Source: an uncultured Clostridia bacterium (lineage in GTDB: Bacteria > Bacillota > Clostridia > Christensenellales > Borkfalkiaceae). From it: a DNA stretch of 64,000 nucleotides. Numbering within the stretch: the first letter of the stretch is position 1; each line of letters opens with the position of its first letter. The stretch covers positions 32,860-96,859 of the forward strand of contig CAJFFD010000002.1 of NCBI GenBank assembly GCA_904373255.1, in the 5' to 3' direction. The notes beneath the pieces were generated by a model. It was not told where the DNA came from. It did no database searches and worked only from the letters and a program-made list of their open reading frames with translations. Positions 1 through 64,000 of this stretch are shown in pieces. The translations under genes were made by a program, and so were the position numbers.

Positions 1-479
1 ATTTTTCGCTGTATATTTTACGCATCTTTAAAGTGTACGGCGGATATGCAACTCTGTATCGGCACGGCATCGCTTTTCACCTGACGGAGAACCGTGCGGC
101 ACTTCTGCCGTTTTCGGAGATGGCGGCGGCAAGGAATAAATTTGAGTTTAAACTGACGCGGGGTTTTTATCTGTACGGTTTCAGCGGCGTTACGGAAATC
201 GGCGCGAGGGCCGATCCGGGGACGGCAATTCTGGCGGCAGCTGCTCTGCAAACCGTTGCAGGGATAGCCGCAGGGACATTCGCAAAAAGAAAGAAGTGCG
301 CCTCATTCAAAAATGATGTCATCGTCTGTTTGGATAAAGAAGGCATCCGGGTGAGCGTTCGCATTATTCTTGTGTTTAATTTTTTTGCCGTCATACTGGC
401 GGCGGCAAAAATAATATTACAGGCTTTAGCGGGGAAAATCAATGAATCAAAACGAAACAGAACAAAGCAAAAGGGTTAA
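1..479 (+). CDS. DUF2953-like protein, 5' end truncated by the window edge
   Basis: Frame stays open upstream of the GTG at 33 to the window edge; overlaps ytfJ, a common clostridial gene order. Confidence 0.6.
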   Translation, partial: FSLYILRIFKVYGGYATLYRHGIAFHLTENRAALLPFSEMAAARNKFEFKLTRGFYLYGFSGVTEIGARADPGTAILAAAALQTVAGIAAGTFAKRKKCASFKNDVIVCLDKEGIRVSVRIILVFNFFAVILAAAKIILQALAGKINESKRNRTKQKG

Positions 480-828
480 CGAACTGGTAGAGCGTTCAAT
501 GCTTAACTTGAACGAAATGGTGGACGCAAACACGGTGATCGGAACGCCGATCATTACGGCAAGCGGGTATCAAGTCATACCTGTTTCCAAAGTGACGATG
601 GGGTATCTTTCGGGCGGAAGCGACATCGGTGAAACGAAGGTGGTAAAGGACAACGAAACAGTACCGTTTGCAGGCGGCAGCGGCGCCGTTGTTTCCCTCA
701 AGCCAGCCGGATTTATTTTGGACGACGGCAACGGCTGCCGTTATATCCATGCGGGGGATGACCCAGTGGATAATCTCATCGACAAGACGTCCGAACTGTT
801 AAAGAGCTTTCAGAGGAAAAATGATTAA
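442..828 (+). CDS. ytfJ: GerW/YtfJ family spore protein
   Basis: Typical YtfJ sequence: NLNEMVDANTVIGTPIITASGYQVIPVSKVTMGYLSGG. Confidence 0.9.
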   Translation: MNQNETEQSKRVNELVERSMLNLNEMVDANTVIGTPIITASGYQVIPVSKVTMGYLSGGSDIGETKVVKDNETVPFAGGSGAVVSLKPAGFILDDGNGCRYIHAGDDPVDNLIDKTSELLKSFQRKND

Positions 829-1933
829 ACGGGCGGGGATATTGTTCGCCGCTGTACTCGCAGTCTGCTTGTCCTTCGGCGCACCTGTTTCTGCGGAGGC
901 ATATAGCGTATCCCGCGGGGAAGCTGTCGTGGAAGTCACAAGCGGCAGGCTTCTTTTTGCCGAAAACGAGGATACCGAACTGCCGCCAGCCAGCACGACG
1001 AAGATATTGACCGCGCTCATCATCGTTGAAGACTGCGACCTCGATACCGTTATAGAAGTTCCGAAAGAAGCTGCGGGTACGGAAGGTTCCAGCGTCTATC
1101 TCGAGGCGGGGGAAAAGTTAACGGTGCGCGACCTTCTTTACGGACTGATGCTCCGTTCGGGAAATGACTGTGCGGTAACGCTTGCGCTTTATCACAGCGG
1201 AAGTATTTCCGCGTTTGCGGAACATATGAACGAGCGTGCCGCGGAGCTGGGGGTGAAGCACAGTCATTTTGCGAATCCGCACGGACTTCCCGCAGAAGGG
1301 CATTATACGACGGCGCACGATTTGGCTTTGATCGCTGCTGCAGCCGTGCGAAACGAAACTTTTTCCGAAATCGTCGGAACAGAAAAATATACAGCACCGG
1401 ATGGCGGCTGCGGATATGCCCGCGTATGGCAGAACAAAAACAAAATGCTATATAGCTATGAAGGGGCAGACGGCGTTAAAACGGGGTATACGAAAGAAGC
1501 GGGGCGGTGCCTCGTCACCTCTGCAACGCGCGGGGGGATGCGGCTCGTCAGCGCCGTTCTGAACAGCCCGAGCATGTACGAGCGCAGCGGCGAATTGCTC
1601 GATGCATGCTTTGCGAAGTATTCCATGAAAAAAGTCTTTTGCGCGAGCGGGGCAGAGTATGCGGTTCCGACCGACGTTCCCGAAAAAATCTGCCGAGGAA
1701 AATGTGAAGAAGATTTGTTCTATCCGCTCGCGGCGGGCGAAGATGCACAGCTCGAAACGCAGGTAAACCTGCCGCAAAAAGTATATTTGCCCGTGCATAC
1801 GGGAGAAATCCTCGGAAGCGTGGAAATTCGCTTACAAAATCAGTTGATTTTTTCCCAAAAAATCGTTAGTATAGTGGATATGAAAAAGAGCTATTTCGAT
1901 ATCTTACGCGAAATAGCGAGATCACACAACTGA
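821..1933 (+). CDS. D-alanyl-D-alanine carboxypeptidase (DacB/DacF type)
   Basis: Signal peptide; SxxK (ASTTK), SGN and KTG (KTGYT) motifs. Confidence 0.92.
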   Translation: MIKRAGILFAAVLAVCLSFGAPVSAEAYSVSRGEAVVEVTSGRLLFAENEDTELPPASTTKILTALIIVEDCDLDTVIEVPKEAAGTEGSSVYLEAGEKLTVRDLLYGLMLRSGNDCAVTLALYHSGSISAFAEHMNERAAELGVKHSHFANPHGLPAEGHYTTAHDLALIAAAAVRNETFSEIVGTEKYTAPDGGCGYARVWQNKNKMLYSYEGADGVKTGYTKEAGRCLVTSATRGGMRLVSAVLNSPSMYERSGELLDACFAKYSMKKVFCASGAEYAVPTDVPEKICRGKCEEDLFYPLAAGEDAQLETQVNLPQKVYLPVHTGEILGSVEIRLQNQLIFSQKIVSIVDMKKSYFDILREIARSHN

Positions 1934-1942
1934 CGAGGTACT

Positions 1943-2647
1943 ATGCGAATCAATAAATTTCTGGCGGAGTGCGGCGTTGCAAGCCGCCGCGCCTGCGATA
2001 AGCTGATCGCCGACGGAAAAGTGACGATCAACGGCAAACCCGCCGCCTTGGGCGAGGACGTGAATGAAAACAAAGACGAAGTTCTCGTAGACGGAGTTCC
2101 GGTTCAAATCAACGCGCAGCATCAATACTATTTGATGAATAAGCCGAAGGGGTATATCTGTTCGGTACACGACGAACGCGGACGGAAAACCGTGATGGAT
2201 CTTTTGCCCGCAGGCGCGGGCAGGGTGTATCCCGTCGGGCGGCTCGACTACGATACGGAGGGAATGCTCCTTCTGACCGACGACGGCGACCTCGCTTTTC
2301 GCCTCACCCACCCGAAAAATGAAATTCCGAAAACCTATCTCGTCAAAATCGAGGGCAGTATTTCGGACAATGCTCTCAATCAACTTCGCGCGGGAGTAGA
2401 GCTGGACGGAAAGCTCACCAATAAGAGCAAGGTCAAAGTTATCGAAACGGATAAGCAATATACGAAACTGCACGTTACCATCAACGAAGGTCGGAACCGT
2501 CAGGTGCGCCGCATGTTCGAGAGCGTCGGGAAAGAAGTTACCTTTTTGAAACGCATCAAGATAGGCGATATGGGACTGGGTTCTCTCGAGCGGGGCAAAG
2601 TCCGCAAGCTGACTGCGGAAGAAATTTTCTATCTGACAAACTTATAA
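1943..2647 (+). CDS. rluB: rRNA pseudouridine synthase, RluB/RsuA family
   Basis: N-terminal S4 domain, GRLDYDTEGMLLLTDDG motif, EGRNRQVRRM. Confidence 0.92.
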   Translation: MRINKFLAECGVASRRACDKLIADGKVTINGKPAALGEDVNENKDEVLVDGVPVQINAQHQYYLMNKPKGYICSVHDERGRKTVMDLLPAGAGRVYPVGRLDYDTEGMLLLTDDGDLAFRLTHPKNEIPKTYLVKIEGSISDNALNQLRAGVELDGKLTNKSKVKVIETDKQYTKLHVTINEGRNRQVRRMFESVGKEVTFLKRIKIGDMGLGSLERGKVRKLTAEEIFYLTNL

Positions 2648-2654
2648 AGCAACT

Positions 2655-2680
2655 GCGGAGCGTTTCGCGCTCCGCTTTTT
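2655..2680 (+). terminator. Intrinsic terminator after rluB
   Basis: GCGGAGCG/CGCTCCGC stem followed by TTTTT. Confidence 0.8.
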
Positions 2681-2763
2681 CGTGCCGTAAAAAATGCCTT
2701 CGGTCAGTTTACAAAAAATTTTCTTTATGGTACAATAAGGCAAGCCAAATAAGGGAGGTGTCT

Positions 2764-3174
2764 ATGGCAAAAAAGAGCGATGCGCAAAAAGCCGCAGAAA
2801 AGGCCGTCAAAAAATCGCATCCCGCGACGCTTATCCTTGCAATTCTGTTTCTGATCGTCGGAGCGGTCGCGGGCGTGGTGCTTTCGAGAGAGCTGACCAA
2901 AAACGATAAATTCGAACTTATCGGAGAAAAACAGGTTGAACTTGTCATCGGAGAGAGTTACAAGGAAGCGGGCGTTAAAATCATTTCGTTCGGCAGGGAC
3001 ATTTCCGATAAAGTTGCGTACGGCGGTGATTTTGCGACTATGGGGGAAATACCCGAAGAAGGTATTTACCAAATTGTCTATACAGTCGACGACTTCCGCT
3101 GGGGCGATTATCAGCTCGTTCGCACGGTTATCGTCGGAAACCCGGAGGGTGCGGAGGGATTGAACAATGGCTAA
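2764..3174 (+). CDS. Membrane-anchored protein with Ig-like (DUF5011-type) extracellular domain
   Basis: Single N-terminal TM segment; good SD (GGGAGG); overlaps the next start codon. Confidence 0.55.
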   Translation: MAKKSDAQKAAEKAVKKSHPATLILAILFLIVGAVAGVVLSRELTKNDKFELIGEKQVELVIGESYKEAGVKIISFGRDISDKVAYGGDFATMGEIPEEGIYQIVYTVDDFRWGDYQLVRTVIVGNPEGAEGLNNG

Positions 3175-4213
3175 AAAGAAATTTTCCCTCGGGTTGACTA
3201 TTTTCGCGTGTCTCCTTGCGCTCATCATCGGGTTCGTTGCGGCCTTTTTCATCTATACATACGCCTCGCGCGAAACGGGCGGCGACGTGTAGGCAGGCAA
3301 TACCGACATTTTAATTGATGCAGGTTCTGTGGCTAGCAGTACCGATACTACATCCGAATATATCAAACAATATTGCACCGATAATATTTTGGAGTATGTA
3401 ATCGTGACTCATGCGGACAGTGACCACATTGCCGGTTTTGCAGGGAGCAGTTCTTCTCCGAGTATGTTCGACCGATTTACCTGCGAAACAATCATTACGT
3501 TTGATCTCACGAACCAGGAGATGGAAACATCGAGCGGCAATCCTACAACATATGCGAGATATGTCAACCAATTGCAAGGAGCTGTTGAAGCGGGGGCGAC
3601 ACATTATACGGCATTACAATGCTGGAACGAAAAGGACGGAGCACAGCGGATATGGGAAGTTTCAAACGGAATAGAGATGGAAATTTTATACAATTATTAT
3701 TACGAGAACGAAAGCGGCGATGAAAATAATTATTCCGTCTGTTTGCTGTTTAATCAAGGAGATAAGCATTTCCTATTTACGGGCGATTTGGAAGAAGACG
3801 GAGAATCACGCCTAGTTGATAATAATAAATTACCGAAAGTCGAGTTGTTTAAGGCGGGACATCACGGCTCTAAAACATCAAGCACCGAAAAGCTGCTGAA
3901 CGTTATCGACCCTAATATTATCTGCGTGTGTTGCTGTGCCGGTTACAATCAGTACAATGCAGCACCGGAAAATGTCTTCCCGACGCAGGCGATGATCGAC
4001 CGTGTCGCGCCGTATACGGATAAGGTTTACGTCACGAGCCAAGTTGACGAAAGTTCAGAGAGCGGTTACCGTTCCATGAACGGCAACATAGTCGTAACAT
4101 CCGACAGGGACGGCGTGACCGTCGAATGCTCCGAAAACAATACTCTGCTGAAAGACACCGCATGGTTTAAAGCAAACCGCACGATGCCGGATGCGTGGGC
4201 AACAGCTGCATAA
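3167..4213 (+). pseudogene. Disrupted membrane-anchored MBL-fold hydrolase (ComEC C-terminal-domain-like)
   Basis: ATG 3167 opens MAKKKFSLGLTIFACLLALIIGFVAAFFIYTYASRETGGDV, then in-frame TAG (3290-3292), then AGNTDILIDAGS...VTHADSDHIAGF... in the same frame. Confidence 0.75.
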
Positions 4214-4218
4214 TAAAA

Positions 4219-4263
4219 CAAGAGCGGGGTATAAGCGAAAATAATAGCGCTGCCCGCTCTTTT
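4219..4263 (+). terminator. Intrinsic terminator
   Basis: AAGAGCGGG ... CCCGCTCTTTTT inverted repeat. Confidence 0.65.
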
Positions 4264-4342
4264 TCAGCCGAAAATAATTGCTAAAAAGCGCAAAAAGTAT
4301 TAAAATAGTTCTGTTATACATGAGAAACAGGAGAATACAATT

Positions 4343-6169
4343 TTGATCAGGAACGATTTAAGGAACGTGGCGATCATCGCGCACGTCGACCACGGCAAGA
4401 CGACGCTCGTGGATCAGATGCTCAGGCAGAGCGGAACATTCCGGGAAAATCAGGTCGTTGAAGAGAGGGTGATGGATTCCAACGCCCTCGAACGCGAACG
4501 CGGCATCACGATCCTCGCAAAGAACACATCGGTTCATTATCACGGCGTCAAAATAAATATAATCGATACCCCGGGTCACGCCGATTTCGGCGGTGAGGTG
4601 GAGCGCGTGCTCAAGATGGTAAACGGCGTATTGTTGCTCGTTGACGCGGCGGAAGGCCCCATGCCGCAGACCCGCTTCGTCATGCAGAAGGCGCTCGAAC
4701 TCAACCACAAACTTATTATCGTGGTAAACAAAGTCGACCGCCCCGACGCGCGCATCGCGGAGGTGCAGGACGAAATTCTGGAACTTCTCATCGATCTCAA
4801 CGCCTCCGACGAACAGCTCGACAGCCCGATCGTATTCTGTTCGGGAAGGGCGGGTACAGCGTCGCGTTATGCGGATAAAGAGGGCAAAGACCTCACGCCG
4901 CTCTTTGACACGATATTGAATCACATACCGCCCATGACGGTGGATGAAACGGCTCCTCTGCAGATCCTTGTTTCCTCGATCGACTATAACGATTATGTCG
5001 GGCGTATCGGCATCGGCCGTATCGAACGCGGAACCGCAAAGGCAAATCAGGAAGTTGCCGTCTGCAACCACAACTCTGTAGGTCAGGTCAAACGCGGAAA
5101 GCTCGTCAACCTTTACCAGATCGAAGGACTTGCGCGGGTACCTGCCGAAACGGCACAGGCGGGCGATATCGTCTGCTTTTCCGGGTTAGAAGGTATTAAC
5201 ATCGGCGATACTGTCTGCGCACCCGAGTGCGTGGAGGCGGTACCGTTCGTCAAAATCAGTGAACCGACCGTTGAGATGACCTTCTCCGTCAACGACAGTC
5301 CGTTTGCCGGCAAGGAAGGGAAGTTCGTCACCTCCCGCCATTTGCGCGAACGGCTGTACCGCGAACTGCTTAAGGACGTTTCGCTGAAAGTGGAAGACAC
5401 CGATACTGCGGAAGCGTTCAAAGTGAGCGGCCGCGGCGAAATGCACCTCTCCATTTTGATTGAAACGATGCGCCGCGAGGGATATGAATTTCAGGTAAGC
5501 ACCCCGCGCGTACTGTATAAGACCATTGACGGGCAACTTTATGAACCGATCGAGCGCCTGATCGTCGACGTTCCCGAGGAGGGAACGGGCGCAGTATTCC
5601 AAAGCATGGGCGAACGCAAGGGCGAGCTCGTGCATATGAGCGCGGTCGGTTCGCGCATGCGCCTCGAATTCCTGATTCCGGCCCGCGGTCTGTTCGGCTA
5701 TAAAAGCGAATTCCTCACCCAGACGAAGGGAGAGGGCGTCATGAACTCCATATTCTTTGAATACCAGCCGTACAAGGGCGATCTGAAGCGGCGCGATACC
5801 GGCTCGCTCGTCGCCTTCGAATCGGGCGAGGCTGTCACCTACGGGCTGTATAACGCGCAGGATCGCGGAATTCTGTTTATCGATCCGGGTACGCAGGTTT
5901 ACGAAGGAATGGTCGTCGGCGTATCGCCCAAAACGGAAGACATCAACGTCAATGTCTGCAAGAAAAAGCACATGACGAATACGCGCGCGGCGGGAAGCGA
6001 CGACGCGATGCGACTCAATTCGCCCAAAAAGATGAGCCTTGAAGAGTGCCTCGAATTTCTCAACGACGACGAGCTGTTGGAGGTCACGCCCGTGTCGCTC
6101 CGCATCCGCAAGCGCATCCTCGACAGCGAGCTTCGCGCCAAAGCGCGCGCACGCGAAAAGAAAGCATAA
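4343..6169 (+). CDS. typA: Translational GTPase TypA/BipA (TTG start)
   Basis: NVAIIAHVDHGKTTLVDQML, DTPGHADFGGEVER, full-length 608 aa. Confidence 0.97.
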   Translation: MIRNDLRNVAIIAHVDHGKTTLVDQMLRQSGTFRENQVVEERVMDSNALERERGITILAKNTSVHYHGVKINIIDTPGHADFGGEVERVLKMVNGVLLLVDAAEGPMPQTRFVMQKALELNHKLIIVVNKVDRPDARIAEVQDEILELLIDLNASDEQLDSPIVFCSGRAGTASRYADKEGKDLTPLFDTILNHIPPMTVDETAPLQILVSSIDYNDYVGRIGIGRIERGTAKANQEVAVCNHNSVGQVKRGKLVNLYQIEGLARVPAETAQAGDIVCFSGLEGINIGDTVCAPECVEAVPFVKISEPTVEMTFSVNDSPFAGKEGKFVTSRHLRERLYRELLKDVSLKVEDTDTAEAFKVSGRGEMHLSILIETMRREGYEFQVSTPRVLYKTIDGQLYEPIERLIVDVPEEGTGAVFQSMGERKGELVHMSAVGSRMRLEFLIPARGLFGYKSEFLTQTKGEGVMNSIFFEYQPYKGDLKRRDTGSLVAFESGEAVTYGLYNAQDRGILFIDPGTQVYEGMVVGVSPKTEDINVNVCKKKHMTNTRAAGSDDAMRLNSPKKMSLEECLEFLNDDELLEVTPVSLRIRKRILDSELRAKARAREKKA

Positions 6170-6190
6170 AAGACGTATAGCGCAACATAC

Positions 6191-6226
6191 AATATTCCCG
6201 AAGAGTATTTGCTCGGAGGGAATATT
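6191..6226 (+). promoter_or_regulatory. Hairpin enclosing the yabP Shine-Dalgarno (terminator-like)
   Basis: AATATTCCC (6191-6199) pairs with GGGAATATT (6218-6226); SD GGAGGG 6215-6220; T-run follows. Confidence 0.55.
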
Positions 6227-6230
6227 TTTT

Positions 6231-6488
6231 ATGGAAGAAACAAAACTGCAGACGGCGCTCATCGAACAGCAGAAAAAGATAACGATAACGGGAGTGGAGA
6301 GCGTCGATGCCTTTTCGCCCCGTCAGATTTCACTCACGCTCGATAACGGCAAGGCTGTCATTGTCGGAGACAACCTGAAAATCGTCAATTTCTCCAAATC
6401 GAACGGCAACTTTGCCGCGGTCGGGAAAATCGGCGGCATACGCTTTGCCGCAAAACAGGAAAAACTATCCAAAAGGCTGTTCGGATGA
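6231..6488 (+). CDS. yabP: Spore cortex/coat assembly protein YabP
   Basis: TGVESVDAFSPRQISLTLDNGKAVIVGDNLKIVNFSKSNG; followed by yabQ. Confidence 0.85.
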   Translation: MEETKLQTALIEQQKKITITGVESVDAFSPRQISLTLDNGKAVIVGDNLKIVNFSKSNGNFAAVGKIGGIRFAAKQEKLSKRLFG

Positions 6489-7009
6489 ATGAGGGAAATC
6501 AGCTATATATCCTGACAGCCTGTATGCTGGCAGGCATTGTTGTCGGACTGCTCTACGAAATTTTTTCGCTGTTTCGCTTTTTTGTAAAAAATAAAGCCGC
6601 GCAGACCGTTGCCGATATTCTCTTTTTCATTTTGGCGGGAGGCGTATTTGTCGGGGCGGCGGTACTGTTTCGCCTGCCGGATATGCGGATATACATGCTT
6701 GCTGCGGCACTTGCCGGACTTTGGCTGTATACAAAAACATTGCACAGAACAGTTGCCTTTTTTGCCGGAAAATTGTATAATAAATGCAGGAGCGTGTGCA
6801 AAGACTTGGCAATGCGCGCGGCGGCATACCATGAAAGAAGAAAAATTCAAAAGAATCGTAGTCGGAGTCACGGCAGCAGCCGTCATTCTGCTCGCCATAC
6901 TTCTCGTTTACATGATCTACCAGTTGATTGCCATTTCCGTCCGGGAGAAGCGCATCGCCGAACTGGAAGAGCAGTATGCCTATTGGGAGCAGTATGTAAA
7001 AGAAAATGA
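6485..7009 (+). CDS. yabQ: Spore cortex biosynthesis protein YabQ
   Basis: Multi-TM protein directly after yabP, typical operon order. Confidence 0.75.
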   Translation: MNEGNQLYILTACMLAGIVVGLLYEIFSLFRFFVKNKAAQTVADILFFILAGGVFVGAAVLFRLPDMRIYMLAAALAGLWLYTKTLHRTVAFFAGKLYNKCRSVCKDLAMRAAAYHERRKIQKNRSRSHGSSRHSARHTSRLHDLPVDCHFRPGEAHRRTGRAVCLLGAVCKRK

Positions 7010-7181
7010 AGGAAAAATCGAGGTGTACGAAGGTCTTGCCTGGTTAGAGATCATCGCGCGTAAATTAGGTATGCTCGGCGCAGGCGATTACGGCAAGGAT
7101 GCTTCTGTTTCTTTTGAAGACGGCGCTCTTTTGAAAATTTCCGACAGCGGAGAGATCCTATATGAAATATGCGGTGATTGA
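6831..7181 (+). CDS. FtsB/DivIC-like septum formation initiator
   Basis: Single TM plus coiled coil (KRIAELEEQYAYWEQYVKEN), small size, yabQ-adjacent. Confidence 0.7.
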   Translation: MKEEKFKRIVVGVTAAAVILLAILLVYMIYQLIAISVREKRIAELEEQYAYWEQYVKENEGKIEVYEGLAWLEIIARKLGMLGAGDYGKDASVSFEDGALLKISDSGEILYEICGD

Positions 7182-8025
7182 CATCGGTTCCAATTCCGTC
7201 CGCCTGCTTCTGTGGGCGGACGGTCATACTTTATGCAAGAAAGTGAATACTACGCGTCTGGCGGAAGGCTTGACTTTTACAGGAAAACTTTCGCGGGAGG
7301 CAATGGAGCGCACAGCTGCGGCAATTGCCGGTTTTGCGAAGGAAGCCGAACGCGAAGGCGCCGAAAGGCTGTACGCATTCGCCACGGCGGCGGTGAGGAG
7401 CAGCAAAAACGGCGCTGATTTTGTACAGCTCGTCAAGGATTTGTGCGGCATTGAAGTGGACGTCGTTGCAGGGCAAGAGGAAGCCGAACTCGGGCTGACC
7501 GGCGCACTGGGCGGGCAGGACGGAGGCATCATCGACGTTGGCGGCGCAAGCAGTGAAGTTACTGTCGGGAAGGGCGGTAAAATTATCTATGCCGTCAGCG
7601 CAGACATCGGCGCGGTACGGCTGAAGGACGCCTGCGGCGAGGACAGGCAAAAGCTGGAAAAATTTATTGCCGAAAAAATAGCCGTCTACGGGCAGGTGCC
7701 TCATTGTGAAATGACGGCAATCGGCGGCACGGCGACTTCGCTCGCCGCTCTCGAATATGCGGTGGAGCCGTACGATCCCGCGCGTATTCACGGAACACTT
7801 CTCCACGCGGAACGCATTCTGTTCTGGGCGGACAAACTCCTGTCCATGCCGCAGGCGGAGCGATTGAAGCTCAAAGGCATGGATAAAAAGCGCGCCGATA
7901 TTTTGGGGGGCGCAGCGCTGCTGCTGTACTCTGTAATCTGTTTTATCGGGGCGGAAGAAGTGCGGATAAGCGAGCAGGACAACCTGGAAGGGTATCTGTT
8001 CCGGAAAATACGGGTGAGCTTATGA
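7162..8025 (+). CDS. Ppx/GppA family exopolyphosphatase/phosphatase
   Basis: YAVIDIGSNSVRLLLW; GIIDVGGASSEVTVG. Confidence 0.9.
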   Translation: MKYAVIDIGSNSVRLLLWADGHTLCKKVNTTRLAEGLTFTGKLSREAMERTAAAIAGFAKEAEREGAERLYAFATAAVRSSKNGADFVQLVKDLCGIEVDVVAGQEEAELGLTGALGGQDGGIIDVGGASSEVTVGKGGKIIYAVSADIGAVRLKDACGEDRQKLEKFIAEKIAVYGQVPHCEMTAIGGTATSLAALEYAVEPYDPARIHGTLLHAERILFWADKLLSMPQAERLKLKGMDKKRADILGGAALLLYSVICFIGAEEVRISEQDNLEGYLFRKIRVSL

Positions 8026-9155
8026 ATCGCATTGCTGAAAAAATTGCCCGCATTTTCGATGTTGTTGCCACATTTGCGATCGGGGGCGTTGTCGTATGGT
8101 TGGGGTGCAAACATTATTACGAACAGCTTGATTCGGTACTCCTCATCCTTTGCCTGATCGGCGGCGGAATCGTATCGAGTGCGGTGTGCCGCATTTTTCA
8201 TGAGTTAGGGCATATTCTCATCGGATTGATCTGCGGTTTCCGCTTTAACAGTATGAGGGTCGGGTTTATTTATCTTTACCGCGACGAAGGAAGGCTTCGC
8301 GTCGCCGCCAGACGCTTGCCCGAGTCTCTTGCGGGCGCGACGGAGATGCTCCCGAAAAATGCGGACAACCTGTACGGCAAGTATCTCGCGGTTGTGTGCG
8401 GAGGACTTGCGTTTTCGCTTCTGTTCCTTGCGGGGGCAGAATTGGCGCTCGATTTTTACAGGCAGCTGCCGTTTGCCGCTTACGCACTCATCTGTACCGC
8501 ATTACCGTACGCCTTCCATATTTTCTTTTACAATGTACTGCCTTTTAACGACGACAATCTTGATACGGACGGCGCAATGCTCAAAGGTCTAATCAAAAAA
8601 GAGCCGTCTTATCTGACGGCAGTCAATATTTTGGCGATCGAGGCTTATCTTTACCAGGGTTTTACGCCGTCCGAAATCGACAAACAGTTGTATTTCGGTG
8701 CGCCGCAGCTTCCCGAAGACGACCTGAATTTCATCCTCCTGACGAATTACAGGCTCTCGTACTATATCGATGCGGGTGACAGGGAAAACGCCGCAAAAGC
8801 GTGCCAACGCCTTGAAGATCTTCTCGAATATGTACCTCAATACTATAAAAACGATATTACGGCGGATATCCTTTATTGCAAATGCCGAAGAGGGGATTAC
8901 GAAGGCGCGCGTAGGCTTTATCCGCAGGTCAGGCTGTATTTAAAAGGCGAGGGTTCTTTATCCGCTCACCGTATTTCCGCCGCATACGAGCTGTATGTGA
9001 ACGAAGACAAGGGCGCCGCCCTGCGGGAACTGAATGCAGCCGAAGAAAAGGCGGAAAGCTATTATATCAAAGGATTGGGTAAATACGAGCATAAACTGCT
9101 CGAAGGTATTCGCAATGATATCAAGACAGATATTTTTTACGAACCTGTTTTATAA
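8022..9155 (+). CDS. Putative M50-like membrane metalloprotease with C-terminal helical domain
   Basis: HELGH zinc motif in a TM region; NVLPFNDDNLDTDG second-site-like motif. Confidence 0.6.
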   Translation: MNRIAEKIARIFDVVATFAIGGVVVWLGCKHYYEQLDSVLLILCLIGGGIVSSAVCRIFHELGHILIGLICGFRFNSMRVGFIYLYRDEGRLRVAARRLPESLAGATEMLPKNADNLYGKYLAVVCGGLAFSLLFLAGAELALDFYRQLPFAAYALICTALPYAFHIFFYNVLPFNDDNLDTDGAMLKGLIKKEPSYLTAVNILAIEAYLYQGFTPSEIDKQLYFGAPQLPEDDLNFILLTNYRLSYYIDAGDRENAAKACQRLEDLLEYVPQYYKNDITADILYCKCRRGDYEGARRLYPQVRLYLKGEGSLSAHRISAAYELYVNEDKGAALRELNAAEEKAESYYIKGLGKYEHKLLEGIRNDIKTDIFYEPVL

Positions 9156-9165
9156 AAGGTAAAAA

Positions 9166-9198
9166 GGCGAGGTCGAAATGTACCTCGCCCCTTTTATT
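9166..9198. terminator. Terminator between convergent genes
   Basis: GGCGAGGT/ACCTCGCC stem followed by CCCTTTTATTTT. Confidence 0.65.
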
Positions 9199-9208
9199 TT
9201 GCGGGTGG

Positions 9209-9364
9209 TCAGCATAGTTTATGTGCATTGCCGTAACAATGCGGGCATACCCCGTCAGCTCCGCCGCAACAGCCTTCACAGAGAAACGCCCCGCATTCGC
9301 GGCACTCATATATCTCGCTTCCGTCGCATTCCTTTCCGCAATTGCAACACCGGAATTTTTCCAT
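9209..9364 (-). CDS. Small Cys-rich zinc-ribbon-like protein (51 aa), not in the ORF track
   Basis: MEKFRCCNCGKECDGSEIYECRECGAFLCEGCCGGADGVCPHCYGNAHKLC*, repeated CxxC; GGAGG 14 nt upstream of ATG. Confidence 0.6.
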   Translation of the reverse strand: MEKFRCCNCGKECDGSEIYECRECGAFLCEGCCGGADGVCPHCYGNAHKLC

Positions 9365-9632
9365 AAATTGTTCACATGCCTCCGTTTCGCTTTATTTTCA
9401 AGTATGGAACAAAGGCTCTTTTTTTATTCGTGCAGGTGCGGAAATGCCGTCGGGATTTTCACGCTCCGCTGTCATCAGTCAAAAAAATCATTTTCGAGCC
9501 GCAGAAGGCTGTTTAACGGCGTTAAATGCGGTCACTTAAAATTTTAATCAAAAATCGACGGTAAATCGCTTCCGTTTTCGGGCAAAATATGCTATAATTA
9601 TAAGGTAAAAAATCCGCGACTTTTAATCGTAA

Positions 9633-11558
<1,926 letters not shown>

Positions 11559-11567
11559 GGTTGAACG

Positions 11568-14168
11568 ATGGCGAAAAAAGAGACAAGTCCGGAACTTACC
11601 GAAGAGTTTAAAAAGACTCTGGCAATGACAAACATGATCGACGTCGAGGTGGACGACGAGCTGAAAAAGTCCTTCATTGCCTATGCAATGGCGGTTAACG
11701 TCAGCCGTGCCATTCCCGACGTGCGCGACGGGTTGAAACCCGTGCATCGCCGCATTCTGTATTCCATGCACGAGATGGGGTTGTATAACGACAAGGCGTA
11801 CCGCAAGTGCGCCCGTATCGTCGGCGATGTATTGGGTAAATATCACCCGCACGGCGACAGAGCCGTCTATGACGCGCTCGTGCGCTTGGCGCAGGATTTT
11901 ACCATCAATTTCCCGCTCGTGGACGGGCACGGAAACTTCGGCTCCGTCGACGGCGACCCGCCCGCGGCAATGCGTTATACCGAGGCGAGGATGTCCAAAC
12001 TCGCGGCGGAAATGCTGCGCGACCTGGATAAAGAAACTGTCGATTATTATCCGACGTTCGACGATACCGGGATGCAGCCGTGCGTTTTGCCCGCACGATT
12101 CCCGAACCTGCTCGTAAACGGCAGCGACGGCATCGCGGTTGGCATGGCGACGAATATCCCGCCGCACAACCTCGCCGAAGTCATCGACGGGGTCATCGCG
12201 CAGATCGATAACCCCGAAATCTCCATCGATGAATTGATGGAACATATCCCCGCACCGGATTTCCCGACGGGAGCGATTTTGATGGGCAGGGCAGGCATCA
12301 AACGCGCCTATCGCACCGGCCGCGGCAATTATATTTTGCGCGCCCGCTGCGAAATAGAGGACTATACTTCGGGCAACACCCAACGCACACGCATCGTCGT
12401 AAGCGAAATCCCGTACCAGGTCAACAAGGCAAAGCTGATTGAAAACATTGCCGATTTGGTTAAAGATAAGCGCATCGAAGGCATTTCCGACATACGCGAA
12501 GAATCCGACCGCGACGGTATGCGCATCGTCATCGAGTTGCGCAAGGATGCGAACGCTCAGGTCGTTCTTAACCTTCTGTACAAGCACACACAACTGCAGA
12601 CCTCCAACGGCATAATCTTGCTTGCACTTGTGGACGGCGAGCCGAAAGTGCTCAATCTCAAGGAGTGCATACATTATTATATTGAACATCAGAAAGACGT
12701 CATCGTCCGCCGCACAAAATATGACCTGAACAAGGCAGAGGAGCGCGCGCACATCGTCGCGGGACTCGTTCTTGCGCTCGCGAATATCGACGAAGTCATC
12801 GCCATCATCAAGCAATCGGCGGATAAAAACGTTGCCTGCGAGAAGTTGATGCAGGCGTTTGAACTTTCGGACAAGCAGGCGAACGCGATCCTTGAAATGC
12901 GCTTGCAGCGCCTGACGTCCCTGGAAGTCGAAAAACTGCAGGAAGAGTTGGAACAGTTGGAACGCACGATTGCCGACCTGAAAGATATTCTCGCAAATGA
13001 GCAGAGAGTTCTCGACATCATTAAGACTGACCTTTGCACCATCCGAGACAGTTATCCAAGCGAACGCAAGACGGAACTTTCCTATGACTACGGCGAGATC
13101 GACGTCGAAGACCTTATAGAGGAAGAGGAAGTCGTCATTTCGATGACGCATTCCGGCTACGTCAAACGTCAGCCGGTTGCCGAATACAAGGCGCAGCGTC
13201 GCGGTGGGATGGGCGTCACTGCGCACAAACCGAAGGAAGAGGACTTCGTTGAAAAGCTATTTATCAGTTCCACGCACGACAATATTCTGTTCTTCTCCAG
13301 CTACGGAAAAGTTTACTGCATCAAAGGTTACGAAATTCCCGAGGCGCAGCGCCAGGCGCGAGGTCGCGCAATCGTCAATCTTTTGCAGATCGAGCAAGAC
13401 GAAAAGATCACAGCGGTCATTCCTTTGGCAAAAGATACGACCGGATATATTGCAATGGCAACGCGCAACGGGCTTATCAAAAAGACGTCGCTCGAAGAGT
13501 TCGAAAATATTCGCAAAGTCGGCAAAATCGCAATCAAGATCAACGAGGGCGATGAACTGATCTCTGTTCAGTTTACAACCGGCGAAGATGAACTGATTAT
13601 CGCATCCCGCGAGGGCAAGTGTATCCGCTTCAGCGAAAAAGATGTACGCCCGATGGGCAGGGATACGCAGGGCGTCAAAGCAATGAATCTCGGGGAATCG
13701 GACAGGCTCGTCGACATGCTTGTTGTCAAACCCGATTGCCAGATCCTGACGCTGACCTCAAAGGGATACGGCAAGCGTTCCGATGTCGAGGACTACCGTT
13801 TGCAGGGACGCGCGGGGAAGGGCATTAAAGCCGGCGTATTCAACGAAAAAACAGGGTACCTCGTCAACTTGAAGATTGTCAATGAGAACGAGGACATTAT
13901 GATCATCTCGAATAACGGAACAATTATCCGGATGCATGTATCGGATATTTCCATGATCGGCAGAAATACGCAGGGCGTGCGCGTTATGCGGCTGAAGGAT
14001 TCGGAGGTCGCGACAGTTGCCGTTGCGCCGCGAGAGGAAGACGAGCCGGAGCAGGCGAATGGCGCAGACGATAACGAATCGATTGCCGACGCCGAGACAT
14101 TGACCAAACCCGAAATCGAATCTCAAACGGATATTCTGATGGAAAACGATTCTGAAGACAGCGAATAG
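11568..14168 (+). CDS. gyrA: DNA gyrase subunit A
   Basis: [23 protein letters not shown]; full-length 866 aa. Confidence 0.95.
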
Positions 14169-14188
14169 CACAAGAACAGCTTAACCCA

Positions 14189-14221
14189 CCTGCCCGCAAA
14201 TGAACTTCATTTGCGGGCAGG
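14189..14221. terminator. Perfect 16+1+16 inverted repeat after gyrA
   Basis: CCTGCCCGCAAATGAA C TTCATTTGCGGGCAGG; weak T-run. Confidence 0.55.
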
Positions 14222-14309
14222 CTTTGCAATGATTGGCAACATGGCAAAAAAATAGTAGTTTTTAAAGACCTGCAAACGCAACGTATTGAATTTTTCCGGA
14301 GGAAACGCC

Positions 14310-14659
14310 ATGAAAAAGTGGTTCGACGAAGAATATTCCTTTGAAATTGAGGTTACGGGGTTTTTACGGGGAGATCGCACTGAACATTATTGCAGAAACG
14401 GCGAGGAGATCGGAGACCGATATACCTGTACTTATGGATGCCCGGTCAATCGAGACGGTCAGGGGATTTGCTCCAAAACCATGATGATGTTATATATCCG
14501 ATTATGGAATCGGTTCGGAGCGGCGGCGATCTTGAAAACATTGGCGGCGACGGTAAATACAGTAAAACGATCGTCTGTCCGGACGGATGCGTCGTATTTC
14601 GTCTCACCGCCAAAAAAATTGGCTCGAAAAACTTTTTTCGAGATGGTTTGCTGAAATAA
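14310..14659 (+). pseudogene. TIGR04076-like family protein, frameshifted
   Basis: SD GGAGGA; MKKWFDEEYSFEIEVTGFLRGDRTEHYCRNGEEIG...CSKTMMML in frame 1, then YPIMESVRSGGDLENIGG...CPDGCVVFRLTAKK in frame 2; shift at the TTATATAT run 14490-14498. Confidence 0.75.
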
Positions 14660-14893
14660 ACTTCCGGGACATGGAGTTAGTTATTAAAACCTGATAGTGC
14701 AGATGTGCTTACTCAAAAGAGAAGAAGTCGCATAAAAGAAGGTGTAAAAAGAGGCACCAAAGCTGTTTCCGTTTTGTTTGCAATATGCAATAGAGCGCAG
14801 TTATAAAACTGAAATTTAGCGAAAAAATATAGCAGAAGAAGTTTGAAAGTGGGGAATAGATAAATCCCCATTTTTCTATCAACTCGAATAGCT

Positions 14894-14931
14894 TTATCTA
14901 TGCGTAAAACACAGCTTTTACGCATAGATAA
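14894..14931. repeat. Perfect 16-bp inverted repeat with 6-bp spacer; candidate Xer/dif site
   Basis: TTATCTATGCGTAAAA-CACAGC-TTTTACGCATAGATAA; about 240 bp upstream of the tyrosine recombinase gene. Confidence 0.7.
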
Positions 14932-15134
14932 CGATAAAAACTCTTTAAAATACAGGGAGTTAATAAATACTTATTTAAAAATCATAAAATCTCAAAAAAC
15001 GACGAAACACGGCGAGTTCTATAACGTATCACATCGTTTCGCATCGTTGAATATGCGATTTTGGGCAGATATGCATACGAAAAAGCCTATAGCGTTGTTT
15101 GTGACAGAAAAATAAATCAAAAAATTATTTAGGA

Positions 15135-15163
15135 TTGCTTTTTACAAGAATTTGCGTTATAAT
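15135..15163 (+). promoter_or_regulatory. Sigma-A-like promoter of the recombinase gene
   Basis: TTGCTT - 17 bp - TATAAT; -10 ends 7 nt before ATG. Confidence 0.65.
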
Positions 15164-15170
15164 TGTTACT

Positions 15171-16223
15171 ATGAATGAAAAAAATTTCTATCAATCGCGC
15201 AATCAAAAAAATCTGGAAAAGATCCAGTACCTTTTGGAAGAACTTCCTCCCTTTGTGGAAGACTATTTTGTAGGAATTGAAAACCAAACGAGTACTTTGA
15301 CAAGATTAAACTACGCCTACGATCTTCGCATATTTTTCGATTATCTTGTGAAAAAGGTTTTTCGCGGTAAAACCGTTTTGGATTTATCCTTGAATGACCT
15401 CGAACGCATTCAGGCGTATGATATTGAACGATTTTTGAGTTATCTGAACCGCTATAGCTTCAACGGAAAAGCGGAAAGTTGCAGCGAACGCGCTAAAGCG
15501 CGAAAATTGTCGTCGGTGCGCGCGATGTTTAAATATTTTTTCTCCAGAGAACGCATTCAGGTTGACAATGCCGCAAAAGTATCCCTTCCCAAGATTCACG
15601 AAAAAGAAATTATTCGCCTGGAAGTAAACGAGGTTGCCGATCTTTTAAATTGCGCGGATTCCGGTTCAGGCATGACGGAACACCAGCAGGCATTCCACGA
15701 AAAAACAAAAATTCGGGATGTTGCAATTTTGACGCTTTTTTTAGGCACCGGAATCCGAATCAGTGAGTTGGTTGGATTAAACAATGAGGATATCGACTTT
15801 ACAAATTATAGCTTCCGCGTGACTCGAAAAGGCGGTAATCAAACAATCCTCTATTTTTCGGACGAAGTCGCCGATGCTTTGGCTAAATATATTGCATTTA
15901 AGGAAGAATGCAAAGATATTCCCGAAGGCGAGCATGCTCTGTTTCTTTCCTTGAAAAAGAATCGCATCAGCATACGCGCTGTCGAAAATCTTGTAAAAAA
16001 ATACAGCCGTATTATCGCTCCGCTGAAAAAAATTTCGCCACATAAATTGCGAAGCACCTACGGTACGCAATTGTATCGGGAAACTAAAGATATATATGTC
16101 GTCGCCGATGTGCTCGGGCATAAAGACGTGAACACAACCAAAAAGCATTATGCCGCCATCAGCGAAGATATACGTCGTTCGGTTGCAGGAAAGGTAAAAT
16201 TGCGCGATAATGACGATAAATAA
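15171..16223 (+). CDS. Xer-type tyrosine recombinase
   Basis: Catalytic motifs GTGIRISELVGL, HKLRSTYGT, LGHKDVNTTKKHY; N-terminal SAM-like core-binding domain. Confidence 0.92.
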   Translation: MNEKNFYQSRNQKNLEKIQYLLEELPPFVEDYFVGIENQTSTLTRLNYAYDLRIFFDYLVKKVFRGKTVLDLSLNDLERIQAYDIERFLSYLNRYSFNGKAESCSERAKARKLSSVRAMFKYFFSRERIQVDNAAKVSLPKIHEKEIIRLEVNEVADLLNCADSGSGMTEHQQAFHEKTKIRDVAILTLFLGTGIRISELVGLNNEDIDFTNYSFRVTRKGGNQTILYFSDEVADALAKYIAFKEECKDIPEGEHALFLSLKKNRISIRAVENLVKKYSRIIAPLKKISPHKLRSTYGTQLYRETKDIYVVADVLGHKDVNTTKKHYAAISEDIRRSVAGKVKLRDNDDK

Positions 16224-16296
16224 CTCATTTTATCGCATTTATGTGTGACATAGTACTATATATAACCGTAAAAATATTAAAATTGAGACATATTTA

Positions 16297-17523
16297 ATGT
16301 TTGAATCTGAAAAGAATATACAAGAAAAGATTTATATTATACAGCCGGTTTTGGGAGAAAATTACCGTTCTTTGCAACAGGAGGCGGTTTCATTGATCGA
16401 AAATTCCGGCTCGGCATATGCCGGAACAATTTATCAGAACATACGCGAAATCAATCCGGCAACGTACATTGGAGCCGGCAAATTATCCGAATTGCGCGAA
16501 AGGCTTGCCGGATTGGATATTACGGTGCTTTTCAATGGCGACCTGTCCCCTTCGCAGACCCTCAATATTTCTTCTGCTCTCGATGATCGAAAAGTAATCG
16601 ACAGAACTACTCTGATTTTAGATATTTTTGCCCGCAACGCAAATAGCAACGAAGGAAAATTACAGGTCGAGCTTGCACAGTTGCAATATAATTATCCGCG
16701 GTTAAAAGGAAAAGGCTCCGCTCTTTCCCGTTTAGGAGGCGGTATCGGCACGCGCGGTCCGGGAGAAACAAAACTCGAAACGGACAGGCGCCGCATACGC
16801 GAAAGAATTGATTATCTTGAAAAGAAACTGGAGAGTTTGAAGAACAATCGCCGGCTGATTGCATCCCGAAGAAAAAAAGACAATATATGCACAATTTCCT
16901 TGGTTGGTTACACAAATACCGGCAAATCAACACTTTTGAACTGCCTTACGGGAGCGGACATTTATGCCGCCGATCGGCTGTTTGCAACATTGGACACGAC
17001 ATCGCGCAAACTTATCATAGACGGCAGAGATTATCTTTTGACAGACACAGTAGGATTTTTGCGCGAATTGCCCCACAATTTAATTTCGGCTTTTCATTCG
17101 ACACTGGAAAGCGCTTTGAACTGCGATTTGCTTCTTATTGTTTGTGACGCAACCGACGACTATGCAATGCAACTTGACACTACATTAAAGACTTTGGATG
17201 AACTTCATTGTGAAGTTCCGTATCTTACCGTCATGAACAAAAGCGAAAGCCTGGCTTCATTCGACGGATTTCCCCGCGACAGTATCTTTATTTCGGCAAA
17301 ACACGGCGTCGGCTTGGAAGGATTAAAAAGCAAAATTGCGGAGTTCTTTTCTGAAAACCTTTCCAGAATCCGCCTGCGGATTCCCTACCTGAACATCGGC
17401 GAATACGAAAAGCTGAAGCGGTTTGCAACAGAGCGAAGCATTTTTTACAGCGGAGATGCTGTAGAGATCGAAGCCGACGTGGAGAATCGGTTTTTGCACA
17501 AATTTGACCCCTTCCGCGCGTAA
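16297..17523 (+). CDS. hflX: GTPase HflX
   Basis: Glycine-rich GGGIGTRGPGETKLETDRRRIRERI and GYTNTGKSTLLN. Confidence 0.95.
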   Translation: MFESEKNIQEKIYIIQPVLGENYRSLQQEAVSLIENSGSAYAGTIYQNIREINPATYIGAGKLSELRERLAGLDITVLFNGDLSPSQTLNISSALDDRKVIDRTTLILDIFARNANSNEGKLQVELAQLQYNYPRLKGKGSALSRLGGGIGTRGPGETKLETDRRRIRERIDYLEKKLESLKNNRRLIASRRKKDNICTISLVGYTNTGKSTLLNCLTGADIYAADRLFATLDTTSRKLIIDGRDYLLTDTVGFLRELPHNLISAFHSTLESALNCDLLLIVCDATDDYAMQLDTTLKTLDELHCEVPYLTVMNKSESLASFDGFPRDSIFISAKHGVGLEGLKSKIAEFFSENLSRIRLRIPYLNIGEYEKLKRFATERSIFYSGDAVEIEADVENRFLHKFDPFRA

Positions 17524-17569
17524 CTGCGTACAGCAGACATAAGTATCTGCGTACAGCAGACATAAGTAT
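17524..17569. repeat. Perfect tandem duplication, 2 x 23 bp
   Basis: CTGCGTACAGCAGACATAAGTAT repeated exactly, directly after the hflX stop codon. Confidence 0.9.
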
Positions 17570-17581
17570 TTCTATCGTTTC

Positions 17582-17621
17582 AAAAAAGGGAGTCACCTCG
17601 ATTCAGGTGACTCCCTTTTTT
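17582..17621. terminator. Bidirectional terminator between convergent genes
   Basis: AAAAAAGGGAGTCACCT CGATTC AGGTGACTCCCTTTTTT. Confidence 0.9.
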
Positions 17622-17701
17622 GATGTGTTTTGCAATATTCTGTCATCAGATAAAAATTCATCCGTTTCTCGTTTGAGACTGGCTGTCTTTGCGCCCAGAC
17701 A

Positions 17702-18309
17702 TCAGATCCCCTTTGTCAGTTCCGTAATTACGCCCTGCAAAAAAGACACATCGGCAAGACTTATCAGCGCAGGGGCTCCGCCGTTGTAACGGACTACGGT
17801 AACCGATGCATTCGGCACCCACGGAATATCTTTCATTCGCTCCAACGGCACCCCCTGCCAATAACATTGCATCGCGCGCAGGAAACCTGCATGCGTGCCG
17901 ATCAAAACTGTTTTCCCGACATTTGCCTCTGCAATCTCTCCGACCGCCGCACGCCCGTGCAGCGAGCCAAGCCGATATTTTCACACCAAACCATATAGTC
18001 ATTTTTATAATTTTCGGCAATGTACCGGATAGGACATTCCTCCCACAACCCGCCGTAGATTTCCCGCAACCGAGCATTTGTCTGAACAGGCAGATGCAGC
18101 GCTTTTGCGATCGGTAAAACCGTATCACGCGCACGTTTCAGGTCGCTTGAATAAACAGCATCGACCGTATATTTTTTGAGGATAAAATTTTTCAATGCAG
18201 TCACCTGCTTTTTCCCCAACCCGGAAAGGGAAACATCCGCCTGTCCGGTAAAAAGCCCTCTTTCGTTCGATTCACTTTCACCATGCCTTACAAAGATAAG
18301 TTCTGTCAT
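17702..18309 (-). pseudogene. Histidine phosphatase (phosphoglycerate mutase) family, frameshifted
   Basis: ELIFVRHGESESNERG...ENIGLARCTG in one frame, RAAVGEIAEANVGKTVLIGTHAGFLRAMQC... in another; junction near 17948-17962. Confidence 0.75.
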
Positions 18310-18463
18310 ATCACTCCGAAAATAAAAAGTAGTAATATCAATTTGTACCAGCGCAAGCAGTTCCCAAGCTGCTTCAAATCCGCTGTCCCTGCAGGAAGGC
18401 GGACGCTATACACCATAAAGCAGCCGCTCGCGGGCGGCTGCTTTATAAGTCCTGCTATGCTTT

Positions 18464-19204
18464 TTATTCGATTTTTATGATTTCATCCTCATCCAGATCC
18501 TGCAAAAAGTCCGGAAGATCTTCTCTTGCTTCATCCTTGCCGGAACTCTTTTCTCCGGAAACGCGCTCCGCCGCAACGCCTGGTTCCGAAGGCGATCCGC
18601 CCCCCTCCTGACCCGCTTCGCTGTCGACATAGACATTGTTCGCATACAAGTAAGAATCCGGCTCGTCTGCATGAAGTTTTGCGATGCTTTCCATCAACTC
18701 GTCGTAATCGGGCAAATCTTCAATGCTGTTCAGCTTGAATCTCTTCAGAAAATTATCGGTCGTTGCATACAGGATGGGTCGCCCGACAGCATCTTTGCGT
18801 CCAACCGGTTCGATCATCTTCAAATCAAGCAACGTATGTATCGCATAATCGCAATTCAGACCGCGCAGAGCCTCCAATTCCCCCTTCGTGATCGGTTGTT
18901 TGTAGGCAATGATCGCCGAACATTCCAGTATCGTACGAGTAAATTCCCGCTCTTTGATCGGGTTCAATACCGATGATACATAATCTTTATATTCAGGATT
19001 GCTGGAAAGCTGCAATTTTTTATTGAAGATCAACAGGCGCAGCCCTCCCTTTTCCGCATACCGTTCCTGCAGTTTTTTTGCGGCATCGCGCACATCCTTT
19101 TCCCCGACGCCGAGTTTTTCCGCAATTATATCGATCGGCACGGGGTTGCCGGAAACAAAGAGTATGCTCTCGAGTATATTACTCAAATTCTCCAAAATTT
19201 CCAA
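18464..19204 (-). CDS. scpB: Segregation and condensation protein B (probable TTG start at 19204)
   Basis: ILESILFVSGNPVPIDIIAEKLGV, adjacent to scpA; SD AGGAGG before TTG. Confidence 0.9.
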   Translation of the reverse strand: MEILENLSNILESILFVSGNPVPIDIIAEKLGVGEKDVRDAAKKLQERYAEKGGLRLLIFNKKLQLSSNPEYKDYVSSVLNPIKEREFTRTILECSAIIAYKQPITKGELEALRGLNCDYAIHTLLDLKMIEPVGRKDAVGRPILYATTDNFLKRFKLNSIEDLPDYDELMESIAKLHADEPDSYLYANNVYVDSEAGQEGGGSPSEPGVAAERVSGEKSSGKDEAREDLPDFLQDLDEDEIIKIE

Positions 19205-19970
19205 AATCTTCCTCCTCACTTCTGTCGGGATTGTATTTAATAATGATTTTGTCAAATGTTGCGCCCTGTTCCACGCGCACAAACTGATGCTTTAACAATT
19301 CCAAAAGAGCCTGGAAAGTCGTGATAATTTCGCTTCTCCCGGAATGAGGCGAGAACAATTCTTCAAAATCGACCTGACCGCGTTCGCCGACCGTTTCGCA
19401 AATATATGCCGCACGGTCAGGGATCGTATATACATCTTTCGGAATTTCGCGCTGAACGCCTTCGTCACGCAAACGCGCCTCCTGACGAAGCATGAGATCG
19501 GTGAACGCTTTCAGTAAGCCTTCCAGATTGAAGTCTCGGTATACGATTTTTGCCTCTCCGACGTTCTTATCCGGTTCCTTATAATAGTAGCCGACCGTTT
19601 CCAGCTCCTTTAACTTTGCGCTTTCTTCTTTTAAAAGCCTATATTCTTCAAGCGCACGGATCAGCACGGATTCAGCATCCTCTTCATCCGACTCCGGTTC
19701 GACCAGCGCAGGAACAAGGCTCTTCGCTTTGATTTCCAAAATTGCGGAAGCAATACTCAAATACTCGCTCGCCTTATCGATATCGATATAAGGCAAACCT
19801 TTCATATAATCGAGGAACTGCTCGGTCACCTTGGAAACAAATATGTCTTTGATTTCGATGCGCTCCTGCTTGATCAAATACAAAAGCAAGTCGAGCGGCC
19901 CTTCAAAATTGTCCAGAACCGTCGTATAATCGACGACCGACTCAAAATTTTCGGCAGGATCTTTTGCCAT
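19179..19970 (-). CDS. scpA: Segregation and condensation protein A
   Basis: LDNFEGPLDLLLYLIKQERIEIKDI. Confidence 0.93.
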   Translation of the reverse strand: MAKDPAENFESVVDYTTVLDNFEGPLDLLLYLIKQERIEIKDIFVSKVTEQFLDYMKGLPYIDIDKASEYLSIASAILEIKAKSLVPALVEPESDEEDAESVLIRALEEYRLLKEESAKLKELETVGYYYKEPDKNVGEAKIVYRDFNLEGLLKAFTDLMLRQEARLRDEGVQREIPKDVYTIPDRAAYICETVGERGQVDFEELFSPHSGRSEIITTFQALLELLKHQFVRVEQGATFDKIIIKYNPDRSEEEDFGNFGEFE

Positions 19971-19983
19971 ATGCGATTTCCCC

Positions 19984-20688
19984 TTAAAGCGCGAATATCA
20001 ATCCCCACAACGCCGTTATCGGCCAGCCGAGATAATGCGTCACGAAAGTCATGATGTAACCTAAAATATCGATGTAGCTGAAAATCTGTGATGCAATAAC
20101 GAAATATTCAAAACGACTGAGAATGTTGACCAGGAAATGTATGCCGATCAGGACTAACAAAATAATATTGCCGTACCGCTGAAAAAAGCGGAACACCCTG
20201 CCGCGTTTACGGTTTACCGCTTCCACCACCCGCCAACCGTCAAGCGGAGGCAGCGGAATGAGGTTGAACACGCAAAAGGCGAGCGAATAACTGTACATCA
20301 ACCAGGGCAGCATTGCAAGAAAAAAATTAATCGGTTCCCACGGCAGATTGACAAAGCGCAGTATGAGCAAGTAAACCGGGTAAAACATAAATGCCGTAAT
20401 ATAATTCATTACGACGCCGGCAACCGCTGTAAAACCCAACCCTCGCTTATAATGCCGGAAGTTATACGGGTTAATCGGCACCGGCTTCGCCCAGCCGAAT
20501 CCGGCAAATGTGAACATAAGCAAGCCGAGCAAATCAAAATGCGCGATCGGATTGATCGTCAGCCGACCGTTCAGTTTCGGCGTCACGTCGCCGCATTTAT
20601 ATGCCACGAACGCGTGCGCAAATTCGTGCAGCGAAAGAACGACGGCTACAGCGATAAAGCTCGCGATAATAAACAGAAAATCATACAT
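19984..20688 (-). CDS. Site-2 protease family (M50) membrane metalloprotease
   Basis: LSLHEFAHAFVAYKCGD; NLIPLPPLDGWRV. Confidence 0.9.
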   Translation of the reverse strand: MYDFLFIIASFIAVAVVLSLHEFAHAFVAYKCGDVTPKLNGRLTINPIAHFDLLGLLMFTFAGFGWAKPVPINPYNFRHYKRGLGFTAVAGVVMNYITAFMFYPVYLLILRFVNLPWEPINFFLAMLPWLMYSYSLAFCVFNLIPLPPLDGWRVVEAVNRKRGRVFRFFQRYGNIILLVLIGIHFLVNILSRFEYFVIASQIFSYIDILGYIMTFVTHYLGWPITALWGLIFAL

Positions 20689-20818
20689 AAAAAAATTATA
20701 CTATATTTTAATAAAAAAAGCAAGACATACGCGCATGACCCTATGCAAAAAAAGAGCGGATGCGCACCCGTCGCAAAGTTCCGGCTTTGCGGCGAAATAC
20801 GGTTGTCCGCCCTCATTT

Positions 20819-22147
20819 TCATTTTTGCAGGTACGCGGGAATCACGTCGTTGCGGATAATATCTTCATACGATTGCGGCTTTACAATATATTCCGCTTTC
20901 CCGTCGCGAACCAGAACAACCGGCGGAACGGGATTGCGGTTGTAATTGCTTGCCATGGAATAGTTGTAAGCCCCCGTCGAAAGAACAGCCAGAATATCTC
21001 CGGTTTCCGCCTTCGGCAAGGATACATTTGCGCAAACAATATCCCCGCTCTCGCAGCATTTTCCCGCAACCGTTACGACCTCACAAGGTTTTTCTGCCGC
21101 TCTATTGGCAAGCAATGCGGTATATTTTGCCTGATACAGCGCATAACGGGGATTGTCAAACATACCGCCGTCCACCGCAACATACTTTTTGACGCCGGGA
21201 ATTTCTTTAATCGTTCCGACGGTATACAGCGTTACGCCCGCCTCCCCGACGATAGAACGACCCGGCTCCACGAGAAGAAACGGTTCACGAATCCCGTATT
21301 CCCGTGCTTTGCATTTGACCTCAGCTATAACCGTTTTCAGGTATCCCGTGTAATCGGATACGCTGTAACGGGCATCCCCGTCGGAGTACCAGATTCCGTA
21401 TCCGCCTCCAAGATTCAGCGTTCTTGCCTCAAACCCGTGCGCAGTTTTCATTTCCGACATAAAAGCGAGCATTTTGTCTGCAGCCAGCCCGAACGATTCT
21501 TTTTCGAATATTTGAGAACCGATATGGCAGTGATACCCGTCCAGCCGGAGATGCTTTTTGGATAAAGCATGCACCGTAACCGCTTCCGCCGTACCGTCCG
21601 CGAGCGAAAAACCGAACTTGCTGTCCGTCTTTGCCGTCTGTATGAAATGATGGGTGTGCGCCTCCACGCCCGGATTGACGCGGATAAGAATACGCTGTAT
21701 AACCCCGCGCCTTTCGCACAGCGAGTCGAGCTTATCGATTTCCGCCAAAGAGTCGACAACAATACAGCCAACGCGGCTGTCGACAGCCATTTCCAGCTCC
21801 GACGGCAATTTATTATTCCCGTGCATATAGATCTTTTCAGCCGGGAATCCCGCTTTCAACGCCGTATACAGTTCCCCGCCGGATACAACGTCGACGCCGA
21901 TCCCTTCCGCAGCGACAATTTTATAGATCGCCATGCAAGCAAACGCTTTGGAAGCGTACAGAACAAGTCCGTTTCCCGCATAATCTTCCTCGATCGCCCT
22001 GCGGTATGCGGAACACATATCGCGGATATATTTTTCGTCCATCACATAGAGCGGCGTACCGAATTTCTCCGCGAGTTCCGTTGCGTCGGCTCCGCCGATC
22101 TCCAGATGCCCCGCCGCATTGATTTTTAATGTATCCCGTTGATTCAT
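20819..22147 (-). CDS. lysA: Diaminopimelate decarboxylase
   Basis: PLYVMDEKYIRDMC, YASKAF, GGGYGIWY, CCESGDIV. Confidence 0.93.
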   Translation of the reverse strand: MNQRDTLKINAAGHLEIGGADATELAEKFGTPLYVMDEKYIRDMCSAYRRAIEEDYAGNGLVLYASKAFACMAIYKIVAAEGIGVDVVSGGELYTALKAGFPAEKIYMHGNNKLPSELEMAVDSRVGCIVVDSLAEIDKLDSLCERRGVIQRILIRVNPGVEAHTHHFIQTAKTDSKFGFSLADGTAEAVTVHALSKKHLRLDGYHCHIGSQIFEKESFGLAADKMLAFMSEMKTAHGFEARTLNLGGGYGIWYSDGDARYSVSDYTGYLKTVIAEVKCKAREYGIREPFLLVEPGRSIVGEAGVTLYTVGTIKEIPGVKKYVAVDGGMFDNPRYALYQAKYTALLANRAAEKPCEVVTVAGKCCESGDIVCANVSLPKAETGDILAVLSTGAYNYSMASNYNRNPVPPVVLVRDGKAEYIVKPQSYEDIIRNDVIPAYLQK

Positions 22148-22363
22148 GCTGCATTCCTCTGTCTGAATTTCTGCCATATTTTTCGGTAAAAACTTTCGTT
22201 TTGCGTTTGATATACTATATCATAAACACGAACATGTTGTCAAACAATGCTTCGGTTTGCAGATAAAAAACTGCCTTTAAACAAAGCGATGGCTGCAAAT
22301 TCCGCCGGCATATAAAAAACGGCGCCATCAGAAAACCTGCGGCGCACGGATATATGCGCTCCT

Positions 22364-24007
22364 TCAGCAATTGCTGCCGATCCGACCGTCAAAATACTCC
22401 TTCATTTCCTTTGTCCCGCCGGTCAAAGCCAAATAGATCTTTAAATTCGGTTCGGTTCCGGAAGGGCGTATGACGACGCTTTCGCCGTTCCCGAGATCAA
22501 ATTGCAGTACGTTCGATTTCGGCAAACCGGTATTCTCGCTTACCATATAATCGACGCATCTTACAACCTCTTTCCCGCAAATTTCTTTGGGTGGCTGCCC
22601 GCGGAGCCGTGACATGATCGTCTCAATTTTTATATGCCCTTCCGCTCCTTCAAAAGTATACGACAGAAGCGTATTTGTCAGCCTGCCGTATTTAATATAA
22701 ATCGATTCCAATACATCCTTCAGGTTCTTCCCCTGTGTTCGATACTCTGCCTCCATTTTACAAATTGCCAGCGAGGCGACAAGCGCGTCTTTATCCCGCA
22801 CCTGCATACCGAGAAGGTAACCGTAGCTCTCCTCAAACCCCAGGAGGAACCTGTCGACCTCCCCCTTTGCTTCCAACAAACCGATCTGTTCGCCGATATA
22901 TTTGAACCCGGTAAGCACATTGATGACTCCGGCGCCGTATTCAGCGGCGATTTTTTCGGCAAGATTTGTCGTTACGATGGTCTTAATGACGAGAAGGCGA
23001 GAGGTGTTCTCTCCTCTTCCTTTCCGTTCCTCCAAAAGATATTGCAGGAGTAAAAGTCCGACTTCATTGCCCGTAAAAGGGATATACGAATCACCGCAGC
23101 GCACCGCGATACCCACTCTGTCCGCATCCGGATCCGTCGCTATCAGCAAATCGCAGCCGTTCTCCTCCGCCGTTTTTATGCCAAGCGCCAGCGCTTCCCG
23201 CTTTTCGGGGTTCGGATACGGGCAGGTCGTAAAATTCTCGTCCGGCACGCATTGCAGTTCTGTCAATATCACTTCTGCCCCCGCGCCTTCCAAAAGTTCC
23301 GGCACGAGCCTGTACCCCGTGCCGTTCAGCGCGGAATAGGCAATTTTTAAGCCGCTCAAATCCGTTTTGCCGACGATATTCCGTATCCCCTGCAGATATT
23401 TCTCTTCCGTCTCCTCTGCGGCAAAACAAATCATCTCTTGCCGCACATATTCGTCGAAGGAAAGATTTTCCTCTCCGAAATAGCTTTCTTTCCCGATAAA
23501 CTGCGCCACTTCCGCAGCCGCGGCATCCGTAATCTGACAGCCGTTACTATTGTAAACTTTGTATCCGTTGTATGCCGCAGGGTTGTGGCTCGCCGTAATC
23601 ATCACGCCCATGCCGCATTGCTCTTGACGCGTCAGAAACGACAAATATGGCGTCGGCATCAATTCCCGCACAATAACCACGCGGATTCCCCTGCCGGCAA
23701 AAATGCGCGCGGCGGTTTCCGCAAACAGCCGTGATTTTCTGCGGCTGTCGTAGCTGATTGCCACCTTTTCCATGCCGTGCGCGCGCATATAGGCAGCAAT
23801 CCCCTTGCTCGCGCACCCGACTGTATAGATATTCATACAGTTTGTGCCAATCCCGACAATGCCGCGAAGACCGCCCGTGCCGAATTCCAGTTCGGAGGAA
23901 AAGCGTTCGTTTAAAACGCTGTCGTCCGACATAACTGTTTCCAATTCGGCGCGGTCATCTTCGTTCCGAATGTTCCTGATCCAGTCGTTCAATATTTCCT
24001 TATTCAT
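22364..24007 (-). CDS. Phospho-sugar mutase (phosphoglucomutase/phosphomannomutase family)
   Basis: ELEFGTGGLRGIVGIGTN, MITASHNPAAYNGYKVY, DPDADRVGIAV, RPSGTEPNLKIY; start set at MNKEIL. Confidence 0.92.
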   Translation of the reverse strand: MNKEILNDWIRNIRNEDDRAELETVMSDDSVLNERFSSELEFGTGGLRGIVGIGTNCMNIYTVGCASKGIAAYMRAHGMEKVAISYDSRRKSRLFAETAARIFAGRGIRVVIVRELMPTPYLSFLTRQEQCGMGVMITASHNPAAYNGYKVYNSNGCQITDAAAAEVAQFIGKESYFGEENLSFDEYVRQEMICFAAEETEEKYLQGIRNIVGKTDLSGLKIAYSALNGTGYRLVPELLEGAGAEVILTELQCVPDENFTTCPYPNPEKREALALGIKTAEENGCDLLIATDPDADRVGIAVRCGDSYIPFTGNEVGLLLLQYLLEERKGRGENTSRLLVIKTIVTTNLAEKIAAEYGAGVINVLTGFKYIGEQIGLLEAKGEVDRFLLGFEESYGYLLGMQVRDKDALVASLAICKMEAEYRTQGKNLKDVLESIYIKYGRLTNTLLSYTFEGAEGHIKIETIMSRLRGQPPKEICGKEVVRCVDYMVSENTGLPKSNVLQFDLGNGESVVIRPSGTEPNLKIYLALTGGTKEMKEYFDGRIGSNC

Positions 24008-24051
24008 AATTTCCCTGCCGCTTTCCGATGTACGCCGCCGATTGACTGCAA

Positions 24052-25092
24052 TTATTGCACTTTGCATTCCCTTTCCAGGTAGTTTAGTAGCTCCGCAAAG
24101 TTGCAGGTCGCAAGCCCGATATAGGTATCGGCACAGCCATAATAGACGTACAAAGTTCCGTCCTTTACGACGGTACCCGTGGGAAACACACACCCCTCGT
24201 AAATGCCGCAAAGCTCAAAATCCTGATCCGGCTCCATGAGAAAATCTTTTGTTCGGGCTATGACCTTGCGAGGATCTTCTAAATCCAGCAAAACCGCCCC
24301 AACGCGGTAAATCCCCTTGGCGTCTACCCCGTGGTACAGCATAAACCATCCTTTCTCTGTTTTTAAGGGAGGAGTTCCGCCGCCGATGCGCTGAACTTCC
24401 CACCATTGTTCGCCCGTCATCAAGAGCTGCGGCTTTCCGTATTCCAGCAAATCGCGCCCGAATGATATCCAAATCGACGGCATCTTTAGTCCTGCGTCTT
24501 TGAATTTCGGGCGGGAAATGAGGACATAGTTCCCGCCGATCTTTTCGGGGAAAAGATAAACATCGCGGTCGTCAACCGTCGCCTCGGTGAGCCGCCCCAA
24601 TTTCTTATAATGCAGAAAATCCTTCGTCGCGGCGAGATAGCTGACCGTCGTATTTTCTCGCGCGAGCGAAGGGAGTTCGGGGGAATACACGTCGGTATCC
24701 TCCAAATACATCGGCGGTTTGGATACGCCCTCCACCCATTCTTCCAGCCAATACTGCCCGGGGGCGTATGCGCGCGCCGCATAGGTCAAAAAGTAAACAT
24801 CGCCGATTTTGACGAGGCGCGGGTCTTCAGCGCATCCGCCGTCCGGCTCGTCGCGGTTCCCCTCGAAAACGGGGAACTTTTCCTTTCTCTCAAAATGAAT
24901 GCCGTCCTTGCTCGCGGCCAGCCCCAGCTTGATCTGGTGCCGCTTGTCGTTGCCCGCCGCGCGGTACAGCATGACAAATTCTCGTGCGGAATCGTCGTAC
25001 ACTACGGCGGGGTTGAGCACGCACCGCTCCTCCCATTGGTTTTCGGGATTGGGCCTCAAAATGGGATTGCCCGCATATTTTTGAAATTTCAT
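24052..25092 (-). CDS. GH130-family glycoside phosphorylase/hydrolase
   Basis: NPILRPNPENQWEERCVLNPAVVYDD, GCAEDPRLVKIGDVYFLTYAA, MLYHGVDAKGIYRVGAVLLD, YYGCADTYIGLA. Confidence 0.88.
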   Translation of the reverse strand: MKFQKYAGNPILRPNPENQWEERCVLNPAVVYDDSAREFVMLYRAAGNDKRHQIKLGLAASKDGIHFERKEKFPVFEGNRDEPDGGCAEDPRLVKIGDVYFLTYAARAYAPGQYWLEEWVEGVSKPPMYLEDTDVYSPELPSLARENTTVSYLAATKDFLHYKKLGRLTEATVDDRDVYLFPEKIGGNYVLISRPKFKDAGLKMPSIWISFGRDLLEYGKPQLLMTGEQWWEVQRIGGGTPPLKTEKGWFMLYHGVDAKGIYRVGAVLLDLEDPRKVIARTKDFLMEPDQDFELCGIYEGCVFPTGTVVKDGTLYVYYGCADTYIGLATCNFAELLNYLERECKVQ

Positions 25093-25115
25093 ATTCCTTT
25101 CCTTTTCCGACCTCT

Positions 25116-26705
25116 TTATTGAATGCAATAGGAAATCAGCATCCGGTAGTCTACCATGCAGCTGCTGTCCGCCGTGGGTTTCGGTTCGTAATTGATGGGA
25201 AGAACCCCGCCTTCCAATTCGTCGATTCGCTCGCCGCAGTCGATAAACGCGCGCAGCCTTGCGATTGCATAGTCGCACCGCACCAGCTGACCGCCGTTGT
25301 ATAGGTGATGCACCTCCAAACCGAACGGCCGATTGTCGTGCATAAAATAGCTGTCAAAAATACCGATAAAGCGAGAAAGTTCCTCTTTCAGCTTTCTGAT
25401 TTCTTCGACCGCTTTTTCCGCCTTCGCCTTATCTTTCTCCGCATACGCGCTGCGGATCATGGCGGGAAGCGGTGCTTTGATCGCCAAAACGCGCATAACA
25501 CTTTCGCTCATGGCGAATACATGCCCGTAGTTGCCGCCTTTGAGCGCCGCAAACTCTTCCGCCCTTGCCGCATACGCCTTTTCAATGCCAGCGGTTAAAA
25601 ACAAATCGAAATTACCGAGCAGCAAATCGGTATAAAACGCCCAGAACGAGCTGGAACTGCGGTTGCCGTGGTTTGTTTTCAGCGGGTCGTCAACATGATC
25701 GAGCGAAAGCATATCGTCGTAGCGCACGCCCGTGATATTGTAAAACTTTTCTTTGTCCAACACTCCCGTGCCGTCGTAATTCCCGTTTGCGTATTCCGCA
25801 GCGACATACAGCGAAGGAAGCGCCGCATCGACCGAGCATCGCGCGACATTATCCGACCACAGCGTGACCATGTAATGCCCGATTTCCTTTTTGTAGCACG
25901 CCTTCATCTGCGGTATAATGCGGGAAATCGAATAGCGGTTACACGGCCCGAATCCGATGTACTTCCAGACACCGCCCGCAAAAGCGACATGCTTGCAATA
26001 CTTCTGCATATTGTCGATCATACCGAGCAGTTTCTCTTCGTCGTTTTCCATGTAATCCCACAGAAACACGAGAGCATCGTCCGGAATACATTTTTTAACT
26101 TCCTGCGCCGTCACACTCGTGTTATCCGTCTCGATGAGCATATCTCCCCACAACTCGCAGGTGTAGCCGTATTTTTTCAGGATGGGAAAGACCCGTTGCA
26201 AATGGCGCAGGATAAGCTCTTTTTTATCTGCGGGGCCATATTTTTTTAAATAATCTCCCGTACCGATGCCGAATGCCTCGTCTAACCCGATATGAATCCT
26301 GCGGGATGAAAGCCCCTCCGAAATTGCCTTGACCATATGCTCGATCAGCCGATAAACACGGTCATCCCCGACCATCAGGATATTATCCGTATCAAACATG
26401 TCGGCATACTCCGGATATTTGCGTAAAAAATGCAGATGCGACAAAGTATGGATCTGCGCGATCAGCTCGACGCCGCATTTTTTTGCATGAGCGTCCATTT
26501 CCTGCAGATCTGCCGTTGTATAGCCGCCGCGCTTATAATTGAAATAAGGTTCCTCTTTGATTTTATATGCATCTGCCAACCCGAGATACAGTCGGTCGTA
26601 CCCCATTGCAGAAAGTATATCCAAGTAGCGCTTGACCGTTTCGACGGTAGGAACGACGCCGCTGGAACATTCGATCAGCGCCGATAAATGTTCAAATCTT
26701 TTCAT
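25116..26705 (-). CDS. GH20-like beta-N-acetylhexosaminidase-related enzyme
   Basis: ELIAQIHTLSHLHFLRKYPEY, RIHIGLDEAFGIG (D-E pair), TIM-barrel-like. Confidence 0.65.
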   Translation of the reverse strand: MKRFEHLSALIECSSGVVPTVETVKRYLDILSAMGYDRLYLGLADAYKIKEEPYFNYKRGGYTTADLQEMDAHAKKCGVELIAQIHTLSHLHFLRKYPEYADMFDTDNILMVGDDRVYRLIEHMVKAISEGLSSRRIHIGLDEAFGIGTGDYLKKYGPADKKELILRHLQRVFPILKKYGYTCELWGDMLIETDNTSVTAQEVKKCIPDDALVFLWDYMENDEEKLLGMIDNMQKYCKHVAFAGGVWKYIGFGPCNRYSISRIIPQMKACYKKEIGHYMVTLWSDNVARCSVDAALPSLYVAAEYANGNYDGTGVLDKEKFYNITGVRYDDMLSLDHVDDPLKTNHGNRSSSSFWAFYTDLLLGNFDLFLTAGIEKAYAARAEEFAALKGGNYGHVFAMSESVMRVLAIKAPLPAMIRSAYAEKDKAKAEKAVEEIRKLKEELSRFIGIFDSYFMHDNRPFGLEVHHLYNGGQLVRCDYAIARLRAFIDCGERIDELEGGVLPINYEPKPTADSSCMVDYRMLISYCIQ

Positions 26706-26746
26706 TTCAAAACTCCTTCTTGCCTGACTTACCCCCGTCTATCTTG

Positions 26747-26777
26747 GTAAACGCCGCGCCTATGGCGCGGCGTTTAC
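26747..26777. repeat. Intercistronic hairpin
   Basis: GTAAACGCCGCGCC TAT GGCGCGGCGTTTAC perfect 14-bp stem, no T-run. Confidence 0.75.
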
Positions 26778-26809
26778 TTTCAATAGCCTTCAATTCTCAC
26801 TATACTCTT

Positions 26810-29800
26810 TTACCAGGCGCTTGAAACCACCAGTTCTGTTGAATTTCCTCCGTTGATATAGAAGGTCTGATGATTTTCGACATTCTCATGATCGCGCAGC
26901 CAGCCGGCAACCGTTTGCGTATCAAAATCGCTGAGCGAGATCGATGTGATATCCTGACTGCCTTCAGCTATGACATCCCCGTTTGAATCCTCTATCCGGA
27001 TCGAAAGCGTCAATTTCGAATAATCGGAAGCAACTTCATACCCGATATAGAAAGTATACACTCCGCTTGAAGAGATTTGTTTATTCTCGTTGAACCCGAT
27101 CGCTGTATTGGTTGTATTCTGCGGGAGCAATGTATTATTGTTTGTTCGCAACCAAATCGAGATACCGTCGCCCGCCTGACCGGCGTTTATGCTGCCGTCG
27201 TGGAACAATACGATGTACATAGCGCCGTCCATCGCCTCCGCAATACCCGTTGCGTTGAAAACGATCGTTCCTTTCATCGGATCGACAAGGTTGCCGCCTG
27301 CATATGCCCAGCTTCCGATAGACGTATCGCCCGAGCTAAATCCGGAATATGCGCTGTTCGCACTTAAATCGGAAAGAGTATAATAGCTTTCAATATCCTC
27401 CAGGCAGCGGTTCAGCTTTTCCACCAACGCAGTATCGAGTTTAGCCTTGTTTTCTTCGTCAAGTGCATCATATTCGGATTTTGCAAGCTTGATTGCCGCA
27501 ATATCCTGCGCGGTGTACGACTCTTTTTCCGTCAACGCATTGATTAGGCTTTCAACATATTCAACCGCAAAGCTTGCAATTTTCTCTTCAAACTCCTGCA
27601 ACAGTGCTTCGTCTTCGGAAACGACACGTTTGACCGCATTATCCAGATTGTTATAAGAAGCACGGAGCGCATCGATTGCAGTCTTTACTTCATCGCTATA
27701 CGAAGTAATATCGTCCGGCGAGGCAGGCAATGCGTCGAACCCTTCGCGCCAGATCTCCGCCTCGATACCGATCAATTTGTCGATATTGGTGACGTTCTCC
27801 TGCGTATCCAGGCTCAAAGCATTATATGCAGCGCGCGCCGCCGCCACGGCTTCTTTGTTCGCTTCCGAATAGCCTTCCGTATATTCGGGCAACGCTTCAA
27901 TCTGCGCTACGACATCCGGAGCATTCGAAATACGAATGACATTACCGACATACAACGAGCCCGATGTAATAACCGCATTATTGTCAGCATCGACCGCGGT
28001 AATATTCAGTTCGGACAGAGTAAACTGCGAACGGAACACAAGCTCGATCCACCCGCTTCCCGGTTCAATTACAAAGCCGCCGACCAATTTAGCATCTTCG
28101 CCTTTTTCGTTATATGCGGCATCAGAAACATGCCAATTCAATTGGAAAGCATAACGCACATCTTCCGTAGTGTTATTCACCCAAATATGCGTTTCATCAT
28201 ATCCCGAGCCGGTAAGCGGAGAAATGGGAATGGTCACCCAGTTCGTGGATCCGTTGAAATTCAACTGCATTGAGCCTTCCGCTTCGCCGCATACAACATC
28301 TTCCGAGAATGCCGTCGTGCCGCCCGAGAATTCACCGACCTGCGTAAGACCGAGAAGCTGGTCAAAACGAAGAATGGTTTCGCCGCCGTTTTCAACGTCT
28401 TCGGCGCCAATGAGCGCATTCATATAATCGGAAATCGCCGTTTCGAGAATATCATAATTTTCGACCGTAAAGCGATATGCCTGCGGCAAATCGAGGTAAC
28501 GCTGATAGTAGCCTTCAAGAATTTCCTGATCCTCCGCCGTAATCGTTTCACCGTCAAGCGTGGCGATGTCGGCAACGAGCGAATCGACCTTTTCCATATC
28601 CTCACGGATTTCATCTGTATACACCTGCCCGAACTGTACGCGCAAATCGTCAATGTAATACACGGATTCGGTCGTATTTGCAAAACGTATATTCAGCCCG
28701 ATTAAATCATCCGCAAGGAAATTGACGATGATCGGGTCAAGCGTCACTTTGCACTCCGTCCATGCGTAGGGCGCAAGCGTAAATTCGCCGCCTTCAAGGT
28801 CAACGACCACGTTTTGCTGCTGCATCAGGGAAAGCGTTACCGTCTTTTCTTCGGCGGAATCATTGTAAATCCTTACGGAGAACCCGCCTAATTCATCTTC
28901 GATGGGCATTCCGCTCAAAGCGGAGCGATCGAAACGGGCAAGGATTTCGGTAAACGTGCCGCGTTCATAATAGACGCGCAGCGCACCTTCGCCCTGACGG
29001 GGAGAGAGATCTGCCTCGTCATGCGGGTCTTCCTCCTCGACGGGTTCCTCGTAATCGGATGCACGCGTTCCCGTCCACGCGCTGCTGATGCTCACGCCTT
29101 CGGAATTGCCGGTGCTGATAAAGAACGTCTGGTGCCTTGCAACGTTTTCATCTTCCTGCAGCCAGGATTTTATCGTCTGCGCGCCGAAATTTGTTGTCGT
29201 GAATTCCGTAACATCAACGCTCTGGTCTGCAATCACATCGCCCGACTCGTCTTCAATTTTTATCGAAATCGTCAGCTTTGCGTAGTCCTCTGCGACTTCG
29301 TATCCGACCGTGAAAGTGTACGTTTTATCGGGCGTAATCGTTTTTGACTCGCCGTCATCCCCTGTTTCAAACGCAAGCCCTGCATTGGTCGAATTTTGGG
29401 GCAGCAGCGTGTTGTTGTTTGTGCGTACCCAGATAGCCACGCCGTCACTCGATTGCCCTGCGTCCGTGCTCGGGTCTTGGAACAGCGTCAGATAGAATGC
29501 GCCGTCCATATTGGCGGCAATACCGCTCACGTTGAATATAATCGTCCCCTGCATGGGATCGCGCAGTGTGCCGCTGTATGCCGTCCAGGACGCAGCCGAG
29601 GAAATATCCGCCGTGAATCCGCCGCCGAAATCGCCGACGGTATAATACCCGGCAAACACTTCGCTCGCCTCCAACTCCTTCAGCTTATCGAGATTCGTTA
29701 CAAGAAGTTTGCCCTCGTCGGTGAGTTCGCCGTATGCTCTGCGAGCTTTTGCGACAGCGTCTTTATCGGCAAACGTGACTTCCGATACGGAAGGCAACGC

Positions 29801-30142
29801 TTCGATTTGGGCGACAACTGCCGCCGCCGCATCTTCCGTTCCGGAATTATCCTCTTCCGGGATGAAATTATCCGCGCCGACGACGGACAGTTTGCCGAGC
29901 GGCGTATAATTCCATTCATACAACTGCGATACCCTGTACATATCGGCAACGCTGTCGAAGCCGTTGTAGAGCATATCGCCTTCGTATTTGGTTTCATCTT
30001 CAGGAGTTTCGTCGGAAGGGTTCTGAACCGTTCCGCCTCCTTCTTCGTTATTTTCCTCGCTGCCGTCGTTACACGCGGCTGCAAAAAGCAAACTGGAACA
30101 CATAGCGACCGCCAAAAGGATTAATAATAATCTTTTCCACAT
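26810..30142 (-). CDS. Large multidomain lipoprotein with duplicated domain
   Basis: Lipobox LLFAAAC; two copies of a ~170-aa domain (NNNTLLPQN.TN...YTF.VGYEVA.DY.KLT.SI.IED..GDVIA) and FIVAR-like helical repeats. Confidence 0.75.
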   Translation of the reverse strand: MWKRLLLILLAVAMCSSLLFAAACNDGSEENNEEGGGTVQNPSDETPEDETKYEGDMLYNGFDSVADMYRVSQLYEWNYTPLGKLSVVGADNFIPEEDNSGTEDAAAAVVAQIEALPSVSEVTFADKDAVAKARRAYGELTDEGKLLVTNLDKLKELEASEVFAGYYTVGDFGGGFTADISSAASWTAYSGTLRDPMQGTIIFNVSGIAANMDGAFYLTLFQDPSTDAGQSSDGVAIWVRTNNNTLLPQNSTNAGLAFETGDDGESKTITPDKTYTFTVGYEVAEDYAKLTISIKIEDESGDVIADQSVDVTEFTTTNFGAQTIKSWLQEDENVARHQTFFISTGNSEGVSISSAWTGTRASDYEEPVEEEDPHDEADLSPRQGEGALRVYYERGTFTEILARFDRSALSGMPIEDELGGFSVRIYNDSAEEKTVTLSLMQQQNVVVDLEGGEFTLAPYAWTECKVTLDPIIVNFLADDLIGLNIRFANTTESVYYIDDLRVQFGQVYTDEIREDMEKVDSLVADIATLDGETITAEDQEILEGYYQRYLDLPQAYRFTVENYDILETAISDYMNALIGAEDVENGGETILRFDQLLGLTQVGEFSGGTTAFSEDVVCGEAEGSMQLNFNGSTNWVTIPISPLTGSGYDETHIWVNNTTEDVRYAFQLNWHVSDAAYNEKGEDAKLVGGFVIEPGSGWIELVFRSQFTLSELNITAVDADNNAVITSGSLYVGNVIRISNAPDVVAQIEALPEYTEGYSEANKEAVAAARAAYNALSLDTQENVTNIDKLIGIEAEIWREGFDALPASPDDITSYSDEVKTAIDALRASYNNLDNAVKRVVSEDEALLQEFEEKIASFAVEYVESLINALTEKESYTAQDIAAIKLAKSEYDALDEENKAKLDTALVEKLNRCLEDIESYYTLSDLSANSAYSGFSSGDTSIGSWAYAGGNLVDPMKGTIVFNATGIAEAMDGAMYIVLFHDGSINAGQAGDGISIWLRTNNNTLLPQNTTNTAIGFNENKQISSSGVYTFYIGYEVASDYSKLTLSIRIEDSNGDVIAEGSQDITSISLSDFDTQTVAGWLRDHENVENHQTFYINGGNSTELVVSSAW

Positions 30143-30159
30143 TTCTTTTTCCCCCTCTC

Positions 30160-32646
30160 TCAATTGATCTCGTACCAAATATCACTGATCGAGAAAGTTT
30201 TGTCCGGTTCAAGCTTCGTACCCTCGTCATTGACGTTCTGGAATGCAAAGCGCACGCTTTCAATCAGCGAAAGCACGTCGTCTGTATAGGTTTCGCTGTT
30301 GAGAGTGATACGGAACTCGCGGGAACCGCCCGCTTTAACATAACCCGTGCCTGCCTGCATAACTGCCCCGTCGCTGCGAACCAAACGCAGGATGAATTCC
30401 ATATCCGTTTCACCCGTGTTCTCGATCGTGAAGCAGATCGCCGATGCGCCGCTTATGCCGCCCGTAACGCCGAACTGCACATAGGGCGAGAAACGAAGCG
30501 TTGCGCCGTCGATCGTTTCCCCGTCGGACGAACGATTTACAGAGACAATGGTGACATTCGCCTTGCCGTCGGCATAGGAGACCGAGCTTTCTTCCGTAAC
30601 CGTTCCGTTGCCCGTGTTTTCTGCAAACGATGCAATAACGCCTGCCGCATTCAACCCGAAGGTATAGGTGTTATCCCCCGCAGCGATCGTAACGTTTTTC
30701 GCGGTCTCGTCGGTATTCGTCACGGTATATCTGTACCCGGTGCCGCTCGCCGTTCCGCTCACGGAACTGCCGTCGATCGTCAGGCTGTCCAGCGTCGAAT
30801 AAATCGCAATACTGCCCTGCTCCGGATGCACGATGATGCCCTCGTCGTTCTGCAAAGCGATAATCCTTTCGGCAAGCTCCGCGCGAGCCGCGGCTACCAG
30901 CGCGTCGTCGGTGTAATAACTCGTTCCCACAAAGAGCGAATCATACAGATCGTTCACATAGTCGTTGAAATCGATCGTAATGCCGTACTCATCCGCTTTT
31001 TCATTTAAAAGATCTTCGTATACGCACAGCATGTCGTAATCGTCCATCGCGTCGCGCCATGCCGCCAGGCGAATGCTCGCAAACGGATATTCGCTGCCGT
31101 AATATGCGCCCGGATAGAGAAGAAAACCGTCGCCGCCGCAATAGCCTGCGCGTTCCGCCGTTTCATATACATTGACATCCCGCCATGTATCCTCGTTGAT
31201 TGCCTCATACATATTGACCGCCCAATACAGATAGCCGTTGACGCCGAACTTCTTTGCCATCCATCCGGTAACGCGCGTGCCCAGGTTGTAGTCGTCGATA
31301 TGGAAGGTCGGGTTCGGATAATTCGGCCCGACACAGGTATATGCCCACAACTCACCGTTGCTGTTCGCCTCCGCGCCGTCTTGGTATTGCTGCAGCTGCG
31401 CATCGTCGCCAAACATATTCAGATACGGGCAGAAAGTAACGTGCTGGCTCGCAACCCAGTCGCCGCGGAACGTCGTATTCGTCAGGATTGCCGGAATGTT
31501 TGCTACCGCCTCATCCACAACCGCTTTGAATTCCGTACTAAAAGCCGCATATTCCTCGGTCGCCTGCACCGCGGCGAGCGCTCTTTCCAAAGTTTTGTCC
31601 CATTCGCCGCCGGCTCTGAACACGCGTTCTACTTCGGCGTCCATGCCGTGCATATCCGCCTCGTCGAAATAGGTCGGATAGATATATACGGTTTCAATGT
31701 ACGGAGTTTCAGGCGTGGAGATCTGCGCAATCGCCACGATATAATTGACTATATCCTGCGCCTGCGAACTCGTCGAAGTATACCCCGCCTGCATGATCCG
31801 CGGAATACAGAACGAATTGTAATTTTCGTTCTCGTACAACCGAACCATCTCCGCAACTTCTTCCTCGATGGAATATGAGTCCTTGATTACATAAGTATTC
31901 ACATTGTAATCGAGCAGGAAGTCGACATAGCGCTGCACCAACTCATCCGACGCTTCGTATTCGCCGCGGATCAAGCTGTTTCGATACAACAGGAAACTCG
32001 ACTGGAAAGACCTTCTCCCCGTATATTCGATATCCCATACTTCAACCGTTACGGGGATATTCTGTTTCGTCCCGCCCAAATCAAGCACGAAGGTTCCGGT
32101 ATATGTGCCGGGAACGGTGTCGCTTGTGGTCGTAACCTCAATGGTGATGCCTTGGTTCTGCCCTGCCGCTATTTTGTTTTCGCCGTATTCGACGGCAATA
32201 TCCAACGGCAGGAGCATATCGGGAACATAATCGCCCGCAACATAATTTGTATTGAGCGTATCCGATTTTCTCGTCACTTCCAGATATTTCTGGTGATATA
32301 CGGAAATATCGTCTTTGGAAATGGTGTGCCCGTTGCCGTCCGAAAGGTCTGCCGTCGTCACGTTATACGAATCGATGGCTTCATCGCCCGCCGTCACTAC
32401 GATCTGCGTGCCTTCCGTTTCGTCCTTCATCATCTGGATATCCACAGCAGCATCCAGCTTGGCATACGGAACATCTGTTTTGACATTCCTGGTTACCTTC
32501 GCCGTACCGTATGTACTCCATACCGCAGCGGCGGTGGGTTCCGGCGTCGGTGTCGGTTCAGGGTCTTGGGAGCATCCGACCGCCGTTCCCGCCAACATTG
32601 CGCAGGCTAATGCCGCGCAGGCTATTTTACCGCCTTTCTTCATCAC
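30160..32646 (-). CDS. DUF4091-type putative glycosidase lipoprotein
   Basis: Lipobox AGTAVGC, PTPTPEPT linker, RLAAWRDAMDDYDMLCVYEDLL C-terminal motif typical of DUF4091. Confidence 0.75.
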   Translation of the reverse strand: MMKKGGKIACAALACAMLAGTAVGCSQDPEPTPTPEPTAAAVWSTYGTAKVTRNVKTDVPYAKLDAAVDIQMMKDETEGTQIVVTAGDEAIDSYNVTTADLSDGNGHTISKDDISVYHQKYLEVTRKSDTLNTNYVAGDYVPDMLLPLDIAVEYGENKIAAGQNQGITIEVTTTSDTVPGTYTGTFVLDLGGTKQNIPVTVEVWDIEYTGRRSFQSSFLLYRNSLIRGEYEASDELVQRYVDFLLDYNVNTYVIKDSYSIEEEVAEMVRLYENENYNSFCIPRIMQAGYTSTSSQAQDIVNYIVAIAQISTPETPYIETVYIYPTYFDEADMHGMDAEVERVFRAGGEWDKTLERALAAVQATEEYAAFSTEFKAVVDEAVANIPAILTNTTFRGDWVASQHVTFCPYLNMFGDDAQLQQYQDGAEANSNGELWAYTCVGPNYPNPTFHIDDYNLGTRVTGWMAKKFGVNGYLYWAVNMYEAINEDTWRDVNVYETAERAGYCGGDGFLLYPGAYYGSEYPFASIRLAAWRDAMDDYDMLCVYEDLLNEKADEYGITIDFNDYVNDLYDSLFVGTSYYTDDALVAAARAELAERIIALQNDEGIIVHPEQGSIAIYSTLDSLTIDGSSVSGTASGTGYRYTVTNTDETAKNVTIAAGDNTYTFGLNAAGVIASFAENTGNGTVTEESSVSYADGKANVTIVSVNRSSDGETIDGATLRFSPYVQFGVTGGISGASAICFTIENTGETDMEFILRLVRSDGAVMQAGTGYVKAGGSREFRITLNSETYTDDVLSLIESVRFAFQNVNDEGTKLEPDKTFSISDIWYEIN

Positions 32647-32660
32647 TTTTCCTCCTTATT

Positions 32661-34238
32661 TTATACCAAACCAAGAAGCTCTTGGATTGACGGCCATTTT
32701 TTTGCAACTTCGGCATTATTTGTGGTAATAATATCCTGCGGGGTCGAGTTGCCGCGCAATGCGACGACCGGCTGAACTCCGTTTTCGAAGCATGTGCTGA
32801 CGGACGCAAGTACATAATAGCGCGACTTCGGCTCGCGGTCATACAGGAATCCTTCTTCCGCAGCGGCATTGACGCTCGTGCGGAATTCAGAGAACGTCAT
32901 CCCCGTGCTGTCATAGTCCTGCGTAGGCGCGGCGGGAAGCGTAGCGCCCTGCAATGTTTCGTAATAAATCTGCATCCCTTCATCCGAATACATGAACTTT
33001 AAAAATTCTTTTGCTTCGCGGATATGTGAGCTGTAAGAAGGAACATATGCCTGATGGTCGATGCCGCCAGCCATATAGGAATAATGACGCGCCTCCGTTA
33101 CCTTCTGAATATCTCCTTCGGTAACGCCGGAAGGCATTGCGGGTGATTCGCCCGCATCCACCGCGTCGACGTATTGAATGCATTCTATAAGCTTTTCCTC
33201 CGCAGCGTCTGCGCCGAGCGTACTTCCAAACGAAAGTTTATTGACGAGAGAAGAAATAACGGGCGTTTTGATAACATCTACGCGGGCGGAAGAGAAGTTT
33301 GCCTTCATTTCGTTTTCCAACCACGACCCGTTGACACAGAACAGAGCCTGACCGCGCAGAAATTGCCCTTGCATGCTGGTAAAATCTATGGAAGTTGAGC
33401 GCTCGTGCTGATATCCGTTATCCGGATCCAAAAGCGTTTTCAACACCTTCATCGCCTCAAGCTGCCCGTCGTATGTATAGACATACTGGCTTATTTCGCC
33501 GTCGGGGTCACGCCCTTCCATAAACAGCTTGACGTTGTCCACGCCTTCATACTGACCAAAGAAAATAGTGCTCCAGCCGGTGTAATATTCATCCTCTAAC
33601 GAATATATAAACGGCGCAACCTCTTCTTTGATCTCGTCGCAAAGCGCAAACAATTCGTTTGTGGTATACGGCACATCTTCATCCGTCAGCCCCAGGTCGT
33701 CCCATACATCGAGATTTCGGACAATCCCATACACGCCGCCCGCCCAAGGAAGCGCGTAATATTTCCCTTCAATATTAAACGCTTCTGCATACAGCGGATC
33801 CATTTTGTCCTCGATCGTAAGCTCAGAACCTTCGTCTACAACAGATCCCCATACGTCGGTGAGATCGGCATACAGGCAATCGTATGCCTGACCGCGAACC
33901 GAAATGGAGCCTTTGTATACATCTTCGGCAAACCAACCGCGTTTGTTGAAAAACAAATCTGTATCGCTGGCGAGCGATTCGATTTCCGTATCGAGCGTAC
34001 CCTGCCCCGTCGCTCCAACGACCGTCGAAATATCGACGTTGATCTTTGCTTTTTCTTCAAAAGCCTCCTCCAGAGCATACAGCCAGTCGGTGCCATAGCC
34101 GAGCTGCACCGCGGAAATGTGCAGATACCCGTTTTCGCCGGGTTCGCTCCTCTGCCCCGATCTGTTGCATGCCACAGTGCTCACGCAAAGCAGGCAGGCA
34201 AGACTCGATACAAGTACTTTTTTCAAAGCACCCTTCAT
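32661..34238 (-). CDS. ABC transporter extracellular solute-binding lipoprotein
   Basis: Lipobox CVSTVAC; family 1-like SBP; adjacent to permeases. Confidence 0.88.
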   Translation of the reverse strand: MKGALKKVLVSSLACLLCVSTVACNRSGQRSEPGENGYLHISAVQLGYGTDWLYALEEAFEEKAKINVDISTVVGATGQGTLDTEIESLASDTDLFFNKRGWFAEDVYKGSISVRGQAYDCLYADLTDVWGSVVDEGSELTIEDKMDPLYAEAFNIEGKYYALPWAGGVYGIVRNLDVWDDLGLTDEDVPYTTNELFALCDEIKEEVAPFIYSLEDEYYTGWSTIFFGQYEGVDNVKLFMEGRDPDGEISQYVYTYDGQLEAMKVLKTLLDPDNGYQHERSTSIDFTSMQGQFLRGQALFCVNGSWLENEMKANFSSARVDVIKTPVISSLVNKLSFGSTLGADAAEEKLIECIQYVDAVDAGESPAMPSGVTEGDIQKVTEARHYSYMAGGIDHQAYVPSYSSHIREAKEFLKFMYSDEGMQIYYETLQGATLPAAPTQDYDSTGMTFSEFRTSVNAAAEEGFLYDREPKSRYYVLASVSTCFENGVQPVVALRGNSTPQDIITTNNAEVAKKWPSIQELLGLV

Positions 34239-34315
34239 TATGGACTCCTCCTTTTAATAATTTTTATTGATAAAAGCGCGCCGTGTAGCTCGCATATCAG
34301 CATAAATCTGTTCGA

Positions 34316-35209
34316 TCACTCCTTCAGTCCTCCGAAATATACCTTTTCCATAATCGTGTTTTGGAAGACAACAAACAAGATCAATACGGGGATCAGCGAA
34401 AGTATTACGCCTGCAAAATAAGCCGGAATATTTCCCTGGTATTGCGAGACCTCGCTGTAAGCATAAGTGCCATACGCCAAATTCGGATATTCCGTCATAT
34501 AAGCGGCTGTGCTTTCATAATCATTCCATGCCGTAATAAACTGCATTACAAACAGAGCGATTATACTCGGCAATACCTGCGGCAGCATTATCTGGAATAA
34601 AATCTGATAATGATTCGCCCCGTCGATCGACGCCGCCTCCGCGTAAGAATGGGATATTCCTTTCCAGAACGCATACATGTAAAAGAAATAAGAGCCGTAC
34701 AGCGTTATGCTGACAAGGGTAATGAGCGGACTGTTGATCAAACCCAAATTATAATACAGCCTGTATTGCGCGCCCTGCCCGCCATACAGCGGAAGCATCG
34801 ACACCAGAAGACCAAGCGTATACAGAAAGTGCGTGAATTTTGATCTGTAATGCACAAGCACATAGCACACGATAGCCGTTGTAAACCAAGTAAGGAAGGA
34901 CGACGATGTCGTGCGCCAAATGGAATTCCACAGCATATCCATAAATGTATGTTCACCGTCGACATTTGTCCATTCGGTAAATGCCTGTACATAATTTCCG
35001 AAATTCGGCGGCGTAGGAATGCTGAAAAGATTATAATTGAACTGGTCATCCAAAAAAGTATCCTGGTTCAATTTCAGTGAAATCAGAATCGCATATACAA
35101 AAAAGAATAAAATGAGCAAAGCGTACAAAGCAAACAGTATAAAAGCCACGCTGAACACGATCTTGCGCGATACGGAATTTCCATGACGATTATGTTTGCT
35201 TTTCCGCAT
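34316..35209 (-). CDS. Carbohydrate ABC transporter permease (MalG-like)
   Basis: EAA loop EAASIDGANHYQILFQIMLPQVLPS; multi-TM. Confidence 0.92.
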   Translation of the reverse strand: MRKSKHNRHGNSVSRKIVFSVAFILFALYALLILFFFVYAILISLKLNQDTFLDDQFNYNLFSIPTPPNFGNYVQAFTEWTNVDGEHTFMDMLWNSIWRTTSSSFLTWFTTAIVCYVLVHYRSKFTHFLYTLGLLVSMLPLYGGQGAQYRLYYNLGLINSPLITLVSITLYGSYFFYMYAFWKGISHSYAEAASIDGANHYQILFQIMLPQVLPSIIALFVMQFITAWNDYESTAAYMTEYPNLAYGTYAYSEVSQYQGNIPAYFAGVILSLIPVLILFVVFQNTIMEKVYFGGLKE

Positions 35210-35236
35210 CTATTTTTTAACGTTTTCCATTGCCGT

Positions 35237-36199
35237 TTACTCCTTGCCCTCGCGATACAGAACTTTGCGCAATACCAACACGATCGGGAAAGTTATCACT
35301 GTCATAACAAGACCGATAGCAGAAGCGTAATACATATCCTGCGAAATTGTCGGAACCGCCCCCGTTGCATAACCGTACAACAGGAACGAAAGCGTCTGCG
35401 TATTGTACTCCCCTTGCGTCATGGCGAGAATCGGCCCCGTCGAAGACAGGATACCGGCAAAACTCAATACGATAATCGTGGATATTGTCGGCCAAACCAT
35501 CGGGATCACTAAATGTATAAGCTCCTGAAACCAATTGCAGCCGTCGATTTCGCCCGCCTCCAGCACATCTTCGCTGATAGCGTTCATCGCCCCGCCCAAG
35601 ACGACCATGTTTCCCCCGAAACCGAAAATAACATTATAAATCAGAAGCATAATGATCGCATTGTCGGTAACAAGAGGGTATTCATATGTTTTACCCAAAG
35701 CATGCAAGATTGCTTCGTAAGGGCCGCCGGACATAAAAGTATATTTATACAATATAACCAGAGCGGAACTGCAGATAATCGTGGGCAGGTATGTAACCGT
35801 GCGGAAAACTTTATAGCCGAGAATTTTCTTATAGACGAAATACGCCATCAGAATAGATATCGGCAGCACGATCAACAGCGCGACGGCATAAAAAAGCAAA
35901 GTGTTACGGAGCGCGATTAAAAGATCCCCGTCACGGAAAAAACCTGTAAATACCATTTCAAAATTTTCGAATGTAAAATACAGATGCATCCCCGTCAGGT
36001 CATATTTTTCTCTTTGGAAAGACATCGCAAGCGAATCGAGGTTGACGTATAGCCAAAATACAAGAAAAAATATGATCGGAATCCCCAATAAGCTCGCAAT
36101 AAATAATATCTCCTTCTTTTTTGCGTCGGTAAGCTTCTTTTTGGGTTTATTTTCATGGATGTTCCCATTTTCAGTTTTTACTTCTGCCAATTCTTCCAT
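35237..36199 (-). CDS. Sugar ABC transporter permease (MalF-like)
   Basis: EAGEIDGCNWFQELIHLVIPMVWPTIS EAA loop; multi-TM. Confidence 0.92.
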   Translation of the reverse strand: MEELAEVKTENGNIHENKPKKKLTDAKKKEILFIASLLGIPIIFFLVFWLYVNLDSLAMSFQREKYDLTGMHLYFTFENFEMVFTGFFRDGDLLIALRNTLLFYAVALLIVLPISILMAYFVYKKILGYKVFRTVTYLPTIICSSALVILYKYTFMSGGPYEAILHALGKTYEYPLVTDNAIIMLLIYNVIFGFGGNMVVLGGAMNAISEDVLEAGEIDGCNWFQELIHLVIPMVWPTISTIIVLSFAGILSSTGPILAMTQGEYNTQTLSFLLYGYATGAVPTISQDMYYASAIGLVMTVITFPIVLVLRKVLYREGKE

Positions 36200-36233
36200 A
36201 AGCAATCCCTTCTTACAAATAACCAATAAAGTG

Positions 36234-36277
36234 TTTTTTGAGTTGCATGCAACTCAAAAAAGGGGTACCCCTTTTTT
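36234..36277. promoter_or_regulatory. Two overlapping perfect palindromes upstream of the sugar ABC operon
   Basis: TTTTTTGAGTTGCA|TGCAACTCAAAAAA (36234-36261) and AAAAAAGGGGT|ACCCCTTTTTT (36256-36277) share A6. Confidence 0.85.
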
Positions 36278-36404
36278 CCGAAACTAAACGTATAAAACGC
36301 GATCATTTTTGATCTTCGTTTTTATTGTAATACGCCGTTCCGCCTTTTTCAATATCGAATTGTAGGATAAATATATATTTTTGTCAAATAATATTGTTTT
36401 CATC

Positions 36405-36432
36405 TTGACAAAAATGAAATATGTTATATACT
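36405..36432 (+). promoter_or_regulatory. Sigma-A promoter of the AraC regulator
   Basis: TTGACA - 16 bp - TATACT. Confidence 0.7.
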
Positions 36433-36441
36433 TTTGTTGCA

Positions 36442-37329
36442 ATGATCGAGTATTATTTTTATCAGAGCGCGGCGCCGAACATGGTGCAGTACGCCGCCGA
36501 AATCGATTTTCTTTACCACATCAATCTGTTCGACTGGCCGATCGAACACGGGCATAAGGACTATTGGGAATTTACGATCATGACGAACGGGCAGATCGAC
36601 AATTGCTCCAACGGAAAGGTCAGGACTTACGGCGCCAACAGCGTGTTTATAGCGACCACGGGCGACGTGCATCGCCTGTTGGCTTCCGGAGTGGAACCCG
36701 TGCGTTATATCAATATCATGGTAAAAGAGTCTTTCCTGCAAAATACGGTCGAAAGGCTCTCGCCGGGTTTGCTCGATTACCTCCGCTCCGACGACTTCAG
36801 CCTGACGCTTTCCGGAAACAAGATCAGTGAAATTGAACAGATCCTTCTGCAGGTGAATTATACCAATCCCGAACAATATCAGGAAAACGACAAGTTTATC
36901 TGTTCCGCGTTTCTGCTGCTTGTTTCGGCAATCCTGTTCAGCCGAGCGACGACGTCGCTCAATATTTCCCCCTATCTTGTTTTGCTCAACCAGTTTGCGC
37001 AAAACAATGAACTGCTGACCTGCAACGTAAACGACCTTTGCAAAAAACTCGGCTATTCGCGCGGGCAGCTGAACAATCTTTTCAAAAAGCATTTCGGAAT
37101 TACGCCGCACGAGTATCTCATCGAATATAAATTTAATCATGCGCGCAGGCTGCTTGTCAATACAAACATGACTATATCGGAAATTGCGTTTGCAATCGGC
37201 TACGCCAATCCGATGCAGTTCTACACGACCTTTAAAAAACTTTTCGGCGTTACGCCGAACCGGTACCGGAGCAACGGACACGCACTCGTTCCGCAAAATA
37301 AAGTTCAAACCAAAAAGGAGCAGCAATGA
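36442..37329 (+). CDS. AraC family transcriptional regulator
   Basis: C-terminal double HTH: MTISEIAFAIGYANPMQFYTTFKKLFGVTPNRYR. Confidence 0.92.
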   Translation: MIEYYFYQSAAPNMVQYAAEIDFLYHINLFDWPIEHGHKDYWEFTIMTNGQIDNCSNGKVRTYGANSVFIATTGDVHRLLASGVEPVRYINIMVKESFLQNTVERLSPGLLDYLRSDDFSLTLSGNKISEIEQILLQVNYTNPEQYQENDKFICSAFLLLVSAILFSRATTSLNISPYLVLLNQFAQNNELLTCNVNDLCKKLGYSRGQLNNLFKKHFGITPHEYLIEYKFNHARRLLVNTNMTISEIAFAIGYANPMQFYTTFKKLFGVTPNRYRSNGHALVPQNKVQTKKEQQ

Positions 37330-38717
37330 AAAAGTTAACAAGCGCATTGGCGATCGGCTCTTTGAGCCTATGCATGCTTTCCGCCTGCGCCCCCTCTCAA
37401 CCGCCGGAGCCGAAGCAGTATGAAGGCGAAAATTTTACGACGACCGCGTGGTGGGCGCCCTACGAAATTTCTGAGGAAAGTTTTCAGCTCTATAAGGACG
37501 CAGGGCTGAATACCATGATTTTTGTCAACCATTCGCGCGCGGCGACGGATGACACCCTCTCGGACACACGCTACTATTTAGGCTCCGCCCTGACAATGCA
37601 AACCCTGGAAATGTGCCGCAAAACAGGGCTTGACGCGATAATCTCGGAGGGAAAAGGATACAAAGACCAGGGCGGCACCCCCTTTACCGAAAATGATTTA
37701 TACGGCGACTACAGCGACATCATCAAGGGTGTTCACATTGCCGACGAACCGAGCGCAGCGGTAATGCGCGAGTACTGCACCGCGGAACGCATCGAGGATT
37801 TCAAAAAAGTATATTCTGTACCGTATATCATCAATCTGCACCCCGTCACGGCGGCTGGCACAAGCACCGGCACGCTTACATATGCCGAATATTTGCAGGT
37901 ATATGAAGAATGCGTTCTGCAAAATTTCCCGAATACGCCCTATATTTCCGTCGACTTTTATCCGTTCCATACCGACGAATACGCAACGATGGACAGGCAA
38001 TGGATTTCCTGTTACGAGCAAATTTCAAAACTGGCGGCAGAGTATGGAGCGGAAACAAACTTTTATATCCAGACTTCGGAAGGAAACGAGTTTACCGACA
38101 GCCTGACCGAGGCAGACATACGCTATCAAATTTATGTCGCGCTGTGTTTCGGCGGAAGCTCTTTTTCCTACTACTGCTACTCCGTGCCGGACAATAACAG
38201 CAATTATACCGAAGGAAGCGTAGCGAATCCCATGTATATCGCTTGTCTTTTGGATCAGGACAATAAGCCGACCGATCTTTATAATTATGTCAAAGAGATC
38301 AATGCCGAAATCCAGTCGTTTGCAGCCGCTTTCAATTCGTATAGTTTTACAAAATGTATGGCAGTCTGCGTACAGACTTACGGAGCTGACAACTTCAAAT
38401 CCGAGTTATATGCCATGAATACCCCGCTTGATTTTTCAGACAGGCGTTATATTGCGAATATTGAAACGGAGGGAAACTGCCTGGTCGGCTGCTTTGACCG
38501 CGCGGAGGACGAGGCATATATGTTGGCAAACTACGGCTACCCCGACGAAACGCAAGCGATTGAACTGACGATCACTTTAAAGGGCGGCGCGACGCACCTT
38601 GCCGTTTACGGAGGCGACGGATACAGCGGCACGCCCGAGGTCATCGCGGCGCGAGACGGAAAAGTTACCCTCAGCATCGCCCCCGGCGACGGAAAATTCG
38701 TGGTACCCCTCCTATAA
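37326..38717 (+). CDS. Lipoprotein, putative TIM-barrel glycoside-hydrolase-like protein
   Basis: Lipobox LCMLSAC; FTTTAWWAPYEISEESFQLYKDAGLNTMIFVNHSR; overlaps the AraC stop codon. Confidence 0.6.
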   Translation: MKKLTSALAIGSLSLCMLSACAPSQPPEPKQYEGENFTTTAWWAPYEISEESFQLYKDAGLNTMIFVNHSRAATDDTLSDTRYYLGSALTMQTLEMCRKTGLDAIISEGKGYKDQGGTPFTENDLYGDYSDIIKGVHIADEPSAAVMREYCTAERIEDFKKVYSVPYIINLHPVTAAGTSTGTLTYAEYLQVYEECVLQNFPNTPYISVDFYPFHTDEYATMDRQWISCYEQISKLAAEYGAETNFYIQTSEGNEFTDSLTEADIRYQIYVALCFGGSSFSYYCYSVPDNNSNYTEGSVANPMYIACLLDQDNKPTDLYNYVKEINAEIQSFAAAFNSYSFTKCMAVCVQTYGADNFKSELYAMNTPLDFSDRRYIANIETEGNCLVGCFDRAEDEAYMLANYGYPDETQAIELTITLKGGATHLAVYGGDGYSGTPEVIAARDGKVTLSIAPGDGKFVVPLL

Positions 38718-38773
38718 AAAGCGACGCTTATGCCCCGCCCGACTGCGGTCGGCTGCGGAAGCAACGCCGATTC

Positions 38774-38820
38774 ATCAAAAAAGGAGCGATGACTTTGAAA
38801 GTCTTCGCTCCTTTTTTGAT
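38774..38820. terminator. Bidirectional terminator
   Basis: ATCAAAAAAGGAGCGATGACTTTGAAAGTCTTCGCTCCTTTTTTGAT near-perfect inverted repeat. Confidence 0.85.
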
Positions 38821-38913
38821 GCGGAATGCGCTTCTCCGACGCAATTTTCCGAAATAAAATCGGCAAAGCAATGTATCTGCCATTGCGCATGCCTCTTCTC
38901 CGTATTTCCGTAT

Positions 38914-39681
38914 TCAGCCGTTCATCAAACCTTCCAATATAAGTTTATCCGCAACGAGGGCAATGAACTCACTGTTTGTCGGCTTTTCCGTTCCGATATA
39001 GACGCGCACACCGAATACGGCGTTGATCGCATCGATCCGCTGCCTGTTCCATGCGACTTCGATGCTGTGGCGGATTGCCCGTTCCACTTTGCTCGCCGTT
39101 GTATCAAATTTTTCCGCAATTTTCGGGTACAGCTGTTTGGTGATATTATTTATTATGGCGGGATTTTCTACCGCCATCTTAATCCCTTCCCGCAGATAGG
39201 CGTAGCCTTTGATATGCGGCGGAATGCCGATCGATATAAAAATGTTGCTGATCTTTTCGTCTAACAAAACGATATTCTTCCTGTCATTCCCGACAACGGA
39301 AGTGCGCGCATCCGGCTCCGCAAAAATCTCGCCGAGGCGCGCGGCGACCTGCGAAGCGTTTACGGGGCGCATCATATAATATCGGGCGCCCTTTTGCAGA
39401 ATCAGATCGATCGTTGCGTCGTCGCTGAAATTTCCAGACGCCAGCACCGCGCAGCGCGCGTGCATTTCGCGCAGCTTGTCCAGAACGCCGAACCCATCGA
39501 CATTTTTCAGCGTCATGCCGACAAGCATGGCGTCCGGGTCATATTCTTTCACCAGCTCTTCCGCTTTTTCGCCGTCATCGCTGACCGCGCACACTTCAAA
39601 ACCAGCATTGCGCAGTTCTGAACTGATTGCAGCCGCTGCCTCACCATTGCCTTCCAATACAACAATTTTCTTCTGTTGCAT
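38914..39681 (-). CDS. spo0A: Spo0A homologue with degenerate receiver domain
   Basis: Spo0A_C: GIPPHIKGYAYLREGIKMA...TTASKVERAIRHSIEVAWNRQRIDAI...KPTNSEFIALVADKL; receiver lacks catalytic residues. Confidence 0.9.
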   Translation of the reverse strand: MQQKKIVVLEGNGEAAAAISSELRNAGFEVCAVSDDGEKAEELVKEYDPDAMLVGMTLKNVDGFGVLDKLREMHARCAVLASGNFSDDATIDLILQKGARYYMMRPVNASQVAARLGEIFAEPDARTSVVGNDRKNIVLLDEKISNIFISIGIPPHIKGYAYLREGIKMAVENPAIINNITKQLYPKIAEKFDTTASKVERAIRHSIEVAWNRQRIDAINAVFGVRVYIGTEKPTNSEFIALVADKLILEGLMNG

Positions 39682-39837
39682 TTTTGCCTCCTTACTTTGC
39701 GAAAAATAATTTTTATATTCTTATTATAGCGAAAGGTCGGCTTTTTGTTAAGCATTTTTTAAACGAATTTTAATTTATTTTCAATATTTTATAAAAAATA
39801 ATTGCGCATATTGTCGAATTTTGTAAAAATTAAAAAA

Positions 39838-40641
39838 TCAATTATGATGGGACAGAAATGCCCGCAAATTTTCAGAAAAAATTCTGTCGACAGATGAATC
39901 TGAATAGCCGGCCAGCAACAGTCTCTCCCGCAGGCGCGGCAAGTCCGCGTACCCACGAATGCCCTGCGGCAAATTGTCCGTTCCGTTAAAATCGCTTCCT
40001 ATACAAATTGACTCAATGCCAAATTTTTGCACGCAATAATCGATGTGACGGTAAACATCCTCCGCCGAGGCTGCCCCATCTTCCTTCAAAAAACCGGCAA
40101 CAAAGGCAATACCGATCAGTCCGCCGCGGGAGACGATTTCTTGCGCCTGCCAGTCCTCCAGGTTCCGCGGGTGGCGGCAGATTCCGTTCATGCAGGTATG
40201 CGAATCGACAAGTCTGCCCGATTCACATTTCAGAACTTCGGCAAAGCTCTTCCTGTTCAGATGGGCGCAGTCGATGCAAATACCGCATTCCGCCAGAAAT
40301 CGGACGGCGAACTTACCCTTCGGCGTCAGTTCGCCGTCATCCATACAGCCACCCGCCAACGGATTGGCTCCGTTCCAGGTCAAAGAAGCATAGACGGGGT
40401 TCCACGCCCGGATCTCTTCAGCCGTTTCCGGAGTAAAATACCCTATGTCCTCCAACCCCAAAAATAAATTTCGTCGCTTTTCTTTATTAAAGCGAAGCGC
40501 AATGGAGCGCAGCTGCGCAAAACTCCGGTTTCCCCGGAATAACGCGCATACGCAGCAGACAGTTTCGCGCGAAAGCATTTCAATCCTGCCCGACGCGGTA
40601 AGAATATCGTTGTGAAAATCGGCAATGCGATTATCCGGCAT
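39838..40641 (-). CDS. M19-family membrane dipeptidase
   Basis: IADFHNDILTA (HxD), DCAHLNRKSF, DSHTCMNGICRHPRNL, GIGSDFNGTD-like motif. Confidence 0.85.
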   Translation of the reverse strand: MPDNRIADFHNDILTASGRIEMLSRETVCCVCALFRGNRSFAQLRSIALRFNKEKRRNLFLGLEDIGYFTPETAEEIRAWNPVYASLTWNGANPLAGGCMDDGELTPKGKFAVRFLAECGICIDCAHLNRKSFAEVLKCESGRLVDSHTCMNGICRHPRNLEDWQAQEIVSRGGLIGIAFVAGFLKEDGAASAEDVYRHIDYCVQKFGIESICIGSDFNGTDNLPQGIRGYADLPRLRERLLLAGYSDSSVDRIFSENLRAFLSHHN

Positions 40642-40690
40642 CGATTCGCTTATATTATACATATAATATATGATATGCGGGAAAAAATAC

Positions 40691-40719
40691 GGGCGTCCCT
40701 CTGAAACGAGGGACGCCCG
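40691..40719 (-). terminator. Terminator downstream of the peptidylprolyl isomerase
   Basis: GGGCGTCCCTC TGAAAC GAGGGACGCCC; T-run on the minus strand (TATTTTTTC). Confidence 0.85.
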
Positions 40720-40739
40720 ACTGCGTTTGCCCGATTGGA

Positions 40740-41261
40740 TTATTTTGCCCGTTTCGGCTCGGGATACTCTTCCCCGAAAGTTTCAACCGTAACGGTTTCG
40801 ATGACCTGCGGCTGTAAAGGTCGGTTGCGCATATCTGTATCGACGACCGCAATCGAATCTACCACTTCCATGCCCTCCGTGACCTTTCCGAACGCCGCAT
40901 ACTGCCCGTCCAGATGCGCCGCATTCCGGTGCATGATAAAGAACTGCGACCCTGCGCTGTCCGGCATCATTGACCGAGCCATCGAAAGAACGCCGCGCAG
41001 ATGTTTAATGTCGTTGGCGGGATATCCGTTGGAGCGGAATTCACCTTTGATGGTATACCCCGGGCCGCCCGTTCCGTTCCCCGCGGGATCGCCTCCCTGA
41101 ATCATGAAGCCTTCGATCACGCGATGAAAGGTCAACCCGTCGTAGAAATGATTCCGGACAAGCGAAATAAAATTATTGACCGTGTTCGGCGCTTTATCGG
41201 GATACAGCTCCGCCTTGAATGTTTTACCTCCCTGCATCGTGAAAGTAACGACAGGATTCAT
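40740..41261 (-). CDS. Cyclophilin-type peptidylprolyl isomerase
   Basis: FHRVIEGFMIQGGDP, SMARSMMPDSAGSQFFIMH. Confidence 0.95.
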   Translation of the reverse strand: MNPVVTFTMQGGKTFKAELYPDKAPNTVNNFISLVRNHFYDGLTFHRVIEGFMIQGGDPAGNGTGGPGYTIKGEFRSNGYPANDIKHLRGVLSMARSMMPDSAGSQFFIMHRNAAHLDGQYAAFGKVTEGMEVVDSIAVVDTDMRNRPLQPQVIETVTVETFGEEYPEPKRAK

Positions 41262-41267
41262 AAAATT

Positions 41268-41729
41268 TTACTCCTTTTCCAAGTCTTCATATTTTTGTAC
41301 GGTGACATTTGCCTCACGGAACAACTGCATTGAAAAATCATCGGGATATCCGTGCTTATAGACGACGCGCGAAATACCCGCATTGATGATCATTTTTGCA
41401 CAGATGACACAGGGCTGATGCGTGCAATACAATGTCGCGCCCTCTATTTTAATGCCGAGCCGCGCCGCCTGGATAATTGCGTTTTGCTCGGCATGGACAG
41501 CATAACAGATCTCCTGCCTTGTTCCGCTCGGAATGTTCAGCTTTCGCCGCAGGCATTCTCCGCGGTCGACACAGCTCATAATCCCTGCCGGCGCACCGTT
41601 GTACCCCGTCGTCATGACCCGCTTATCCAGTACGATCACGGCGCCCACATGCCGGTTCTCCTGGAAACAACTCGACCACTCCGCGACTTTTTCCGTCAGC
41701 TCCATGAACCGCCTGTCCCATTTATCCAT
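41268..41729 (-). CDS. dCMP deaminase family protein
   Basis: HAEQNAI zinc motif and CxxC (HQPCVICAKMI). Confidence 0.9.
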   Translation of the reverse strand: MDKWDRRFMELTEKVAEWSSCFQENRHVGAVIVLDKRVMTTGYNGAPAGIMSCVDRGECLRRKLNIPSGTRQEICYAVHAEQNAIIQAARLGIKIEGATLYCTHQPCVICAKMIINAGISRVVYKHGYPDDFSMQLFREANVTVQKYEDLEKE

Positions 41730-41817
41730 TGCGCATACCTCTGTTTTTTCTATATTTTATCATATTTTCGGAGGAAAAGCAAGCGCGAATTGTTTTTCCG
41801 CCTGTTTTTTTCACGAG

Positions 41818-41844
41818 TTAGCACTCTCAAAATAAAAGTGCTAA
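41818..41844 (+). promoter_or_regulatory. CIRCE (HrcA operator) 1
   Basis: TTAGCACTC-N9-AAGTGCTAA. Confidence 0.9.
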
Positions 41845-41871
41845 AAAAATCCTTTTTCCTGCGCAAAACAT

Positions 41872-41899
41872 TTGACTTTTCAATTCAAATGTTTATAAT
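41872..41899 (+). promoter_or_regulatory. Sigma-A promoter of groESL
   Basis: TTGACT - 16 bp - TATAAT, between two CIRCE elements. Confidence 0.85.
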
Positions 41900-41909
41900 A
41901 TATAGTAAA

Positions 41910-41936
41910 TTAGCACTCATGGAAAGAAAGTGCTAA
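41910..41936 (+). promoter_or_regulatory. CIRCE (HrcA operator) 2
   Basis: TTAGCACTC-N9-AAGTGCTAA. Confidence 0.92.
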
Positions 41937-41968
41937 TTCAAACGGAAAATTTTGTGGAGGCAAAACAT

Positions 41969-43914
<1,946 letters not shown>

Positions 43915-43936
43915 GATCTCCCTGTTTAGGAATTTC

Positions 43937-43967
43937 AAAACCCCGAAGGCACAGCCTTCGGGGTTTT
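43937..43967 (+). terminator. groEL terminator
   Basis: AAAACCCCGAAGGC ACA GCCTTCGGGGTTTT. Confidence 0.92.
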
Positions 43968-44020
43968 ACTTTTTGAAAAAAGAAGAGGGACTCCGCAAAA
44001 CAAAAAAAACTTCAACCAAA

Positions 44021-44052
44021 ACAGCGGCTCCGCAATATGCGGAGCCGCTGTT
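44021..44052 (-). terminator. Terminator of the minus-strand mismatch-repair/miaA operon
   Basis: ACAGCGGCTCCGC AATAT GCGGAGCCGCTGT with T-run on the minus strand. Confidence 0.8.
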
Positions 44053-44059
44053 TTGTCAC

Positions 44060-45295
44060 TCAAACATTTTTGCAGATTTTACCCAAAATTTTTGAAAGAG
44101 CATAGCGGCAGTGTTCATATGTCAGCCCGCCCTGAAAATAAGCGATATACGGTTCTTTAACGGGAGCATCGGCAGAAAGTTCGATCGAAGCGCCCTGCAC
44201 AAACGTGCCGGCAGCCATGATCACCTGCTCCTGATAACCCGGCATATCCCAAGGCTCGAGCGTTACAAAACTGTCGACAGGCGAAGCCTCCTGCACCGCC
44301 TGTATAAACGCGATAAGCTCCTCCCTTGTATTGAAACGGATGGCTCGCGTAATATCGTACGGCAGCGATTTCACGGAAGGCGACGACTCAAAGCCAAGCT
44401 TTTCCAGACAAGCTCCGATCAGCAAACCTCCCTTTAACGCCTGGCAGACAACATGCGGAGCAAGAAACACGCCCTCGTAAAAATACTGATAACCGTAGGC
44501 ATACGAACCGACTTCCGCCCCGATAGACGGCGCCGTAAGACGCCCTGCTATTTTATCGACATATTCGCGCTTGCCAACGATATATCCTCCCGTCGGGGCA
44601 ATACCGCCTCCCGGATTTTTGATCAGCGAGCCGACACAAATATCGGCACCGTTCTGCGTCGGTTCCGAGGTCTCCACAAACTCGCCATAACAATTATCGA
44701 CAAAGATGCACCCGGTAAAACCGCAAGAGCGGACAAAGGAGCAGATTTTACGGATTTTCTCCTCGCTCAGCGCATCACGCCATTCATAACCGCGGGAACG
44801 CTGAATAAAAACGACCTTAACTGTCCTGTCGGAAAGCCCCTCGCGGATTGCATCCGTATCAAAGTCGCCGTTCTTAAGCTCACATTTTTTGAAAGAAATG
44901 CCAAAATCGGCGAGAGAACCTATATCCTTGCCGCCTATCACTTCCTGCAAGGTATCGTACGGGTTCCCTGAAACGGAAAACAGCGTATCGCCCGTACGCA
45001 GAAGCCCGAACAACCCGACCGTCAGAGCATGCGTTCCCGAAAGGATATTCGGAGAGACAAGCGCCGCCTCCGCACCGAATATATCGGCAAAAAGCGCATT
45101 CAGCGTATCCCGCCCTTCGTCGCCGTATCCATACCCGCTTGAAGCAGCAAAATGCCGCAAAGCAATCTTGCTTTTTTGGAAAGCCTCCATAACGCGGCAT
45201 TGATTTGAATAGGCAATTTTTTCCAAAGCTTTAAATTGCGCAGAAAGCTCTTCTTCACTTTCTGCAATTATTTTTTCAATATCGATCGCATTCAT
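44060..45295 (-). CDS. Methionine gamma-lyase family (aluminium-resistance-like) PLP enzyme
   Basis: SGYGYGDEGRDTLNALFADIFGAEAALVSPNILSGTHAL; GSLIKNPGGGIAPTGGYIVG. Confidence 0.9.
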   Translation of the reverse strand: MNAIDIEKIIAESEEELSAQFKALEKIAYSNQCRVMEAFQKSKIALRHFAASSGYGYGDEGRDTLNALFADIFGAEAALVSPNILSGTHALTVGLFGLLRTGDTLFSVSGNPYDTLQEVIGGKDIGSLADFGISFKKCELKNGDFDTDAIREGLSDRTVKVVFIQRSRGYEWRDALSEEKIRKICSFVRSCGFTGCIFVDNCYGEFVETSEPTQNGADICVGSLIKNPGGGIAPTGGYIVGKREYVDKIAGRLTAPSIGAEVGSYAYGYQYFYEGVFLAPHVVCQALKGGLLIGACLEKLGFESSPSVKSLPYDITRAIRFNTREELIAFIQAVQEASPVDSFVTLEPWDMPGYQEQVIMAAGTFVQGASIELSADAPVKEPYIAYFQGGLTYEHCRYALSKILGKICKNV

Positions 45296-46203
45296 CTTTC
45301 GAGCATCTCCCTGACCGTCGCCGCGTTGCCTTCCGCATGCGGATCAAGCCATATTATATCCGGAAATTTTTTGAAAAAAGTAATCTGCCTTTTGGCATAA
45401 TTGCGTGAATTCTGCTTAATTATGTCACGCATAGTACTGTATGAAATCTCATTTTTTAAATATTGAACGACCTCTTTGTAGCCAATGCCCTGCATACTTT
45501 GCGCAGCATCACTCACTCCGGAAGATAAAAGATTTTGAACCTCCCTTACCAGTCCGCACTCCAGCATCCGGTCGACACGACGGTCGATACGAGCATACAA
45601 TTCACTGCGCGGGTAATCGAACGCTACTGCCACATAGGGATAACGGGCAACAAAGCCGTCTTGCTGATCAGATTTTCTCCTGCCCGTAAGCTCATAAATT
45701 TCCAGCGCGCGAATTACCCTCCTGACATCGTTCGGGTGTAACTTTTCCGCGCTGCGCGGATCGATTTTACACAGGCGGGCATATAAAGATTCATTGCCCT
45801 CTTCAGTTGCTACCCTCTCATATTTTTGGCGAACATCCGCCGACGATCCGACATGCCCCAGGGAACGGGAAAAAAGCAGCGACTGAATATAAAAACCTGT
45901 ACCCCCGCAAATAACAGGGAGCATATTTTCCGACAGCAAACGTTCACAAACAGGCTTCGCCATCGCTTCATAGTCGCTCGCCGAAAAAGTTTCCCCTGCA
46001 CCGACAATATCAATCATATGGTGCGGCACGCCGTCCATTTCCGCCGGGGTCGGCTTCGCCGTCCCAATATCGAAACCGCGATAAACGAGCATACAATCAG
46101 CAGAAATCACTTCACCGCCAAAACTTTTTGCCATCCGAACAGCAAAACCTGTCTTTCCGGAGGCTGTCGGCCCGCACACAACCAATATTTTTTTCAAATT
46201 CAC
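45292..46203 (-). CDS. miaA: tRNA dimethylallyltransferase
   Basis: VVCGPTASGKTGFAVRMA; GTAKPTPAEMDGVPHHMID. Confidence 0.96.
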   Translation of the reverse strand: MNLKKILVVCGPTASGKTGFAVRMAKSFGGEVISADCMLVYRGFDIGTAKPTPAEMDGVPHHMIDIVGAGETFSASDYEAMAKPVCERLLSENMLPVICGGTGFYIQSLLFSRSLGHVGSSADVRQKYERVATEEGNESLYARLCKIDPRSAEKLHPNDVRRVIRALEIYELTGRRKSDQQDGFVARYPYVAVAFDYPRSELYARIDRRVDRMLECGLVREVQNLLSSGVSDAAQSMQGIGYKEVVQYLKNEISYSTMRDIIKQNSRNYAKRQITFFKKFPDIIWLDPHAEGNAATVREMLER

Positions 46204-48185
46204 ACAATCCTTTTGAACATTTTTTCTATTTCATATTTCGTCAGCCTGACGGCAATCGGTCTGCCGTGCGGACATTTTAAACCCATATCGCCGCGGAGCA
46301 TTTCAAACAACTTTTCTTTTTCAGCCGCAGTCAATGCCATTCCGCCTTTTACCGCATGTTTGCAAGCAGTCATAGCGATCTTATCCCGCAACAAGTCTGA
46401 TAGCCTTACGGCTCGGAGAGAACCGACCTCTTTAAGCAATTCTCCGAAAAAACCGGTCAGGTCAATATCCTGCAAATCAAGAGGCACCGCGGAAATTTTG
46501 AAACTCCCCGCCCCGAATTCTTCGATTTCAAAGCCAATGTCACCGATCGCCTGCAAATGTTCCGAAAAGAAAGCAAATTCTTCAGCGTTCAGGTTCAAAA
46601 CATACGGCACAAGCATCGGCTGGCGGACGACACGCCGGTGTTCCATTTCTTCCTTCAAACGATCAAAAATCAGGCGTTCATGCGCCGCGTGCTGGTCGAT
46701 TATATAGGCGTTGTCCCCGGCCTCATACAGAAGATACGTCCGAAAAAGTTCCCCTTTATAGATCGCTTGCTCAAAGACCAGCTTTTGCTGCGCCGCCTTT
46801 TTATCCCGCTCCTCCAAAAAACGCTTATTTTCGGCAAAGATATCCTCACCCGGCTCTTCTTCGCGGAAAGCGGAGTCCTTTTTAACCGACGAGTTTACCG
46901 CCTCCGGCAAAAGGGGCTCACTCTGCTCATTCTCGCGCGAAGCAGCTATCCCGCTGTCACGAAACTCAATGCGCGCACCGCCCATCATTTCAGAACGGCG
47001 AGGGAAACGGAACAGATTATCCCGCTCTTCCCTGTTCGGCGGCGGAACCTCTGTTTGCTTACCTACCGTACCGCTGCCAAGCCCGACCTCCGAATGCGCC
47101 CCTGCGCCCCGCTTCACGGCTGCCCGGGATTCCGTCATTCCAGCCTCCGTCTCCACCGAGGCATGATTCCCGTTTCCCACGATAAAGTTGAGAGCGCTCG
47201 CGTTACCGTCCAACACCGCGGAAATAACGGAATAAATGCACCCATATATGACCTGATTGTTTTCAAATCGCACATCCGCTTTGTTTGGATGGACATTTAC
47301 ATCGACAATTTCAGGAGGAACGTCGATAAACAAAATATAAAACGGATATTGCCGCTTCATCAGGTAACTGGCATACGCATTGGAAACAGCGGACGAAACG
47401 GTGTTGTTCATTACATAACGCCCGTTCACAAAGGCGCTCTGATAAGTCCGGTTCGCCTTTGTAAAGTCCGGCTTGCCGATATAACCGCGAATGCGGATGC
47501 CGTGCTTTACCGCATCGATCTGATAGCATTGCGCGATTACGGACGCACCGTACACGGCAGCCACAGCCTCCTCCAGACCTCCTCCGTATGATTGCAGAAA
47601 AAGTTTTCCGTCGACCGTATAAGTAAAGGAAACGGAAGGATTTCCCAACACAAACCGCTGTACAAAGTTTGTAATTTCCCCTTCCTCCCCCTTGTCCGCG
47701 CGCATAAACTTCGCCCGCACAGGAGTGTTGTAAAATAAATTTTCCGCCGTTATTTCCGTCCCGTCCCCGAGAGCACACGGGCGAACTTCCGAAACAGTTC
47801 CGCCCTCACAGCAGATTTCATACGCCTCGCCCGCACCTCTTGCACGCGACCGGAGAGTAACCCTTGCAACAGAACCGATGCTCGCCAAAGCCTCTCCCCG
47901 AAATCCCAAAGTCATGATGCGATCCAGATCCTCTGCGCGCGCGATCTTGCTGGTTGCATGCGGCAAAAATGCCGCCGGAAGATCCTCCTTCCCGATACCG
48001 TTTCCGTCATCGCTGACGCTTATCAAATCCTTTCCGCCTCGTTCTATCGATATGGAAATTTTTGTTGCGCCGGCATCAATACTGTTTTCCACAAATTCCT
48101 TGACAACGGAGTACGGTCTGTCGACCACTTCACCCGCCGCAATCCGATTATAGACACTGCTGTCTAAAATATTGATTTTTGCCAT
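46200..48185 (-). CDS. mutL: DNA mismatch repair protein MutL
   Basis: IAAGEVVDRPYSVVKEFVENSIDAGA; GFRGEALASI. Confidence 0.96.
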   Translation of the reverse strand: MAKINILDSSVYNRIAAGEVVDRPYSVVKEFVENSIDAGATKISISIERGGKDLISVSDDGNGIGKEDLPAAFLPHATSKIARAEDLDRIMTLGFRGEALASIGSVARVTLRSRARGAGEAYEICCEGGTVSEVRPCALGDGTEITAENLFYNTPVRAKFMRADKGEEGEITNFVQRFVLGNPSVSFTYTVDGKLFLQSYGGGLEEAVAAVYGASVIAQCYQIDAVKHGIRIRGYIGKPDFTKANRTYQSAFVNGRYVMNNTVSSAVSNAYASYLMKRQYPFYILFIDVPPEIVDVNVHPNKADVRFENNQVIYGCIYSVISAVLDGNASALNFIVGNGNHASVETEAGMTESRAAVKRGAGAHSEVGLGSGTVGKQTEVPPPNREERDNLFRFPRRSEMMGGARIEFRDSGIAASRENEQSEPLLPEAVNSSVKKDSAFREEEPGEDIFAENKRFLEERDKKAAQQKLVFEQAIYKGELFRTYLLYEAGDNAYIIDQHAAHERLIFDRLKEEMEHRRVVRQPMLVPYVLNLNAEEFAFFSEHLQAIGDIGFEIEEFGAGSFKISAVPLDLQDIDLTGFFGELLKEVGSLRAVRLSDLLRDKIAMTACKHAVKGGMALTAAEKEKLFEMLRGDMGLKCPHGRPIAVRLTKYEIEKMFKRIV

Positions 48186-48189
48186 GGTT

Positions 48190-50775
48190 TTATCCCTTTT
48201 TTACCATCTCGACCAAATCAGAGAGCAAATTGAAAGCCTGCATCGGCGTTAAATTGTTGATATCTGTATCAGCAAGAATTTTTTCAGCAGCGCTATAGCG
48301 CGATTCAGGAGCAGGAAGCTCCTCTTCATGAGCCGTTTTGCCGCCGTGACGGGCAATATCGCTCTTTTCCAACTGCCTGAGTATCTCTTTCGCGCGGGTA
48401 GTCACGTCCGCGGGGACGCCCGCAAGCCGCGCAACCTCGATACCGAAGCTCTTGTTTGCGCCGCCGCGCATGATCTTGCGGAGAAACACAATTCCGCTCC
48501 CGCTCTCTTTCACCGTGACCTTATAATTTTTGACGCCTTCGATTTTGCCCTCCAATTCGGTCAGTTCATGATAATGCGTCGCAAACAACGTCTTGGCACG
48601 GATATGCTCCGTAATGAATTCAAGGACAGACCAGGCGATGCTCAATCCGTCGTAAGTACTTGTCCCCCGCCCGACTTCATCCAAAATCAAAAGAGAATTT
48701 TCCGTCGCATTCAGCAGAATCGAAGCAACTTCTGTCATCTCCACCATAAAGGTGCTCTGATCGAGGATCAGGTTATCGCTCGCGCCGACCCGCGTAAAAA
48801 TGCGGTCGATCACGGGGATCTGTGCCGATCTTGCAGGCACGAAACAGCCGATATGCGCCATCAGTACAATGAGGGCATTTTGCCGCATATAGGTACTTTT
48901 ACCCGCCATGTTCGGCCCGGTAATGACCATCGTTTTTGCATTGCTTCCGAGATCGGTATCGTTCGGAACAAATCTCTCCCTGCTTAACGCCTCCACGACG
49001 GGATGCCGCCCGTCACAAATTTTCAGACCTCCGCCCGGTTCCGAAATCTGAGGGCGGCAATAACCGCGCTCCTTCGCTACCCCAGCAAAAGACACTAGGC
49101 AATCAAGCATGGCAATTGCCGAGGCGAGCGCTTTCAGTTCCGACATTTCCGCTCCGAGCCGCGCCTTGATACGCTCGAAAATTTCGATCTCCAGCCGCAG
49201 ACTTTGCTCCGAGCTGGTCAAAATTTTCTCCTCAAGCGTCTTCAATTCATCCGTGGTATAGCGCTCTGCATTGGCGAGCGTCTGGCGCCTTTGATAATTA
49301 TACGGTACTTTATCCTTAAAAGAATTGGTTATTTCGATCGCATAGCCGAAAACACGGTTATATTTTATTTTCAGATTGCGGATTCCCGTATTCTCACGCT
49401 CGCGCGCTTCAATTTCCGCGATCATTTTCGCACCGTTATCCCGCACGGAGCGCAGCTCATCCAGCTCGCGGTCGAACCCTTCGCGCACAAACCCGCCGTC
49501 TTTGATGCCGACGGGCGGATTGTCAATAAAAGCAGACTTCAAAAGCTGTGTGAGTTCTGAAAAATCGCCGAGTTGCTCCGAAATCCCGCGAAGCTGCGGC
49601 GAAGAAAAACCCGACATCTGAAACTTCAGGTTCGGCAGCAAGTCCAGGGAAGACGCGAGATTTTCGCAGTCGCGCGGCGTCAGATTATTGTTGGAAATCT
49701 TTCCCGCAATGCGCTCAATATCGCGGATGCCGCCGAGCGTGTCGGCGATGCCGATGCGAATGACCGTCGCATTATACAATTCCCCCACACCGTCCAGACG
49801 ATACTCAATATCCGCCCGGTTTTGCAGAGGGTTCAACAGCAGCCTGTTCAACAGCCGCGCCCCCATCGCTGTTTTCGTCTTATCTAAAAGCCACAAGAGC
49901 GAACCCTTTCTCTTTCCGTCGCCCAGCGTACGCACCAGCTCAAGGTTCCGGATGGCGCTGTTGTCAAGCATCATTGTCCGGTTTTCATTGACAAAACGGA
50001 CTGAATCGATGATCTTCAAGGCATGTTTCTGCGTTTCTTTCAGATACTCCAAAAGCGCTCCGCCCGCCGAAATCGCCACCGGTTCCCGGGCTATTCCGAA
50101 CGGTTCCAGTGTTTTACAGCCGAGCTGTTCAAGCAAATTTTTTTCGGCGTGACGAAGCACAAATGCCCAGGGAACATAACAGGAAAAAGCCGGAAGCGAA
50201 CGCAGCAGGGGATGATTTTTTGAATGCAACAAAAATTCGTCGTTGCAAATAATTTCCGCGGGAGAAAGTTTTCCCAAATACTCCATCGACGCTCCGACGT
50301 TTCCCTCTCCGCGAAAGGAGCCGACGTTGAATTCCCCCGTCGTAATATCCGCCCAGGCGAGAGCACACGCATCTCCGTCCTGACAGGCGCAGGCAATATA
50401 ATTGTTCGTGCGCTCGTCCAAAAGGCTGTCCTCAATGAGCGTACCCGCGGAAACGACGCGTATGACGTCGCGCTCGACCATACCCCTGCCCGGAGCAGGC
50501 TCGGTGAGCTGTTCGCAGATGGCAACCTTTTTCCCCAGCGAAACAAGCTTTGCGATATAGGTTTCCGCCGCATGATACGGAATCCCGCACATAGGCGCGC
50601 GCTCCTCCAACCCGCAATCTCTCCCCGTAAGAGTCAGGTCAAGCAGCTGCGAAACCTCCTTCGCATCCTCAAAAAACATTTCATAAAAATCGCCCAGGCG
50701 ATAAAAGACAACGCAGTCTTTGTATTTTTCTTTGATCTCCAGATAATGCCGCATCATCGGCGAAAGTCCGCTCAT
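48190..50775 (-). CDS. mutS: DNA mismatch repair protein MutS
   Basis: LGDFYEMFFEDA; TGPNMAGKSTYMRQ; DEVGRGTSTYDGLSIAW. Confidence 0.97.
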   Translation of the reverse strand: MSGLSPMMRHYLEIKEKYKDCVVFYRLGDFYEMFFEDAKEVSQLLDLTLTGRDCGLEERAPMCGIPYHAAETYIAKLVSLGKKVAICEQLTEPAPGRGMVERDVIRVVSAGTLIEDSLLDERTNNYIACACQDGDACALAWADITTGEFNVGSFRGEGNVGASMEYLGKLSPAEIICNDEFLLHSKNHPLLRSLPAFSCYVPWAFVLRHAEKNLLEQLGCKTLEPFGIAREPVAISAGGALLEYLKETQKHALKIIDSVRFVNENRTMMLDNSAIRNLELVRTLGDGKRKGSLLWLLDKTKTAMGARLLNRLLLNPLQNRADIEYRLDGVGELYNATVIRIGIADTLGGIRDIERIAGKISNNNLTPRDCENLASSLDLLPNLKFQMSGFSSPQLRGISEQLGDFSELTQLLKSAFIDNPPVGIKDGGFVREGFDRELDELRSVRDNGAKMIAEIEARERENTGIRNLKIKYNRVFGYAIEITNSFKDKVPYNYQRRQTLANAERYTTDELKTLEEKILTSSEQSLRLEIEIFERIKARLGAEMSELKALASAIAMLDCLVSFAGVAKERGYCRPQISEPGGGLKICDGRHPVVEALSRERFVPNDTDLGSNAKTMVITGPNMAGKSTYMRQNALIVLMAHIGCFVPARSAQIPVIDRIFTRVGASDNLILDQSTFMVEMTEVASILLNATENSLLILDEVGRGTSTYDGLSIAWSVLEFITEHIRAKTLFATHYHELTELEGKIEGVKNYKVTVKESGSGIVFLRKIMRGGANKSFGIEVARLAGVPADVTTRAKEILRQLEKSDIARHGGKTAHEEELPAPESRYSAAEKILADTDINNLTPMQAFNLLSDLVEMVKKG

Positions 50776-50803
50776 TTGTACCTCTCTCAAAGTTCGTCGT
50801 GCA

Positions 50804-52135
50804 TCAGTCTGCCGGTTCACCCATCAGCGAAACACCGGAAGTCTCTCCTATTTTCAGGCGGACAAATTCTCCGATGCGGTTCTTTTCGCTTCGAAAATAC
50901 CCCATGCGCCCGTATTCGTCGCGCCCGAGATACAGACCTTTTTTTTCATCATAGTCCTCGCACAGAATTTCGATCGTCCTGCCCCGATAACAAGCCGACT
51001 TCTCGCGCGTCTGCTCATTGACAAGCTCCACCAGGCGCATAATGCGCTCTTTCTGAACAGATTCAGGGATTTGCCCCTCCATTTTCGCGGCGGCAGTTCC
51101 GCTGCGGCGGGAATAGACGAAGGTAAACGCCGTAGAAAAACCGGCTTCGCGGACGAGGGAAAGCGTCGCCCGGAAATCCTCCTCCGTTTCGGTGGGGAAC
51201 CCGACCATTATATCCGTCGTCAACTGACAATCCGGAACATATTTACGCAACAGCTCCACTTTGCGAAGATATTCGGCTGCGGTGTACTTACGGTTCATCA
51301 GTTTCAGTATCCGATCGGAGCCAGCTTGCACCGGCAGATGCACAAGATGGCAAATCTGCGGACACTCGGCAATCGCCCGCACCAGTTCTTCCCCGAAATC
51401 TTTCGGATTGCTCGTCATAAAGCGAAGCCGAAATTTATCCTCCCTGCGGCATAGCCTGCGTAAAAGCTGCGGAAAGGAACACTCACCCTCGCGGTCGTTT
51501 CCGTAGGAGTTTACATTCTGCCCCAAAAGAGTTATCTCTTTATAGCCGCCGTCAATCAGCCTGTCAACTTCCTCCGAAATTTTTTCGGGCGCACGGCTCC
51601 GCTCCCGCCCCCGCACATACGGAACGATGCAATAGGAACAGAAATTGTTGCAGCCGTACATTATATTGACCCACGCATTCGGATAACTCGTGCGAAAGGA
51701 ATAATCATCTTCACGGATTTCCCCCTCTTTGCCCCATATATCGACGACCGCCTTTTTGCTCCCCGCCTTTCGGTCGAGCAATTCACCCAACGAATCCAGG
51801 TTATGCGTACCGAACACAATATCCACAAAGGGGAATTTTTTGCGAAGCCGCTCCGCTGCCCCTTCCTGCTGGGTCATACATCCCCCGACCGCTATCAAAA
51901 GTCCGGGGTTGCCTCGTTTCAGCTTTTTCAGCGCTCCGATGTTTCCGTAAGCATGGTTTTCCGCATTTTCGCGGATGCAGCAGGTATTGAAGACGATAAT
52001 ATCCGCTTCCTTCTCGTCTTTGCATTCTTCATAGCCGCGAGAACGCAGAATTCCTGCGATTTTTTCCGATTCATGTACGTTCATCTGGCAGCCGTATGTT
52101 ACGATCAGATACTTCTTTTTCATCCGTCCTTCCAT
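50804..52135 (-). CDS. miaB: tRNA-2-methylthio-N6-dimethylallyladenosine synthase
   Basis: TYGCQMNVHESEKI; GCNNFCSYCIVPYVRGRERSR radical SAM motif. Confidence 0.96.
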   Translation of the reverse strand: MEGRMKKKYLIVTYGCQMNVHESEKIAGILRSRGYEECKDEKEADIIVFNTCCIRENAENHAYGNIGALKKLKRGNPGLLIAVGGCMTQQEGAAERLRKKFPFVDIVFGTHNLDSLGELLDRKAGSKKAVVDIWGKEGEIREDDYSFRTSYPNAWVNIMYGCNNFCSYCIVPYVRGRERSRAPEKISEEVDRLIDGGYKEITLLGQNVNSYGNDREGECSFPQLLRRLCRREDKFRLRFMTSNPKDFGEELVRAIAECPQICHLVHLPVQAGSDRILKLMNRKYTAAEYLRKVELLRKYVPDCQLTTDIMVGFPTETEEDFRATLSLVREAGFSTAFTFVYSRRSGTAAAKMEGQIPESVQKERIMRLVELVNEQTREKSACYRGRTIEILCEDYDEKKGLYLGRDEYGRMGYFRSEKNRIGEFVRLKIGETSGVSLMGEPAD

Positions 52136-52252
52136 TGAAATTTATTCTTATTCATTATAACTTTTTTACGGAATTTTTTCAAGTCTTTGAACTTTATTGC
52201 AACTGAAATAATTTGCGCAAATTTTCAGATACTGTTATAAAGGTTCAGAAAC

Positions 52253-54469
52253 ATGAAAACTGTCAGGAAAATCTCAATTATTCTGCTCTGCGCTGCACTG
52301 ATCTGCGCGGCAGTCGGCACATTTTTCTATTTCGCCGTCACGGCGGGCGCCGTTTTGGACGATGCAAAACTCGAACGCACAGACGCGTGCATCGAAGTGT
52401 ACGATTCTGCCGACAACAAAATTGCCGACCTTTCCTTTAAGAGCGCCAACAAAAGCATACACCTAAACGAACTCCCCGCGCACGTTCCCAATGCATTCAT
52501 CGCCGCCGAAGATAAAAACTTTTATTCGCACCACGGCTTGGATTATAAAGGAATGATCCGCGCGCTCCTGAAAAATATAAAGGCAGGCGCATTCCGACAG
52601 GGAGCCTCGACGATCAGCCAGCAGCTTGTTAAAAACACCCAGCTTTCAAGCGAAAAAACCCTCACCCGAAAGTTGAAAGAAATCCGGCTGACCAGACAAC
52701 TCGAAAAAAGATACACCAAAACCGAAATACTGGAAATGTACCTGAATACGATCTATTTCGGACACGCATGCTACGGAATTGCCGGCGCGGCGGATTTTTA
52801 TTTTTCCAAACCCGCAAGCAGTCTCTCGGCAGCCGAAGCCGCCACTTTGGCTGCGATCATTAAATCACCGAACAATTATTCCCCGTTTTTAAACCCGGAA
52901 AAGTGCCTTACCGCACGAAATTCCGTATTAAAGCGGATGCAAATCCTGGGGTTTATTACCGAAAGCGAATCTGAACAGGCGAAATCCGAACCCCTGCCGG
53001 AAAAGCAGGATAATTCCATTACCTCTAAAACATATTTATCCGGGGTTTATGCGGAAATGGAATCCTTACCTCTGTATTCCCCGTATCAATACCGCGGCGG
53101 CTGTAAAATCTACACTTATATGGACAGCCAGATGCAGGACTACGCGGAAAACCTGAAAACAGACGCCGATCGTTCGGGGAAGAGCATGCTGATATGTGAC
53201 AATCGGACACACGGGATCATCGCATGGTACACCACTGAGGGGGATATACGCCGCCAACCCGGATCAGTCATCAAACCCCTTGCTGTGTATGCCCCCGCCG
53301 TGGAAGAAAACAAAATTTCCCCCTGCACGCCGCTGTCGGACGAAAAAACCGACTTTGGCGGTTATTCACCCTCTAATTACAAAGATGAATACCGGGGATA
53401 TGTCTCCGCAAGAGAAGCACTTGCCTTGAGCCTGAACATTCCCGCCGTCAAAATACTCAATTCTCTCGGCGTCGAAAAAAGCGAAGCTTTTTTGCGCCGG
53501 ATGCAGCTGTTTCTGCCCGAAGAAGACAAGAACCTTTCCCTCGCTTTGGGCGGAATGAGCGAAGGTTTTACCCTGCGCGAAATTGCCGCTGCATATTCCA
53601 CATTTGCAAACAGCGGTAACTTTACACCGGTCTCCTTTATCCGCCGTATCGAGGACGCAGACGGCAACGCTCTCTATACCCGCAGCAGCACACCGCAAAA
53701 AGTCTTTTCAGAAGACACTGCCGCTCTCATGAATGAAATGCTCGCGTGCGCCGTAAAAAAAGGAACGGCTAAAAAAATGGCATGCCTTCCGTTCGAAGTA
53801 TGCGCAAAAACGGGAACATGCGGAACCGATGAAGGGAACACCGATGCATGGACTGTCTCCTATACGACCGCGCACACCGTCGCGGTCTGGATGGGAAATG
53901 CCGACAATACCCTGACCGATATTACAGGCGGCGGGCTGCCCTGCCACTACGCAATGCTGCTGAACAAAAGACTTTACCGCAATACGCGCCCTCAGCCATT
54001 CACGTCATCACCGAAAGTTGTTGAATGCCGCCTGGACAAAATCGCTTATGACCAGGATCATTCCGTTAAACTTGCTGCCGAAAATACTCCCGTCCGATAC
54101 ACCTTTACCGACCTTTTCCGCATCTCCAACCAACCGAAAGAATTCGGCAGCACCTTTACCGCCCCGTCAGTTTCTGCAAAGATACACTATGAAAATTCCG
54201 CTGTTTTTATCGATTTATGTCAGACAGAGTACTACGATTACGTCATCAAACGCGAACAAAACGGAAAAACAATCCAAATCTACGACGGACACTGCGACAA
54301 TGGATATGAAGACGATACTGTACTTCCAAACAAGAAATACACCTATTCGATAACGCCGTATTATCTCGGAGAAGACGGAAAAAGACACTACGGAAAAGAA
54401 ATCACACTTCCGTCCGTTTACTGCAAACAGACAAAGCAGTCCCCTCCTAAAAACTGGTGGAACAGTTAA
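52253..54469 (+). CDS. Class A penicillin-binding protein (PBP1A-like)
   Basis: AFIAAEDKNFYSHHGLDYKGMIRALL, GASTISQQLVKN, RQPGSVIKP, CAKTGTCGTDEGN. Confidence 0.95.
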   Translation: MKTVRKISIILLCAALICAAVGTFFYFAVTAGAVLDDAKLERTDACIEVYDSADNKIADLSFKSANKSIHLNELPAHVPNAFIAAEDKNFYSHHGLDYKGMIRALLKNIKAGAFRQGASTISQQLVKNTQLSSEKTLTRKLKEIRLTRQLEKRYTKTEILEMYLNTIYFGHACYGIAGAADFYFSKPASSLSAAEAATLAAIIKSPNNYSPFLNPEKCLTARNSVLKRMQILGFITESESEQAKSEPLPEKQDNSITSKTYLSGVYAEMESLPLYSPYQYRGGCKIYTYMDSQMQDYAENLKTDADRSGKSMLICDNRTHGIIAWYTTEGDIRRQPGSVIKPLAVYAPAVEENKISPCTPLSDEKTDFGGYSPSNYKDEYRGYVSAREALALSLNIPAVKILNSLGVEKSEAFLRRMQLFLPEEDKNLSLALGGMSEGFTLREIAAAYSTFANSGNFTPVSFIRRIEDADGNALYTRSSTPQKVFSEDTAALMNEMLACAVKKGTAKKMACLPFEVCAKTGTCGTDEGNTDAWTVSYTTAHTVAVWMGNADNTLTDITGGGLPCHYAMLLNKRLYRNTRPQPFTSSPKVVECRLDKIAYDQDHSVKLAAENTPVRYTFTDLFRISNQPKEFGSTFTAPSVSAKIHYENSAVFIDLCQTEYYDYVIKREQNGKTIQIYDGHCDNGYEDDTVLPNKKYTYSITPYYLGEDGKRHYGKEITLPSVYCKQTKQSPPKNWWNS

Positions 54470-54515
54470 AGGGCGCGCGCCCTTCCGGCGCACGCCCATA
54501 TTCCTATACTTTTCA

Positions 54516-55670
54516 TTACAGCCGCACCGTTTCCGACGAAAGCATCGCCTCTTCGAGAAGAGCTTCCACATCCAGTTTCTGCTCCGCACGAAGCACGTCT
54601 TCCGTTTTTGGACGAATCAGCGGATGCTTCGGCAAAAACACGGTGCAACAATCTTCATACGGCTGAATTGAGGTTTCAAAGGTTCCGATCTCACGAGCGC
54701 GTTCAATGATCTCCGTTTTGTCAAACCCGACAAGCGGGCGCAAAATCGGCAAGTTTTCAACGACAGAGCCGGAGGAAGTCATTCCCTCGATCGTCTGGCT
54801 GGCGACCTGTCCCAAACTTTCACCAGTTATAATACATTGTCCGCCGACCTGCTCCGCGAGCCGTTCAGCAATCCGCATCATAAAGCGGCGCAAAAGCGTG
54901 ATCATCATTTCCGCAGGGCAATGCTTATGAATCGCCTCCTGAATGTGCGTTACGCTTACAACATGTAAAGTCATCCCACCTGTATAGCCGCTTAAAATCC
55001 GAGCCAGCTCCTCTACTTTTTCTCGCGCCTGCATATTGGTATACGGATAGCTGTGGAAATGCAACGCCTCCAGAACCATGCCGCGCTTTGCAATCATATA
55101 TCCCGCTACAGGACTGTCGATTCCGCCTGAAAGGAGCAAAACGCCTTTACCCGACGTTCCCACCGGCATACCGCCCGCGCCCTTTATATGCCCGCTGAAT
55201 ATGAGCGCATCGCCGTTTTCGCGGATATCGATGCAAATTTCATGTTGCGGAGCATGCACGTCAACGGTCAAATTCGGAAAATCCTGCAGCAATCTCCCGC
55301 CGATCTCTGCATTCAACTGCATCGAATTGAGCGGAAAGCTTTTATTCGCACGATTGGTGATGACTTTAAACGAGCCGCTCTCGGGGGCGATCTTTTTTAC
55401 GGTGTCGTAAATCATTTCGAGTTCAGCCGGCACTTTATAGGCAGAACTTAAAGTATGCGTGCCGAATACCCTTGAAAGCTTTTCCAGAATTTCTTCCGTG
55501 CGGGTCTGATCAAAATTTTCAACGATGTAACGTCCGCTCGGCTTACGGATTTCGTGACGGATTCCCACAAGCGCCTTTTCCAGGTTCATCATGAAAATCT
55601 TTTCAAAATATCCCCGGTTTTTGCCTTTCAGATGTATTTCACAATAGCGAACGATAATCACTTTTTCCAT
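54516..55670 (-). CDS. thiI: tRNA 4-thiouridine synthase ThiI
   Basis: THUMP domain and LLLSGGIDSPVAGYMIAKRG. Confidence 0.95.
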   Translation of the reverse strand: MEKVIIVRYCEIHLKGKNRGYFEKIFMMNLEKALVGIRHEIRKPSGRYIVENFDQTRTEEILEKLSRVFGTHTLSSAYKVPAELEMIYDTVKKIAPESGSFKVITNRANKSFPLNSMQLNAEIGGRLLQDFPNLTVDVHAPQHEICIDIRENGDALIFSGHIKGAGGMPVGTSGKGVLLLSGGIDSPVAGYMIAKRGMVLEALHFHSYPYTNMQAREKVEELARILSGYTGGMTLHVVSVTHIQEAIHKHCPAEMMITLLRRFMMRIAERLAEQVGGQCIITGESLGQVASQTIEGMTSSGSVVENLPILRPLVGFDKTEIIERAREIGTFETSIQPYEDCCTVFLPKHPLIRPKTEDVLRAEQKLDVEALLEEAMLSSETVRL

Positions 55671-55677
55671 ACTTAAA

Positions 55678-56799
55678 TCACCTCATTTTTTCCGCAAGAG
55701 CACCGGCACAGCGGTTGAAAATACTGACCGCTCGTTCCGCTTCATCCATTGTGTTTTGAACGGAAAAGGATATGCGCAATACACCGTCGGCATTCTTCTC
55801 CCGTATTCCGCACGCCAAAATAACACGGCTGTAACGATTTTTCGAGGAACACGCCGAGCCGGTACCGACGACAACGCCCTCATCGTCGAGCATATGAAGC
55901 AAAACTTCTCCTCGAAGCCCCTTTGCGGAAACACTCAAAATATACGGAGATGCCTGCGGCGAAGACAGGATCTCAAAAATATCGCCGCGCAGATTTTCAC
56001 GGAAATACCGGTTTAAAGCGGCAATTTTTTGATAATCGCTCTCCAAAGCGGCAAATTTTTTTGTCGCCGCAAACTCAAATTGCTTGATCGCAAACAAATT
56101 TTCTGTGCCGCTTCGGAGTCCCTTTTCCTGCCCTCCGCCGTAGATCAAGGGATGAACATTGACTGATTTTTTTCTGACCAACCCCGCCGCACCGCGCACC
56201 CCGCCGATTTTATGCGCACTGAAAGTGTATAAATCGATTTCGGACGAAAGGCTGAAAGGGATTTTCCCGAATGCCTGCACCCCGTCGCTATGAAAGAGCG
56301 CCGAGCGATTTTTCTGTTTGACTTGCTTTGCCAGCTCCGCAATCGGGTTGACCGCACCCGTTTCGTTATTGACATGAATGACGGATACAAGCGAAGTACC
56401 CGAATCGACGAGCGAAAGAAGATCGTCGGCGTTTACGCTCCCGTCCCCGTTCAGTTTTGCAAAACGAACTTCAATGCCGCGCTTTTGCAGCTCCTTCGCG
56501 CTGTTATAGATCGCAGCATGTTCCCCAGCCGTCGTAACGATATTCCCGCGGTTCGCCGTGCAGAACAGAGCCTGGTTATCCGCCTCGCTGCCCGATGCGG
56601 TAAATATGAGATCGAATCCGACCGGCGCGGCAATAAAAGAGAGAATATGCCGCCGCGCCTCTTCAAGCTCCTTATGCACCGCAAACCCCTCCCGATAGAG
56701 CGCGGAGGGGTTGAAAAAGTCTTCCTGTAAATAATGCATCGCCGCACGGACGGCACCCTCGTCGGGGCGGGTCGTCGCGGCATTATCCAAATAAATCAT
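55678..56799 (-). CDS. Cysteine desulfurase (NifS/IscS family)
   Basis: YLDNAATTRPDEGA; FSAHKIGGVRGAAGLVR; GSACSS. Confidence 0.94.
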   Translation of the reverse strand: MIYLDNAATTRPDEGAVRAAMHYLQEDFFNPSALYREGFAVHKELEEARRHILSFIAAPVGFDLIFTASGSEADNQALFCTANRGNIVTTAGEHAAIYNSAKELQKRGIEVRFAKLNGDGSVNADDLLSLVDSGTSLVSVIHVNNETGAVNPIAELAKQVKQKNRSALFHSDGVQAFGKIPFSLSSEIDLYTFSAHKIGGVRGAAGLVRKKSVNVHPLIYGGGQEKGLRSGTENLFAIKQFEFAATKKFAALESDYQKIAALNRYFRENLRGDIFEILSSPQASPYILSVSAKGLRGEVLLHMLDDEGVVVGTGSACSSKNRYSRVILACGIREKNADGVLRISFSVQNTMDEAERAVSIFNRCAGALAEKMR

Positions 56800-57410
56800 C
56801 GTCTGTTAAATTCCGATTCCAATATATTTCTCCGTGTATACCGCAATATTGTCGATATTAACTGCGGTCGGCACTCAAAAATCAGAATACGCTTGCCGGC
56901 ATTCGTAGCCGCCTGAATATAGAAAAACTCTCTGTCGTCTGAAGCTTCCGTATTCGGGGTCAGAATATCTTCCTTGTTGTCCGGCGATGCTTTAAGTTTT
57001 TTGTATGTTTCGGAATCGACTCTTCCGATCATAATCAGCTTATCGTCCGATAAACGATATAGCAGCTTGCGTTTTCTGTTATGCAACACTTTTGAAATAC
57101 GCAATTCACCCGAAACAAAGGTGTAATCGTAGCTCAGATAAAAGGCATGCCGCTTTATTATCAGAAAGACTCCTCCGACAATCATTGAAACGCAGAGCAG
57201 TCCCCAAACGACAAGGCTTATCGTAAATGAAGCCTGCCCTACCAACGATTCGCCATCCGCTGTTGCTGTCGGAGTCCACATCAAATTGATAAACGAAACA
57301 AACGCCAGAATAAAGCACAGCACCGCCGTGACAGTAAAGATGGTATACCGGCGCTTTGCCGGTTTTTCGTTGTGCATGGTTACACTTTCTTCGTAAAAGA
57401 CTTCTTGCAT
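56796..57410 (-). CDS. Uncharacterised membrane protein with two TM segments
   Basis: Overlaps the cysteine desulfurase start region; hydrophobic segments FTVTAVLCFILAFVSFI and LVVWGLLCVSMIVGGVFLI. Confidence 0.6.
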   Translation of the reverse strand: MQEVFYEESVTMHNEKPAKRRYTIFTVTAVLCFILAFVSFINLMWTPTATADGESLVGQASFTISLVVWGLLCVSMIVGGVFLIIKRHAFYLSYDYTFVSGELRISKVLHNRKRKLLYRLSDDKLIMIGRVDSETYKKLKASPDNKEDILTPNTEASDDREFFYIQAATNAGKRILIFECRPQLISTILRYTRRNILESEFNRR

Positions 57411-57421
57411 ACAATCACCGC

Positions 57422-58258
57422 TTAATACTCGACCGTGCCTTCGAACACCTGCTTCACGCTGCCGGTGAGCCGCACACTTCCGTCGGAAGAATAACGCACG
57501 ATCAAATCGCCGCCGCGCACCTTTACCGTAATGTCTTCGTCCGGCTTGCAGTATCCGTTCAGAACCGCCGCTACAACGCTTGCAGCCGCGCCCGTACCGC
57601 AGGCGAGCGTTTCGCCGTTGCCGCGCTCCCAAACGCGCATTTTCAGCGTTTTATCGTTGACGACGCGCACGAACTCCGCATTGATGCGCTGCGGGAAATA
57701 CTCCGCATACTCAAACATCGGGCCGACGTTTGCAACGTCTACCGCGTCGACCTTGTCGCAGAACACGACGCAGTGCGGGTTGCCGACGTTGACCAACGTC
57801 ACGGTATAATCCTGACCGCCGATGGAAATTTTTCGCCCGACGACCGTTTCGCCCTCCAACGTCGAAGGGATCGACTTGCCGTCCAGCACCGCCTTGCCCA
57901 TATCGACGCTGACGGAACTGACCTTTCCGTTGAAGGTATACAGCTGCAGCTCCTTGACGCCGCTGAGCGTTTCGATGGTGATGTTCTTGTCCTTCACAAG
58001 CCCGTTATCGAAGAGATATTTCGCGACACAGCGGATGGAGTTGCCCGCCATCGCGCCCTCGCTGCCGTCCTTGTTGAAGATGCGCATCTTCGCATCCGCG
58101 ACGTCCGACTTTTCGATGAGCGTGATCCCGTCGCCGCCGATTCCGTAATGGCGGTCGACGAAGTTGATCGCGAGCGATTCAGGGCAGGTGATTTTCCCGT
58201 CCATATTGTCGAAGAAGATATAGTCGTTCCCACAACTCTGCATCTTGATGAAGTTCAG
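57422..58258 (-). CDS. dapF: Diaminopimelate epimerase domain, fused in frame to the CarB C-terminus
   Basis: LNFIKMQSCGNDYIFFDN, GNSIRCVAKYL, ACGTGAAAS; intact catalytic Cys motifs. Confidence 0.9.
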   Translation of the reverse strand: MNFIKMQSCGNDYIFFDNMDGKITCPESLAINFVDRHYGIGGDGITLIEKSDVADAKMRIFNKDGSEGAMAGNSIRCVAKYLFDNGLVKDKNITIETLSGVKELQLYTFNGKVSSVSVDMGKAVLDGKSIPSTLEGETVVGRKISIGGQDYTVTLVNVGNPHCVVFCDKVDAVDVANVGPMFEYAEYFPQRINAEFVRVVNDKTLKMRVWERGNGETLACGTGAAASVVAAVLNGYCKPDEDITVKVRGGDLIVRYSSDGSVRLTGSVKQVFEGTVEY

Positions 58259-61200
58259 CTTTAATTTATCGGTGCGCAGATGGTTGATATCGACAAGTTC
58301 GGTGTTGTTCTCATTGAAGCGGCTCGCGATGATGTCGGCAAGCGCATTCGCCGTATCCAAGCTGGTGAGCGTCGTAATACCGAGCAGAATCGCGTGATGG
58401 TACATGCGGATATAGTCGTTGATGGAGTCCATATCCGTTTTGCCCGTATAGACAATGTAGTCGATTTTTCCATCGTCCATAAGGCGGAAAATCTCCTCGC
58501 TGTGCGAGAGCCTGTCCACCGTTGTGACCTCTACGCCGAGGGTGCGGATGGTATCCGCCGTGCCCTTCGTCGCATAGATATTCAGACCGAGATCGCTGAA
58601 CTTTTTGGCAAGTCCCAAAATCTCGAATTTATCCTGATCATTGATCGTGAAATAGACGCCGACCTGCCGCTGCTTGGTTGGATGGCACAGCTTGAACCCT
58701 GCCGAGACCAGCCCCTTGAAGAGCGCCTCCTCGATGGTCTTGCCGATGCCGAGCACTTCGCCCGTCGACTTCATCTCCGGCCCGAGCTGGGAATTGACGT
58801 CGTTGAGTTTTTCAAAGGAAAATACCGGCACCTTGACAGCCACATACGGCGAAGTTTTATACAGCCCCGTGCCGTAGCCGAGTTTTTTCAGCTTTGCGCC
58901 GACCATGATCTTCGTCGCGAGCTCCACCATCGGCACTCCCGTCACCTTGGAGATATACGGGATCGTGCGCGAAGCGCGGGGGTTGACCTCGATAACATAC
59001 AATTCGTTGTGGAATACAAGGAACTGGATATTAATGAGCCCCTTCGTTTTGAGCGAAAGCGCGAGCTGCGTCGAACATTCTATGATCTTATCCAGCATGA
59101 TGTCGCTCAGATTGTACGGCGGATACACGGCGATGGAGTCGCCGCTGTGCACGCCCGCACGCTCGATGTGCTGCATGATACCGGGGATAAGAACGTCCTT
59201 TCCGTCGCTGATAACGTCGACTTCCAGCTCCTGCCCCATGAGATACTTGTCGCAGAGCACGGGGTTTTCGATGTGCTGGGCTAGGATGACGTCCATGTAT
59301 CTGGAAATGTCGCTCTCCGTGAACGCGATGGTCATGTTCTGACCGCCGATGACATAAGACGGACGGAGCAGGACGGGATAGCCGAGCTTGTCGGCGGCCG
59401 CCAACGCCTCCTCTTTGGTCATGACCGTCAGCCCCTTCGGGCGGCTGATGCCGAAGCGCTCGAGCAGTTCGTCGAAGCGCTCCCTGTCCTCCGCCATGTC
59501 GACGCTGTCTGCCGAGGTGCCGAGGATGCGGATGCCCTTCTTGTCAAGATAGTTGCACAGCTTGATGGCAGTCTGTCCGCCGAAAGTAATGACGACGCCG
59601 TAAGGCTTCTCCTTGTCGATGACGTTCTGCACGTCCTCGGGAGTGAGCGGCTCAAAGTACAGCCTGTCCGCCGTGTCGAAGTCTGTAGAAACCGTTTCGG
59701 GGTTGTTGTTGATGATGATGACTTCGTAGCCGAGTTTTTTCAGCGTCCAGACGCAATGTACGGAGGAATAATCGAACTCGATACCCTGCCCGATTCGGAT
59801 GGGCCCCGAACCGATGACGATGATGCGCTTTTTCGTGCTTTCCGCAATGAACGGCGTCGCCTCGTCGTGCGAATACTCGTCGTAGGTCGAATAGAAATAC
59901 GGTGTTTCCGCCGCAAATTCCGCCGCGCAGGTATCGACCATCTTATAGACCGCCTTCCTGTGGGATTTTCTGCCCCGACAGCTTTTCCAGCTCATGGTCG
60001 GGATACCCGAGGCGCTTGCCCTCGTCGTACAGCGCGCGCGTCAGCTTTTCGCTGTGCAGGCGGCGCTCGTACTCGACCAGATTGTTGAGCTTGGAGAGGA
60101 ACCAGCGGTCAATTTTCGTTATTTCAAAAATTTCGTCGACGGAGACGCCCGCCTTCAAAGACGCAAATACCGTAAACAGCCGCTCGTCGGACAACTTCTT
60201 CAATTCTTCCCGTAAATCCTTTCCTTCATACTTGTCGAGGTTGAGGGAAGAGAGGGAAATTTCCGCGCCGCGCACCGCCTTCATGATCGCCATCTCAAAC
60301 GAGGTGCCGATCGAAATTTATCGAACGGCCACTTCGGGAGCTTTACGACCACATAGTCGAGCGTCGGCTCAAAGCAGGCAAACGTCTTGCCCGTGACGTC
60401 GTTTTTAATTTCGTCGAGGGTATACCCGAGCGCGATTTTCGTTGCAACCTTCGCGATGGGATAGCCCGTCGCCTTCGACGCGAGCGCCGAGGAGCGCGAC
60501 ACACGGGGGTTGACCTCGATGACGGAATATTCAAAGGAATCGGGATTGAGTGCAAACTGGCAGTTGCACCCGCCCTCGATCTGCAATTCGGAGATGATGT
60601 CCAAAGACGCCGTGCGAAGCATCTGATATTCTTTGTCGGATAAGGTGACAGCAGGCGCAATGACGATAGAATCGCCCGTGTGAATGCCGACGGGGTCGAA
60701 GTTTTCCATGGAGCAGACGGTCAGAACGTTGCCCGCGCCGTCGCGCAAAACCTCGAATTCGATCTCTTTCCAGCCGTAGATGTACTTTTCAACCAAGACC
60801 TGCGTGATGGGCGAAAGCATCAAGGCGACCGCAACGCACTCCTCGACGGTGTACGCGATGTCGGAGGGAACGACCGGCTGACCGATCTTCTGCATCGTTT
60901 CCTTGAAAAGTTCGCGATCCTCCGCACGGTCAATGGCGTCCACCTTCGTTCCGATGAGCTTGACGCCCCATTTGTCCAGGAAACCCTCCTTCGCGAGCTT
61001 ACAGCCGATCGTAAGACCCGTCTGTCCTCCGAGCGAGGCGAGCAGGCTGTCCGGCCGCTCTTTGATGATGATGCGCTTGATGGAATCGATGGTGAGCGGT
61101 TCGAGGTAAATTTCGTCCGCGAGCGCCTCGTCCGTCATGATGGTCGCAGGGTTGGAGTTGCACAGCACGACGTTTACGCCGGCATCCTTCAGAACGCGGC

Positions 61201-61300
61201 ACGCCTGCGCGCCCGCATAGTCAAATTCTGCCGCCTGACCGATGACGATCGGCCCGGAGCCGATGACGAGAACCTTTTTAATGTCGCTCCTTTTAGGCAT
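58259..61300 (-). pseudogene. carB: Carbamoyl-phosphate synthase large subunit, disrupted; C-terminus continuous with DapF
   Basis: N-terminal ORF 60281-61300, middle 59943-60293, C-terminal half in ORF 57422-59995; two apparent deletions and a +1 frameshift. Confidence 0.85.
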
Positions 61301-62373
61301 TGCGCTTTCCTCCTTTGTCCATGTTGGCAATAAAGCGGTCGAAGAGATAGGACGCGTCCAAAGGCCCCGAGCAGGCTTCCGGATGGAACTGCACGGTGAA
61401 TGCGTTCATATCGTCATAGTCGACGCCCTCGCAGGTATTGTCGTTCGCGTTGACAAAGCTGATTTTGCCGACCGACTGCACCGATTCGTTGATGACCTCG
61501 TAACCGTGGTTTTGGCTGGAGATGTATACCCTGCCCGTCTCCAGATTTTTGACAGGCTGGTTGGTACCGCGGTGACCATATTTCATCTTCTTGGTCTTAC
61601 CGCCCATCGCGAGCGCGAAGAGCTGATGACCCAAGCAGATGCCGAACACGGGGAGCTTGCCCGCAAGTTTTTTGATATTTCCAATGATACCGACGTTTTC
61701 GGCGGGGTCGCCCGGGCCGTTGGTGAGCATCAACCCGTCCGGATTCAAAGCAAGGATTTGCTCGGCGGTATAGGAGGCGGGAACGCGGATCACCTTGCAG
61801 CCGCGCTTGACGAGTTCGCGCACGATGTTTTCCTTCGCACCGAAATCCCACAGCGCCACCGTGCGTTTATTTCCCTCGCCGTAGACGGAGGGTTCGGCGC
61901 AGGTTACGCTTTCCACCGCGTTGCGGATCGCATATTTTTTGATTTCATTGACGTCGTTGACCGGGCGCGTGGAAATGACGGCATTCATTACGCCCGTTTC
62001 GCGCACGATGCGCGTCAGCTGGCGGGTGTCGATGCCCGTACACGCCGACGATGCCCTGCGCCTTCAGATAATCGTCCAGTTTCCCTTCGCAGCGGAAATT
62101 GGACGGCGCCTCGCAATACTCCCGCACCACATAGGCGGTAAGGAACGGCTTGCGGCTCTCCGCGTCGGCGGGGATCATGCCGTAGTTTCCGATCAGCGGA
62201 AACGTCTGAATGACGATCTGCCCATAATAACTCGGGTCTGTCAGCGTTTCGATGTATCCGGTCATGCCTGTCGTAAAGACGAGTTCGCCGATCACATCTC
62301 CGCGCGCGCCGAAGCGCTTGCCCTCAAACACCTGCCCATTCTGCAGAGTTAAATAAACTTTTTCTTCCTTCAT
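61293..62373 (-). pseudogene. carA: Carbamoyl-phosphate synthase small subunit, frameshifted
   Basis: MKEEKVYLTLQNGQVFEG...AQGIVGVYG in one frame, IDTRQLTRIVRETGVMNAV...FGICLGHQLFAL in the next; extra base in a GGG run at 62035-62037. Confidence 0.9.
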
Positions 62374-62418
62374 ATGCGACCCTATAAAATATTTTTAATC
62401 GATTGTTAAATCCGAATT

Positions 62419-63240
62419 TTATTTGAGTACTTTGCACAGCACCGCTTTCTGCGCGTGCAGCCTGTTTTCCGCCTCGTCGAATATTTCGTTTGCATGCGCT
62501 TCGAACACCGCATCAACACAATAATTTTTGAACACTTTTTCGCGAACCGCCTTTTCGCCTTCCTGCCCCATCGACGCCCACACATCGGTATAGAGCACGT
62601 CCGCGCCCTCCGCCGCTTTTTTCAAATCGGAAGTGACGGTAAATTTGCCGTTCTCGGACGCCCACTTCATGATGTCCGCATCGGGGCGATAGGTATCGGG
62701 GCAGGCGATAGAAACCTCCATGCCCGTCTTGATGCCGCCGACGATGAGGGAATTCGCCATATTGTTCCCGTCACCCACAAAGCACAATTTCAGACCTTTG
62801 AGGCTTCCTTTATACTCGCGAATCGTCATGAGGTCTGCGAGCACCTGGCAGGGGTGGCAATAATCGGTCAGCCCGTTGATGATGGGAATGGAGCCGTATT
62901 TTGCCAAGTCCTCCACGTCCTGCTGGGCAAAGGTGCGAATCATGATCGCGTCCAGATAGCGCGAAAGCACACGCACGGTATCCTTGATCGGCTCGCCGCG
63001 CCCGAGCTGAATGTCGCGGTCGGAAAGGAACAGCGCCGTACCGCCCAGTTCCGTCATGCCGACCTCAAAGCTGACGCGCGTCCGCGTGGATGACTTTGTA
63101 AAAATCATACCGAGCTTTTTGCCAGCAAGGTGCGGATGCGGAATGCCGTTTTTCCGCTCGTATTTCAATTGGTCGGCAAGGTTCAGAATGCCGAATATCT
63201 CTTCGGTGGAAAGGTCTGCAAGTTTTAACAAATGCTTCAT
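62419..63240 (-). pseudogene. argF: Ornithine carbamoyltransferase with apparent in-frame internal deletion
   Basis: SSTRTRVSFEVG, HPCQVLADL and FDEAENRLHAQKAVL present, but the HCLPxxRG motif is missing between KNYCVDA and VFEAHANEIFDE. Confidence 0.75.
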
Positions 63241-64000
63241 TCGGAAATCACCTCGTTCAAAATTTTCAAACCAAAATCGATCTCGTCTTTCTTAATGGTG
63301 AGCGGCGGAAGCAGGCGCACCCTGTCCTTCGCGGTCAGCACGAGCCTTTTTCGTCGTCAAAAGCCCGATCATCAGCCCCATGCCCGTCACTTCGATCACA
63401 TTTTTGATGCGGCCCAAGTGCGTAAACAGATAGGCGCTCTTGCCCTGCACCTCGAGCAGCAAATTTTTGTCGATGCGCGAAAGGATGCTGCATGCGCCCG
63501 CGCAGGCGACGGGATTGCCGCCGAAGGTCGAGCCGTGGTCGCCCGCGGCAAATACCTTTTCCGTCTTGGCAAAGAACATGGTCGCCCCGAGAGGCAAACC
63601 GCCTGCAAGCCCCTTCGCAGTCGACACGATGTCGGGCGAAATGCCGAACTGTTCATAGGCGTACAGCGTTCCCGTGCGACCGTTGCCCGTCTGAACCTCG
63701 TCAATTATCAATAAAATGTCGTTTTTCTTGCAGAATTTTTCGATTTTCTGCACCTCTTCGACGGGGAGCGGGCGCACGCCGCCCTCCCCCTGCACGAGTT
63801 CGAGCATGACCGCGCAGGTCGCCTTCGTGCATTTTGCGCGCACACTCTCGAACGTCGGATCGGCGTAATCGAAGCCGCCCAGCATCGGCGCAAAACAGCG
63901 GTGCATCGCCTCCTGCCCCGTTGCAGACAAAGTCGCCATCGTCCTGCCGTGGAAGGAATTTTTCAGCGTTACGATGCGGAAGCGCCCCTCGCCGTATTTA
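63237..64000 (-). pseudogene. argD: Acetylornithine aminotransferase, frameshifted near the C-terminus and truncated by the window edge
   Basis: NSFHGRTMATLSATGQ..., DEVQTGNGRTGTLYAYEQFGISPDIVSTAKGLAGGLPLGA; LVLTAKDRVRLLPPLTIKKDEIDFGLKILNEVISE* in another frame after ~63345. Confidence 0.85.

Follow-up and report, generated by a model that had tools for sequence, protein, structure and literature searches.

The window, a 64,000-nucleotide stretch of a contig from an uncultured Clostridia bacterium, contains an intact minus-strand open reading frame with an ATG start codon that encodes a homolog of Spo0A; a strong Shine-Dalgarno sequence, a 0A box and a gene for an M19 dipeptidase lie upstream (Table 1). 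Positions 32661-38717 encode a substrate-binding lipoprotein, ABC permeases, an AraC-type regulator and a secreted protein that belongs to no Pfam family, and look like an ordinary carbohydrate-use locus. The window genome (G000; 1.92 Mb in 165 contigs, 73% complete), like the other sequences used here, is a metagenome assembly. Its named close relatives include B. faecipullorum, B. faecavium, B. excrementavium and others; on the strength of these relatives, a published survey (PMC11536998) and the GTDB taxonomy, the window genome is a Candidatus Borkfalkia, in the family Borkfalkiaceae of the order Christensenellales.

Table 1. Features of the spo0A locus, in window coordinates
Feature	Position	Strand	Basis
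spo0A homolog, 255 aa, pseudo-receiver plus Spo0A_C effector	38914..39681	-	Pfam, TIGR02875, alignment
Receiver-fold domain without catalytic residues, residues 4-120	39322..39672	-	Response_reg, AlphaFold, PDB matches
Spo0A_C DNA-binding effector, residues 140-250	38932..39264	-	Pfam, alignment
E10-G11 in place of the metal-binding pair D10-D11	39649..39654	-	Profile against 9phz and pairwise alignment
G55 (GGC) in place of the phospho-acceptor D56	39517..39519	-	Sequence, profile, pairwise alignment
G83 in place of the conserved T86	39433..39435	-	Profile and pairwise alignment
R105 in place of the conserved K108	39367..39369	-	Pairwise alignment
Shine-Dalgarno sequence AAGGAGG, strong	39687..39693 (+ strand numbering)	-	Read from sequence
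0A box TTCGACA, 137 bp upstream of the spo0A start	39812..39818	-	Conserved position and orientation
M19 dipeptidase gene, upstream of spo0A	39838..40662	-	Pfam and neighborhood comparison

The encoded protein matches the Pfam domains Spo0A_C (PF08769; 135.5 bits) and Response_reg (PF00072; 46.7 bits, with a cut-off of 30.2) and passes as a full-length Spo0A under the TIGR02875 spore_0_A equivalog model (210.2 bits, with a cut-off of 200). In pairwise alignment with Bacillus subtilis Spo0A, 67 of 116 effector positions (58%) and 29 of 122 receiver positions are identical; helix 194-211 of the effector is nearly the same in the two proteins, and E213, R214 and R217 are present. Thus, the original prediction of a Spo0A homolog with a well-conserved effector is borne out. 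AlphaFold confidently predicts both a receiver fold (pLDDT of about 82-97 across blocks) and the effector. The structure matches of the model include receiver-fold PDB entries (target TM of about 0.9), among them the FrzS receiver, and experimental structures of the Spo0A effector (1fc3; target TM of 0.89).

All five catalytic positions of the receiver are substituted relative to B. subtilis Spo0A (D10>E10, D11>G11, D56>G55, T86>G83 and K108>R105), and P60>K59 is changed as well. Neither the acceptor Asp nor the acidic pair of a phosphorylation-controlled response regulator is present; the combination of a PF00072 match and a receiver fold with the loss of the catalytic residues is that of a pseudo-receiver. 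The alignment with the solved chain of 9phz independently yields the same columns as the pairwise alignment. Indeed, a profile of 59 family members aligns with this solved Spo0A receiver over the same columns (E=1.7e-21) and places no conserved Asp at the acceptor position, so that misalignment does not hide such a residue. The original prediction that the receiver is dead, with the acidic pair replaced by Glu-Gly, the acceptor by Gly and the Lys by Arg, therefore agrees with the alignments, and ordinary Asp phosphorylation appears impossible given the loss of five catalytic residues. One detail has to be corrected: the conserved Thr, thought to be replaced by Ala, aligns with Gly83, and in other genera with Ser. 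The substitutions are not chance events because they recur across the genus and the family, and wherever another response regulator or receiver fragment of the window genome could be read, it is canonical. The latter observation, together with the presence of three HisKA kinases, each adjoining a regulator, rules out a general loss of two-component signaling. Nearly all Borkfalkia HisKA kinases that were checked adjoin their own regulator, with one exception (contig C1 of G030); this lack of orphan kinases is not discriminating because in the relative G048, the Spo0A of which is canonical, all three HisKA kinases likewise lie beside their own regulators.

Alignment of orthologs, proposed in the original prediction as a check on how far the loss extends, shows that it is not only lineage-wide but spans the family: none of the 80 named Borkfalkiaceae loci encodes an intact catalytic set. 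The acceptor position is occupied by Ser in 38 loci, Gly in 20, Asn in 12 and Asp in 10, and the position of D11 by Ser in 53, Gly in 18 and Asn in 9, without a single acidic residue; the Lys at the position of K108, an Arg in the window protein, is retained in 73 of the 80. In Borkfalkia, the acceptor Asp is absent (Gly or Ser) from every full-length Spo0A receiver examined. Other genera of the family display graded patterns, namely, Q-D-D-S/C-K (g26), Q-D-E-S-K (g28, g30 and g31), E-E-N-S-K, E-S-S-G-K and others. Most of the other Christensenellales families retain the acceptor Asp, with partial erosion in G041, G045, G054 and G044. Spo0A_C was found in 164 of the 173 good Borkfalkiaceae genomes, and in a quick tree, the main copies from this family form one group (97% SH-aLRT) that includes one long-branched row from another family. 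Judging from the graded patterns across genera and the grouping of the family in the tree, the receiver loss in Borkfalkiaceae is old and stepwise, and the spread of the graded pattern over the whole family rules out assembly error as its source.

The receiver is still under selection. For two close pairs, its dN/dS is about 0.07, and a value of 0.19 is obtained when the window gene is compared with L071; the effector values in the same three comparisons are 0.01-0.03. The medians over all usable pairs, in most of which dS is high, are 0.39 and 0.12, respectively. By this measure, spo0A is shown to be under purifying selection in Borkfalkiaceae. Relative to the canonical Spo0A of other families, the conservation ratio is 0.86 and 0.88 in the two catalytic loops and 1.33 in the effector, and is raised in the beta4-alpha4 loop (2.42), alpha4 (1.83), beta5 (1.51) and alpha5 (1.58). 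This comparison is only approximate because the two sets are equal neither in divergence nor in depth. The face with raised conservation is the dimerization surface in many response regulators. The family receivers also share conserved replacement motifs (E-S/G-N, LK..DG, GNFSDD and YYLMKPV) and, frequently but not universally, a Cys at residue 31 that could serve in redox control. The conserved motifs, the dN/dS values and the profile match to 9phz rule out misalignment or a pseudogene.

The sites that Spo0A is expected to bind are conserved as well. Of 77 loci, 42 have TTCGACA between positions -150 and -100 relative to spo0A, and the sequences flanking the motif have diverged; a background frequency of 0.23 per kb would predict about 0.5. 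Within 400 bp of spo0A, 55 such sites share one orientation and 4 have the opposite one. The loci are related, so the 42 occurrences are not independent events; the orientation bias is nonetheless strong. Upstream of spoIIAA, TTCGNCA is present in the same orientation in 11 of 20 loci and in the opposite orientation in one; the sequence in the window genome is TTCGTCA, and this genome thus carries 0A-box motifs at both the spo0A and the spoIIA promoters. Given the conservation of the boxes at these two promoters, the effector has probably kept its usual targets. Directly downstream of the 0A box, at about 39740-39825 of the window and in many other loci of the family, lie GTACAAAAT/TTTTACAAAA-like repeated motifs.

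The original prediction named the vicinity of spoIVB and recN as the place to look for a canonical second copy. None was found in the window genome, which yields a single Spo0A_C match at its 73% completeness, or in Borkfalkia relatives, including genomes of the same genus at 91-96% completeness (G013, G016, G005, G031 and G030). The usual spo0A site, argR-recN-spoIVB, lies on this contig as well, at a distance of about 42 kb from the window spo0A (spoIVB: PF05580, 237 bits); spo0A is absent after recN-spoIVB, where another gene stands. The additional copies seen in other genera of the family are either short or degenerate; three of them (G067b, G090b and G239b) retain E-D-D and are very divergent. 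Many Borkfalkia share a spo0A-M19-cyclophilin-ComEB-groESL neighborhood (with a ComEB-like deaminase), and the neighbors of spo0A vary between genera. In G030, the M19-groESL site, where Borkfalkia usually carries the main spo0A, is occupied by a copy from which most of the receiver is gone (L339, G030:C9, about 9719-10021), and the main spo0A lies elsewhere. In other Christensenellales families, a second spo0A is found at or near recN/spoIVB (L052, L053, L056, L057, L059, L066, L067, L069 and L070); it has often degenerated or consists of the DNA-binding domain only. Elsewhere in the order, there are Spo0A_C proteins of about 110-150 aa that lack a receiver, which shows that some copies can lose this domain completely.

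Of the early sporulation genes tested, most are retained. The window genome encodes SpoIIAB (186 bits, above the cut-off), SpoIIAA (TIGR02886, 74 bits, below the cut-off, with the DSAG motif present), a SigF-type factor, a SigG fragment, SpoIVB, SpoIVA, SpoIIR and two SpoVA proteins; in the relative G016, SigE scores over its cut-off and SpoIIGA is recognizable. SpoIIR is present in all 33 Borkfalkiaceae genomes tested and SpoVA in 32 of them, and SigF/SigG-type factors were found in the genomes tested, all of which weakens the case for a sporulation-free relic. The alpha/beta-type SASP are absent from all 33 of these genomes and the SASP protease GPR from 32; among 11 genomes of sister families, all encode GPR and five encode SASP. 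Either Borkfalkiaceae would form spores without SASP or the program would have a different ending. In many Borkfalkia, including the window genome (G000:C78, L194:1958-3289), the middle and C-terminal domains of SpoIVA are intact and its ATPase domain is very divergent (32 bits, whereas relatives score over 300); in the window genome, these intact domains rule out that the weak ATPase matches come from the Der GTPase.

Taken together, the comparisons establish the family-wide loss of catalytic residues, purifying selection, conserved 0A boxes and a retained sporulation sigma cascade. Each of the three modes of control envisaged in the original prediction, namely, constitutive activity, ligand gating and regulation by abundance, is possible. 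The 0A boxes, the shifted constraint on the receiver and the receiver-less relatives, all of them features of the sequences, favor a constitutive competence for DNA binding combined with control by amount. The explanation that we prefer, and to which we would give about an even chance of being correct, is a phosphorylation-independent, DNA-binding-competent Spo0A with output set mainly by its amount and with autoregulation at its 0A box. Under this explanation, the receiver of Borkfalkia Spo0A has become a pseudo-receiver that cannot be phosphorylated at the usual Asp position, and the protein would pair and bind DNA in the unphosphorylated state, recognizing through its effector the 0A boxes before spo0A and the spoIIA (sigma-F) operon. 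The decision would then be set by the amount of Spo0A, through transcription, including autoregulation via its own 0A box, and turnover, and Spo0A would still start a sporulation program. Receiver-deletion alleles of B. subtilis spo0A that are active without phosphorylation are known from the older literature. Against this reading, the loss of SASP and GPR could mean that sporulation is decaying and that Spo0A controls something else.

A pseudo-receiver gated by a ligand or partner, in which a small molecule or protein toggles DNA binding as in JadR1, RedZ or Rem-MirA, is a somewhat unlikely but serious alternative. In nearly all members of the family, the receiver has not been deleted but is retained under constraint, its replacement motifs are conserved, and mechanisms of this kind are established for other pseudo-receivers (PMC12632262). 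However, no ligand or conserved partner gene was found, the neighbors of spo0A change between genera, and the residues of the catalytic pocket also differ among genera (S, G, N, D or E), which argues against a single shared pocket ligand. We consider it unlikely that the family is simply losing sporulation, with the receiver eroding under relaxed selection and Spo0A persisting as a relic or acting on non-sporulation genes. The missing SASP and GPR, the divergent SpoIVA ATPase domain, the small genomes and the faster evolution of the receiver compared with the effector all point in this direction; however, SpoIIR, SpoVA and the SigF/SigG-type factors persist, the 0A boxes are conserved, nearly all good genomes carry Spo0A, and the receiver dN/dS is below 1. 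Residual or alternative phosphorylation, either of the Ser/Thr type at the Ser that most commonly replaces the acceptor or on another Asp, could draw on the acceptor Asp retained in 10 of the 80 loci and on the Q-D-D-S/C-K pattern of g26 but is quite improbable because Asn, Gly and Glu are used at the acceptor site as well, so that no single modification fits, and the window protein has Gly at both the acceptor and the D11 positions and Arg in place of Lys.

Phosphorylation of Spo0A is regarded as the universal gate into sporulation, and the finding is surprising because the change affects the very regulator whose phosphorylation defines sporulation entry. With Spo0A, 0A boxes and a compartment-specific sigma cascade but without the phospho-switch, Borkfalkiaceae would separate DNA binding by Spo0A from its phosphorylation. 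Tentatively, and with the balance still somewhat against it, we propose that in this family (18 genera sampled) the sigma-F/E/G program is started without Spo0A phosphorylation and yields spores lacking SASP and GPR, which would make it the first lineage to have exchanged the phospho-switch for one that responds to concentration or to a ligand. The family also offers a natural experiment on pseudo-receivers, which are common and the control of which is an open question (PMC12632262). In gut metagenomes, the presence of spo0A serves as a genomic marker of spore-forming potential, and Borkfalkiaceae have been rated potentially sporulating partly on these grounds (PMC11536998); this marker should be read together with the receiver residues. 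The literature searched, with most subscription journals outside its coverage, yielded no account of a pseudo-receiver in Spo0A.

The window protein shares with the Spo0A of Bacillus and Clostridia (TIGR02875; PF00072 plus PF08769) the domain order and the residues of the recognition helix, and in Borkfalkia, as in those bacteria, a 0A box precedes both spo0A and spoIIA. Unlike them, it lacks the acceptor Asp, the metal-binding pair, the Thr and the Lys, and its gene lies away from the recN-spoIVB site; in Clostridioides difficile, the conserved Asp of Spo0A is critical for phosphorylation and dimerization (PMC11210211). In other Christensenellales families, the Spo0A encoded at the spoIVB site is also degenerate or receiver-free in several genomes, but most of these genomes encode another Spo0A, the receiver of which is better preserved; Borkfalkia has no such second protein. 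Epulopiscium type B resembles Borkfalkiaceae in retaining Spo0A alongside a modified sporulation program; however, it keeps the phospho-acceptor residues, SASP and gpr (PMC3416734), all of which are missing in Borkfalkiaceae, save that some genera retain an acceptor Asp and a single genome encodes GPR. The closest parallels to the receiver itself are the aspartate-less atypical response regulators, such as ChxR, HP1043, FrzS, JadR1 and GlnR (PMC12632262, PMC4395418), which likewise combine the PF00072 fold with the loss of catalytic residues; in contrast to these, the effector of the window protein is Spo0A_C, and the loss has occurred in a developmental master regulator and throughout an entire bacterial family.
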